The notes beneath the pieces are model-generated. The model was not told the DNA's origin. It was given only the letters and a program-made list of their open reading frames with translations, and made no database searches. From Tribonema minus (Eukaryota > Sar > Xanthophyceae > Tribonematales > Tribonemataceae), in NCBI GenBank assembly GCA_017506865.1, contig JAFCMP010000514.1:310001-374000 (forward strand): 64,000 bases of DNA. The letters are read 5' to 3'. The first letter of the stretch is position 1; each line of letters begins with the position of its first letter. Below are positions 1 to 64,000 of this stretch, piece after piece. The translations under genes were made by a program, and so were the position numbers.

Positions 1-1411
1 AGAGGGGGGGGGAGAGGCGGAGGGGGGCTGCCTCCGGCTAAGAAGTTCAAGCGGTAGCAATAGGGCTGTGATTGCTAATATTAGTTTGCCTTGTGTGAAG
101 TGGTGATGACGGCGCTGTCTGAATGGTCATGTTTGTTATGGTGCTTGGTGCCATCTCACAGGTACTCTTAGTCGACCCGCTTTTGTGCAAGCCGCGTGTT
201 GTTCGGCTGTGCCACAGTGTCATAGCTGCAGATGTTTGCAGGCTTGTCTCGCGGCTATGCCAGTGCCTGATTTGCTGAGCTACCCATGGCCGCTATGAGC
301 CTTACACATCGTTAGTCCTCTTCAGCTGATATATGAGCCCCAATGGCATGCATTTGGCCCCTAATTCAAGAATGACTTGACATTGGGCACAGAAGAAGTG
401 CTCGTGACCCTGCAAACAGTGTGGCTGCACCTGCAGAACTACACATGAGTGCAACGGGCTTTACACAACACTAGCCCTCTTCAACTTGTCCATGAGCCCA
501 CATTCTCTACTTGGAACAGCAGTTGACATTGGGACACAGAATCAGGTTTTCATTGCACAAATTCAAGGAGGCCATTGTCCTGCGCCAGCATGGCTAATTG
601 CAGCAAGATCCATTCAGCAGCAACACCCGCCCAGAGGAACACAGAGAACATGTGAATGGCAGAAATGACAGAAACACGTGCAGAACGCACTCAGCCAACA
701 CACGCATGAATCCAGTCGAAAATGTTGTCGGCATTGAAAACGTCAAGGTCCTTGAAACTTCAATGCAAGGACTTGTCGATGTTCAGCGGTAGGCTACACA
801 ACAGGACACGGGTGCAGGCGTGTGGGCCGACGTCACTTGTTCTGAATGTGGGTGAGCTACTGGAGCCATTTGCTCTGTTGATCACGATATCAGTGCCTGA
901 CAATTCGACATTAGCTGCACGTGAGCTTTTGTGCCCGACCTGTGATGCGAGAGGCGTTTGGCTGCCGTCGTTGCTGCTGGCGGCAGCGGCGCTGTCCCTG
1001 ATAGAACTGCAGGGATGGCATCCGGGTGTATGCATCCCCACAGCATGTTGTCTGCAGCCTATGCAGCATGCAGTACTGCCCGTGCCCCGCAACGGTTGTT
1101 GAGGCGGTGGCCTGACAGCGGGGCAAAGGTTGTTGAGGCTGTGGCCTGGCACAATGCTGTCCGCCCATGACACTTGTAGAATCTCCAGAGTTGGCAGGTA
1201 GCCGATCTAGTATGCTTGCTGCCGTGGCCATCAGTGTTGACGTCCCTGAAGGCGCAGTCGGCTGCTGAATGACCCTGGCTACATGGAGAGGTGGTGATGC
1301 CCAGCACGCGATGTGCACCATGTCCATAAATCAGCTTCTGGGACCGTGTAGCGCATGCCCGTATCGCTTGTGTGTGCAAGGTATCACCATGGCTGTTGCG
1401 CCCACGCGCGC
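1..1411. other. Intergenic / 3' flank of the giant gene; no gene called
   Basis: No convincing exon is seen. The first 30 bases are a G-rich run on the plus strand, which resembles the C-rich pyrimidine tracts found before 3' splice sites of minus-strand genes in this window, so a minus-strand exon may lie left of the edge. A diverged tandem duplication is visible: about 296-395 matches about 448-542, sharing the order 'ccctcttca', 'atgagccc' and 'ttgacattggg'. A second short one at 1088-1155 repeats a block with 'ggttgttgaggc' and 'gtggcctg'. Several overlapping open frames exist on both strands but none shows family features. Confidence 0.5.
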
Positions 1412-4400
1412 TTAGCCGAATGACCCCGTCAAAACTGGCGACAAAACCCCAAGTGCGGGATGCCACACACCATCCACCGTCGGAATCGCCGCACCCCCCG
1501 CGGCCTCCACCGCAAACGTCCCCACTACCGGCGGCGCCGCGCCAGTGACGTTCGTCACAGTTATCAGCAGCGTCGATGGGGAAGCCCACGCCGCCGTGTG
1601 CGCGGCGCCGATCGCTTGGCCGGGCAGCAGCCACGCACTGAGCACTGCCGCAGCGGGCACCTCCGCTGCCACCCCCGCATCCGCCGCGTACGCCACCGAG
1701 AATGCCGCGTTGGCGTCCGTCGTGTACGCACGGGAGGCGTCCACGCGCAGCCGCAGCGGCGGAGCGCTGACCCCGACATCCGCAAAAGTGACGCTCCACT
1801 GCCAGCCGGCGCCGTCTGCGCCGGCGGCACGCGTGACGGCGATCGCGGCGCCCGCGACTGCGCCGTCCAGCGCTAGCAGCGCCGCTTGCACATCTGCCGC
1901 CGACGCTTGCGTGCTGAGGGCGGGGCTCCAGCGTGCGAAAGCGTAGCCCACGCGCCAGCTGCCGCGGATGACGGCGTCGGCGGCAGCGGCGGCGCCGCGG
2001 GCGCCGCTGCCCGTGCCGCTGGACGTTATGACCTGCACGGGCAGTTGCTGAGCGCGGCTGTAGTGTACGGCGATGGTATCGCCGGCGCCGTATCCGGGGG
2101 CGCCGCCGCCGTCCGCTGCGACGACGCTGCTGATAAGCGCGTCGCCGGCGCGGTAGACGCTGCCCTGGTACGCAGGCGCCGTCGCCAGCTCCAGCAGCGC
2201 GGTCGCGCTGTGCGCCGCGGCGCCGGAGCGAGCGCGCATGGCGCCTGTGAACGCTGACGCGTCAGCAGCAGCGAGGGCCACGCGCCCGCCGCCGCCGCTG
2301 CCGCTGCCGTCGGCGCTGCTGCCGGCACCGAGACCCCCATCTGCCAGCAACGTGCCAGCGCCGCGCAGCGCATCACAAGTGACGTGTATCGAGCCGCCAG
2401 CGCCGCCGCCGCCGCCGCCGCCACCGCCAGACTGCCCCAGCGCCAGCACCTGTCCATCTAGTTGAAAAGCATCACCGATGACGAGCGTGACGACGCCGCC
2501 GCCGCCGCCGCCGCCCGCATCGGAGGCTGCGCCCGCGCCGCCGCCGCTGCCTGCGGTGGTCGGCGTGCTTGCCGACCCGTACGCTGCGCCACCATTGGCA
2601 ATGTTCCCCATGCTGTTCGCCACGACCGCTGCGGCGTCGTCGTACGGCCAAGCCTCAAAGCGCTGCTGCGCTAGCGCGCTGGCGCTGGGGATGCCCAACC
2701 CCCCGTGCCCCCCCCCTGAACCCCCCTGCAGACCGAAAGCCCCTGCCCCCGGCCCGGCAGCATCGCCCACCACCCCGGCAGTTCCGCCCTGATACCCTAG
2801 GTATGAGGCATCAATGGTGCAGGTGGCACACAAGTTGAGGTTCGGTACGGCAATGTTGATGTTGGCTCCAGTGACCTTGGCGCCGTTGGACAGAGTCAGC
2901 GCGCCGGCGATCGCTAGCTGAGCAGTGCTGCTATCGATGGACAGCGTCGCGCCGACTAGCAGCACGCTGCCCGCCGCCGTCAGCGTGCCCTCTATCGCGA
3001 TGCCCACCGCGGCAGACGCTATGAACCCATCGGGCACGGCGAGCGCAGCGCCCGCCGCCACGGTAACTGACCCCGCCGCCCCAATCAGCGCATTCGCGGT
3101 GACGGCAGAAGCGGTGAGCACCGCCCCCGCACTGACAATCGCCACCTGCGCTAGTGTAACTTCAATGACGTCGACAGCGGCGGCGACGTCCGGCACCGCG
3201 CACGCCAGCATCGCAGCAGCGCTCGCCCCCGCAGCAGCGCCGGCGCCCGCAACGACAAGCCGTGACCACACCCCCGCCGTCGTCCCATACGCCACGCTGC
3301 CCGCCGCCGCCTGCCCCACCACGGCAGCGCCCGGCGCCGCCGCCTGCGCCGCCGCCGCCGCCGCCGGCAGCCACGCCGCGCCGGCAGCGGCGGTCGCGGC
3401 AGCGCTCAGTCCCAGCGCAGCCTGTGCGCCGCCGCGCGCGCTGACGCTCAGCGCATTATCCGAGGCGCCCCACGGATCGGTGCTGCCGACGCACGCGATG
3501 CGGCCGCCGCTGCCGCCGCCGCCTGCTGCCAGCGGCGCAGCCCAGTCGCCGCTGCCGCCATTTGCGGTGAGTGCGCCGCTGCCGCGAAGCGCGCCGCCGG
3601 CGGAGAGCCAGATGGAGCCGCCGGCGCCGCCACCGCCGCCGGTGGCGGTGGCGGCGGGGGCGCCGCTCATGTCTATGATGCCGTCGATGGTGATGTCGCC
3701 TGTGCGGTGTGTGTGTGTAGTACGGGCGGCATGCGGTTGGTGAGCGGGTGGACTTGGCATTGCAGTTATGAATGGTGATGCCTGCACGCTGTGTTGCTCA
3801 ACCAGCACTGCTCGGGAGGACATGACAGTCTGCATGAGCATGAGCCGCAGCTTGCTCTAACCCCCCAGCAGTATATGTGTATGCGTGTGTGTCAGCTGAA
3901 AAGAGTGTGACTGGTGCTTGTGAGTTGAATTTGACTTGTACTCACGTATCTGACATTTGCCTAACAAGCGCCACTGACACCTACCTCCGCCAGTCGTGAC
4001 CAGCTTCACAGCTGCCCCTCCCGGCCCCCCATCCCCAAAAGCCCCCGCACCTCCCCCGCCCCCTATGTGCTGCGGCCCAAACGCCGCGCCATGCCACGAG
4101 CCTCCGACCGCATTGTGTGCGCCATACTCAGCGCCATAGCCGCTGCCTCCACTGCCCGCATGCCCGCCGCCGCCGCCGCCGCCGTCCGCGCCTACCGCCG
4201 CCGAGCCGGCAGACGCGGCGGCAACCGCCGTTCTTGAAGTTGAGGCTCCACCGGTGCCGACGCCTGTGATCAGGCCGCCAGCAGCGACATTTATCGACCC
4301 TGCGCGCAGGGTGACAGCGGTTGCTGTCGATGTCGTCGCGGCGGCACTGGCGACAACGCGAATGATGCCGCCGGCGGCGACGCTGACGGTCGTAAAATCG

Positions 4401-7400
4401 AAGGCGCCGGGCCCGGTGCCGATTGAAGTTGAGCTCAGTTGAAGTACGCCGCCGGCGCGCACAATAAGCGCGCCCCAGCCGGCCAGCGCACCGCCATCTT
4501 CAACTTCAAGAGTGACGTTGTCAATCACCAGATCCGCGCCTGCGGGCTGAGCGCTGAGGGTGGCGCCGCTGAGCACTGTCACCACGCCGGTGCCGTCGCC
4601 AGCAGTTACAGATGTAACTGCCATGGAGGCGACAGTGCTCAGCGTGGCGCTCCCGGCCGCGTGCAGCGCTGGGAACGAGGCGTCGGAGGGTGCCGAGAGG
4701 AGCGTCATCGCAGTGGTGCCGGCTGCGCATGTTGAAGTTCCTGTGTTGTCCGCCTGCGTGTGTGTGTGGCATGTGCCATCAGGGACCATGAATGGGATGA
4801 ATTGAGCGGGATCGTGTGAGCACATGGTATGACGGGTATATATTGCAGCGGTGTAGGAATATGGGGTATTACTGGTAGTTCAAGAAGAGCTCAGGATCTT
4901 TCGCAGGTTGCTCTTGGAAGTACTGGTTCAAACCAAGTTGCTCTTGGAAGCTTCTTTGCAAGTTCTGGCAGGTTCTGTCATTTTCTGAAGAAGTTTTTGC
5001 TCCCACGCGTCGGGAAGCAATTGTGTTTGGTCTGATAAATGATCACTTCTCTGCTTTCGCACCGGCCAGCGTCCCCTGCTTCCTCTGCTGCTATGCACTG
5101 GTAGCGTTGTGCCTGCCTGCATAGCCCAGCTTTCCAACGCGGCATGGGGATGATGGAATACCCAGTTGGATGAAAATCAGACAACACCAACGTAAAGGCA
5201 TGTAGACATGTGGCGGTTTGTGCATGAGTGTAAACTCAGTGTGGAGCTACTTGAGTGCAAATGCTGTCAACACTAAATGTCGTGTGGCCTTAGAAGGTGA
5301 GTAGCAGCATCACATTGAGGTGTTGGTAGGCGAGCAAGCACATGCAACTGCACCTTTCCCTTACTGGGCTCCATCACAGAATACGCAAATGCAGTCTTTG
5401 AACACGTTGTGCCTCCTGAAGCACAACGGAAAGTGCCGCAAAGTCGCCATCAGCCTAATATTGGGGGCGCCAGGGCCATTATCACAGTGACAGATGCGCA
5501 CGAAAACTACTACAGTGGCTCGTCAACTTGATGCATTGCACAACACTGCTCAACCGACATACACTCATCGTTCAACAACTGTGCTGCAAAGCAGCCTTCT
5601 CTTGAACAGTCCAAGTTGAAGTTGGCACATCACTCACCGACAGCACCCCTTGCCAGTACACACTGCCAGCAGCAGCGCACGCCACCCCCCCACCGCTCGC
5701 CGTGTCCCCCCCCCTCGCCTGCATAACCCCCGCAAACCCCCCCGCGCCATCATCATGCGCTGCTATGCGCCCCCCCGAACCCCCCTGCCCCCCCGTCCCA
5801 CACGAATCCCCGCCATTCGCCACCAATATGCCACTGCCAGTAAGTGCTCCGCTGTTGACAGTGCTCAGCCAGATGCTGCCCCCGGCGCCGCCGCCGCCGC
5901 CGGGGCAGGCGCCCGCTGCGCCGCGCGCGCTGACCGTTCCGCTTATGGACATCGCTGTGGCATGGCGTGCATCATGAAGGCATGTATTGTGATGGGCTTG
6001 CACGTGCACATTAGTGTTGGATTTATGTGTATGTTGGTGCTGCTGGTGATGAGCCGTGCTGCAGTGGCAGCAGCGCTCACCTCCAGATGTTGGCAGCAGC
6101 GCGCCCCTCTGCCGCAATGCCGGCGGCTGCTGCGCTTGCACACTTGAATACCAGCACAGGGCGCTGTCCTCCCGCACAGGAAAGTACTACGTGTGCTGGT
6201 CGACACGAACAAGTGGTCGAGATCAAAACATCCTTGGCATGCCCTCATTCACGAAAGTCACTACTCCTGACTTCCACCATCTGCACTCAGAAACCAACAC
6301 GTTTTTCTGTTTTGTCTCACCATCAGCAGTGATATGCAGCGCTCCCCCGCCAGCCCCCCCCGCAGCGCGCGCCGTGCCCCCCCCGCCGCTCCCCCCTCGA
6401 GCCGGAAACAGAGGATCCCCATACGCACTTAACCCCCCCACATGGCCCCCTCCATACCCCGCATCATACTTCGAAGCACCGGCCAGAGGGCCTTGCGCCA
6501 GCACACGCCCCCCCGCCGCACCCCCTGCGTACCCCCCCCCGTCGGCACTGATGACGCCCCCAGCCTGCACGTCAACACTCGCGGCGGTTATCACGATCGC
6601 GCCGCCGCTGCCCGCATCGTCGACCGTCGTGACGGAACCGCCGGACGCCACGGTTAGCGACGCGAACGCGTACGCAGCAGCGGCGGCGCCAGCAGTGCGC
6701 GAAGCGGCGCCTAGCGTCAGCGCTCCGCTCGCGCCGACAGTTACGCTCGTAACTGCCGAAATTTGACCGCCGCTGAGCACTGCTAAGCGCGCCCCCGCAG
6801 GCAGTGACAGCGCTCCGCCTTGCGGCGTCAGCACTGATCCTGTGGAGACAAGGATGTCAGCGCTGCCGTCGCAGTTCGCGGAAAACGCCGCCAGCGAGAC
6901 GGAGCAAGCGGAGAGCATCAGCGCGCCGCCGCCGCGCAATGTGACAGTGCTCAGAGACAGGGTCTGGGCGCCGACCCACGCCGCGGTGTGCGAGCCTGCA
7001 GCACCGCTCAGCGACACCATAGTTTTCATCGGTGTGAACTGCGTCAGGGACGCTGCGCCGGAAGGCGGCGTGTTGTCGACGACCAGCGCCTGCGAGGCAG
7101 CGCTCGTGTCGTGCAGAAACACGGTGCCGGGGCCCGCAGGAGCGTCGCCTCCGCCGCTCAAGAACTTCAACACGTCCTCCCTGTTGGAGTTTTGAACAGG
7201 CGCAGAGTCGCCGAGAGCGGAGTACGTTTGGCCGCCGCCGGCTGCGGAGACTTCGGTGAGCGGCAGGGAGGCTGCGTTGGCGCTGGTGATGGCGATGCGC
7301 CCGCCGCTGCCGGCGCCGCCCCAGCCTCCGCTGAAGGCGCTGTTTTGAGCGGGGGGGGGAGGGGGGGGGGGGGGGGTAGCATTGAGCGGTGGGGGGGGCA

Positions 7401-10400
7401 CCGGGTGGGAGGGGGGGGGGGTAGGATAAAGAGCGGTAGGGGGGAGGGGGGGGGGGGAGGGGGGCACTCGGATTAGGGTTGGAGCTGAGCTCATACTTCA
7501 CATTCGAAGCATGTGTAGGGGGCAGCGCTCAGGGAGGTGGCTAGGCGAAACCATTTGCGAGTGGCATGATAGGATGTACATGTAGTCCGTCATACCCCAG
7601 CATGTTGCTGGCACAACAGTATATTACCGCTGCACGTGCTGCCAAGCGCGCACTGTCAGCTTGTTACGTGCTGTGCTACGGATGCGCGGTCCTTCATCAG
7701 AACCCACTAACACACACACGGGCTTGCTGCATGATACAGCCAATGCTGAACAATAAACAGAGCTCTCTGAAGCATACAACGACTCCCACTGCCACAAGCA
7801 TGGTGAACATCTCAGCTAGTGAAATCGGTGCATATTCTTAGAGCTATGTGTATAACTATACATACATACCTGCCGGCCCCTCCGACAGCCCTGATCTTGC
7901 CACTGCCTGTGAGCGTGCCGGCAACAGTCAGGGAGATGCTCCCCCCTGCCCCTCCCCCCGCACCAGGCCCCCTCGCTGCATGGCCCTGAAAGCAACACAC
8001 GCATTAGAGTGGCAGTTACATTAGTTTAACAAATGCAGAGCAGTGGAGGTGATGCATATGTGCTGCTGAGCTGATGGACCGACAAATGGCGCTTGCTGCC
8101 ATCAACCCTTTTTTTTTTTCAATTGTGTACCTTGAAGCTTTTATTGCCATTGACAAGTGCTCTGAGGTATGTGCATGCTTTCAAGTATGAATTAAACTTG
8201 GCAATGCGAATAGTCTCTGCATGGCGCCACCGCTGAGAAATCTCGGTGAAGTCGGGCTGTTATTGCAGCATGATCACAATTGCAAGTTCCGCCGCTCGCT
8301 TGCAAGGCACGACAAAAGACAGGCCGCGCACACCTTAATCCCAATCCTTACATAAAAAACGGCAAACCCTACAACCCAATCTGTGCGCCATTCTGCTCGC
8401 CCCTCTGAACCCTAGCCCTAATCCTAGCCTACCCCTACCCCTAACCTCCTTAACTTCAACCCTAATCCTGATCCTAATCCTAACCCTAGCCTGTAACCAC
8501 TCACATCCGCGGAAAGCACCCCGTTGCACGCCATGGCCCCGCCGACGATGACCTTCACAGCGCCCCCCCCCGCACCCCCCACGTGGCTCTGCGACGCCCC
8601 ACCTCCACTGCCCCATGCAGATGGTGCCATGACATCACCGTAAGGGTTGCCTACGGTGCCGGTAGTGGCGAAGCCCTGTGCGCCGTAGCCACCGTGGCTG
8701 CCGCCAGATGCGCCACCGGCGCCGCTGGCTCCTCCTCCAGGCCCCTGCAGTGGAGCGCAGGAAAGGGATGATGGCACTGACGGGTTAGAACTAGGGTTAG
8801 ATTTAGGTTAGGGTTAGGGGTAACGTTGGGTTAGTGTTAAGCTGAAGGCTCCTCCTCTAGGCCCCTACAGCGCAAAGGAATACCGTCATTGAAAGGTTAG
8901 GACCAGAATTAGGTTGGGGCTAGTTTAGGGTTAAGGCCAGGGTAGGGTTAAGCTGAATTCAGTTGTTTGGTAAAGGATCACTGAGGCAATGATGCCATGA
9001 CGCATGGGGTTGCAGCCCTTTCATCAAGCCCACAGTCGGTTGTTTGGTGCACAGAGGCTCTGGCATCACCGAGACTCTGACATCAGAAACAGGCCCTTCA
9101 CAAGAAACCTACAACGCGGGCTGCAACATGGTCGCCGAAATTAGAGGCAGCTGAACTCAGCTCCACCCGGTGCCATACCTCAGAAGTACCTCTGCACACA
9201 CATTGACCTTCACATACATCAGCCAGCACTCGACCTACACACGTTACAACGCATCTTGCGGGGGCCAGCTGTCCCCTCAAGAATCAATTTGACAATAATA
9301 TGACCATGATTGGTGAGGCTTTGCACACTCACCGCGCCCGCCGCCGCACCGCCCAACGCCACCGGCGCAGCGCCGCCATACCCCGTCGCGTCCGCATGCA
9401 CCTTGCCCGCCGCCGCAACCGTCAAGTCACCTTCAACTTGAAGTACGACCGCGGGCGCGCCCGCCGCCGCCGCAAACGCCACTCCCCCACCAACATCCAG
9501 CGTTGAGAATGTGTAACTGCCAGCAGCAGCGCTCAGCCCCACTGCGCCGGTCTCCGTCAAGTTGAGCGCTGCCCCAGCGGTTACTGATAGCGCGAGGGTG
9601 TTGGCGATGGCGGCGCCGCCGGTCAGGGCCAGCGTAACGGGGCCCAGTGCGAAGGGCGATGGCAGCGTGATGCGCGCTGCGTCTGTGGCGGTGACGCTGC
9701 CGGTGGCATCGCCTGCAGTGCTCAGCACAGAATCGCCGCACGCAATGAACATTGTGGGTGAGTGTCTGAGCTTGAAATATTGCTCGCGGCGGTGTTGTGT
9801 GGGAGAGTTGCCCGTGGCAGTTGTGAGGAGGGGCAGGCATCGGTCAGCTATGCGAAAGCAGCGCTCAGCAATGTGACATTAGTGTTTGCTACTCAATCGA
9901 CATCTAGTTTATCAGTGGAAGTGCCTCGAAGTGAACGACACTTGTGGACCTGAGGACTAAAACAGTATGTGTGTATATGCATGCCCTCGGATTACATGTA
10001 TATACACAACTCAAACTTGATGCACAGGAAAAGCTTACATACGTTGCGGGCTATTGTGCAGCACATGGTGCGGCCTGACAGGTAAAGAATATCATTGCCA
10101 TAGTGGCCTTGCACGTGTCAGCGACTATGCAATGCTGAGCTATTATGCTGCGCATGGCCTCCAACTTCAACCCTAGCAAAGGTGATGCCGCTTTCTAATA
10201 CCTACCTCATGCCGCTCTCGAATACCTATCCCATTCCGGCAGCGACGGTACATACATACTTGAAGTATAGGCTCATGTCATGCCTCCGCCACGATGCACA
10301 GAGAACACAGTACTTGCATTGAAGTCACTCATAGCGGAACATCTCAAGCACATGCCCTGACACAGTACAAGTGGTACCTGTAAGTTCCGAAGTGATGGCG

Positions 10401-13400
10401 ATGGAACCTGGACCCTTGAAGGACAGGTAGGCACCCCCCTCCACCACCACTTCGCTGAGCGTTGATGCCAGGCCACTCGCCCCAGCGCTCAGCTTCAACA
10501 TGGTGGCTGCTGAGATGGGATACGAATGGAACACATTGAGCGTGTTACAGTACGTTCAGTGGTGCCGCAGTAAGCCTTGTCAGCGCAAACACGATGTACT
10601 TCGAAGTATACATGTGCTGTGGAGGAGGTAGTAGTAGTAGCGCATCCAGGTAGGAGCTACCACCATCCGTTGTTTGGATGCAGTAGGTGCCACCGGTGGC
10701 ACTGGGACATTAGTGTCACATCAGCAATTAAGTTGTGCGTATAAAGCGTGTTGTGAGCATTTGAGCCGTGCAGGAAGTCACGTTTGTGAAGAACAGGGCA
10801 ATACGTTATGGGCGACTAGTGTTCAGCAAGACGCTTCTGATTGTCAACATGTGGAGCGCTTGCATATTGTCAGGCGGAGGTGCACCAATTACCGCCCTTC
10901 CGCCTTTTTGTAGAGCATGAGTGACAAAAAAGTTGTCAACAATGCGTCAAGAGCAGTCAGGCTGATGGTATACACTGGCTATCGCTTCACATGCCCTAAC
11001 CCTACTTACCCTAACCCTACACAGCACGTTGGCTTATCACATCCATGCTAACGTCTATGTATGCTCATTGAGCCATCCCACTACATGCTGTGATTCAAGG
11101 TTCTACGTTGACACATCACAATCGTTGAAGTACTTCAATTCTGACTTCAAGCAGTGACGCCTACCTGTAGGATACGCCGCCAGGCCTCCGTTGTGCACTA
11201 GCAGCCGCTGACCCTGCGTGCTCGCGTCCTCCACCAACAACGTCCCGCTGCCACCGTTGAGCACTGCAGTGCTGCCACCTCCGCCCGCCACACTCACACT
11301 TCCGGTTCCGCTGCCGATGAGGCCACCGGTGACGGGCAGGAAGGGGGTATTTGGTGGGGCGCTGATGTAGATACGGCCGCCACCGCCGCCGCCACCGGAG
11401 CTGGTTGCGCTGCCGCCAGTGGCAGATATTTGTCCAGTGCCTGCAGACGGGATGAGATGGTGATGTCGCTGACGTACGGGTGTCAGGTGTCTGATACTTT
11501 TGTCGCTGGAGCAGGACTCATGACTCATGAGGAGTGCAAAGTGGCCCAAAGTGCACATGAGTATATGCTCGCGTATTGAACATGACGTTGAAACACTGGT
11601 ACAAAACGTGCGCGGCATAGCGGAAGATGCGCTGCCAAGAACATGTGTGAGTATGATATGACCCATTGTACTTTGTGCCGTGTCTCACCAGCTCTCTGAA
11701 CCGTGTACACACATTGTCCGCTGCTGCTGCTTGTAGAACTGTGCCTTCGTTGTGAGGTCCCTACTAAATAAGTGAGCAACCCACGTCAAATGCTTCACAT
11801 CGCCCATACAAACCTGTCATGGTAGTGCCGATGCTGATGGCGACGCCGCCGCCGCTGCCGCCACCGCTCCCGCTGCTGCTGCCATCCGCGCCATCGCAGC
11901 TCACCGTACCCCCCAGTGCCAGCGTATCTGCGACAATGGTCAGCGCGCCGCCACCAGCGCCCCCCGCCGCAGTCCCGCTGGAGCCACCAGCGCTGCCAGT
12001 AAACGCAGCAGGTTCTACGACAGATCCATAGCACGTTCCGCCGCCCGTTCCGCCGCCCGTTCCCCCGTACCCCCCTCCTGCACCCCAGTAGCTGCTTCCT
12101 GTTCCCGCGCCGGCGATGGCGGTGCCGCCGCCGCTGCAGGTTACGGCGGCGCCGGTGCCGATGGCGATGTCCGTGGCGGTGACTGTGGCGACGGCGGCGG
12201 AGATTGCAGTGCCTGCGGCTTGCACGTCCAGAGAGGCTGCGGTGAGGTTGAGCGCTGCGCCCGCAGCAGCAGTGCTCAGGCTGGCGCCCCCGGACAGACT
12301 GGCCGCGCCGCCGACAGTTACGCTGAGGTCAGTGCTCGCCATTACAGCGGCGCTTGAAGTTAGCGTGAGCGTGGCAGCGGTGGTCAGCGCGGCGGCGGAC
12401 GCGAGCGAGAGCGTCGCGGCATCGATCAGCAGGCTCTTCAGCGCCCAGTCTATCGTGGCAGCAGCAGCGCTCAGGCAGGAGGCCTGCGCGCCGCTTGTCG
12501 CGCTCACGGTGAGGCCGGAAGCAGCGATCAGCGCCGGCAGCTCGTGCGCGGACGCCGCCGCCGCAAGCACGATCAACCCATCACCGCTGAGCGCTGTTGT
12601 CGCGTTGAACGTGTAACCGTCGGAACTGGCGGCGCCGCCGAAGGTGAGCGCGGCGCCAACTGCAATGTTGAAGTGGGCTGCAGCGGTGCTCGAGCCGCCG
12701 CCGGTGAGCACGAGAGACTGTGCAGCGTCCACTGTGAGCGTGCCGTTGTTGTAGAAGGAGACGGCGAATGAGGGCGCCGCTGCTGTTAAGCCTGATGTGG
12801 AAACGACAACATCTCCGTGGTTGGTGAAAGCCGGTGTGATGTACACTGACACCAGCTCGTAGTAACTGTAAGCGGGGTCGGAAGGCGCGGCGGCAGACAA
12901 AATAGCTCCGAATGTGGGTGAGTTCACAGCGAGCAATACGCAGTTGCCTCCACTGACTTCATACTGAAACGACAGGCACGGAGCATCAGCGTTGACTGCC
13001 AAGCCATAGCCAACGGGCGCAGCGGCTTCAAGTCCGCCCGCCAGACACCACGCTGAGCACTGCTCCAGCGACAGCCCCGTCGCGGCGGCGAGCGGCGGCT
13101 GATCGCTGCCGCCTGTCAGCACCGCGTCGCGCGTAACTGTAAACGACGAAACTGCCGCGCCGGGCGCCCACGCCGCCGCTGCGGAGGCGGCGAAGGTCGC
13201 GCCGGCGGCGACGGCGAAGGCTGAGCCCTGCTGACTGGTGACAGCACCGCTCAGCCACTGCGCCGTCCCGGTGCAGTCTACGCGCACGAAATCGGACAGC
13301 GTCAGCGGCGCCGCCCTGCCGTCTGTTATGATCAGTTGAGCGCTGCTGCCAATGGTCAGGGTGCCCGGGCCTTGAATGGTCCCAGCTGACCAAGACATTG

Positions 13401-16400
13401 CGTCAGATATTGTGAGCTGGCTGGTGGCCGCTAATAGGGTGATGGTGGCGCCTGACGCCGTGAGCGTCTCCACTTGAATTCTCACGCCAGCGGCGATGCT
13501 CAGCGTGCCACTTGAAGTTGTCATCGCCACGAGAGAGTACGGCCCGTCGGTCAGTGTCACTGTCCCGCCGTCCAACAGCAGCAGCGGGGCGCCATCGCTG
13601 ACTGTACTTGGCAGGTTTGATGTGGCCTCTGCGGTCCACTTTATGGTACCCGCGCCGGTCACTGCTGACAGCGTGTCAAAGTTGAAGTTGCCGCCTGCAA
13701 GGTCAAGCGCGCCTCCCGCGTTCACAGTTACTGTGGCGCCTGCGCCCACTGAACCCCCCCCTACCAGGCGCAGTGCGCCGGCCAGCGTCAGACCCGCGGC
13801 AGGCTGCAGGACAACCGGTACTTCAACTGTTGCATTGCTCGTTGAGGACGGTTGAAGTAGCGCGCCATGCACGTCGACGCTGCCCGCCGCTGCACCTGCA
13901 CCGCTGATAGTGCCGGCGGTCGTACCAATGTAAATTGCGGAGTTCGGTGCTATGCGGAGCACTGCTGCATCAAGGAGCGTCACATCCCCACCATCCCACA
14001 GCGCTCCGGCAGCGCCTGCAACTTCAAGTGTTAGCGCGGACAGTGTCGTCCCTGCCGACAGCGCCGCCGGTGCGCTGCTTGAAGTAACGGATACCACCAC
14101 ATTTGCGGGTGAAGAGACTCCTGTGCTCTGCCACTGAGCACCAGTTGAAGTCACTTCAGCAGCTGAAATAGCAACTGCCAAGGCACTATGTGCTGCATCA
14201 GACGGCGTCAGCCTCACCAGTGAGCCAGCGTGCAGAGTTACTGTCGAAGCGGTAAGGTTGGCAGTTGAAGTAGCCATTGTGCTCTTGAACTCCAACATGC
14301 CACCGTCCACAACTAACACAGCATCATACATATAGGAGCCGGCGGAGATGGCTCCATTTGCGTAACCTAAGTCTGACAGCGACAGCACGCCGCCACTGCC
14401 AATTTCAAGTGTTGACTCTCCACCAGACAGCACCCCGCCTGCCTCCACAGATACTGTCAAGTTCCGCAGCTCTAGCGCTGACGGCAGCGACAGCGTACCA
14501 TTGTTGGTGACTGCAAGGATGCCATTGCCATCGCCGGTGGGCGGGGATGTAACTGTAAAGGACAGGCCTGCGCCATCGATTGCGAGGCGTGCGCCGTTGC
14601 GAATATCTGCTGCTGCCACGGCGAGCGCTGCTGCACCTGCGGCCAGGCACGTGCCTGCACCGCCGCTCACCTGTGCCGAGGTAACAGTGCAGGGGGCAAG
14701 GTTGGTTACGGTCTGGCTCAATGTCTGCCGTGACCTCAACGTCCTCATTTATGGTGACCACAGCATGCATTTCAGAGCAGCGTTTGCAATGTATAGCAGC
14801 CGTATGCGGCCCAGGCAGGTGCTTGCTGTGCAGCTCGCCTGTGCCAAGACAGCGCCCAAAGGGGGCGAGGAATGCCAGTTGAACTTTGACTCACTTTTGT
14901 GCGTGAGATCCAGTACACTTGGACTACAGCATGCACTTCAAGATGACACATAATGGCAGCTGCATGCAGATCTTGTTCGTGAGAAGGGGACTAGGGCTGG
15001 GTTAAGGTCATACTTCATCGCTTTATGATGAGATGCATTTAGTTCCAAGTATGCACTACAGTAAAGCTAACTTCCTTTCCATGATTACAAAAAAAAAAAA
15101 GGGCACTCACGTCCAGTTCAGGCTGCAGCACTGCACAGAGCCCACGACCCGGTTGCAAACTGTTGTGCTTACTCACTGTGATGAAGGCATGTATACCTAC
15201 CCAATCAACACTGTATACATATCTGCCTGCCCGCCTCCTACCTACTTTGTTCACGGACCTGACCACCGCTGCCAACAACCCACATGCAAATGCGACTGAA
15301 TGTATCTACTGCTCCACACATACAATGCCTGGTTGAATCACTGTCCACCACAAGTCATCTTGCCAATAAGAGGATGCTTTCAAGTATTCGATGACAACAA
15401 CAACTGCAACAACGACTTCAGCCATCTTGACAAAATGAGATGCTTCAAAGTACTCCATGAAAACAATCAAGTACAGCAACAACAAGCCAAGTGTCACCGC
15501 TCTGCACGCATGGCTTACACATGCCCACCTGGCCACCATTGTCAACGACCAAAATGCCATTGTTAACAGCCCCTGCTCCCGCATCTGCATCCATCCAGTA
15601 CACGGTGCCCGCTGCTGCGAGTACAGGCGTGTACTCTGCTGTACTGGTGACCTGGCTGCCGCCCTGCGCCGCGACAGTGCCCGTGAACCCTGCTGCTGTG
15701 GCCCCTTCCAGTCCACCACTGCAAGCACCATACGACCACATGTACATGCGGTATGCATTGGCACCATTAATTCGCGATATCAATGCAGTGAGGCACATGC
15801 AAGCATGTGTCGCAATTGTGCCGCAAGCCCCCTCCCCTCCCCTTTTTAGGCCCCTGGAGAGTATTTAAAGGTAATGCGGTAAATACAAAAACCAATGCGT
15901 TGTGATCTGGTGCCCTCGCCTGACGGAGGAGAGCACCGCTAATTCTTACCTTATTCCTAACCCTAACCCTACCCTAAGTACAGCACCTGCTGCAGCTGCC
16001 CTTGGCACTAAATTGAGGCAAGACGGCTTGTTTGACCAGCAGCAGCGGCTTCTATATGAGCAGGTCACAATGGCAACAGTAGCTTTGCTTGCAATAAGGT
16101 CTGCGGCAGGGGGTCTTTGCAAGAGCTGAGCATTGCGAGCGAGAAGTGGTGTCCACAAAAAAGAGCCATGCAGTGCTCAAATCGTGGTGGGCAAATGAGC
16201 AAAGCATCTGAAATGCTTCAAATGCATAGAGACAGCATCATCCATACTTCCATTGTACTTGATCTGTGTTCGCTCACAGAGCGGAACACCCTGCACTGTA
16301 CCTGCACGTGATGGCAACGCGCCCGCCACCGCCACCGCCGCCAACCAGCAACCCACCGCCAACTCCGCCAGCACCGCCATTGGTCGAAAGCGTCCCTGCT

Positions 16401-19400
16401 CCTGATAAAGTTGAGGTAACGTTGATGACAATGCTGCCTCCCGAGCCTCCGCCGCCGCCACCAACGCCGCCGCTTTTGCCATCCGCAGCTGCACCGTCAG
16501 TTGGAAAGCGCAGGATGGACGTCACATTGCACCTCTGGTATGTTTACATTACATTGACAGAGGATCATGTACAAGATTTCAGGGCAAATGTGCCGCTAGT
16601 GTGGCATGATGTTGACAGCAATGCTCAGGTCTGCAGACATTGCAAGCAACCCAGCTCCAGAGTTACCATTAAGCACCGCCATACAACTTGATGACGACGT
16701 ACTGAAATTGCTGAGGTTGAAACTTGAATGTTTTTTGCTCAAACAATCATGTCGTCCATTGATTCTATTAGCATCCCTGAATGCTGCTGCTTGCTCACTG
16801 TTGGCAACGTGACATTGCATCTGTTCACTGGTGTGTCCTCCAAGATTGTGTCACACAGCACAATAGTCACGCATCTTGCAGCAAACACACAGTCCCTACA
16901 GTTAAATAAGGCTGTGATGGCAGTAAGCAGCATGCAAATACATACCTACGCGCCCATCCAGCTGCAGGCTGTCCGCGCTCAGCACCAGCGCCCCGCCCCC
17001 TGCCCCCCCCTTCTCATACAGCGCAGTGCTGCCGCCGCCGCTGCCCACCACCAGCGCAGGACTCCTGAAATCATCGCCATGGCACAGTCCCACGGTATTC
17101 TGATCGTAGCCATTTCCACCCGAGCCCCCAAAACCGCCGCCCGAACCCCCCAGGGTCCCTCGTACCCCCGCCCCTGCGCCTGTTTCAGCGGGGTCGCCGC
17201 CGCCCGTCAGATCTAGTAGCGCGTCTCTCTCTACGGTGACGGCGCCAGCAACATCAAGTTGAAGTACGGACGCGCGCAGCACGGCCGCGTCGGCGAGCAC
17301 CACGGCGGCGGCACGAACTTCAAGCGTCGAGAGCTGAACCGTGGCGTTGCCTGTAACTGCCAGGGTCCCGTCCCCCAGATCGAGCACGCACGCGGGAGTT
17401 GCCGCATCACCCCCTTCAACAATGACCCCCAATGCGCCCCCTACTGAGAGCGTGAGATCGTCACCCGCGGCGCGCGCCGGAAATCCGTGACCTGCGCCGC
17501 CGGCGTAGGACACCGTGCCGGAGCCGGTGACGGCGGTGATGTCGAGCGCCGCGCCGCTGATGAGCACTGCTGCAGTGTCGCCGCTGCTAGAGGGCAGCTC
17601 TACGAGCGTGAGCGCGCCGCCCATGGTGATGCTCAGGCTGGCATCAGCGCTCAGCACCAGGCGCGCCCCCTGTGCCGCCGACAGCGGAACGTCCACTTCA
17701 AGGTCGGATCCGGCGAGCACGGTGATGGCGCCGCCGGGAGCGACGGTGATGACTCCGAGCTGAGTAGAGTCACGCGCCGAGTCGAGTCGTTCGCAGTGAG
17801 TCGAGGGGATGGGGTCGGCGCTCGAGTCTTGCAGCCCGCCAGCGCGTCCCATTTGAAGGGCGGAGCGGGAGCAGATTTGATTTCCCGGTTCAAAGTCGAA
17901 GCCTTGGCACAGAGGGTCGGACCAGCATGCCGAAGCGCAGTCTTCCACGCTGCCGCCCGTGGTGACGGAGGCGTAGGTGGTGTGCGTCGAGGCGAAGCCT
18001 GAATTGTTGAAGAGCTCTCGAGAGGGGGCGTCCAGCATGGCACTCAGCTGCGAGGGGCGGTGAAAACGGCAATAATTGGCCCGACATGAGTAAGCGATGT
18101 GTGTGCGGATGGCTGTGCACCGTGGCCACTGCGGTGCAGCAGCGAGGCGCACCGCCGCTGATGCTGGTAGATATCATGCAGGGCTGTCAAACAGTCGACA
18201 ATGATGAAACGATTGCTCTTCAATTATTTGTGTGGATATGCATGACGTGCATGCACTCAAGGCAGCACGTTCCTGTGTCTGTTTGGCTGACAGTGACCAG
18301 CCTCAGCTGGTGCTGCCATTACAGCACTGATGCGGTGAGGGGGTGCAGGCGCCTTTGACTAATTGGTGTCACGACGCAAGAAGGAGCAAAGTCTGAGCAC
18401 AATGAGCACCTGCATCGTTGACGTTTAGGTCAGGTTGCTCTGTGCTAGGGAGCTGGGCTTTGAGACAGTGAGAATGTGCTGTGGAGGGCTCAGAACTGCC
18501 TGCTGTACTCCTGCTGTCACTGCATGCTTGAGCCCCATGCACCACAACACAATAGAAACACGTAATGACATCACCAGCACCACCGGGCCACCGCTGACCA
18601 CGCCGCTCTTATACCAATCAGAGAATGACGAACCTGTCCTTCAAGAAATCAATGATGCAGAGTGGTCTGCACTTGCTGCAGTTTGTCACAGCAGATGCTT
18701 CGTACTACCTACCCACCTTGTAACTGTCGGTGGTGCCATCCGTCATGTTGCTGGACAGATGCCTCGGTGACACCGCGCCCACCGCCGACACCCTGTCAAA
18801 CACAGCCGGCAGCAGCGGCAAGCCATACAGCAGTGCCAGAGCATCGTAGGCGGGGTCGGATGGCGCCAGGGCGTACTCTAGTATCGCCTCCTGATTCAGC
18901 TTGGCGTTCGGGGTGCAGTTGAAGTAGTGCCAGGGACTGGCGGCCCGTAAAGCGCTGCTGCTGCCGCCTGCACTGCCGATGGATAGGGTGGCAGCTGAGC
19001 CGATGGAGATTGAAGCGGCGCCATGCAGCAGTAAATCGCCGCCGCTGGACCAGTCCGCAGAGCCTTCTAGGGCTAGGAGAACGTCTTGCAGAATCTTTTC
19101 GTCCATCGAGAGGACGTGCATGGCGGCACCGGCTTGTATGCGCAGCGCGCTGCCCGCATGTGTCGCCGACAGCGTCCCGCCAGAAAAGTTGAAAACACCC
19201 GTCACCGTGATACTGGCACTTGATGTCAGGTTCAAAGTGCCAGATGCAAGATTCAGGCCTGCAAGCGTGACATCCGCATTGAGCGCCACGGTGCCATTGA
19301 CCCCTGCATCGATCCACACGTGGTCGCCAGCTGAGGGTATCGCTGCTGGCTTCCAGTTGCTAGCATTACTCCAGTCGCCGGTGCCATACGTGGTGGTACT

Positions 19401-19475
19401 TGCGATCCATGCCAAATCCGCAGCAACTGCAGTCCGTGCTGCAGCGAGAGAGAGGATCGTGGTGGCCCAAATCAT
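1412..19475 (-). CDS. Giant secreted glycine-rich beta-helix-like repeat protein (3561 aa, 14 exons)
   Basis: Exons in gene order: 19475-18717, 18047-16946, 16488-16302, 15718-15529, 14724-11814, 11440-11165, 10509-10378, 9712-9333, 8744-8505, 7985-7870, 7339-6321, 5954-5638, 4753-3985, 3699-1412. All phases match and the sum is 10686 nt. Residues 1-19 are a signal peptide (cleavage near AVAA|DLAW), followed by a WSNASNW...D.VWID segment like the N-terminal motif of bacterial beta-helix adhesins. Apple/PAN-like Cys segments lie near 265-320 and 1290-1375. Six Gly-rich modules (about 540-690, 1630-1745, 1980-2115, 2360-2500, 2735-2870, 3100-3275) share GGAGGGA, GGGGGAGGSI and GGGGSGGRIA, joined by Ala/Thr/Ser/Val stretches of beta-helix character. 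The last 290 residues form a separate extracellular-type domain ending LTGSFG. No transmembrane segment was noticed. Role is inferred only: wall, sheath or adhesion protein. The protein family is not named with confidence. Confidence 0.8.
7349..7465. repeat. Long G-run tract (C-rich pyrimidine tract before exon 11 of the giant gene)
   Basis: On the plus strand this is a series of G runs, several longer than eight. Read on the minus strand it is an exceptionally long C-rich pyrimidine tract that leads directly into the AG at 7341-7340 before exon 11. Comparable tracts precede UBR1 exon 7 (about 57165-57215) and exon 5 (about 59047-59083). Confidence 0.75.
8401..8500. repeat. Degenerate telomere-like repeats, CCCTAA orientation (intron 9 of the giant gene)
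   Basis: Repeated variants of CCCTAA, CCCTAAT and CCTAACC fill the intron next to the 5' splice site of exon 9. The array is imperfect and short, so it is interstitial and not a chromosome end. Confidence 0.7.
8785..8960. repeat. Degenerate telomere-like repeats, TTAGGG orientation (intron 8 of the giant gene)
   Basis: Repeated TTAGGG variants (ttagggttag, tagggttagggg) lie on the other side of exon 9, in opposite orientation to the CCCTAA tract at 8401-8500. Exon 9 is thus framed by inverted telomere-like DNA. Confidence 0.7.
10993..11023. repeat. Short telomere-like repeat tract
   Basis: Two CCCTAACCCTA-type blocks lie in intron 6 of the giant gene. A similar short block (ccctaaccctaccctaa) lies at about 15958-15975 in intron 3. 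Confidence 0.55.
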
Positions 19476-19707
19476 CCGGATCCCTCGCTGGCGTATGGCT
19501 ATCTGGTTAAGGGTGCACGCAGCAAGCGAAGTGGCATCCTCGCTGATGTCAAGCAGCGCATTCTACTGCAGTACCTGACTGACAGAGTCTGCAGCTGCTG
19601 CTGTACAACTCACATTTTTCGGACTTGAACTTGTCCGTTGTTGAAGTGCGAACTGTGAAGTAGATCTGTTTTGAAGTTTTGGCCAAACAACGCCATTTCA
19701 GGATGCC

Positions 19708-19715
19708 TATATATA
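19708..19715. promoter_or_regulatory. Possible TATA element between the giant gene and the coiled-coil gene
   Basis: TATATATA lies about 235 bases upstream of the giant gene's ATG (minus strand) and about 330 bases upstream of the divergent coiled-coil gene's ATG. The palindromic motif gives no direction. It is suggestive only. Confidence 0.3.
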
Positions 19716-19927
19716 GCCATATCCACAAGTGAGTGATGGAGTATAGTCAGCGTCTGCTAGGCACGGCTGAGGGCGCACCAGCATTGGCGTTACTACTTAT
19801 TCTCATTGAGGTCATCAAAAGTCAATCATGATAATTGTGCGGCGCAGCGGATTGGTAGGCCTACAATGAATGCAAAACTCAGTGCAAGCCCTTTGTCACA
19901 GGCTTTCAGACTCCTGGCGAGCACGGT

Positions 19928-19990
19928 GAACTTCAACTTCACCATAAAGTTGAAGTGTGAACTTCAACTTGGTGAATGAAGTTGAAGTGC
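19928..19990. repeat. Clustered ACTTCAA/TTGAAGT inverted words upstream of the coiled-coil gene
   Basis: Four blocks (cttcaacttca, aagttgaagtg, cttcaacttgg, aagttgaagtg) alternate in orientation within about 60 bases and can form short hairpins. The same heptamer occurs very often elsewhere in introns and spacers of the window. Confidence 0.6.
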
Positions 19991-20042
19991 ATTGGTTTTG
20001 TACGCATGCGAGCGTGATCTGCTAGGCTGCCCCTCCCGAATA

Positions 20043-23000
20043 ATGAGGGCGCGATCTTGTCAAAGCCCGGCGGCGCTGCACTTGCTGTTCTGCGCGACCG
20101 CAGCAGTCGTTGTCGCCTTCACACCGCCGGCTCCACTATTGACAGGAACAAGAAGCGCAGCCAGCATCAGCGCCAACAGCAAATTCGCAAGGGTGCCCCG
20201 CTTTCATTCACAATCTAGCCATAAGCAGGATGTTGCTGATGCAGCGCCAGCACCAGCGGTTCAGGCTCCATCAGTGATGTGGCAACCGCAGCGTGCCCTT
20301 GATGACGGTGTCAACGGCGTCGGTGGCGCCAATGGCGACCAGCAGAGCATTGCAGAGGCGCAGGAGACGGCTCAGCTGTACATTAACAGATGCCTGCTGC
20401 TGCAAGCAAAGCTGGTGGAGCTGCGGGAGGAGAACCAGAGTGTTCGGCGGAAGGTGGAGCAGCTGAGCGACGAGCTGCAGCGAAGGCCCAGTCCTGCTGA
20501 GGAGGTGAGGTTTCCGTAAAAAGTGATGTTTAAAGTTTGAATCTTGCTTGCACTGCTCAAATTGTGCCATCAAGAGCTGCCCGATGCGTGTGCATTTGAC
20601 AACAGTCGACAGATGTGATTTCAGATTGAACTACCGTCTCATCGATAATCAAGGCCACTGGACGCTTTATTATTAGTTTTTATCACAGCAACCCTTTCTT
20701 GAGCCGCACTAAAGTACGTTCACCCCCCCCATTTTTCCACGCTGCAGTCGCTTCGCCGCGCCAGCTGTAGCGTTAGCGCGAGGCTTTCAGGTGCTGCTAG
20801 CAGCTCAATTGGAGCCTCAGAATCGCTGATCATGAGCAGCAGCAAGCAGCAGTAACTGCATAGCAGCCATCTTGGCTTTATCAGAGCCTGGCGGGGCTTG
20901 CGGGTGCTCCGCTCTTCTCCAAAGCAGGCCAACTTCAAGCGTGACCCTGAAAAAGTCGGTGACGGTATATCTTCCGGCTGCCGTGGTGCTGGGAGCACTC
21001 ACACAACAGCGAAGTGCAGACCACTCAATCTTAATGCTGGATGTTAAATGCGTCCACCTATTTACTTGCACCATATAATCCACGTCCACCCCCCCTTTTT
21101 ACGCTTGGTAAAATAAAATGTCCAGTGGCCTTGATTATCGATGAGACGGTAGCCTGGTGCTGTCGAAGTCGCGACAGTAAGCGCGTGATTACTGTCTGAG
21201 CTGTAGGCGTAACTAAATTTGGTTGGGATGTGCACGCGGTCCTTGTTTTACGGTTGTGCAGCTTTATCACCTGCAACAGACATGCAGCGGCTGGTGAACG
21301 CAGACCTGGCAGACACAATGGCAACATTGTTGCAGTCGTGCAGTGACAGGATGAAGCACTCTTGACAGGGGGCGCAGACAATCACTGATGCTCAGAAACA
21401 CCCCTTGTAATTTGTTCGGAAAGTTGTCAAGTTGCACGGACTTGTGTTGTAATGTGGACGTCCAAACACCGGCGGCAACGACAGCCGTCAGAGCAACCAC
21501 GTCAGCTTGCCGCTCCGCGCCCCGCCTGTCGACAGCCGCACTGCAGCAGCTGTGAACCCATGGACGAGCAGATTTGTCAGTGCTTGCTGCTGCTGAGCAC
21601 ATTGACAACCTTCAACAGCACCCTGCCTGAGTGACTCATTCGCATATGCTTCTGTGCATCACCATAGGAAGAAGTGGGCGCGTTACGGCAGCAGTGCTCA
21701 GAGTTGAAGTCAGCGCTCAGCGCGTCGCGCGCCGAGGTGGAGGACCTCAGCCGCTACAACGAGGCCCTGCGCAAGCGCTACACGGATCAGGTATGTACGG
21801 TTAGGGTTTGCAGGTATCGAACAAGTATGTTTGGGTCAGTGCTGGTGCCAGGGTGTGTCAGTTTCGTACAGATAATTGTTTGAGTGACTGGCAAGCATGC
21901 ACTCAGATGTCATGAATGATCGGAGTATGCATTCGAGATGAGGGCATCCACGTGTCCAGCGGGGGCAGGATGTCAACTTTGAGCATGCGAGAGAGATTAC
22001 AGTAGGGGTAGGGTGACAGAGCATGCTCTTGCTGGTGTGCTGAGCATCTGATTCAGCGCCTCTGAAGTGAGCCACGGCGCACGACATGTGTGTGACGTTG
22101 CTCAATGTATGTTGTCTGACTCATGGATGGTCGCGTAAATTGCATGCTACTTGATGTCGCAATCGGCGCACGTGGAGGATCTGCAGTCTTCTGCCCGCGT
22201 TAAGGCATCGCCACCACCGCTTGCCATGACGACTGCTGCATCATGCTTGTTCGGAGACCGAGATCATCATGTCTATTTCAATGTCAGCTTGTGTGCAAGT
22301 TGTAGTTGTCTACACCTACATGGTGCTCACTTTTACCCTGACAACTGCGAATGCAGATGGTGCGGCTGGAGGCAAACGTGGCAGACCTGGAGATAGAGCT
22401 GAGGGCGTTGGAGGCAGATCATGCAAGAGGGCGCAGGACATGGGCTGCTACTGAGCAGTCTCTCAAGGCAAGAGCATTGACAAAGAGTTGAGGTCGAAGT
22501 TATTGATGCTTTTTGTTGTTATCGTACGTAAAGTTTGGTCTTTGACTGAGCAATCTCTCAAGGTGACCGCTGTACGACTTCTTTGAAGTTTCGTTCGTGT
22601 CCAAGACATGTCCTCTGCTCATGTACTGCTGCACATCCGCAGAGTCGCAAGACTCGTCTTGTGTAGATAGAAACTCCTGTACACTTGTAAAGTTTGAGAG
22701 AACTTCTTCAAATTTGAAGTTGATGTCCTCCACCTCGAGTACTTCAGATGCACAGAGTCTCGATGTAGGAGGGGCTGTTGCGAGTCAGAATTAATTTTCA
22801 AAAAAAAAAGGGTCAGAATTAATCAAAATAAGTATGAGGACGATGGAGGCTGCGCGCTCCCGGTGATTGACATGCAGCAGCACCTGTCTGTGTCTGTGAT
22901 TATAGATTGGCTGTGTTGCAGTCACGGTACCCTTTGTTTCCTAGACTTGTGTTGAGCAGGATGGGTGGGGCTAGCATACAGTTGAGGCTTTCTCAACAAG

Positions 23001-25311
23001 GTGACCGGGATCGGCGATGCCCTGAATGATCATGTCACTCAAGTGACCGAAACTGGCAATGCTGTGGATGATTTGTAACTACCTATAGTCTACTGCAGTA
23101 TGCATGGAATGCTTCGACAAAAACAAAGCAGTAATTTCTGTGAGTAGTTTTTCAAGTACAAGTAAAAGGAACATGATCATGTGCACACAACATTCCTGTG
23201 CATTGCGGACTCCAACGTGTCATGATGGCAGTCCATAGCCATCACTACACACACAGTGTGCTACTTCGTTGCTGCGACTTGTCACCAACTCTGCCACTGC
23301 GTCCGGCAGACCGTGAGAATAACAGCGTCACGACCTCAGTCACTTGATGAGTCACTTGATGATGCACTTTTGCTGTTGAAGTAGTAGTTTCAAATTTCAT
23401 GCTATGAAACTCATATGCGTGAGCATGTGACATGTCCCTATTGTTTTGATGCTTCTACAGGCAGAGCGAGAGAAGTACAGGGTGAGATCCACGTTGCTGG
23501 AGGCAGAGGTGGTCAAGGCGCGTCAGCAGTTGGACGATGCAACAGAGCTCAATGAGAGGTAAGCACACATGACAGGCACATCACCAACGTGTATGACCAT
23601 GCACCTACCTACATTGTGCTATATTGTATATGCTTGATGGCTGTGGTTGTATTCATTCGTTGTACAGAGAAGCATCACACTTGCAAACACAGGTCTGCGC
23701 ATGTGTGCACTTGAATATGCTTGCTGGCTGATGATCTATACGAAACTGCTTTGGAACAGTTACACAATTGGATTCGGAAACAGTACATGACGCTTCAGAT
23801 TGTGGCGGAGACAAGGTGTGCGCTGCAGCATTGCCGCATTGCATGCCTCCGCACAACTTGCAGTGCCGCTGCAGCGTTCGCGCCCTCTGCAGTGCGCACA
23901 CGCCTCACTGCACCGTGCAGTACGTACGCATTGCAACTTCAAACCCAGCTCAAGCCATACTCGCCACAGCCCTCACTACCGCCGCCTCTCTGCCTGGGCC
24001 ACCCCCCCAACCACCCAGGCTGACAGCGGAGAACCGGCAGTTACGCGCAGGCATCGCAGCAGCGCCTAGGCCCTCCGCTCCCGACGCTGCCGCCAGCGAC
24101 GCCATGGCAGCGGCGGCGCGCGCTGCGCAGCGTGCGCAGGCGGATCTGACGGCGAAAGTGGCGGCGCTGAGGCAGGAGCGGGAGGGGTTGCTGGGGGAGT
24201 TGGAGGGGGCGAGGGCGGGGTTGCAGCGCGCTAGGGAGGACACGGCGCTGGAGGCGCGGAGGCGGCGCGCCACGCGCGCGCAGTGGGATGCCGACGTTGC
24301 GCGACTGGAGCAGTGAGTGCGCAGTTGAAGCACATTGGGGATCAGTGGCCGTTGAAGTAGCAGCGGGTGCAGTTGAAGCAGACCTAAATGCGCAGTGGGA
24401 CTCTGACGTTGCGCGCTTGGAGTGATGTGAAGTTGAAGTAGGGGATCAGTGCCTGTTGAAGTAGGGTAGCAGCGGGTGCAAATGAAGCAGACCTATTTGC
24501 GCAACGGGACGCTGAAGTCGCGCGTTTGGAGCAGTGACTGCAGTTGAAGTACATGAGGGATCAGTGGCCGTTGAAGTAGGGGAGCAGCGGGTGCAGATAA
24601 AGCAGTCCTGAAGGGCTCCTGAAAGGGCAATGAGCGCAGCTGAAGCGCAGCAGCATGCCAACATTGCACACTTGGAGCAGCGACTGCGCACTTGAAGTTC
24701 TGTAGGGAAAAGCCAGTGATTGCAAGTTGGTGTAGGAGAGCACTGAGGAGGACAGTAACTGTCAAGTGAGGGAGCAAGAGAGCAGTGAGTGCGCAGTTGA
24801 AGAGGAGCACTGTGTGTAGTTTAAGTAGAAGAGTGGAGTTCGACTAGGAGTAGCAGTATGTTTGAGTATTGTCTGCATGTCACACAAACCCAGAGAGGAC
24901 CGCTGGCTGTACGAGCCTGCTAGAGCGGACACTTTCACTTTTCTGGTCACCATCGCGTCACGTCACACACACGCACTTGCACTTGTGCCTCCCATGTGTT
25001 GCAGGGAGCTGGACGATCAGCAGCGCGATCACAAAACGCAGATGGCCGAGGCACACCGGCAGCTCCGTAAGGCGCAGGAGCGCCTGCGCGCATCGCAACA
25101 GTTACGCACGCAGAAACCGCCGCCGCCGCCGTCGCTTTTGCAGCAGCGGCAACAGCGGCAGGGTCGACCTCAGCGACCACAAGGGGGCGCCAAGGGGGTA
25201 GGGGGGGGCGCGCGAAGTAGCAGGGCAGTGGTCATGCGGGATAGGGCGGAGGAAGAGCGGCAGCGGGTGTGGGCGCGCGCGCTGCAGTGCATGGACCTGT
25301 GGGGCATCTGA
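20043..25311 (+). CDS. Plastid-targeted-type coiled-coil protein (464 aa, 6 exons)
   Basis: Exons: 20043-20504, 21668-21790, 22357-22467, 23461-23558, 24019-24312, 25005-25311. All phases match and the total is 1395 nt. Residues 1-25 are a signal peptide with a hydrophobic core, followed by F26-T-P-P and a Ser/Arg/Ala-rich stretch. This fits the bipartite signal plus transit peptide used to enter secondary plastids, where F follows the cleavage site. An in-frame upstream ATG (19992) would bury the signal peptide and was not chosen. From about residue 105 almost to 400 the protein is Glu/Gln/Lys/Arg/Leu-rich heptad-like coiled coil (AEAD, QKAE-like, LEAEV, LRQEREGLLGELEGARAGL). The tail has a P-rich and basic Gln-rich stretch and ends in LQCMDLWGI. 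Exon 3 uses a GC donor. Function unknown; a structural or tethering role inside the plastid or its membranes is possible. Confidence 0.8.
20634..21149. mobile_element. Small non-autonomous TIR DNA transposon (MITE-like) in intron 1 of the coiled-coil gene
   Basis: The terminal inverted repeats are perfect over at least 30 bases: 20634-20663 against 21120-21149, beginning CCGTCTCATCGATAATC. Both ends are flanked by TA (20632-20633 and 21150-21151), as expected for TA target-site duplication (Tc1/mariner- or PIF-like insertion). The 516-base interior holds no transposase-like reading frame. The matched ends suggest a fairly recent insertion. Confidence 0.8.
24279..24690 (+). repeat. Tandem copies of exon 5 end plus 5' splice region inside intron 5
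   Basis: The end of exon 5 (from gcgcagtggga through the donor gtgagt) and about 75 bases of intron recur at about 24390, 24499 and, more diverged, about 24640. The period is near 110 bases. Each copy keeps the order gcgca(g/a)(t/c)ggga, gttgcgcg-like, ttggag, then gttgaag, gatcagtg, agcgggtgca. Confidence 0.8.
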
Positions 25312-26461
25312 GGCGCGATGGCGCAGACTCAGCAGCGCTCAACGTTGGTGCTCAGTGCTCAGCAGATGCACAGCGCTCAGCATATGCTCAGTGCCCCCCC
25401 CCCAGCACCTGCTCAAAAAAAGCGCATCTCGTCGCTGAGCAGATGCTCAGTCCGCAGCAACACAGCACTATGTGAAGCTTGGCCTGATGGGCCTCCAGCA
25501 GTGTAAATGTGAGCGCTTGCTACGGCACGCTGCGGCTCTGAGCAAGTCCCAGGAGGCATGAACGCATACTGCATGCTAGCTCAGCGTTCACCAACACGTT
25601 TAATTCAGTTTAATCGAGTTCCCTCACCCACCAATTCCTGCAGCTTCCCCATACAACGACTCCCTGCGGCTCTTGGCAAGTGCCGCCTGCGCCTGCGTCG
25701 GGTACTCAAACTGGCTGGGATGTCTTTGCTCCCAGAGAGAGACAAGCGCCATCATGATGCTGGCGCAAGCATTTGCAATGGGCGGACAGACGTTTCCAAC
25801 ATACTGAAGTATGCCACTTTGTAGTGTAAATATATGCTGTGGACTACCACCTGCTGCTTGTGCTTTCTGCTGCGCATTTGCTGTGCAGAAACTGCAATTG
25901 CGCATAATTCATGACGAATCCAACCAAGGCGTTGGGGGGAGCAATAAATACGCCGTTCTGCCGACAGTGCGGGGAACGTTGTTCTTTAAGGGTCATCGTG
26001 CAGCCAAGTGTTGCAGAACATTCAGCTTCAATCTCAACCACTGTCAAAACATCACCAAGCAGGCAGATGAAATCGCTGGCAACGCACAACATCACAAGGG
26101 ATGAAAAGGCTGGTAGATAATACACAGACAAACACAACCAGCACGCGGTGCTTCTCGCAGAGGTCCTGCCCCCTTGGGCAACATGATATATAGTACCACA
26201 TGGCAGGAAAATAAAAAGCTTTTGAACTTTTCGGTTTCCTCCGACGTAACTGTCAGCTCTCCCATGTGTTGCCTGCACAGACAGTCTCGGCGTTTCACGT
26301 CTAGGAGCTGCGCGCGCTCTCTCTCTACTCAGCAGCGGACCTACCCCCCGCAAAGAATCTGAAATCTGCACACGCTCTCAGCAGGGAGCCATCCACCGCT
26401 GTGCGCCCACTTTGCAAAAACGAGGACCTGATTAGGTAGCGGGGCCCTGCGTGAAGCCGCA
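25312..26461. other. Intergenic region, with a possible minus-strand exon
   Basis: The first 170 bases are the likely 3' UTR of the coiled-coil gene, rich in GCTCAG words and with a run of Cs. The middle may hold the end of a minus-strand gene (separate entry). The right part is the 5' flank of the first BTB gene and resembles the flanks of its two paralogues. Confidence 0.45.
25624..25803 (-). CDS. Possible terminal exon of an unidentified minus-strand gene
   Basis: After an acceptor-like CATACTTCAG, a 59-codon frame reads YVGNVCPPIANACASIMMAL and ends YGEAAGIGG before a stop, with a hydrophobic stretch and no low complexity. Upstream open frames to about 26300 (for example one reading APPNALVGFVMNYAQLQF) could be earlier exons, but no donor gives a matching phase that can be defended. 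Not recognised as any family. It may be a gene remnant. Confidence 0.25.
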   Translation of the reverse strand, partial: YVGNVCPPIANACASIMMALVSLWEQRHPSQFEYPTQAQAALAKSRRESLYGEAAGIGG

Positions 26462-27968
26462 ATGGCCTCAGGCACGTTAGAGGATCTGAGCGCTAACTTT
26501 GCCTCTCTGTCAGCAGCCCTGCAGAAGGCGGAAGCCGACATTGTTGCGGACAGGGTGAGTGAGGGTGCTCATGGTTCTCAGAGGCGCACGTGAGGCAGCA
26601 AGCCTGCAACATGGATGCATTCATGATTGTACACTGCAAGGCCACTACTTGCGGGCCCTGGCCACGTATAACAACTTGTCAACAAGTGACCTTGTGTGGC
26701 AGCATGCAGGGATGCAAGCATGCATGACTCATCATATGGGCAGGCAGCGTTGGCTACATCACAACAGAACCAGCAATTGTCCGTGCGTTGGACGGTGACA
26801 CCAGTTCCTTATGTAATCTTTTGAGCAGGCAAAACTGCAAGCCGAGAAGGACGCCTGGGAGTGCACTGCCAATAAGCTTGTACGCACCATGTCCTCTGCA
26901 CTTATCAAGCTCAACATTGGCGGCAAGCGGTTTGAGACTTCTGCAACGACACTGAGGTATGGTGCGCTGCAGCATTTGCAATGTCTACGGCATGTGATAA
27001 TGCAGTTGTGGCATCGATATTTGCAAGCTACCATGCACATGCATGTATTACTCGTGGCCAACACGTGATGATGCACGCATTACTGTGCAATGAACTTCTT
27101 GAAGGTGTCAAACGTGGCAACTGGTGATGACGCAAACATCATGAAAGAATCCGTCAATGCGCAACAGTGATACCAAAGCATTCTTCACTCTTATTTTCTG
27201 ACCTACCGGCAAGATGACATCGCCTCATTGCTGCATAGGCATGCACCTGGCAGGTCCAAGGAGGGTTCCTACTTTTCCGGCATGCTCAGTGGGCGCTGGG
27301 ACCTGCAGGCGTGCGAAGACGGCAGCTACTTCATCGATCGCGACCCGTGTGCTTTTCCGCACATACTCAACCACCTACGGGGCATAGAGCCAGATATTAC
27401 GCTTCTCACCAAGGCAGAGCTGGCGGCGCTGAGACGAGAAGCAGGCTTTTACGGACTCACAGACCTGCCTGATGCGATAACCCCCTTACCTGCAGTGTTT
27501 GCGCCTGGGCTAAACTACACGTTGTCTGCCGATCAGCGCAAGGCAACAAAGGCAAACCTTGAAGGCTGGGGCAGCTCCGATACTGCCATTGTGCTGGGGC
27601 CACAGCTGGTGGCTGAGGTGATGCTCACCGTCTGCATCAGTAGCGGCAACAGTATTATGATTGGCGCTGCCTCACTGGACATCGGGCAGACACAAGCGTA
27701 TGTTCATGTGGAAAATGGCTTTTATCTGTCAACATACGATGGGACCCTGTACGCTCAAGGGGGAGTTTCAGGCAAGGCATACGGAGCAAGAGTTGAACCA
27801 GGTTCCACTGTAAGTGTGCTCATGGACGCTGTTGGCAACCTCTCCTTCATTGTGAATGGTGTCGACAAGGGAGTAGCCTACACAGCTGCCGCCGTAGGCC
27901 GCATTCCTCTGCGCTTGGTTGTTGTCATCGGCTCACCAGCCGCCACAGTAGAGCTGGTGTCACTGTAA
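26462..27968 (+). CDS. BTB/T1 (KCTD-type) plus SPRY-like protein, paralogue 1 (311 aa)
   Basis: Exons: 26462-26554, 26829-26956, 27254-27968; phases match. A short coiled coil (QKAEADIVADR, AKLQAEKDAWE) leads into a T1/BTB domain at about residues 52-145, with the hallmarks IKLNIGGKRFETSATTL, DGSYFIDRDP, ILNHLRG and DFYGLTDL-like. Such domains oligomerise, and in animal KCTD proteins often bridge to cullin-3 ubiquitin ligases. Residues about 165-311 form a SPRY-like beta domain (IMIGAASLDI, NGFYLS..DGTLYAQGG, GSTVSVLMD, LSFIVNG, GVAYTA, LRLVVV). The start was chosen because paralogue 3 has a first exon of exactly the same length (93 nt) in the same place. Target and process are unknown; a cytosolic ubiquitin-ligase adaptor is a reasonable inference. 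Confidence 0.8.
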
Positions 27969-28565
27969 AGAAGGCAACATGTCAGATGCAGACTCAGGCG
28001 CTAATGCGCATTCTGCATGGTAGGGTGCTGTCAACATATGCAGAGGCGCCAATAATACGGCATGATATCAATTGAAGGTGGCCGCTGCGTGTGTAGTCCG
28101 CTTATCTGATGCTGCACGGGTTTCCGTACGCAACATAGCGTTCAGTGTGAACTGCAATCTCTGTATCTAGCGCTTGTCAAGGTCACGCACCCAGTTCGGT
28201 CCACAGCACATCAGACAAGACTCGCGCAGACGGTGACGCATTGCAATATAATGGGAGCGCTGCTGCATGCGGCAGGCACAAGTATGTCACCGTGTGCATT
28301 GTTTGGAGCCTTTGGCGCTTTGATCGTTGCACTCGCAGAGGCGTGCTGCATACGTATTGCACATCACTCTTGTGAAAGCTGCGACACCTGTGTTGTGGAT
28401 GAGGCGGGCGCTGTGTCAAACCTTATAAAAAAACTATAACGCTGGCATCTTCACATCAGCCACATCACCATTTGTGATGACCTTCAACGCAGCTTTGTTG
28501 CGTATTGGAATAAGATGGCTGCTCAACTCGGGGGGCGGAGCATGTCTGTTGGCGGAGCATTCTTT
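27969..28565. repeat. 3' flank of BTB paralogue 1, part of the duplicated unit
   Basis: No gene is seen. The sequence is homologous to 32645-33275 and 36539-37310. Shared blocks are 'gcgtgctgcat', 'attgcacat', 'tgtgaaagctgc', 'caccatttgtgatgacc' and a closing 'gtctgttgg..gagcatt'. The duplication that made the three genes therefore ran about 600 bases past the stop codon. Confidence 0.7.
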
Positions 28566-28577
28566 TAGAATAATACT

Positions 28578-30528
28578 TTGCAAGCCATGCAGCTACCACT
28601 GCCAGACGTCAGAGCACATGCAGCAGGCACGGTAGCACTGCACCGGCTATGTCCACAAGCAAGATCCCACTCAACAGTGATTGCAATGTTTGCACGCACC
28701 GAGGCAAAGTACCTGAAAACGCAATCAATGCAAACTTCTACTGACAAGAGAGCGTTCGTGTGTGGGGGTCGTCGTGAAACCAATTTCACTTCAATAGCGA
28801 CGACCCTTCGTGCCCCCGGCACCGACCGCCTGGTTGCGGAGGTGGTGCAGATGAAGGGTGTGCAGGCGGCCTTTTCCATTCTGCGTGTTGCCGTCCCCGC
28901 CCGCACAGGGCATGTCGAGCGCAACACGGCGCCGACCCTCACGCACGAGGAGCTACGGCGCTTTGACGCCATCACGCTAGCGGCTGTGGCCGCATTGGCG
29001 AAAGAGCCATCGGCGGGTCTTACGTCGCCGGCCCACGAGGGCGCGCCGGCGGCCGGTGACGATCGCCGCGGCCCGCCGGCGGTCGCGGCGGCGGCAGTGC
29101 CGCCGTCTCCGTGGGCGACGGCAGTGGCATGGATACGCGGCGCCGACTAGGGTGGCAAGGCCCCTGCGACGCTGCCAACACATCAACAGGTACGCGTGGA
29201 TGATCTGCGGCTGGGGAGCGGCGGCTTTGGCGTGCTGGGCGCGGCGCCGCGTGCATGTGCCGCATTTGATGCACGCACCCTCGAGTGCATGGGACCGGCA
29301 CTGGCGGCGTTTCCAGTCGCGGCACGCAGCCGCATCCTGGAGCACGCCCGCTACGGCTTCACCTTCACACAGATAGCTACGTGCCTGCAGCACTGCTGGC
29401 AGCGACGCGCCGCAGGGGCCCTTGCACTGCTCCTGCCCTCGGTCTGGTACCGGGACTGGCGCCAGGACGACGGCGCATGGCGGGCGCTGCGCGATCTGCT
29501 GCAACGGGCAGGCGGAGCTGCGGGGCTGGGCATGCGGACTCGCGCCGGCGCGCGCCGCGCTGCGCCAGCGGTGGCGCGCGAGCCAGGCTCCGCCCACACC
29601 CCGCCGGCCGCCGTGCTGCCGCGGTGTCAAGCGGCGCTATCACGGGTGCTAGACGCAGCGCTCGCCGCCACACAGCTGCGCCGGCTTGAAGCAGCAAATG
29701 CGTTGGAAGAAGTTGCGGCGTGGTGCAGCGGCGCCTCTAGGGGAGCCATGGGTTTCTTGGCGCAATTGCCGAGCACTGACCCAGCGGAGACCATGTCGCC
29801 GCCAGAATTCCGCGAGACGCTGCGACGCCACTGGCACCTGGTCGTCACGGTAGAGCGCCCCGCCCCCACTGCCGTGCGGTGCACCAGGTGCCATAAATCA
29901 AGTGGACTCAGGCGCACACCTGCGCCGCTGCACACAAGGGCTTAACTTCATGCGACACAACTTGCTCGCGGACACGCTCTATCAGCTGCTCAAGCAGGTG
30001 GCCCACCTCCGCAATCTCGACCGGGACACCCTTGCCCCCTTCCGCCGCTTCGCGGCGGGCCACGGGGTTCACAAGTTCATGGACATCGTTTTTGGCAGCA
30101 GCCAGGTCTGCCTGTCGGTCCCGAATGTGCACCCCAGCGCAGAAGCAGGAGCGGCAGGGCGGTGCACTAAACTGTGCGGCGGCTTTGAAGTTGTTGTAGA
30201 CGTCACCATACGTGACAGCTCTTGCCCTTACCGCCTCTATTGGGCTCAGGGGTGCGCGCACATTGTGCAGCGCGTGCTTATATTGACTTCACAGGAAAAG
30301 CTGGATGCATACGTAGTCTCAGGGGCCTTGCACCCCACTACACAAAGTGTTACATTTTCCGCAGCCTTTGACCACTTCGGCGCTATGTCATGCGACACCC
30401 AAGCGCTGCTACACGCACTCGCCGAGCAGAGCTCGCAGGGCAGCTACAATCTCGTGCAGCGCGTTGCCTTCTGGCGCCGCCGCACCTCCCTCGCGCTGAA
30501 GCGCGCGCTCACACGTGTCGGTGACTGA
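28578..30528 (+). mobile_element. Broken non-LTR-type (LINE-like) retroelement relic, 3' part only
   Basis: Three successive plus-strand frames show features found downstream of reverse transcriptase in this class of element: a stretch like QMKGVQAAFSILRVAVPART with a following RRFDA, then LGSGGFGVLGAAP, then HLRRC...MRHNLLADTLYQLL, VVVDVTIRD, and a closing FDHFGAMSCDTQALL and FWRRRTSLALKRALTR. The reverse transcriptase core itself is absent, so the copy is truncated at its 5' end. The reading frame is interrupted and the copy cannot be active. It begins just where the duplicated 3' flank of BTB paralogue 1 ends, so it separates paralogues 1 and 2. Family assignment rests on remembered motif order and is moderate. 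Confidence 0.6.
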
Positions 30529-30749
30529 CAACTGGAACGCAGTCATAGCCCCTGATGGCATTGTCAGCGACTACCGCCGTATCGCACTGTAGCAGGTGCC
30601 ACGCCTCCTACACCCACAGACTATACAACTTCAACTTCAATGATTTGGTCAAAATGATCAGACCTACCTCTGGTCACCCTAGACCTTGACGTGTGATTGA
30701 GAGGTGGCCTGACCTTAGGTCTAAGGAAAATTGAGGTGGTGCAACGAGA

Positions 30750-32644
30750 TTGGGCCGGCACAGCAATCACAGCTTTGGCAGCAGGTTAAAGGCATTATCT
30801 CTCTCACTGTCCAAGCTCTCTCAAGAGCGGCCGTTCTCACTAAGAAGGTGCGTAAGCGCCTGCGAGGGCCCCGCAAGCAGTCTGCCGTGTTGCTGCCTCA
30901 CTGCGTGCTCTCATTCAGCCAGTCCCACAAACGACGACCCGCAGTCTCTGAACGAGGCAGCAGCGAGCCTCACGACCGCTGTGCAGCCCAATGTCACCGA
31001 TTCAGCTACAAGCGACTTGAGCACCGGTGCGTCCGCCACATTGCAGGCCCGCGATCGCCACCTCAGCCACGTTGGAGGACCTGGCCATCAAGTCCGCCTC
31101 TCTGACAGCAGCCCCCTGCAGCAGGCGGAAGCCGACATGGTTGTAGACAGTGTGAGTGAGGGCCCTGGTCACGGTGCATATGGCTCTATTACGTTCGTCA
31201 GCTAGTTTGCAATATGGATGTGCTCATGATTGTGCACTGCAAGGCCGCTACTTGCGGACCCTGGGCCATGTACAACATGTTGTCACCAACTGACCAAGTG
31301 GACAGCATGCAAGGGGATGCGAAAATGCACCATGGCACCAAGGGGGTCCAGAAGAGAAAAGACCCCCTTGGTGGCAGGACTCAGCATACGGCAGGCAGCG
31401 TTGTCTACATCAAGGAGACCAGAAAATGTTCGCTATGCAACGAACGCTCACACCAATTCCTCTTGCAATTCTTTGAGCAGGCAAAACTGCAAGCTGAGAA
31501 GGACGCCTGGGAGGGCACTGCCAACAAGCTCGTGCGCACGTCCCATGCACCCATCAAGCTCAACATCGGCGGCAAGCGGTTTGAGACTTCTGCAACGACA
31601 CTGAGGTATGATGAGCTTCGACATTTTGTGTGTCCGCACAATGCTATGTTGTAGTTGTGTCACATGGATCTTTGCACGCAACCCTCACATGCAGTGCATG
31701 CATTATCTGTGGCCTATTGGTGATGATGCACACATCACAACACAATCTGTCAATGTGCGATGTAGGTAACAGATGTGGCAACTGACGATTATGCACACAT
31801 CATGACAGAATCTGTCATTGTGCAACGGTGCTACCAGATTATATTTTGCGTTTTTCCGTTGATCCGCCTCCAAGCTGAAGTCGACTCATTGCTGCATACC
31901 ATGTGCCCTGGCAGGTCCAACCTGCAGGGCTCCTTTTTCTCCGCCTGGCTCAGTGGACGCTGGGACCTACAGGCGTGTAAGGAGGATGGCAGCTTCTTCA
32001 TCCACCGCGACCCTACAACTTTTCGTCACATCCTCAATCATCTACGGGGCGTGGATCTGGACGTTGAGCTTCTCATTAAGGCAGAGCTAGCGGAGCTGAG
32101 GCGAGAAGCAGACTTTTATGGACTCACAGACCTGATCGATGTATTGGACCCCCCCACCACAGTGTTTGCGCGTGGACCAAATTACACGTTGTCTGACGAT
32201 CAGCGCAAGGCGACGAAGGCAAAGGCTGGGAGAGCTCTCAGACCGCCATTGTGCTGGGGCCACGGCTGGCTGGCGGCTGATGCGACGCTCACCGTCCGCA
32301 TCAGCAGCGGCAGCAATATTATGGTTGGCGCTGCCTCACTGGACATCAGCCAGACACAAGCGTACGTTTTTCAGCAAAATGGCTTCTATCTGTCAGCGTG
32401 TGACGGAACCCTGTACGCTCAAGGTAACATCAACAACAAGGCATACGGAGCAAAACCTGTACGAGGTTCCACAGTGACTGTGGGTGTGCTCCTGGACGCT
32501 GCTGGCAACCTCTCCTTCTTTGTAGATGGCATTAATAAGGGAGTAGCCTACACCGCTGCTCAGGCTGCCGTAGGCCACATGCCCCTGCGCCTGGTTGTGG
32601 TCATCTACTCAGCGGCAGGCACAGTAGAGCTCGTGTCGCCGTAA
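30750..32644 (+). CDS. BTB/T1 plus SPRY-like protein, paralogue 2 (N-terminus uncertain, about 418 aa)
   Basis: Exons 30750-31151 (doubtful), 31481-31605 and 31915-32644; phases match. The T1 domain (IKLNIGGKRFETSATTL, DGSFFIHRDP, ILNHLRG, DFYGLTDL) and the SPRY-like domain are as in paralogue 1. Two oddities stand out. First, the place matching the start codon of paralogues 1 and 3 reads ATC, and the following exon is shifted by an extra C, so the protein must start elsewhere; the open frame from 30750 is one option and gives an unrelated Ser-rich N-terminus. Second, between DQRKATKA and TLTVRIS the DNA matches its sisters but is read in another frame over about 20 codons, because a 7-base loss is offset by a nearby 4-base gain. 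The motif GWGS...TAIVLGP is therefore lost. It may be decaying or newly diverged. Confidence 0.6.
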
Positions 32645-33340
32645 AGGAGGCAAAACGTCAGATGCAGGCTCAAGCAATTGGTGCAAATTTAAGGAGTTCC
32701 TCTGTGAGGGTGCTGCTCATAGTATGTGCAGGGGCGCAAATGATACGACATACTTCGGAGTATCATCAAATGAAGATGGCTGCGGCTTGTGTACTCATGG
32801 ACTTGTGTTTACAGAGGCCCCAAGTGCGCTTCACTTGCCCATTGCTGTGCTGCCCATTTGTCCACTTGCAGTGTAGCATTCTGCTGCTGTCTCTGCATCA
32901 GTACTGGTCAGCCGTGCGTACCCCCTTGTGTCAACTTTACATGAGAGAGGCCCACGCGCCTCGCTTTATGCACTAGTGCACCAATACGTCACTAGGTGCG
33001 TTGTCGGTAATGCCTTTGGGTGCTTCAAGTTGTTCCCCCGCTCGCGATGGCGTGCTGCATTCGTATTGCACATCGGTTGTGTGAAAGCTGCGAACTTGTA
33101 GTGTGGATGCAGCGTGTCAGGGCATATGGAATGTACAAACGCATACATCTGCAATCAGACAAATCACCATTTGTAATGAGCCTCAGTGCACATTTGTTGC
33201 GTATTTGGCTAGGAACCACTTCTGCTCAATTCAGGGGGTGAGCACGTCTGTTGGCAGACCATGCATTTGCAGGCATACTTCGCGATTCGCGATCGCTCGC
33301 GTCATGCGACTACCACCACAAGAGCATCAGGGCAAGTGTT
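32645..33340. repeat. 3' flank of BTB paralogue 2, part of the duplicated unit
   Basis: No gene is seen. The sequence is homologous to the flanks of paralogues 1 and 3 up to about 33275 (gtgctgcattcgtattgcacat, tgtgaaagctgc, caccatttgtaatgagc, gtctgttggcagaccat). Confidence 0.65.
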
Positions 33341-33700
33341 CAGCAGCATCAACGTGCAGGGGCAGATTATTCAAAGCTTAAGCTGCTGGAGGCCGTTGCT
33401 ACGGAGTACGCAAGCAGGATGGTGGTCCCCGGAGCAGCCGTTAGTATAGCATGAAAATGCATAACACAGGCACGCATACGCTCAGCATTCTCGGCAGCGC
33501 TCCACATGACGTACTCCCTGCGTGTGATGACACACAACATGTGGCTGAGTCTACAGCAGGAAAATCTGTCGACAGATGGACGAGGATGTAGTGGGTGGGA
33601 TGATGCCTTTGGGCGACGTCATTTACTACATGTGGCTGTCATGGAGACACTTTCAAATTGTCACATGGCATATAGATTTCATACCATGTATAAGCTTTAA
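33341..33700 (+). pseudogene. Gene remnant A (LLEAVATEYASRM type)
   Basis: A short frame reads KLLEAVATEYASRMVVPGAA, and matching DNA continues to about 33700 through cggcagcgctccacatg, gacacac, atggagacactttcaaattgtcaca and a closing atacag-like block. The same order occurs in remnant B at 34310-34620, about 960 bases downstream. The frames are short and interrupted, so both look like pieces of one decayed duplicated host gene. The parent family is not recognised. Confidence 0.45.
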
Positions 33701-34309
33701 TTGACGAATCATCTGGGCTTTCTGGCGCCCTGGGCGAGAATTAACAAAAAGAACAGCATATGCAGTGCACGCAGCGACTCTGGCATCGCTCTAGAGCTGC
33801 TGCAGATGTGCATTTGGCTTTACTACATGCTCCCATGCCTGACCTCATTTCAAGCCATGAAGGTGCACGCACCTGGCCTAATAAGTCAGCAGGCAGATCT
33901 TCTCCCTTTCAGACCGGCAGCTCGCTTTCGGTTGACATGCGCCGCTTGAACTTGAAGTTGAAGGAAGCCGCCTACTCGACAGCGTCACCTGCATCGACAC
34001 CACGCAAACGCGTACTTCAAGTCTTTAACACCTCAAGTCAGTACAAAATCGACACAGTGGTGATAGTTTTGGGGACAGGATGCCCCCTTTCTGCAGTGCC
34101 GCTTGCAAATGGTGGGGGTGCAGCCTTGCTCCAGATCTCGAGACATGCAGCCTGCACGCTTTTGCCTCCAGTTGACCCACATACAGAGATTTGCCCCCCC
34201 CCCCCCTTCAATGTACATACATTCTGGTCATTATGATCAGAATTGCTACAAACTTCAAGTTGCCACCTTGGCAATCCGAGTCTGGTCATTTGGCAGCATC
34301 GGGGAGCAC
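33701..34309. other. Spacer between the gene remnants; no gene called
   Basis: No coding signal is supported here. It includes a run of Cs near 34195-34206 and the usual ACTTCAA/TTGAAGT words near 33948-34022. Confidence 0.5.
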
Positions 34310-34620
34310 TGGCCCGGGGGCGGAAGCTGCTGGAGGCTGTGGCGACGGAGTGTACCAGCAGGATGTCAGTGCCCGGAGGAGCGCGCCCTGAAGCTCTTAA
34401 GGGCATCGCCCTGGCGTGCTTACGCTCGGAACTGTCGGCAGCGCTCCATGTGGCCGTGTCATGACACACATGGCAGAATCCAGGGGGCCCCCGGGGGGGG
34501 GCACATGGAGGAGGACGTAGGGGATCCCGAGATGCCATTTGGTGGCGGCGGCGTTTAAGCGGTTGACGTTGAAACACTTTCAGACTGCCACAAGACATAC
34601 AGATTCCGTACAGCATATTG
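34310..34620 (+). pseudogene. Gene remnant B (LLEAVATECTSRM type)
   Basis: It reads KLLEAVATECTSRMSVPGG, then LKGIALACLRSELSAALHVA, and is homologous to remnant A at 33341-33700. It retains more of the frame than A but stops soon after. The coding-like bias and the parallel copy indicate a former exon; the parent gene is not identified. Confidence 0.45.
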
Positions 34621-34918
34621 ATGCATCATCTCATCTGTAGTTCTCCGATCGATCCCCGAACTTGCCATACATTTTCTTCGCCAAAATCACGGATTCAGCC
34701 CTGCAGGCTGATTGCAGCGGTCAAGGACTGTGCTTCACCGTCTTGCTCCACACTCTCGGTAGCAGCCACTCTGCGAGTTGCTCAGCCGCAGGCTCTGAAC
34801 TGCAGCACGCTCTCTGCAAGAGGCAGTGAGCCACCGTTGTGAAGCTCAGACGACGAAGTTCAACGAGGACAGGACCCGAACGACGGCAGGGCACGCAATC
34901 CGCGATCGTGCAGGCGCA

Positions 34919-36538
34919 ATGACGATCTTGGCTGCATTACAGACCCTGCGCAAATTTCCTTCTCTGACACAAGCGCTGCAGCGGGCAGAAGCCGACATTG
35001 TTGCGGACAGGGTGAGTGAGGGTGCTTGTGTGCTCTATCAGTTGGCAATATGTGTGGGCCGATGCATGCGCTGCAAGGCCGCTACTCACCTATCAGTCTA
35101 ACCCTATGACAACTTCCTCGCACCATTTTGAATTGCAGGAGAAAGCATGCCAGTGACAGTTATGGTAGGCAATTTACTAGCATGGAGTATTGTCAAGCAG
35201 GACTCAGTCTGGCCAGTGTCCGTTTGTGCAAAGGATGCTCACACCAGCTCCTTACTAATTATGCAATCCTTGTGACCAGGCAAAACGGCAAGCTGAGAAG
35301 GACGCCTGGGAAAGCACTGCCGTGCAGGAGCAGGCCAAACTGCAAGCTGAGAAGGACGCCTGGGAAAGCACTGCCAAGCATCAGCAGGCACAACTGCAAG
35401 CTGAGAACTTGAAGGACGCCTGGGAAAGCACTGCCAAGAATGAGCACGCACAACTGCAAGCCGAGAAGGACGCCTGGGAAAGTGCAGCCAATAAGCTTGT
35501 ACGCAGCACATCCCCTGCACCCATCAAGCTCAACATCGGCGGCAAGCGGTTTGAGACTTCTGCAACGACACTGAGGTATGGTGAGCTGCGGCATATGCGA
35601 CATCTACATGCAGCACGTGATGATGCAGTTGTGTCACAGTGATCTCTACCCGCATGCGTGCATGCATGTGTCGACACCTGTGGAACTGACGATGCTACAC
35701 ACTTAACAATCTGATGATTCAGATGTGCAATGCTGAGGCCAAATTACACATGACATTTTCCTGTTGACTTGCCTGCATCCTGAAGTCGACTCTTTGTTTC
35801 ATGTGCCCTGGCAGGTCCACCGAGGGTTCCTTTTTCTCCGCCATGCTCAGTGGACGCTGGGAGCTGCAGGCGTGCGAGGACGGCAGCTACTTCATCGACC
35901 GCGATCCGAGTACTTTTCCGCACATACTCAACTACCTGCGAGGCATAGAGCTGGATATCGAGCTCTTTGCCAAGGCAGAGTTGGCAGCGCTGAGGCATGA
36001 GGCAGACTTTTATGGGCTCACAGACCTGGCAGACGCTTTGGCGCCTCATGCGGTGCTTTCGCCTGGGCCACTTTCGCCTGGGCCGAACTACACGTTGTCT
36101 GCCGATCAGTGCAAGGCGACGAAATCAAACCTCAACGGCTGGGGCAGCTACGAGACTGCCATTGTGCTGGGGCCAAAGCTGGTGGCTGACGTGGCACTTC
36201 CCGTGTGCACCAGTGGTAAGCACATCATGATAGGCGCCGCCTCGTTAGACATCAGCCAGACACAAGCAGATGCTTTCAAGCATCATGGCTTTTATTGCAG
36301 CGCTAGAAGCGGCATGCTGTACGCCCAAGGAGGCATTTCAGACAAGGCATATGGAGCAGACATTGGACCAGGTTCCACTGTGGGTGTGCTCATGGATGCT
36401 GCTGGCAACCTCTCCTTTATTGTGAATGGCGTGAACGAGGGAGTAGCCTACGCAGCTGCTGCCATCGGCCACGCGCCTCTGCGCTTGGTTGTGGTTATTT
36501 ACTCAGCGGCTGGCACAGTGGAGCTGCTGTCGCCATAA
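34919..36538 (+). CDS. BTB/T1 plus SPRY-like protein, paralogue 3 with expanded coiled coil (370 aa)
   Basis: Exons: 34919-35011, 35280-35575, 35815-36538; phases match. It has the same plan as paralogue 1: a first exon of 31 codons ending AEADIVADR, a T1/BTB domain (IKLNIGGKRFETSATTL, DGSYFIDRDP, ILNYLRG, DFYGLTDL) and a SPRY-like domain (IMIGAASLDI, GSTVGVLMD, LSFIVNG, GVAYAA). The difference is in exon 2. The coiled-coil motif LQAEKDAWESTA, present once in paralogues 1 and 2, occurs four times in tandem (about 19-residue unit, some copies with small changes such as AENLKDAW), lengthening the helix before the T1 domain. A short tandem insert FRLGP-like also occurs before the SPRY part (LSPGPLSPGP). 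An in-frame ATG at 34826 is less likely by comparison with paralogue 1. Confidence 0.8.
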
Positions 36539-37433
36539 AGCAGGCGACATGTGTAGATATCTCGGATGCAAGCTGAAGCGATGGTTGCCACATGCGCATG
36601 CGCATTCCTCTTCAAGGGTGCTGCTCACATGTACAGAGGCGCAAATGATACGACATCATGATATATTATCGAACGAACGTGGCTGCGGCTTGAGTAAACT
36701 CAAGGACAGGCCGGGCCTTGTGCATACAGTGTGTCAGCATGTGCACACATCAGTCAACGTGCAGTGGGTGTAAATAATAATGATCTGATTACAAAGGCTG
36801 GGGCACCAAGTGCAGTTCGCTTGTCCATTGCAGTGCTGCCCATTTCTCCATTTGCAGCGTACCATTCAGCGTGAACTTCTGTACCTGTATCAGTGGTGGT
36901 CAGGCGTGCGTACCACTTTTGTTCACAGTACATGAGACAAGCTCACGCAGCAGTGATGCATGCAATACGGTGGGAGCATCGCTTTATGTACTAAGCACCA
37001 ATAGTGACGCGTCACTATCATAATGTGCGTTGTCGGTCGTGCCTTTGTTCAACTTTATCCTCCGCGCTCGTGATGGCGTGCTGCATCCATATTGCACATT
37101 GGTTTTGTGAAAGCTGCAGTACTGGTGTTGAGGATACAGCGGGTGCTGTGTCAGGCCATGTGGAATATATGAATGGTTACATCAGCAATCAGACAACACC
37201 ATTTTTGTGATGACATTCATTGCAGCTACCTTGCATATTGTACGTATGGCTGCTCAACCCATGCGCTGAAGACGTCTGTTACCATGGCGGAGCATTTGCC
37301 CTTTTGGGGCACACCAACTTGTGAGCTTGCATTTACCATCGCACCAGAGCACAAGCAGCAAGCTCGGCAACGCTATGCACCATTGTTTTGAGAGCAAAAG
37401 TGAAGGCAGTCACTTGGCGATCAATAGCAGACT
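36539..37433. repeat. 3' flank of BTB paralogue 3, part of the duplicated unit
   Basis: No gene is seen. It is homologous to the other two paralogue flanks to about 37310 (gtgatggcgtgctgcat, attgcacattgg, tgtgaaagctgc, gtctgttaccatggcggagcattt). The last 120 bases carry no recognised feature. Confidence 0.65.
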
Positions 37434-37435
37434 TA

Positions 37436-38164
37436 GGGTTGGCACATTGCGTATATTTGGATTTTGCATACCCGCATATATACGTATTTTTGGCGTACAA
37501 TACGTATATACTGCGTATATTAGCAAACCATCTGACAAAGCCAAATCTCGCTACGACGACTTGTCGTCTTTAGATTTCTCTGAAACCAGGTGCATTCGAA
37601 CGGGCTCAGGGTGCTGATTACAGACATGCAGACACTAGAAATAATTGCCTTCATAAAGTGTCATCAGAGCAACACTTGAAGTGTGGGATTTTCTTGAAGT
37701 TGGCCGAAATGCCAATAGAAGCTTGGTTACGGCCTGAGTGCGCCGACCGCATGGTGCCGCTGAAAAGCTGCGCCTCGTCAGAGGGCAGCGTGTCTGTCAG
37801 CATGTGCAGCGACTCCCTTCCCATCGTCCTCTTCCACATCACCGACAGAACAAGCCGTGAAGGCTCATGCAGGCTCTGCTGGCCAGGTGCGAAGCTGCCT
37901 GAGCCACTGAATTGCCAAGTTCAGGCTGTGCAGGCGCCTTCTGTGGCTTGAGACCACCGCTCAGCCCTGCCTTTCCGCTTCTGGCCCCCAGATAGCCCTA
38001 GCCACCTTACCCTTGGCGTGCGCTGGGCCACGGGCAGCGCTCGTGAGCACCACAGCGGTGCAAAAGCGTATACGCGAATATACGCCCCGTTTCGGCGTCT
38101 ACGCGTATATATACGCGTATGTACCAATATACCGTATATATACTATCTACGCACGTGCCAACCC
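37436..38164. mobile_element. Candidate TA-flanked TIR element
   Basis: The ends GGGTTGGCAC (37436-37445) and its reverse complement (38155-38164) are both flanked by TA. Just inside both ends lie GTATATA-rich stretches (tacgtatattgcg-like on the left, tacgcgtatatatacgcg on the right). The interior holds an unassigned frame at 37658-37951 that could be captured host sequence. The inverted repeats are short, so this is less certain than the other two elements. Confidence 0.4.
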
Positions 38165-38170
38165 TAACTA

Positions 38171-38229
38171 TTAGCAGTGATTGCAAAGTTTGCACCCGAT
38201 CAATAGCAGTGATTGCAAAGTTTGCACCC
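38171..38229. repeat. Tandem 2-copy repeat
   Basis: The block agcagtgattgcaaagtttg followed by caccc occurs twice in tandem. A single related block (cagtgattgcaatgtttg) sits at about 28675, at the left edge of the retroelement relic. Confidence 0.7.
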
Positions 38230-38562
38230 TAAAAATGGTCACCTCAGAGTCACAAGCACCTCTTCTGTGTGCAACATTCAGGTTGAACATGCCCCATGAA
38301 GGCAAACAATACATCCCCGAGTTCTTGAGGCCAACACATGCTACAAAATGAGGCTAGCTGTAAACAGAATGCTTTGTGTTCCTGTCGAGTGAGGCTGCAC
38401 AACATTCCAACTTTATTATTGTCAACTTCAACTTCAATCACTCGAGGCAGATGTTGGAAAGGCCGGCGCGCAATACCCAAGAAGGATACATGCAATCAGG
38501 CAGCGAACACTGCCGGCACAGCTCACAGCTGCAGCATTGCATCTCTTCAACAAAAAAATTGC

Positions 38563-38948
38563 AATCATCATGATTCTGTTCATCGAGCAAACAGTGCACA
38601 ACTTGCTGTCATTTGAGAAGAGACTTGCCCGTCGTTGAATTTCTTGAAACACGTATTTTAGTTAAAAATATATGTACTGATTTGATGGTTTTTTGCTGAA
38701 GCAAGCACCTGGGTCTGGCTGATCTGAGCTAATCAGCTGCATCTACCATATTTCAAAAACCTTATTTAGGGTGCAACAACTGTTAACGCCCAGATGAAGC
38801 TCAAGCTTAAGGCTTGCCACAGTACATACACCTTGTGGACAGTGTCCAATGTTCATTGACAATAATTAACTATGAAGGCATTACCGCAACAAGTACAGCG
38901 TGAAACAGCATTTCGAACTGCAGGCACACCCGCAAACGTCTGAGCTAA
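38563..38948 (+). repeat. Dispersed repeat, copy 1
   Basis: About 385 bases are homologous to 46534-46894 in the same orientation, sharing gctgaagcaag, cacctgggtctggctgatct, tttagggtgcaacaac, gcccagatgaagctcaagct and a closing tttcgaactgcagg and cgtctgagctaa. Small indels separate the copies. No coding function is seen. Confidence 0.8.
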
Positions 38949-39664
38949 GTATGCCTTACAGGTGCCACCTGACAACGATGGCAATACGTTCATGTACCAC
39001 ATGGTCAGCAAGGTGTACAGCAAAGCAGGCATATGACGGAGATGCCATTTGCCGATATAAAGTGAGAGTGATTGTCAACGCGCTAGGAATTGTCGCATGG
39101 TACATGCAGCTGCTGGGAGTAAAGTGGGCATTACTCTATGGGCACGTTTAAGCCCTGATCGAGAATCATTGTGAAGTACAAGGGCCGCAGAGAGAGGGAG
39201 TTGTAGTTGAGAGCATGTGCATGCTGGGCTGTAAATTAAGAGCACTGTGGTGGGCAGAAGCAATCGAGTTACCTATACATTGAATTTCATGCCTCGGCAA
39301 AGTTGCTGCCATCATGACAAGCACGCGGCAGAGTAGGAACTACATCTGGAGAGAGGGCGCGTGGAGTGACATCACAGAAAATCATGCCCTTGAGATAAGT
39401 GAGTGAACAAAAGCTCATTGCTGTGGCCCTTCAATGCAGTGTCGCACATGTGCTGCTGTGCAATCATTGTGCTGACTATGGCAATGAATCAATGACACCA
39501 TCAGAGCTTAATCTAGGATGCGCAGCTGAAATGGACACTGTGTGCAAAATAAGATGCAAAAGAAATATTACGCAGCGAATGCACGTCATCAGCTCAGCAT
39601 GACATTGTCGGTTTCAACTTCATGCATTCAAGCGTTCCTTTTGCTTTGGATGGCGCCTGCTTCA
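38949..39664. other. Intergenic; no feature supported
   Basis: Short open frames are present but none shows family features. This is the 3' flank of the minus-strand gene that ends at 39665. Confidence 0.5.
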
Positions 39665-41191
39665 TCAGTAATCATAATGCACATTGTAGTTCGACGCATA
39701 TACAGCAGGCCCATTTGAGTTTTCCCAGGCAGAAAACCTGGGCGACACGACGGCTAACGTACTCGCAAACATATACAGTTCCTCCATGAATTCTGCCAAG
39801 CTGCTGCGCGCTGCAGCTGCTCTGCGCAGTGCACCGCCACCGCCATCACCGAGCATGACCGCGAAACACGCGGCAAAACAACACAGTGCTATTGGTGAGA
39901 TTTTCGGCTTTGTGCCGGGCTCTGGCAGCAGCGCCATTGAGCACATGCGCCACATGCAAGTCAGCGACAGTGCGGTGGCACAACGCAAACGGCGCTCCTG
40001 ACCCCACTGCAAACACTCGTCCAACCAAATGGCTGTCACCTCAAGCACAGCTCGCCAGTCCTGCTCATTGCGCGGCTGCGCGGCAAAGGCCCCTACAATG
40101 TCCGCTCGCCGTGCAGACCACATGTGCGCAGGGGCTAAATCTGGCATCGTTATCGCGATGGTACTATCCACACACCGCTCTGCCGGAAAGAGGCGCGGCA
40201 TGGCGGCCGCCACTGGCGACATGCGCCCAAGAATGGTTGGCGACTGGCCAAGCGTCTTGCCCAGCTCTGTCAGGGCATGAAGACTGGCGAAGGCGTGCAA
40301 GACAGTAGCACGCGTGGCTGCGGTCTTCTGTGGGTGAATTGCTGACTCAGCGGCAGTGTACAGCAGCTGCTGGTCGACTCCACATGTATAAAGAGAGTTG
40401 CAGAAGCGTGACACGCCTGCTGCTTCTCCTGACAGTTGCTCTCTCATCGCGCAGAACAAAGTCTGCAGAGCTTGCTCCTTTCCGAGCCACCACTTCTGGG
40501 CGTCCGTTGGCTCTGCCAGCAATCGCGCCAGGCCATCAAACTCGCCCTGGTGAACGAGCTGTGCCGCCTTCGAGCACAGCTGCTGCCCATGCGGAGTCGT
40601 CAAGCATGCGCTCCAAAAGGCACGACGTTCGTTGGGTGGCGCATCACTCAGCGCCAAAGCAGCCAATGCGTCCGCCCCGGCTGATGGGTGCTCATCAAAG
40701 CTATGCGGCACAGCTTGCACTACGGCGGAAAGGGCTAGTTCCGCAGGTCGCCCTCGGTCCGCCAGAATATAGTTGTGCACCGCCAGGCGCGCCGCCTGAA
40801 TCTTCCTATCTGAGAGCAACTGCTGCCGAGAAGCGCAAAACAACTGTTCCAGCTGCTCCAACAGCGGCTCCAGCTGCTCCAACAGCGGCTGGCAGCGGCG
40901 TCGGCGGCGGTGTTTGACAATTTCTGTGCTCACGGCTCGGCAGCAGGTCTCGAGGCTGGCAAGATCTGTAGCGGACAGCAGAGTGACCATCTGCCCCGCC
41001 ATGCCGGCGTAATCGTTGAATACCAGCAAGACACCCTCCAGCTGCTGGTCCACTGATGGCTCCGAGCTCTCCTGCTTGTGGGTAGCCTTGCGCCTCGACG
41101 GTGCCAGTATTAGCGCCGCCAGCATACCTGCAACCGCAGTGGCAAGCACCGTCCACAGCAGCTGCCGCATAAGTTCTGGCATGTCCTGCAT
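39665..41191 (-). CDS. Intronless membrane-anchored F-box-like protein (about 508 aa)
   Basis: A single uninterrupted frame. The start at 41191 (MQDMPELMRQLL) was chosen because the next residues form a hydrophobic segment (LLWTVLATAVAGMLAALIL) followed by RRK, a likely N-terminal membrane anchor. An in-frame ATG at 41296 would add 35 residues, and a splice acceptor-like sequence overlaps the chosen start, so the N-terminus is open. About 30 residues later, QMVTLLSATDLASLETCCRAV resembles an F-box (hydrophobic helix, then ATDL and the Cys-rich helix), which would link it to SCF ubiquitin ligases; this is a pattern match only. A 21-base tandem duplication encodes LEQLEPLLEQLEQL. The rest is helical and Ala/Leu-rich (ACRA, SLHALTELGKTL) with no recognised domain. 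Codon bias supports a real gene. Confidence 0.6.
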   Translation of the reverse strand: MQDMPELMRQLLWTVLATAVAGMLAALILAPSRRKATHKQESSEPSVDQQLEGVLLVFNDYAGMAGQMVTLLSATDLASLETCCRAVSTEIVKHRRRRRCQPLLEQLEPLLEQLEQLFCASRQQLLSDRKIQAARLAVHNYILADRGRPAELALSAVVQAVPHSFDEHPSAGADALAALALSDAPPNERRAFWSACLTTPHGQQLCSKAAQLVHQGEFDGLARLLAEPTDAQKWWLGKEQALQTLFCAMREQLSGEAAGVSRFCNSLYTCGVDQQLLYTAAESAIHPQKTAATRATVLHAFASLHALTELGKTLGQSPTILGRMSPVAAAMPRLFPAERCVDSTIAITMPDLAPAHMWSARRADIVGAFAAQPRNEQDWRAVLEVTAIWLDECLQWGQERRLRCATALSLTCMWRMCSMALLPEPGTKPKISPIALCCFAACFAVMLGDGGGGALRRAAAARSSLAEFMEELYMFASTLAVVSPRFSAWENSNGPAVYASNYNVHYDY

Positions 41192-41296
41192 CAACAGATA
41201 AGACGGCGGTTTTCGGAGGATCGTCAGAGTGTGATAACGAATCATAAAAAACGCGTTGTTTTCATTGGTTTTATTTATCGGGCTTGACCACCACAC

Positions 41297-41957
41297 TTGC
41301 CCAAAAGTTCAAGTTCTGGTTGAAGTTCAACATTGAAGTTTGATCTGCAAAGCTTAGCATTGCAGCAGCTGCTATAGAGCTGTAGCAACTCATAACAGGG
41401 CGAATGAGATGCTCGCAAGTTAGAGAGGGGAAAGTAGCTCCTCTCGACCGCTACCCTATCCCAGGATGGTAGGCAATACTGGTAGAATACAGCAGCAACA
41501 ATAAAATAGTGAATATATATAGTCAATGACGAACAACTAACGAATGGTCTAGCAACAATACTGAATGACTACCTATGGCAATAGTTGTCACACTCTACTT
41601 TCTGTCTCCGTCACTCACTACTCGAGTTTGTCCTCAAATGTGATGCAGCTCGGGGTGATGACAGAATTCACCAGGCAGTCTAGCAAGATTATGATAGGGC
41701 GTACAAAGTGCTCTGGGATATTGGAGGCAGCTTTCGCAATTGTAGCCCTATAAGAAATGTTATCGCAGCGTTCCAATGTAGCCTTGGTGTATGCTGGAGA
41801 AAACTGCGCTTAGTTCTGATCGTCTCGCAAGCTGCGCTGCGATTCCTATGGCATACCCCTCAAACCTTGAAACACCTGCTGGTTCATGCCTACCCCTTCG
41901 CAGGTCGCGATGATGATCATCAATCGCTGCTCTCAACTTTGCGAAGAACAAATGTAA
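41297..41957. other. Intergenic; no gene called
   Basis: AT-richer than the surrounding genes. It is the 5' flank of the F-box-like gene. No coding feature is supported, and it runs into the tandem array on the right. Confidence 0.5.
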
Positions 41958-43045
41958 GCGACTTGAGACCTCACCAGCAGCAACATCTTCCTCGGCAAGC
42001 CCATTGTTCCTAGAGCTCCGTGCCAATCAAATATTGCAGCCATAGGTTCATTGCCCAGCTTTTTTCTGACTGTGCGATAATAAATGTAGGCGACTTGAGA
42101 ACTTGGCCGCAGCGCCATCGCCCTCTGCAAGCATCAATCAACACGAAACAACTGCCTGGAAAAGCTTAGCGAGGTACGGTACATTGGTCGGCTTTTTCTC
42201 CAGTCCAATCAACACGAAACGTTTTCCTGATAAAGCTTGGCGAGGTACATTGGCCGGCATTTTCAACTTGGCTGTAACTAAAGTGGGAGCGACTTGAGAG
42301 CTCGCCTGCAGCGCCATTGCCCTTGGCAAGCCCATCGCCATCAGCGCTCCATTTAAATTAATTTGGCACAACTGTATCAAAATACTTAACAAGGTACATT
42401 GAGTGCCTTTCTTCAACATGGCGATAACGACATGGGAGCAAATTGAGAGCTCGCCTGCAGCGCCATCTCCCTCGGCAAGCAGCGCTCCATTCCAACTTAT
42501 GGCACACTCGTAACGAAATCCTGAACGAGGAACGTAAATTGGCGTTTCCAATGTAGCGATAACGAAATGGGGGCGACTTGAGAGCTCGCCTGCAGCGCTG
42601 TCGCCCTCGGCAAGCAGCGCTCCATGCCAATAAAAATGGCACAGCTTGATCATCACTAGGTGACGTAATTTGGCTTTTTTTCAACCTACCGATAAAAAAA
42701 TGCGAGGACTTTGAAACTCGCCTGCAGCGCCATCGTCCTCGGCAAACCCATCACCATTAGAGCTCCACTCCAGCTGCCGGGCACAACTAAATTATAAAGC
42801 TCAACGAGCTACATCCATTAGCTTTTTCAAATGAGCGATGAAGAAAAGTAGACTTCAAAGCTTGCACGCAGCGCCATCTCAGTCGGCAAGCAGCGCTCCA
42901 TTCCAATGAACATGGACAACTGTATCGCAAACTTAAGCAAGGTCGATATTCCCGAAAACGGAATGGGAGCGACTTTGAGAGCTCGCCTGCGGCGCAGTCT
43001 TCCCTCGGCAAGCCCATCGCCAGCAGCGCTCCAGTCCAATTAACA
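41958..43045. repeat. Diverged tandem array, eight units with a conserved core
   Basis: Cores start at about 41958, 42090, 42289, 42438, 42573, 42702, 42849 and 42969, so spacing is 120-199 bases. Each core reads approximately gcgacttgagagctcgcc, then tgcagcgccatcgccctcgg, then caagcagcgctcca. Linkers are AT-rich and poorly conserved but often hold cgataacgaaatg just before the core. In the better copies, ggagcg at the start and cgctcc at the end are complementary, so each core could fold as a stem-loop. One minus-strand frame (42138-42656) stays open across four units, but in different phases per unit. Nature unknown: degenerate satellite, structured RNA units, or relics of a repeated exon. 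Confidence 0.75.
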
Positions 43046-44187
43046 TGACACAACGTTATCGACAACGCTAACGAGGTAGGTTGATCGCGTTCGTCAGTAC
43101 ACAGCGATAGTGACTATACTGTCCAGCTCACCAGTTTTTTGGCGGCTTCCTTAACGCCAGCAGCAAGCAGCGCGCTCCGATCCACTACGATAGCGCCTAT
43201 CGAGACCGATCAATGACGGAAACTCGTTCGGATTGATTGCGTCCTGTAGTCCCAAAGTCTCGCTAGAGTAGATTTTTTGACAACTTCAACGTCGTCGAAC
43301 AACTTGAAGTGTGGAAACCCATGCAGCAGGTGGAGGGTACGAGGCAATCACCTTGGCGGGTCCTCGATCTTGGGGATCCCCAAGCCTCGATGCTAATGGA
43401 TAGCTTTACGAGACCCTGACCCCAATTCCGGCGATTTTTAGGCTTGCCCTAGTCGGTTTTCCCTGGCGCAAACCCTAGCAGCAGCGTGGATGCTGGCGCA
43501 CGCTGCACTCCACAGCAGGCGACAGCGAGACGTGATCTAGTCGCCTTAGATACAGTCGTGCTAGCCTACCGAGCGCTTCAACCCGGCGTGGGCGCTAGCG
43601 GCCAAGAAACCATGTTTCGTGTTGGGACCTCTCGGTGCGAACAAAAGCGTTGATGCACACCACTCCTGCTAGACGCGGTGCGCTGCATCGCTACCGCTAC
43701 AGTTGAGGCACTATACATTCATGCTAGCTGCAGCCTGACCCAGCGTCGCCGCCGTGCCTTACAGCGCGCGCCATGTTCACTTTCTCAATAAAACTAAAAA
43801 AGTTGCGCACGCTGAAAACTTATCAACTCCACTGTAACACCATGGTTTGCGGCGCTGATGGGCTTGATGGATAGCCCCTGCTACCCTTGATAGAATTATG
43901 CATGGGTTTGGCCTAACGCCATTGCCATCTTGGTGCTAGCTTAGGAAGAACTGATTTTTGATTTCTGTTTTTAACCCGTTCGTGAGGTGATGAGCTTTTT
44001 GGGCCGAACGGATGCATAGTTTTGTAGCCCTGTGTGCATACATGAGTTCCCCTTAAGAAACCTACAGCTAACTCCTCAGCTGTGATGAGTTGATTCCTTT
44101 GGCGTGAACAGTGTCAAAATAAAAAAAGTGTGCGCGCGCGCTCGCGAACCGAAGAAAAAAACGCCGGAAAATCAGGGTTAGGGCCTC
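43046..44187. other. Intergenic; no feature supported
   Basis: No open frame of note. There are short A-rich blocks (aataaaactaaaaaagttgcgc near 43790, aaaataaaaaaagtgtgcgc near 44117) that resemble each other, and a small inverted ACTTCAA/TTGAAGT pair near 43282-43313. Confidence 0.45.
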
Positions 44188-44293
44188 TTACGCAAGCCCA
44201 TTGGTCAAATCCGGCTCGGTTAAACCGGGCCAATGGGCTTGCGTAAATATCTAGGCCAATGAGCTTGCGTAGATATTTACGCAAGCCCATTGG
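44188..44293. repeat. Cluster of CCAAT-containing inverted repeats
   Basis: The word TTACGCAAGCCCATTGG occurs at 44188-44204 and 44277-44293, its reverse complement at 44230-44246, and a one-mismatch copy at 44255-44270. The segments 44230-44253 and 44270-44293 are a perfect 24-base inverted repeat with a 16-base loop. A weaker copy (acgcacgcctattggtgg) follows at about 44310. Each word contains CCAAT/ATTGG, the NF-Y type core, so a promoter array is possible, as is a small palindromic mobile element. Confidence 0.8.
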
Positions 44294-46223
44294 ACAGCAG
44301 GCCCTCTGTACGCACGCCTATTGGTGGTGGCGTACCGCGCGCGGTTCGAACTGCACCTTTGAAGTTGATGCTGTCGTTTGTGTGTGCTGCCCTGGGGCTG
44401 CTGCACAAGGCTGTCAGCTGTGTGAGCAGTGGGATTAATCTTGAAGCAAACAACTGGCTGCGGCACGCAGGAATAGCCGCACAAAGGGTGTCCAGCTGGC
44501 GGAGGTTTTGGCGAGTTCTACAGGGAGCACGCGGTGGAGTGCCGGTTGCGTAGCAACCTTGCGAGCTGACACACCACCCAACACGTGAGTTTCATAGCCT
44601 TTGCGGCCGGGGCGCCACGATTCTAATACCACTGGGCCTGGACTGTGTGAGCGCCATCGAAAACGTCCTTCGCTGGCGAGACGTCGTGCAAATCCAATGC
44701 TCTTGCGCTCCATTACACCACCATTGCTCTATATTGACATGTGGTAGTGAGCAGAGGATCAGAGCCCTACAAATTCCAGAGCCAGTTTCACTGCAAATTG
44801 AAGTCACGGGCTGACAAATCATCCGCTGCTTGTGCAGCAACCCGAATCGCCTTCCGCAGATAGATGATTCAAGTCAGGCATCTATAGGCTGATTGCAGTG
44901 CAGCTGAGCACGGTTGTAATTGTGAAAGCAACGGCACTGAAGCTGCACTTGCATCGCAAGAAGTGACGCCTCCATTGGTGCACATGGGCCATCAAAATGT
45001 GAGCTACGAGGGCAGCATGTGAGCCGCGGTCCTGGCAGGCGCACTCCTGTTGTTATAATGCGCATGCAATGGCAACGTGTGATGCCGGCACGTGTGGCGA
45101 CGCCGGCGCATCAGACGTGTTTTCACAGCGAGCTGCCGCAGCGCTTTCGTGCGTGCATGCGTACGGCAATGATGCGCACGGCAGTGGACCATCATCTATC
45201 GGTGCTGGCGATGTCAACGCGCACGGCGAAATTGGCACTTCAGCCGCGCTCTCAGCGCCAGTGGCAGCAGTGCTTTCATGTTGGCGCACGCGCAATGTGC
45301 ACGACATATGCAGCACGCTCCTGCGCTGTCAGCGCTAGTGTGGGGACGCTTGGCATGCCTACCTAGGCAGAGGTGTGCGTGGATGGAGCGGAGTGTGGGT
45401 CTTGTTTTGAGGGGGCAATAGGTATGGGACCTTTGCAGTTTTTTCTTTGGTTTCTGCGTCAAGTGGATGTCAATCAGTGATTCCTGACAGTGTGCTTGCC
45501 CAAGGGGCGGTTCTACTGAGTTGTATTGACAGCCAATCTTACTCTGATGACATACATGTCTTCTCGGGATGTGCAACTGTGTGGGACTGGGTGATCTTGA
45601 CGACATTACCTTGAGTGCAAGGCACCAAAAATCATTTAAAATATTGGATTACGTTGTGCGTGGATTGCATGCCGCAGTATAGAGTAACAAGACATTGTCA
45701 TCAACAGATGATATGGGCATGATAATGCATTGCCATGGCCTCGAATCCGAGAAGTAAGTAGCGTACATGTTTTGCGCTGTGAGGCTCTTGGACCACGGAC
45801 ACATTGTGAACAGGCTATACCATATGCTGAGTTAGTGAGGGGCGCCTACATGCTTGGCTGTGGATACATCCGCAAGCACACCAGCTTGTGCTGCAATTAT
45901 GACTTGTGCATGCTCAAAGCACAATACAGCGAGAAGGACATAACAGAGCTCGTTGTATGCTAGATTCCCCTACGTGCAAGTTGCCTGGCCTCTAATTATG
46001 TGTCACGGCTTGTTGTTGAACCTCCACTGCAGCCAACAACCATATCACTCAATAGATGGTGAGCTGACTGTGCACATCAGCTATTAGTGTATGATCTGTA
46101 GTCAATAATGTGCCAAGCTTTTACGGTAATCTGTATGAATATCATCCTATGGTTTATGCTTGTATTGATCGTATTTGGTGGCTTAAAACGTCGCAGGAAC
46201 ACCTGTTTTCAAGCTACTACAAC
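44294..46223. other. Intergenic; several open frames, no gene supported
   Basis: The GC-rich part at 45019-45370 is open in three or more frames and contains a diverged two-copy internal repeat of about 85 bases (gtgatgccggcacgtg... and gcgatgtcaacgcgcac...), so open length alone is not evidence. A short frame at 44451-44520 reads LRHAGIAAQR, and a minus-strand frame near 47330-47370 reads TRDAGIAAQM, a weak hint of related gene remnants. Confidence 0.35.
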
Positions 46224-46224
46224 G

Positions 46225-46242
46225 GCGCGCGCGCGCGCGCGC
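46225..46242. repeat. (GC)n microsatellite
   Basis: Nine GC dinucleotides in a row, a sequence that can adopt Z-DNA. No gene is nearby. Confidence 0.85.
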
Positions 46243-46533
46243 ACAAACCCTCGCTGCGCTCGATTTAATTCTAGCCCTATCCATAAGCATTAAAAATTCG
46301 CCATAACCTTCGGTCAATCAGAGGTTTGAATTGTGAAAGCATTAAACGGGACCCACACAGGGGTGAACTCTAGAGCTCTCTGCAAATGGACCTGTTTCAT
46401 TGTGATGATGACAGTGTGGGTGTAACAGTCATGCCCATTGGCAGAAATAACGATGTAGCAAAATGATTTTATTTATTTACGACACTTGTGGCAAATATTG
46501 CTGGCACATCTGCTCTTTAACAATGTATCTTCT

Positions 46534-46894
46534 CCAATCATTCTGTTTCGAGCAAGCAGCACATGACATGACTTGCTGTCATTTGACAAGAGACTCACTA
46601 GCCATAAAATATCAGACGTAGATCTTCAACTCATTTGATGGTTTTTCGCTGAAGCAAGTACCTGGGTCTGGCTGATCTGAGCTAAGCAGCCGCATCTACT
46701 TTGTTTCAAGAAGTATATATCCCCTTGTTTAGGGTGCAACAACGCCCAGATGAAGCTCAAGCTTCAGCCTGCCACCTTGTGACGCAGTGTCCCAATGCTC
46801 ATTCACAATCACTACTGATGGCATCCCTGCTACTAGTCCATCAAAAGTGAAGCAACATTTCGAACTGCAGGCTCGCCCGCAACGTCTGAGCTAA
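46534..46894 (+). repeat. Dispersed repeat, copy 2
   Basis: Homologous to 38563-38948 in the same orientation, about 7.95 kb away. It shares cacctgggtctggctgatct, the ccagatgaagctcaagct block and the closing cgtctgagctaa. The DNA between the two copies holds a host-type gene and a tandem array, and no retroelement frames, so the pair reads as a dispersed repeat and not as the two ends of one element. Confidence 0.8.
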
Positions 46895-47801
46895 CTCCAA
46901 GATGATTACGTGCGAGGCCACTCAACATGGCTCTGCTTTGATTGTCCATTTCAACCTTTGCTTTGCAAGTTAAGGCATTTCAGCTCGTCACCTCAGGCGC
47001 GCGAAACACCTGACAAGGGCAATGGAAAATAGATGGGAGTGTATTTGACTTTGGATTATGCAACGCCGGCATACGCTGCACATGACACAAAGCTGCATGT
47101 AAACATAGCAGGATATCTGTCCCACTCCTGATATTTGCGCTGTGTGTGATCCCATGCACGCAAATATCTAAGTCCCGAACTTCTGACAGTGGGACAGCTC
47201 TGTCATAGCACATCATGCACAGACTGAGGCGGCCTATTGCCTCCTCAGGCAAAGCACATATTCAAACAATGCAAGGCCTCTGCGGTGGCGTGTATGCGTG
47301 GTGTGAAAGCCTCTATGCCGCCTGCTGCTCTGAGCAAGCGCATCTGTGCGGCTATGCCGGCGTCACGTGTCAATGAGCTTGGGGGCTTGGGGGCAATGTT
47401 GACACATTGCAATTGATTTGTGCCTGCCTGCTGTGGCCGAATAATTGCACGGGTGCTGCGTACGCAACGTCCAAGGGCAAGGGCGGCGAATGATGGCAAC
47501 GCCCCAACCCTGCTTTATGAAATAAAGGGACGCGGTCACGCGCCACCCTGGCACCGCAGTGCTGAGCATTGTTGCACGCACGCATATAGGCGCGCCGCTC
47601 CCCTGGCGCCGCCCCTAGCACTTCAAGTTGTACTGCTCAGCACGCAGTACAGCAGCCCACATGGAAGCTTGCACCTCAGTCAATCCTCTGCAGATGACAC
47701 AGATTGGGATCGCACGCAAAAATTCTCCTCCCCCCAAACCGCCTTGCGTCCTGCTTCTTGGCATGTGCCACTTCAAGACCGACACTTGAAGTTGTCACGC
47801 G
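46895..47801. other. 3' flank of the UBR1 gene; no gene called
   Basis: Minus-strand frames at 46980-47252 and 47245-47499 are open, and the second contains DAGIAAQMRLLRAAGGIEAF with a faint armadillo-like look, but no start, splice or family evidence supports a gene. It may hold the UBR1 3' UTR and a gene remnant. Confidence 0.4.
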
Positions 47802-50800
47802 TCAGTAAAAGTTCTCGCGGATGACGCGGTCCGAGCTGGCGCGGATCGCTGTCACCTCCTGCGCGATGCGGTGCTGCGCGTACGCCAGCCGCAGCGCGCC
47901 GTAGCGCTGCTCGCTGAGGTACAGCGGTCGCCCGCGCCGCAGCCCCACGTCCTCCTCCCCGTGCTCATCCAGGTACAGCGACGCCCAGTACGCCGCGCGC
48001 CCGCCGCGCGCCAGCAGCACCTGGCAGCGCTGCACGAGGAAGAAGACGCCGACATCGCCGCCGCACGCGCGCGCGTGCGCCGTGCACGCGCCCTCCGCCG
48101 CCGCGCCGCCGCCGCCGCCGCCGGGCGCCGCCAGCTTGTGCGCTGCCGCGAGCACGCGCCCGCAGAGCAGGCACACCGCGGGGTCGAAGTCCGCGTGCGC
48201 GAGCGCCGTGTACGGGCCCTTGACGCGCGCGTACAGCTCCGTGAAGAGCCGCGGCAGCGCCACGAGGCGCGGCGCGTGCCACGCCGCCGGCGCGCCGTGG
48301 CTCAGGTCGTACGCGCAGCTGGCGGCGCGCCGCCCCGTGATCGCCTGCGTGGGCACGCCCCCCGCGGCGGTGCCGAGGAAGGGCAGCAGCGCCGGCGGCG
48401 GCGCTGGCACGGTCGCCGGCAGCCGCGGCCGCCGCCGCGCGCTGCTGCGCTCGTTGTCAGGCCTGCGCCGCCGCAGGCTGCGCACGTCCCGCAGCGGCGC
48501 CGCTGCATCCGTTGCCGCTGCTGCCGCCGCTGCCGGCAACTCGGGCTCTTCGCTGTGGCCGCTGGCGTCAGAGTCGGACACCAAATCGGGGAGGGCGCTG
48601 TCGTCCGCAGCAGCGTCGCCAGCGGCGGGTTCGCTGTGATCGAATTCGCTGCCGGCAAGGCCTTCGGCGATGACGGCGTCGAGATCGATGACGCCTTCCT
48701 CTACTCCGTCGTCGTCGTCGCCGCCGCCGCCTTCGTCGGAGTCCTGCACCTCGTCCATGGGCTGCAGGACGAAGGCGCCGCCGTCCTGCCCCTGCTGCAT
48801 GATGTTGAGCATCACCTGGATGCCCGCAATCGTGCCGCCCGTCACCAGCTCGTTCACCAGCTCCACCGCCTCCTCATCATCCGACTCCGAGTCCTCGTCC
48901 ATGGCCATGTCGCCCCCCGCCCCCAGCCCCTCAAACAGCGGCTGCGCCGCACCGCCGAGACCTGCGCTGCCGCTCGCCGCAGGCATGCTGTCCATGCGCG
49001 CATCGAGGTACGGGGACGCGCGCACGCCGGCGCTCTCCCCTGCCGCCGCAGCAGAGGCGGCGGCGGCAGCGACAGCAGCGGCGGCAGACCAGCGCGCCGC
49101 CTCTTGCAGGTCATCCGCCGAGGGCCGATCGTACGCGGCTGCGTACTGCAAACCCCAACGCCTCACGAGCGCGCGCACCGCGTCGTTGGCCCAGGCCTGC
49201 GCGGGCATGGGTATGTCCAGCACTGCGCACAGCTCCGCCGCCGCTGCCGCCGCCGCCGCTGGAGCAGTCGCCGCGGCCCCCGCTGTGGCGCGGAAGGCGC
49301 CGGCGAGGCGCGCATCGGTGCTGAGCGCTGTTGCATCTGCCTCGTCCACCTCGCCCTCCACGACCGTCAGCAGCAGCACGGCGTAGCGCAGGAACGGCAG
49401 CCACGCCGCCAGCGCCGCGTGCAGCAGCGCCGCGCCGCGCGGCGCCGTCGCCGCTACCGCCAGACCGATCTCCTCTGCAAGTGCGCCGCGTTGCGCTTCC
49501 AGCGCCGCCGCCGCCGCTGCCGCAGCTGCCTCGTCAGCTGCGCCAACAGCGGCTGCTTGCGAGGGCTCCGCTGCAGCAGCAGCAGTGGCGGCGACGGTGC
49601 CTAGCAGGCAGAACTCTGGCTGCACGCACAGCTGCGCAAGGCGCGCCAGGCAAACGGCGCGCACGGCAGCGCGGCGCTGCTCGGCACTGTGTACGAGCGT
49701 CGCCAGCGCCGCCGCCAGCGTGCTCAGGTCCCACGCCAGCAGCGGCACCTGCAGCACCGGCCACTGGCAACCCACTGCATGGACAGCACTCTCCTCACTG
49801 ACGGCGCCGCCGCAGCCCCCTGCGCTGCTGCTGGCATCGCTGCTGACAGTGCCGCCGCCGCCGCCGCCGCTGCCACCGCTGTCGTCACCGCCTGCAACTC
49901 TGGTAACATCGCCGACAGCGCCACTGATGGCACCGCTGCCGCCGCCGCCGCTAGCCCCGGCATCGGCGGCGGCGAGTGCGCGGTTGCGCGCGGTGAGGCG
50001 GTCCGTGAGCTGCGCCGCCAGCGTCCCCGCGCGCGGCAGCGCGCTCAGCACCTGCGGCGCCTGGCCCTCGTCCAGCACCTTCCTGTCCAGCGTCGTGCGG
50101 TCCCAGACGACCTGCAGCGGCGCGTCGAGGTTGCGCCGCCACCACGCTCTACGCCCCAGCGGTAGCGGCAGCGCCGCGCCCTCGCGCACCGCCGCCGCCT
50201 CCTCCGCGCTCAGCGACGGCACCGTCGCGGCGCCGCCGAGGACCGCCGCCAGCGCCGCCGCCAGCGCCGCCGCCGCGCCCGCGCCAACGGTATCGCTGAG
50301 CGTCCGCCCGCCCTCCTCCGTGCTGAGCACTGACGACGGGCTGTGCAGCAGCTGCGGCAGCAGCTCGGCGGCGCGCGCGAGCCGCGCCGCGCTCAGCAGC
50401 TCCTGCGCACGCACGACACCCGCGGACGCCGCCGCAGCCGCTGCCGCCGGCGCGTGCGCAGCCTCGGCGGCGGCGACGCGCGACGCTGCCTCCGCAGTTG
50501 CCACCGCGTGCGCCACCGCCGCCCAGACGATGTGCAGCCGCCGCATGACAGCCTCCGTCACGGGGCGTAGGTCGCCGGTGCGCGGCGGGCGCGAGAGGAC
50601 GTCGAGCGCGCGCGCCATGGCCTCCAGCGGCGCCAGCGCGGCGTCGCCGAGCGCGGCGCGCAGCGGCGGCGGCAGCAGCGCGGGGTCGGGGTGCCCCGCC
50701 AGGAGGGTGGAGTGGAGGCCTGGCGGGGCGGGGGGAGATGCACGGGCGATGGAGACAGGAGAAGGTGTTGATGGAGGTGGCGGACTGAGGGGCTGGTATG

Positions 50801-53800
50801 TATGCATGGGTGGTGGCGCGTGGGTTAAGATGAGCGCACCGTGGTGTCGTATAACTTGGAACAGGCTTATGGCATTCCTCAGTAAGGGGATGGCAGCCCA
50901 GCGGTGCTTCAGGCAGGCTTCCGAGATGTGCAGAGGACCAGCAAAGTGCACAAGCTGTTTTCTTGGTGTGCATGCGGAATTCCGCAAGACAGCATTAACG
51001 GCCTAGGCGTCAGTGTCACCTCAGCTTGTTAGCACTACAGTACCAACCATGGTAACTATCCACGCTGCTTGCGAAAGAAGGAGAACGCATATGAATGCCT
51101 GTGTCAGCAGGCCAATCGGCGCCTCAACTTTGTCGTGTGTTGCCAACCGTGCACACATGCTGAAGCGAATGCTACCGTTCCCCATCAACAGAGCAGGAAT
51201 GGCCTTGCACAGCCCTGCCAAATGCGTTGTGCCGCTGCACACCGCCCATGCCAACTTCACATGGGACATGAACAAGGTCACTACTTACCGAAACCAACAC
51301 CTCACGCCATATATTCTGAACTGTCATTCTCAGTAGATGTGTATTGAAGCAGATCGGTTGACGTGTCAGTACCGTGAGCGTCTAATCCCCCAGGCAAATC
51401 TGGTGTGGGAATGAGCGAATCACGTACACATGTACCTGGCAAAGAATTTGTGTGCAATGACCAAAGCGTACCTGTGTGACCCCTGTCATCACGCCGTGTC
51501 AGCCAAGTCACGAGACCGTCAAGGCCGCTTGCGAGCTGCGCTGGCTCTACAGGTTTGCCTTGCGCCAGTGCTTCGGGCGCAGCGGCCTCTGCGAGGGCGC
51601 TGGCGCGGAGCGCGGGCGGAATGTGCGGCACGAGAACGTTTCCCAGGTTCTTGCACAGGGGGCACATAAACTCTCCGCCGGGCACGTTGATGGCAACGCG
51701 TCCATCGAACGCCTGCAGAGGCGGTTACAAAGGTAAGGGGTAGGTATTGAGTTTGCAAAGCGCTTCCTGCATTGTGGTTGAATACAGGCCGCACACCATT
51801 CTAAATGTACAAGGGCAGCAGCACACCAAAATAGCTACTGCCAGTGGACCTGACAGGCGGTGATCGCACTTGAGAAACAGCCAGACGCAGCAAACTCATT
51901 GACTTCAGTCAGGGCTGCAAATGGGCCTTCATGTGGTGTCCGCAGCCATTTCAGCGAATGGGGTTGATGCGTGCAGCAAACCCCAACTTCACAACCTCAA
52001 GTTCACAGTGAGTCGCTGTTCCACTGGTCCACATGGCGGACCAAAAAAGCGCATGTTGCCAGGGCCAACTTTGAGCCTTCCGCAGGGGTGATGTACCTGA
52101 ATGTATGTGATTGTGCGGCTCGTACAGCAGCGTACGGTACGCCTCCATGCAGCGCTCGTGCGCAACAAGTCGAAACCGTCAGCACTTCATAATGCTGGGT
52201 GACGCACCTGATTGGTGTTGTGCCGCTCGCGCAGCGTCGCGCGGTACGCCTCGATGCAGTGCGGTGCACAGCAAGTCAGAATATTCTACAGCAAACTTCA
52301 AATTAACTTCCACTCTGACAGTGGGTGACGCACCTGATTCATGTTGTGCCGCTCGCGCAGCGTTGCGCGGTACGCCTCCAGCAGCGCTTGTACGCAACAA
52401 GTTGAAACCGTCAACCACAACATGAATTTCAACTGCACAACTGGGTGACGCACCTGATTCATGTTGTGCCGCTCGCGCAGCGTCGTGCGGTACGCCTCCA
52501 TGCAGCACTCATGTGCTGCAGCAAGTCAAAACATTCTACAGCAAACTTCAAATTAACTTCAACTCTGATAGTGGGTGACGCACCTGATTCATGTTGTGCC
52601 GCTCGCGCAGCGTCGCGCGGTACGCCTCCATGCAGTGCGCGTGCGCGGCGTGGCCGCAGAGCCCCACGTGCAGCCGCAGCCGCCCCCACCGCTGCCACGA
52701 GAACTCTGCCAGGGGCTCCAGAATGGGGTATCCCTCTGCTGAGTGCAGACTGACCCAGCCAGGGCCCACAGGGGACTCCGTCACACGCGCTCGCCTGCCA
52801 AACTGCTTGTTGCAACACAAACATAGGAGTTGAGATCTGACAACAGTTTATTGATGCTGACGGCAGCAGTTGGGTGCTTGTGCCCCACATTTAATAATAA
52901 TATGATGTACCTACCGCCTGCAGCACTGATGATAGCATTCAAGTAATCGTCGCAGACTCAGGTACTTGAGTTCACCATTCACAAATGAGGTTGTGTACTA
53001 CAGTAAGTGTGTTGTGATGCAGCCGAGACCCGCAGCTGAGTCTGTTGCCCGCACCCGCCAATTTGACGTGCGCATTGCAACTGACAGGGAGCGACATGAT
53101 GCAGTTGAGCACCTTGAAGGAAAAAAGCAGTGTGCGGTAAGCACCGCACGAGTGGCATTGTTCAAAACTTGGTGATGACTTGTCCTATTAGCGAAGTACA
53201 AATTGTACTGTAGGCGTACCGTCATGTCGCTATTTAAGCCGGCGGGGCACCCAATTAAAACAGAAGTTTGTATACATTGGACAAGCAAATTGAATCAAGC
53301 GTTTGTACCCCCAGGCTTAAACTAGGCTCGCCTGTGTCAGACACCATTCAGCACCACACAACAGGCCCCATACGATTACTGTTTTGCTAGGGCACCGCGG
53401 CGGTTTTCCAGGTCAAGGTGTTGTTGAGCTTTCGCGTGAAAACAGCCTTTGCACGAAGCTGAAGCAGGCTCAGCGGGCCGCAGAGGTTGGATGGCAGTGC
53501 TGCATCACAGATATCTTCAAGGGGGCACCCTCTGCCACTCGTGCAGTGCAATAACAGCAAATTACAGCTCAGCGTGCAGTGCAAGCAGCTACATGCCTCA
53601 CCAGCAAACAGGGGGGGGTCGGCTTAAGTTGAATCCAGCAAATGTATTACCCAGGCTTAAATAGTTCTGGAGCCAAATATCGTTTTAATTACGTGCCCCG
53701 CCGGCTTACATAGAGACATGACGGTATACTCAGAGCGGACAATGTGCTGAACATACAAGCATGGCGACAGGGACGACTTTGACGCACCCAACTGCCATTG

Positions 53801-56800
53801 CCGCTCTAACGTCGACTGCTGCCTGATCGTCTAGCTATCTTTCAGGCATGGCACACAAGGAGACGCACATACAGCACATGACGGTGAGGCGCAGTTCGGT
53901 GCAAGGAGCACTCGTAAGCATCAGTGACCGAGCCCCCATTGAAGGCAATGTAGAAGTGGTAGTACAGTACTCACAACGCGGATGCCTGCAACTCACACCA
54001 ACTTCAACTTCAATGCTGACGCACCTGTTCAACTATGGTGACCTCCGCGTTCCGTGGCAGAAGCCCCAGGCGCCTTGAGTTCAGCTCCACCGACTCCCGC
54101 AGCTGCATTGTGAGAGTTCAACAGCAAGAACACCAATAATACAAATGCGGTGTTAGCATTGAACTGTCCACTGAATAGCTTCCATCCTTGTACTTGATTG
54201 AAGTATCCATCTGACTGCAGCAGTGAAGGTTTCAGGCTCGAAGAATATGGGGGGCAAGGTGGGCTGCTAAGGATAGAAGGTACAGGTACCATAGACCACA
54301 ACTGCATCAGCATCACATCGAACAGCAAAAGATGCATTATGTAAACTCAGCAGGGCGTGCGTCACAGAGAACTTGCAAGGCTATCCGCTTCAATTTCTTG
54401 AGTGCGCCAAAAAGCACGCAAAGTGGCAGTGGCGCAGACTGACACTTGCGCGGTACGTGACACAAGAGTCTCGCGAGAGTGCACGACCTGCAGTGCAGGC
54501 AGAGAAAAAAACACAAGCAGTAGCAGCTGCTTGACGCTTGAAGCAGTGAATCTGTACAATGCACCAACCGCTGGAAGGCCTCGGGTCCCTTATCCATTGC
54601 AGTGATGCCAAGAACGGCCCCGCCACAAAGCACATTTCCGCGGTCGACAGCATTTATTCATGAATATGAATCCAGGCACCGCCCGCCTTTGCAGTTGAGC
54701 ATTGATGCATATTCCAAGCGCTCTCGTTCATGGCTTGCCATGCACTGCAGCGCCCCAGCACTTGAAGTCTGAATTGCTCAAGTTTGGACCTCTTCGCCTT
54801 GTGTCTCCTCTTCCACACGTATCATGCTGCAGCGTGCTGCTCGACGCTACGCGACGTCAAACTTCACCTTGCAGAGCACTGCACCCTTACCTGGCAGCCC
54901 TGGTTGCCGACCACGCGGAACTGGCGGTTGAGCAGCTCGTGCTCGGGCGCGCAGCCAATGGCACGGCTCATCACGGTTGAGCGCTGCGCCACTGCCCCGT
55001 AGCACATGTTGCGGTTGACGCTCTCGTGGCACACAATGCACACGGGGGCGCCCTTCTCCCGCGCAAGCGGCGCCTGCGCACGCCGTAGACCAAGGTGCAC
55101 GTGATGTTAGCGAGGGTCCTGGAAGTGGTGTGGCATCCATGTTGAAGTTAATACTACAGTCTCATTGCAGGCGTAGTACACGTGAGCCATTCACAGTACT
55201 ATAGAAGCGGCGCATCACTTCATGTTGAAGTTGACATTCCTGATGAAGGTCGCACCTGCGGACCGCAATGCACATAAGGCTTTGGGATGGGGGTCCTTGC
55301 CCGGTTGACACGGCTGCGGCAGTCCTCATGGCCAAGCACGACAATCGCTGCGCATGCACACAAGTAACTCTGCTCCTAACCGCACCTACCCTATGGTCGA
55401 TCTCACCTCTGCCACAACCTCTGCACCCTCTTCCCCCCCCGCCGCCCCCCCCTCCCCCCCCTCCTCCCCCTCCTCCGTCTCCTCCTCAGAGTCCCCCAGT
55501 CCCATGTGCTGCGCGAACGCCGCCTGCCGCTTCGCCATCGCCGCCATGGCCTCCTGCTGCATGCGCCGCCGCACCGCCGCCTTTGCCTCCTTGCCCTCTG
55601 CAGCACCGCCGCCGCCGCCGCCCCCCTCTGCCTCCGCCCGCGGCAGCACATCCGCCGCCTGCAGCATCGCCGCAGACGCCTTGTCGCGCCGCGCCGCCTC
55701 CGCCAGCACCCACTCCAGCCCCGTGCGGAACAGCGGGTCCAGTCCGCCTCCGTCGCCGCCGCCGCCGCTGCTGCCGATGCCGCGCGCTATCGCCGCAAGC
55801 ATCGCCAGCACGCTGCCGTGGCCGTGCGCCGCCGACAGCGCGCACGCGCGACGCGGCTGCCGCAGCCAGGCAAAGTACTCTGCCGGAGTCAGTGCTCGGC
55901 CCGCCGACGCCCCCGCCGCCGGGACGCCCTCCGCCAGCGCCGCGGCCGCTGCTGACGCTCTCTCCGCTGCCGCTGCCGCCGCCGCCGCCGTTGCGGGCGC
56001 CTCCGCGAGGCAGTGCAGCTGCAGCGTGACGAGGTGGACGCAGCGCGCCAGGAGGGTCTCGGAGTGGCGGCGCGCGGTGCGCTCGAGGCAGTGCGCGAGG
56101 ACCGTGGACACGGCGCTCAAGACGTCCGCGCTGAAGAGCAGCCAGCGCGCGGGCAGCAGCGCCGCGGCGCACGGAGGGGGCGGGCCGACGGCGGGGAACG
56201 TGCCCCACTTGGGGGCGACGGCTGAAGAGAAAGGGGTGTGTGTGTGTGTGAACTGTATGTAGTGACAGGTTTGAGGGCATCAGAGCACTGGCGCTGCAAC
56301 AGGGCTGCAGTGACCTGCTGCAAGACCGCTCGGTGAAGAAGGAACGCGTCATGTGGACACGAGTTCGGCTTTGCAATGCGACAAGCTACCTGACTCTGGG
56401 GTCGCTTGTTCGACAACCGTGGATGTACCCTGCACGGCGGAAGCGCAGTGTGCGAACTGGAATAGAATCCCGCACCTGTCATTTCACTGGCCGTCACATC
56501 GCCAGACGCAGCAGCGTACACTGCCCCCAAGCAGAGCCCATCGCACCAATTGGCCAGTTTATCGAAGCGCGCAACGCACATCAATGCACGTGAGCACACT
56601 TTGCCAGCCCCCCCACACATCGCACTACTGAGCACTGACCTCCCGCGGCAGCGCGCAGCTTGGCGGCCACACGCTCCGCCGCCGTGTGCGCGTCCGCCTG
56701 CCGCAGGTGCGGGTACGCGGGGCTGAACTCGCGCGCCGCCGCCGGCGCCAGGTCGTACTTCCTCGGCACCGCGGCGCCGCCGCTGCCGCCGCCGCCGCTG

Positions 56801-59800
56801 CGCACCGCCACCGCCGCCAGCGCGGCGTCCACGTCCGCGTCCGCGCCGCTCGCTGAGCCGCTGATGTTGACGGCGGCGGCGGCGGCTTCGCTGTGCGTGC
56901 ACTCCTCGACGGCGAGGCGGTGGATGAGCTCGCGCCTGAGCGCTGCTGCGGCAGTTGATGGAGCGTCACCGCCGGCAGCAGCGGCAGCGGCAGCGCTCCG
57001 CGGCAGCTCCGTGACGAGGACGGTGAGCAGCAGCAGGCAGTGCTCTGCGAGGGGGGCGTACTTGTCGGGGTGGATGAGTTCGGGGGGGGGGATCTGGCGC
57101 CGCGGCGGCGATAGGGGGGAGAACTGAGGGTCGGTGATCCACCGGCGCAGGCCGAAGCGCTGCGGAAGGAGGGGGGGGGTGGTGGTGGGTGGGGAGGGGG
57201 AGGGGGGGGCAGGGGTTAGAAGAGGATCAAGAGACTGCAGTTGAAGCGCTTGGGATAGAATCTCCTTCAAATGTGTTTGGACATGAATGATGAACACTTT
57301 TAGCACGGTCAACAAACGGAGCCTACAGCACGTTGAGTTAGAAACCTGTTGAAGTATTATAGACAACATTCACTGCATACTACAGTCTACTTGCTGCGCA
57401 AGTCACCTCTGGTCTGCTGTCCACAAATCAATTTCAGTGAATTTCAAACTTCAAGTAGTCCCTACAATCTTGAAGCTTGCGGGATTTGTAACTGCTGACA
57501 CGCGCACAAACTCTGCCCACAGTACCAGCCACGAAGAAATCTACAAACACGCGTGCGGCGTGTGTATCGCTGCAACCCTGTCTGGCCGCTGCTGCATCCA
57601 CACAACCCTACTGCGGCAGTGCACAACGCTTCGGTTGCAATCTGAAGCCAGTTCAAAGGTTGGTGATAATATCAGCTCCAACCAATGGCTGGGCCATCTC
57701 TCCAGATATGCATCTCACCGCTGTGCATGACGCCAGTACACAGTTCGGTTCCTATATCGGTTCTGCGCCATCTCTGCAAAAGTACATCTCACCTCGAGAT
57801 ACGTGTGCATGAAGACGTCGGGCCCGACCACCGTCGCCGCGTACTGCAGCGCCACAAAGTCGAGGTTGCGCAGCTGGCGGCACAGCGGCGGCGACGCGTA
57901 GTTGACCGCCTGGCTGTGCGCGGAGACGCCGTTGCGCACCCACAGGCCCACCATCACCTGCCACGGAAGCCGGGATCACAATACTTCAAGTTGTGACTGA
58001 AGTTGGGAGCTGCAGGCGGGATCACTACTTGAAGTTGTGGTTGGAGTTTGGCTCAGATATAGTTGAAGCTTGAGGAGATGGACTCGCAGTCAGAGGGAAG
58101 CGGTGAGGGCATGCAGCGTAGAGGCGTTGATGCGTTGAGGGCGATTTGATGAGCAGCCACATCTGTGGCCGCACCTCATTGCCCATCGCGGGGGTTGCAC
58201 GATGCTGCAATGCACCATATACTTCAGGACATTTGCAGCGGCATGCTGAAGTGAAGACGAAACTTGCATGGGGCGCGAGGAAGGTCCATGGCAGCTGCAT
58301 CGCTGTAGTGGCATGATGTCATCAGTGTGCTGCACTTGCGGCGCCCCGGCGCTCTACACTTCAAATTCTTGAAGTTCACGCCTGTACGCTCACCGCCACA
58401 AACTCCGCCAACACAGAGCATGCCGCATGAGTGCCATCTATATGCGCACCTGAGCGTGCCACACGAGGACGCGCAGCGGGTACTCCATCAGGCCCAGCGC
58501 GTCAGCGCTCAGCGCCGCGCCCGCGCTCCGCAGCGGCGGCGCGCGCCCCTCCTCCACCGCCGCCTGCACCAGCTGCGCCACGAAGCGGTGCAGCGGCAGG
58601 TGCGGCGACACCAGGCCCGCCTGCACGGTGACACCGCCGTTGGGGGCGGTGGGCTGCCGCGCCAGCCACTCGCGCACGGCGCGCATCGCGGCGTCTGCGA
58701 GCTGCACCAGGGCATCGCCGCCGCTGCCGCCACCGCCGCTGCCGCCGCCGCCGCTGCTGCCTGAGCCACCGTTGCTGCCAGTGTCGGCGGTGGCGGCGGC
58801 GGCGTCGGCGGCGATGGTCCTGCCGATGAGGACCTCTGACACGGACGTGAGCGCGAGCGATATGCCAAAGGCGGACATCCAGCGCTGCAGCTCGTACTCG
58901 ACGTGCGTGCCGAGCTGGCGCTTCGCCGCGTCCATGCCTTGCAGGTCGGAGAGGAGGCCGAGCCAGTGCTCAGCGACGGACAGGCGCGGGGGCGACCCCG
59001 GGGAGCTGAGAACGTACTCCAGGTCCGAGAACACGTGGCTGAATCTGAGAATGGGGGAGGGGGGGAAGGGGGGGGGGGGGTTAGCGGCAGCTGGCAGTCG
59101 TTTTGAGGGATGCAGTTGAAGTGCGGGGCAAGAGACGAGAGCGTTGCAGATGCCAACTGCCTTGGCGATGAACAGCTGCGACACGTGCGCGCGCGTGTGT
59201 GACTGGACTGCTGCGCAACCATGCACTTGCGACCATTTGCCAGCGACGTCCGTACTGTGACCGCCTTCCACATCATCATACATACATCGTCTCATGCCAA
59301 CCTGGCGATACATACATACGACAACACTAACACTACAGCAATGCCATCCCTCACCTCCTGTAGCTCACGACGCCGTGATCCAGGAATGCGTCCTTGTCCC
59401 CCTCCGCCCCCTCCCCCCCCTGTCGCCCGCACCCCGCCGTCCGAAACGAGTCCAGCAGGCACTGCACCAGCATGCCCTGAGCGCTGCCCTCAGGCAGGGG
59501 GCTTTTCCCCGCCTCAACGAGCGCCGAGCACAGCTCGCTCGCGTCGCCGCTGCCGCCGTCGAGCAGCTGCACGAGCGACGGCGTGGTGAAGATCTGGACG
59601 CTGAAGCCAAAGAGGGACTCGGAGGAGGTGCCGACGCCGCGCGCGAAGAGCGCGTGCAGCGCGCGGAACGCGCGCCCAAAGGCGGCCGCGAACGCGCGCT
59701 TGAAGGCCGCGTCGGTGAGCAGGCGCATGAACAGCGCGTGCGCCGCAGAGCGCTGCTGCTTGAGCAGAAGGGGGTCCGCCAGCATGAGCAGGAGGAGCGG

Positions 59801-60010
59801 GCACGCGGGGAAGGGGGAGAACAGGGGGGGGTCGGCGTCGGAGCTGAGCGTTGGCGCAGCGGCGCCGGGGCTGGCGGCGGCGGCGGCGGGCGCGCGTTGT
59901 GAGATGGCCAGGATGGTGGAGGAGCGGGGCGTCTCCGGTTGAAGTTGAGGTGAGCACACGTCCTGGGCGCGCACGAGCTCCTGCGCGATGAGCCTGGAGA
60001 GGTGTGGCGC

Positions 60011-60067
<57 letters not shown>

Positions 60068-62755
60068 TGAGCATGGCTGCGTTGAGTGTGTGCGCCTACG
60101 AGACGTGTGATAAAAAGGGTGGTGGTGGCGCAGCTGATCTGTACCCTGCCCCTCCCCTGATTTGATTGCAGCACACAGTGCTCAGAGAAGTGTTTGCAAC
60201 TGCAGAAGGGGGCCGTTGCAGGCTGGCGCAAGCGCCGCCTCGACTACTGTTCCGCCTCACCAACTCATGAGTGAGCAAGTGAGTAGATGAGTGCAAGTCT
60301 CCTTGTTCTGTACCGTCGCTGTTGAAGTTCAAGGAGCGAATGTGCCAGCCCCCCTTCCGTACAGTCTACATTGCAACAGGATATCTACACAAAGCATGAG
60401 CCAAGCTTTCAATCGCTATCTGGCTGACATGCACACACCGCCGCTTGCCCTGCCAACCACCACCAGCGGTTACTATGCCTCAACCTGCCTCGTCTGCGCG
60501 CGTCCTTTGCCACAGCGCCATCAACTTGCAGTGTCATCAACATGACACTGAGTGAGTACACGAGTGATCAAGTGACTCCATAGCCCACCAAGTTGCGCAC
60601 GGCCTCGCTGTGTGAGCTCAACGCATCCAGCCATGCCAGGGTGAGGGAGTATATGAGTATACGAGTGAGCAAGTGAGTCCACAGCCCTCCAACCTGCACA
60701 GGCCCTTGCTGCGTGAGCCGAATGCGTCCAGCCACGCCACAATGAGTGAGTATTTGAGTATACGAGTGAGCAAGTGAGTCCACAGTCCACTGACCTGCAC
60801 AGGCCCTCGCTGCGTGAGCCGAATGCGTCCAGCCACGCCAGCGCCCGCCCCAGCCTCTCCTCGCGCTGCAAGTGGGTCTTGGGGGCTGCGCTGGCCAGAA
60901 GCCCCTGCGCCTTGAGCTTATTCACGTTCTCCACCACCTGGCGTGAGGTGCGCAGCGCGTCACAACGGTCAATGTGGATTACGACAAGTGTACGCATGAA
61001 TGGTGCGCCACACTTGGGTACTGCGTTGTTGAACGTGGCTGAGAGTGTGGAAGAAGTGGGAGAATGGCGCTCGACACATAACGTTCTGCTGACTAATGCA
61101 GACCACAATGCACGCAAGGCCTTTGAAAAAGCGGAAGGCACCATGGGTTCCCATTCCACGCTCGCCACGGCGCCACCCATCTGTCATGCATCAAAGCATT
61201 CGTCTAGAAGTTTGCATAGGCCCCCTGCCTGTGCCCACTGCGGCATACGTTGCAGATTTCCTTGATTGAAAAAAGAAATTCACAAGTACATCATATCAGC
61301 TACAGCTGTGCATTTGAGCAGGTCATCTGAGTGACTGTATGGTCTCTTTCCGTCAGGCCACTCATCCACGATTTGAGACTGCAGTATTTGAAGTACAGCA
61401 AAAAATGCGGCAGCGCTCGATCAACAAGCTTGATGAACAGGACACAGTACGCGTACAGCACGCCACGGCCATCATACCGCACGGGCGGCCCAGCACCGCT
61501 CATCTGCTCCAGGTGCGAGCCCATGTGACAGTTACGACAGTTACGTCAGTTACAGACGCACCTCTGACGCGCTTCCCTCCACAATGAGCGCATGGCCGCC
61601 CTCATCGACCATGCGCGCCAGCGCCGCCGCCGTGCGCACGCCCACGCTCAGCTGCACCAGCACGCTGATCACGTGGTCGAACGTGTGCACGTCATCGTTG
61701 TGCAGGCGCACGACGAGCACTGGCGCGCCCCCCGCCGCCCCCTCCCCCTCCCCCTCCACCGCCGCCGCTGCAGATTTAGATGGCTTCAGCCACCGGTTCC
61801 GTTCCGCGCCCTCGAAGCTGTGCACGCAATCCCACACCACTGTGGTGGCAAAATCCAATATGGCGCGCACCGTTGCCCTCGCGCCAGTGAGCAGCAGCGG
61901 CGGCAGCGATGCCAAGGGGTCCACTGTTGCTGCGGCGGCGCTGTGCGTGGGGCAGCAGCCGTCTGTGGCCCATGCCTCCTCGTCGCCGCAGTCGCAGCAG
62001 CCGCCGGCGTTGGTGCGGTGGAAGAAGACCTTGTGGCCGACGTGGGAGCTCTGGCGGAAGCATGAGTCACACTGTTGAAGTTGCACGGCAGGGAAGGAAG
62101 GGAAATGGTTAGGGTTGATAATGGCATGGATGAGCGCGACACAGATGCACAAGGCGCCTGCAACTTCTCGAGTGGTTGTTTCCTATGAATGAAACCAGCA
62201 ACAGGCGGAAAAACAAATACAGGAGGTAGTGCGACAAGGCAGCTCTTGCAGAGTGCAGGTGCAGTGGCCACGTGTGGCTGATGTGAGGCTCAAGACCGGT
62301 CAGGAGTGCAGCATGAATGTGTAGATTGCTCAGCACAGTGTCATCAGCCGCTCTGAAATGCAACTCAGCGCAGCGTGCATGTCGCCGCTCGCATGACAGC
62401 ATGACAGGACTGCGCGCACCTGGACTGCGGTGGGGTCGCACTGGCACGTCAGGCAGTTCCAGGCGATGTCGCCGCGCTTGAACACATAGCCACATATCCT
62501 CCTGGTGGTGCTCCCTTGCAATCCGTCCAAGCACCTTGGGTTGCCGCTGGCCAGCCAGTTCAACCACGACGTGATGGAATCCAGAGGCTGATGGTCCAGG
62601 ACAGCAGCAACCAGTGCTTGCAGCAACGCCTCGTTGACGGCATCGCCGGCGTAAACCTCTGCTGCGACAATTGGTGGATCCGGCAGCACGGTCGGCGCCT
62701 CTGGCTGCCAGAGGACGGTGCCAGTCACCCCGTGCAGCACAGCCTTCTGAGCCAT
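47802..62755 (-). CDS. UBR1: UBR1-type N-recognin E3 ubiquitin ligase (2427 aa, 12 exons)
   Basis: Exons in gene order: 62755-62420, 62071-61562, 60937-60795, 59993-59355, 59044-58450, 57957-57793, 57159-56640, 56221-55407, 55073-54891, 52802-52584, 51712-51472, 50719-47802. All phases match, total 7284 nt. The protein binds destabilising N-terminal residues and ubiquitinates the carrier protein. The UBR box (residues about 88-155: CGYVFKRG, C.TC, CDSCF, H.GH, CCDCGD.EAW) is the type-1 site. The ClpS-like region (about 230-275, VVRLHNDDVHTFDHVI) is the type-2 site. Middle blocks match the family: FGFSVQIFTTPSLVQLL, HVFSDLEYVL, MVGLWVRNG, ELIHRLAV..CTHSE. The RING spans exons 9-11 (CIVC, CGHAAHAHC, CPLCKNL). 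The C-terminal UAIN part has VCLLCGR, LYLDEHGEEDVGLRRGRPLYLS. It is somewhat longer than human UBR1 because of Ala/Gly-rich and acidic inserts in exons 8 and 12. An in-frame upstream ATG lies at 62932; 62755 has the better context. Confidence 0.93.
52085..52640 (-). repeat. Five tandem copies of the end of UBR1 exon 10 with its 5' splice site
   Basis: The real exon end (MEAYRATLRERHNMNQ then GT) and the start of intron 10 are repeated at a period of about 112-129 bases, with donors near 52583, 52456, 52332, 52208 and, degraded, 52095. Copies 1 to 3 keep the last 15 exon bases and the donor GTGCGTCACCC unchanged; copy 4 has a few changes and copy 5 many. Read as cassette exons, the extra copies would not keep the frame from the available acceptors, so they are most simply intron sequence. 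Confidence 0.88.
53219..53724. mobile_element. Small non-autonomous TIR DNA transposon (MITE-like) in UBR1 intron 9
   Basis: The inverted ends CCGTCATGTCGCTATTTAAG and partner match over more than 32 bases with about two differences (53219-53250 against 53693-53724). TA flanks both ends (53217-53218, 53725-53726). The 506-base interior has no transposase-like frame. The end sequence is related to that of the element at 20634-21149 (CCGTC..., then AAGCC or AAGGCC), which suggests one superfamily. Confidence 0.8.
60012..60065. repeat. (AGC)18 trinucleotide repeat in UBR1 intron 3
   Basis: Eighteen uninterrupted AGC units on the plus strand, read as (GCT)18 in the UBR1 transcript. It ends 18 bases upstream of the first base of exon 4 and takes the place of the pyrimidine tract. 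Confidence 0.95.
60547..60840 (-). repeat. Three tandem copies of the end of UBR1 exon 3 with its 5' splice site
   Basis: The exon 3 end (AWLDAFGSRSEGLCR then GT) plus about 55 intron bases recurs with a period near 100-104 bases. Copy B differs from the true exon end by about one base and keeps a GT after GTGCAG (donor GTTGGAGG). Copy C is diverged (WLDALSSHSEAVRN) and its donor is lost (GCGCAA followed by CTTGG). Confidence 0.87.
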
Positions 62756-63752
62756 CTTGCTACTCTCTTTTGATGAGTTCACGCGAGTATTCGGCACGGC
62801 AGGCTCTCGGCACGTGTCCGCGTTATCGCAGGCCTGCAACAGGTTTACAGCCGCCCATCGCTGCCAAGGCTCCAGTCTGCGAGTTCCTCTCTCGCCAAAT
62901 GCAGAAGTCGTATTTTTTTTCCGAGGCTGCATACTAATAGAAGGGGTCTAGAAGCCAAAGTTCCAGGGCCATTTTTTTAAATCAAATCGCGGCTGTGTGA
63001 GGGAGCATCGGGATAGTAGAAGCGCAGTTTCAGAGCGTCTCCAAGAAAGGTGTGTGTTCGAAAGCCTCTGCCTTGTGTTCCCGCCGTCTGCGCTGACAGC
63101 TCTCAAAGATCTCCGCCGACTATTCTAGGATACCAGAGACGTAGCATGTTTGTCGCTGGGTTCAACACGCCACGAGTGCCTGTGCCGCGGGTAGCAATCA
63201 TTTGTCTCTAGCGCGGCCTACCTTGCGCTGATAGCCGCTGCTGCACCCATTGCCATCCTTACCTCGTCTGTGCCGACACTTGTAGTGTACGCACTTGTAG
63301 TCAACGCAGCCTACTGCTATTCACTGCCGTAAAGCCAGCTGGTTGTCTTCAAGATTTGCACTGCTGTACGGCTCGCATCAGTGCGTGGTGCCTTGAAAGC
63401 ATCGCTTTGTTGGTGCACAAGAAGTACTGGTGGTGGGATCTCGCTTTCGATTTATTTCGAACTAGTAGCCTTGCTGGGCACGCAGTGGATGCCATAGTCA
63501 AACATATTTGCTTGTCAATGAGCTCATACCAGCTCTCAAAACACGCACTGCTGCACAAAGTGTAGGCTGCTGTTGTCATCATTCCATCTGCCACACGCCA
63601 TCGACGCTGTCGCATCAACCCTGGCGCGTCACACCTCTCCTGATGCCACAGGCGCTGCCTCTTGAGGTTTCTTGCAAAGGCCGCCTAGCTGATAGCGCAC
63701 GCCACAGCCCCCCTTTCTTGCTGCCGGCGGCGGCGGCGGCTGCGCAGGCGCC
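62756..63752. other. Divergent promoter region between UBR1 and the membrane-protein gene
   Basis: About 1 kb lies between two divergent start codons. No TATA box or coding feature is seen. The UBR1 frame remains open upstream to 62932, so part of this could be N-terminal coding sequence if the upstream ATG is used. Confidence 0.5.
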
Positions 63753-63911
63753 ATGGGGGACAAGCATGCAGCACAAGTTACCTGCAACTCCGTGGGTACG
63801 GTTTCCTTTGTGTTCGGGCTCATAGGCGGCACGGCGACAAGCATTGTCATCAAGCTGCTGTACCAGCAGTCTGCCGTGGACAGCACGGGGGCCATCAGCC
63901 ACTTTGAAAAA
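63753..63911 (+). CDS. First exon of a probable multi-pass membrane transporter (53 aa, runs off the window)
   Basis: The ATG has a good context (gccATGGGGG) after a GGCGGC-rich leader. The exon reads GTVSFVFGLIGGTATSIVIK, one clear transmembrane helix with a GG and small-residue face, then DSTGAISHFEK and a GTGAGT donor in phase 0. The helix plus the DG/FEK-like tail resembles the N-terminus of drug/metabolite-transporter (EamA, SLC35-like) proteins of stramenopiles; this is a weak family guess from one exon. The rest of the gene lies beyond the right edge. Confidence 0.5.
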
Positions 63912-64000
63912 GTGAGTGCATCGACGAACTGCAAGATTCATGGCAGCAGCAGTGGTGACTTCAGAATTGTTCGTTGTTGAGCTGTGCTTCGAAATGTAAC

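Follow-up and report, generated by a model that had tools for sequence, protein, structure and literature searches.

Introns of Tribonema minus are lengthened at both ends by local duplications that occur in patchy excess, and the five-copy array in an intron of a UBR1/PRT6-like gene is one example. The best explanation, to which we assign a probability of about 0.7, is that frequent, patchy and roughly random local duplications put copies of exon ends into introns. The array looks like a by-product of such small events, not the birth of a new intron. It lies in the window, the whole 64,000-nucleotide stretch analysed here (positions 310,001 to 374,000 of contig JAFCMP010000514.1, with a GC content of 0.578), and all positions below are window positions.

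Positions 52086-52646 of the minus strand hold one exon end and four intronic copies of the exon tail plus its donor, with donor-to-donor spacings of 130, 120, 126 and 111 bp. The array and its neighbours are laid out as follows.

52584-52802, minus strand: exon of the UBR1/PRT6-family gene whose 3' end is copied, encoding the first half of the RING-H2
52573-52646, minus strand: copy 1, formed by the true exon end with its own donor (GT at 52583-52582)
52443-52516, minus strand: copy 2, donor at 52453, with the 11-mer and score of copy 1
52323-52395, minus strand: copy 3, donor at 52333, with the 11-mer and score of copy 1
52197-52270, minus strand: copy 4, donor at 52207, with the 11-mer and score of copy 1
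52086-52163, minus strand: copy 5, the most diverged, donor at 52096 (GTACATCACCC), scoring 3.55 against 6.93
51713-52583, minus strand: intron containing the array, with an in-frame stop 34 nt past the first donor on read-through
51517-51712, minus strand: next exon, encoding the second half of the RING-H2 (FMCPLC)

The original prediction of five copies holds in its coordinates, in strand and in the number of copies; the donors lie at 52583, 52453, 52333, 52207 and 52096. Where the source exon begins is uncertain: two predictions place its 5' end at 52802 or 52738, and the open frame reaches 52847. Compared with the 50 bases of exon tail in copy 1, copy 2 matched at 49 of 50 alignment columns, copy 3 at 48 of 51, copy 4 at 47 of 50 and copy 5 at 37 of 54. 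The first 11 donor bases were identical across copies 1–4 and matched at 9 of 11 positions in copy 5. By our own donor matrix, copies 1–4 share a score of 6.93, whereas the upper quartile for predicted donors is 6.08. When the 20 sampled loci (described below) and the window were shuffled with dinucleotides preserved, no self-matches appeared at the threshold used, which excludes a chance origin of the copies.

Between the copies, spacer 1 resembled spacer 3 (50 of 54 columns alike) and spacer 2 resembled spacer 4 (27 of 30); spacers 1 and 2, and 2 and 3, were no more alike than shuffled sequences (99 and 108 of 1000), and weaker likeness was seen between spacers 1 and 4 (37 of 51) and 3 and 4 (15 of 18). 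Because the spacers alternate as A-B-A'-B', the array reads as E-A-E-B-E-A'-E-B'-E, in which the exon end was copied first and a two-unit block was then duplicated. This structure replaces the single gradient of age with distance from the exon that had been proposed. An origin of the copies in faulty assembly is extremely unlikely, because they differ from one another by many substitutions and indels and because comparable arrays occur elsewhere in the assembly at numerous unrelated loci.

In the minus-strand frames of the region, PRT6_C, zf-UBR and ClpS passed the Pfam cut-off, and a UBR1-like wing fell narrowly short of it (24.8 against 27 bits). When the exon ending at 52584 was joined to the exon starting at 51712, the product contained a RING-H2 that aligned through the junction with the structures of UBR2 and UBR1, UBR2 having one residue more and UBR1 three fewer near the join. 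Pfam RING models matched this region weakly. As judged by its predicted domains, the host gene is a UBR1/PRT6-family N-recognin. Use of donors 2–5 would carry the transcript past the in-frame stop described above. Protein homology and reading frame therefore point to use of the first, outermost donor, which among the four equally strong donors of the array would be the only one to yield a working protein.

To describe the wider genome (an assembly of 158 Mb in 554 contigs), we surveyed 20 stretches of 10 kb chosen by position together with the window, 264 kb in total. Exons were predicted with a home-made gene finder, trained on the DNA sequence of the same 264 kb, in which wrong-strand and copy-as-exon errors occur. 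Borders were counted for exons scoring at least 12 and spanning at least 60 bp, which gave 143 donors and 143 acceptors, and a border was considered covered if a local duplication reached 12 bp or more beyond it in each direction.

Of the 143 borders of each type in this sample, 24 donors and 21 acceptors were covered, and the copy stood on the intron side for 22 and 19 of them, respectively. In other words, 41 of 286 sampled predicted borders, or about one in seven, had a local copy of themselves on the intron side, in a patchy distribution. Random circular shifts predicted 9.2 intron-side cases per border type, and none of 500 shifts reached the observed 22 and 19. The original prediction had staked its case on an excess of exon-end copies in introns, and such an excess over random placement is what the 264-kb sample contains. 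With copies on both sides counted, the totals were 24 donors against 15.2 expected (P 0.008) and 21 acceptors against 15.1 (P 0.062). The richest region, L010, alone supplied 10 of the 24 covered donors; without it, 13 donors and 14 acceptors had intron-side copies against 6.1 expected for each (P 0.002 and 0.004), and the both-sides counts were 14 donors and 16 acceptors against 9.9 each (P 0.084 and 0.022). The exceptions to the intron-side rule, two donors and two acceptors, were all kept in the counts. On inspection, the L027 donor lies inside a repeated coding segment and a plus-strand call in L010 lies on the wrong strand of a myosin gene; the remaining two are the L020 and L028 acceptors.

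Clusters of local duplication were over-dispersed among random 10-kb regions (22 regions, mean 3.7, variance/mean 3.35, with zero in two). Two regions drawn later at random had none of their 11 borders copied (6 donors, 5 acceptors) and contained one weak duplicate pair, and the locus L039 yielded no border at the threshold. Exon-interior points had the lowest duplication cover (178 of 3996), against 951 of 9367 noncoding points.

Three further border duplications were found in the window:

60553-60841, minus strand: donor-spanning array of about 2.9 contiguous 101-bp units, presumably also in the UBR1/PRT6-like gene
24278-24612, plus strand: array of roughly 110-bp units spanning a donor (at 24313) of a different gene
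8727-8957, minus strand: acceptor-spanning duplication, two copies at a step of 120, the real acceptor adjoining 8744

The expectation that the donor pattern recurs in three other introns was thus borne out for the first two, and the third spans an acceptor instead; telomere-like TTAACCC runs lie between its two copies. The donor of the 60553-60841 array falls outside the sample counts because its exon (60795-60865) scored 9.8, below the cut-off of 12. Repeats at 33380-34448, 35273-35494 and 42074-43084 were not clear border cases. The last is a satellite-like array of units of about 140-150 bp, 67-79% alike, without a clear tie to an exon, and that at 35273-35494 consists of 3.8 copies of a 54-bp repeat, a multiple of three that is possibly coding.

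We compared four junctions in three genes, chosen for their arrays and recognisable proteins, with solved structures. At all four, protein homology favoured the outermost donor and acceptor. In the L010 myosin gene, the junction FYQ|MCSG has donor copies 113 and 215 bp downstream, and the junction KPNNMK|APSG is preceded by acceptor copies and followed by donor copies; both joins align to myosins without insertion. On the minus strand of L024 (about 4914-6135), five copies with alternating flanks succeed the exon tail and donor of a TGS1-like gene, the same two-unit design seen in the UBR1/PRT6-like array. When these copies are skipped, the join aligns to TGS1, with two additional residues immediately ahead of it. 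Another myosin gene, L041, selected as a relative of L010 and left out of the sample counts, carries its own arrays, always on the intron side, at 5 of its 11 donors and 4 of its 11 acceptors. The exons of the two myosin genes match, their introns hold separate arrays, and their intron positions differ at KPN-K|A, making the pair useful for studying intron turnover.

How far do these copies depend on borders as such? Extrapolated from the one-sided rate inside introns, 14.5 cases would be expected for each border type; 22 donors and 19 acceptors were observed. The pooled ratio of border to interior was 1.41 (P 0.033 for donors, 0.138 for acceptors), and duplication cover around donors peaked on the exon side, at 0.208. 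Both observations would be expected if splicing, R-loops or nicking at exon–intron borders steered the events there. Against this, the ratio without L010 was 1.37 with P values of 0.19 and 0.12, the exon-side extents of the 41 cases were compatible with a uniform distribution (KS P 0.077), and cover around acceptors reached its maximum in the intron (0.204, against 0.188 on the exon side). Exon conservation also helps detection. Source and copy differed by fewer substitutions across the exon portion than across the intron portion, both for donors (0.104 against 0.170) and for acceptors (0.115 against 0.184), which is the pattern that a conserved source exon and a freely changing copy would produce. 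Slow decay of the exon part makes old border copies easier to detect; in simulation the resulting bias averaged 1.12-fold, less than the 1.4-fold seen, and reached 5-fold in the oldest class. The 1.4-fold border rate is thus roughly that of random local duplications of 100-200 bp combined with slower exon decay. A border-directed process is not needed, and we consider it unlikely that one steers the duplications; a modest one may nevertheless contribute.

The same comparison bears on how the intron arose. Under the AGGT model, the intron that carries the array would itself have been created when an exonic segment with AG|GT was duplicated in tandem. The model has been published with single cases (PMC4974935, in the portion available), and CAG|GTGCG at the border of copies 1–4 supplies the AG|GT that it calls for. 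The copies, however, are not purely exonic: they continue past the donor into sequence derived from the intron, as far as an entire spacer in the case of spacers 1 and 3, and the border and intron therefore predated the copying. Acceptor-spanning copies are about as common as donor-spanning ones, and intron interiors are duplicated at a similar rate, which together make creation of this intron by such an event very unlikely. Duplication across borders as a route for introns, as first proposed, accordingly survives as repeated lengthening in several introns and loses its donor-specific, AGGT-type creation step, acceptors being hit about equally.

Copies of splice sites might also be kept because they serve splicing, through alternative or non-productive transcripts or recursive steps. 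The four donors of equal strength in the UBR1/PRT6-like array are what such maintained decoys would look like. Among acceptors, AG was kept in 30 of 31 copies, and copy-to-copy divergence was lower in exon-derived than in intron-derived parts (0.149 against 0.236). Among donors, by contrast, GT survived in 29 of 36 copies, roughly as well as the exon sequence around it, and divergence was nearly equal in exon-derived and intron-derived parts (0.127 and 0.140). Use of copies 2–5 in the UBR1/PRT6-like array would, moreover, pass the stop codon. The retention of AG and the low copy-to-copy divergence of exon-derived parts fit plain decay poorly. They are only suggestive, since copies within one array are not independent and the alignments are anchored in the exon part. 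On balance we doubt that the copies are maintained. The same doubt attaches to a composite scheme in which transcription or splicing steers duplication to borders through R-loops or nicks, ladders of donors and acceptors are kept for splicing control, and introns grow by stacking.

Roughly random local duplication also agrees with the character of the duplications themselves. The sample contained 88 clusters in 264 kb, 86 of which matched no other sampled locus. The nearest step, measured over 89 clusters in a search confined to 2-2.5 kb, had a median of 137 bp, with 83% of values within 80-220 bp. Planted duplicates of 100-800 bp were recovered in 12 of 12 trials per size and those of 40-60 bp seldom; the upper limit on the step is therefore real and the lower limit partly an artefact. 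Forty-three of the 88 clusters were contiguous and 45 had a spacer of at least 15 bp. Among 43 testable spacers, 24 had no homologue beside the pair. Some events thus look less like simple slippage in tandem than like the copying of a segment to a nearby site. Telomere-like 8-mers were 1.5 times denser inside clusters than outside, a weak effect. In the first 100 of 5426 hits, TTAGGG arrays were present at the starts of contigs C2 and C3 and at many internal positions.

Could a mobile, intron-like element (an introner) or another dispersed repeat family have supplied the array? TTGAAGT and its complement ACTTCAA occurred 126 and 101 times in noncoding DNA of the 264-kb sample, against about 12 expected for each (about tenfold), and sense TTGAAGT was densest in the first 50 nt of introns (2.8/kb, against 0.4-1.0/kb further in). 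A dispersed element of about 85 bp also lies upstream of the array, at 53216-53300. Yet among 41 genome matches to positions 51500-53300 (40 of 63 candidates scored), only the self match touches the array, and all but 2 of the 88 clusters are without a counterpart elsewhere in the sample. A mobile source is therefore highly improbable.

The 53216-53300 element has at least 40 further genome matches at about 75-96% identity. By eye, a stretch near 53640-53740 resembles it in what looks like inverted orientation, so that the 85 bp may form one terminus of a short inverted-repeat element. Two motifs were considered as signals in their own right and rejected. TTGAAG as a breakpoint signal was found in the first 80 nt of only 17 of 143 introns. 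The donor motif GTGCGTCACCC, considered as a special element, occurred only 260 times across the genome, against 563 times for its reversed control. Among the first 100 places listed for GTGCGTCACCC there were eight pairs within 400 bp, all eight inside aligned local copies; by eye these are mostly an exon end plus donor, the 11-mer in L033 looks coding, and the pairs serve as illustrations outside the counts.

Similar contigs were compared for changes in copy number. Contigs C179 and C90 differed at 496 of 8947 aligned bases (5.5%) and showed no difference in array copy number over 9 kb, in a stretch almost free of duplications. The contig sets C179/C90 and C144/C223/C278 carry matching kinase genes and are either diverged haplotypes or large duplications. 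No second copy of the UBR1-like intron appeared among the scored genome matches to 51500-53300.

Taken together, these observations are consistent with the following course of events. Local duplications, usually with a step of 100-200 bp, would arise often, patchily and roughly at random along the genome, probably through error-prone repair or copying at breaks or nicks, sometimes with filler, a step proposed by analogy. A duplication that covers an exon–intron border leaves an extra exon end and splice site inside the intron, as can be read directly from the sequence, and repeated steps, including duplication of a two-unit block, produced the five-copy array. The copies would not be maintained and would decay. 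The spliceosome would pick the donor adjoining the true exon, favoured by exon context or by the order of transcription. Duplications inside exons would mostly be purged by selection, so that introns grow.

Several known systems resemble this picture in part. The repair-mediated duplications of Pace et al. 2009 (PMC2671141), as far as the available text describes them, are likewise linked copies less than 5 kb apart and tens to hundreds of bases long, some with filler and some over exon–intron borders. The same text reports 824 such duplications in the whole human genome, 4 of them with partial exon/intron donors. The copies described here also lie well within 5 kb of their source segments, in a search itself limited to shorter distances. 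They differ from those duplications in density, with 88 clusters in 264 kb, 41 intron-side border copies and repeated arrays. Published intron gain by tandem duplication shares the tandem duplication of splice signals, and the part of that paper available also mentions an 83-bp intronic tandem duplication and multi-copy cases in fission yeast; unlike the gains it describes, the events here copy existing borders into existing introns.

Genomes with long introns and abundant repeats have been described in chlamydomonadalean green algae. In the available text for Haematococcus lacustris (PMC7617258), a 151-Mb assembly contains short repeats organised in tandem and an AACCCT telomere motif, and that for core-Reinhardtinia (PMC8226300) reports long introns whose cause is unexplained, Craig et al. 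considering the driver of intron length probably ancient. Neither text, in the portions available, ties repeats to exon–intron borders as we do here.

Tandem arrays of the minisatellite type are a general class. About half of our clusters resemble them in being contiguous, and two-unit blocks recur; unlike minisatellites, the units are specific to each locus, often present in just two copies, often spaced, and frequent at exon ends. A limited literature search found no description of border copies at such density. Local duplication of splice sites and the class of mechanism are already known. What is new is how densely the copies occur and how donors of equal strength stack up in ladders, and together with the size limit on the step these features deserve specialist attention.

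Border copies at about one in seven of the sampled predicted borders offer a concrete route for intron growth. Genes with four to six near-identical donors, of which the first alone would give protein, are natural tests of how the spliceosome makes its choice.
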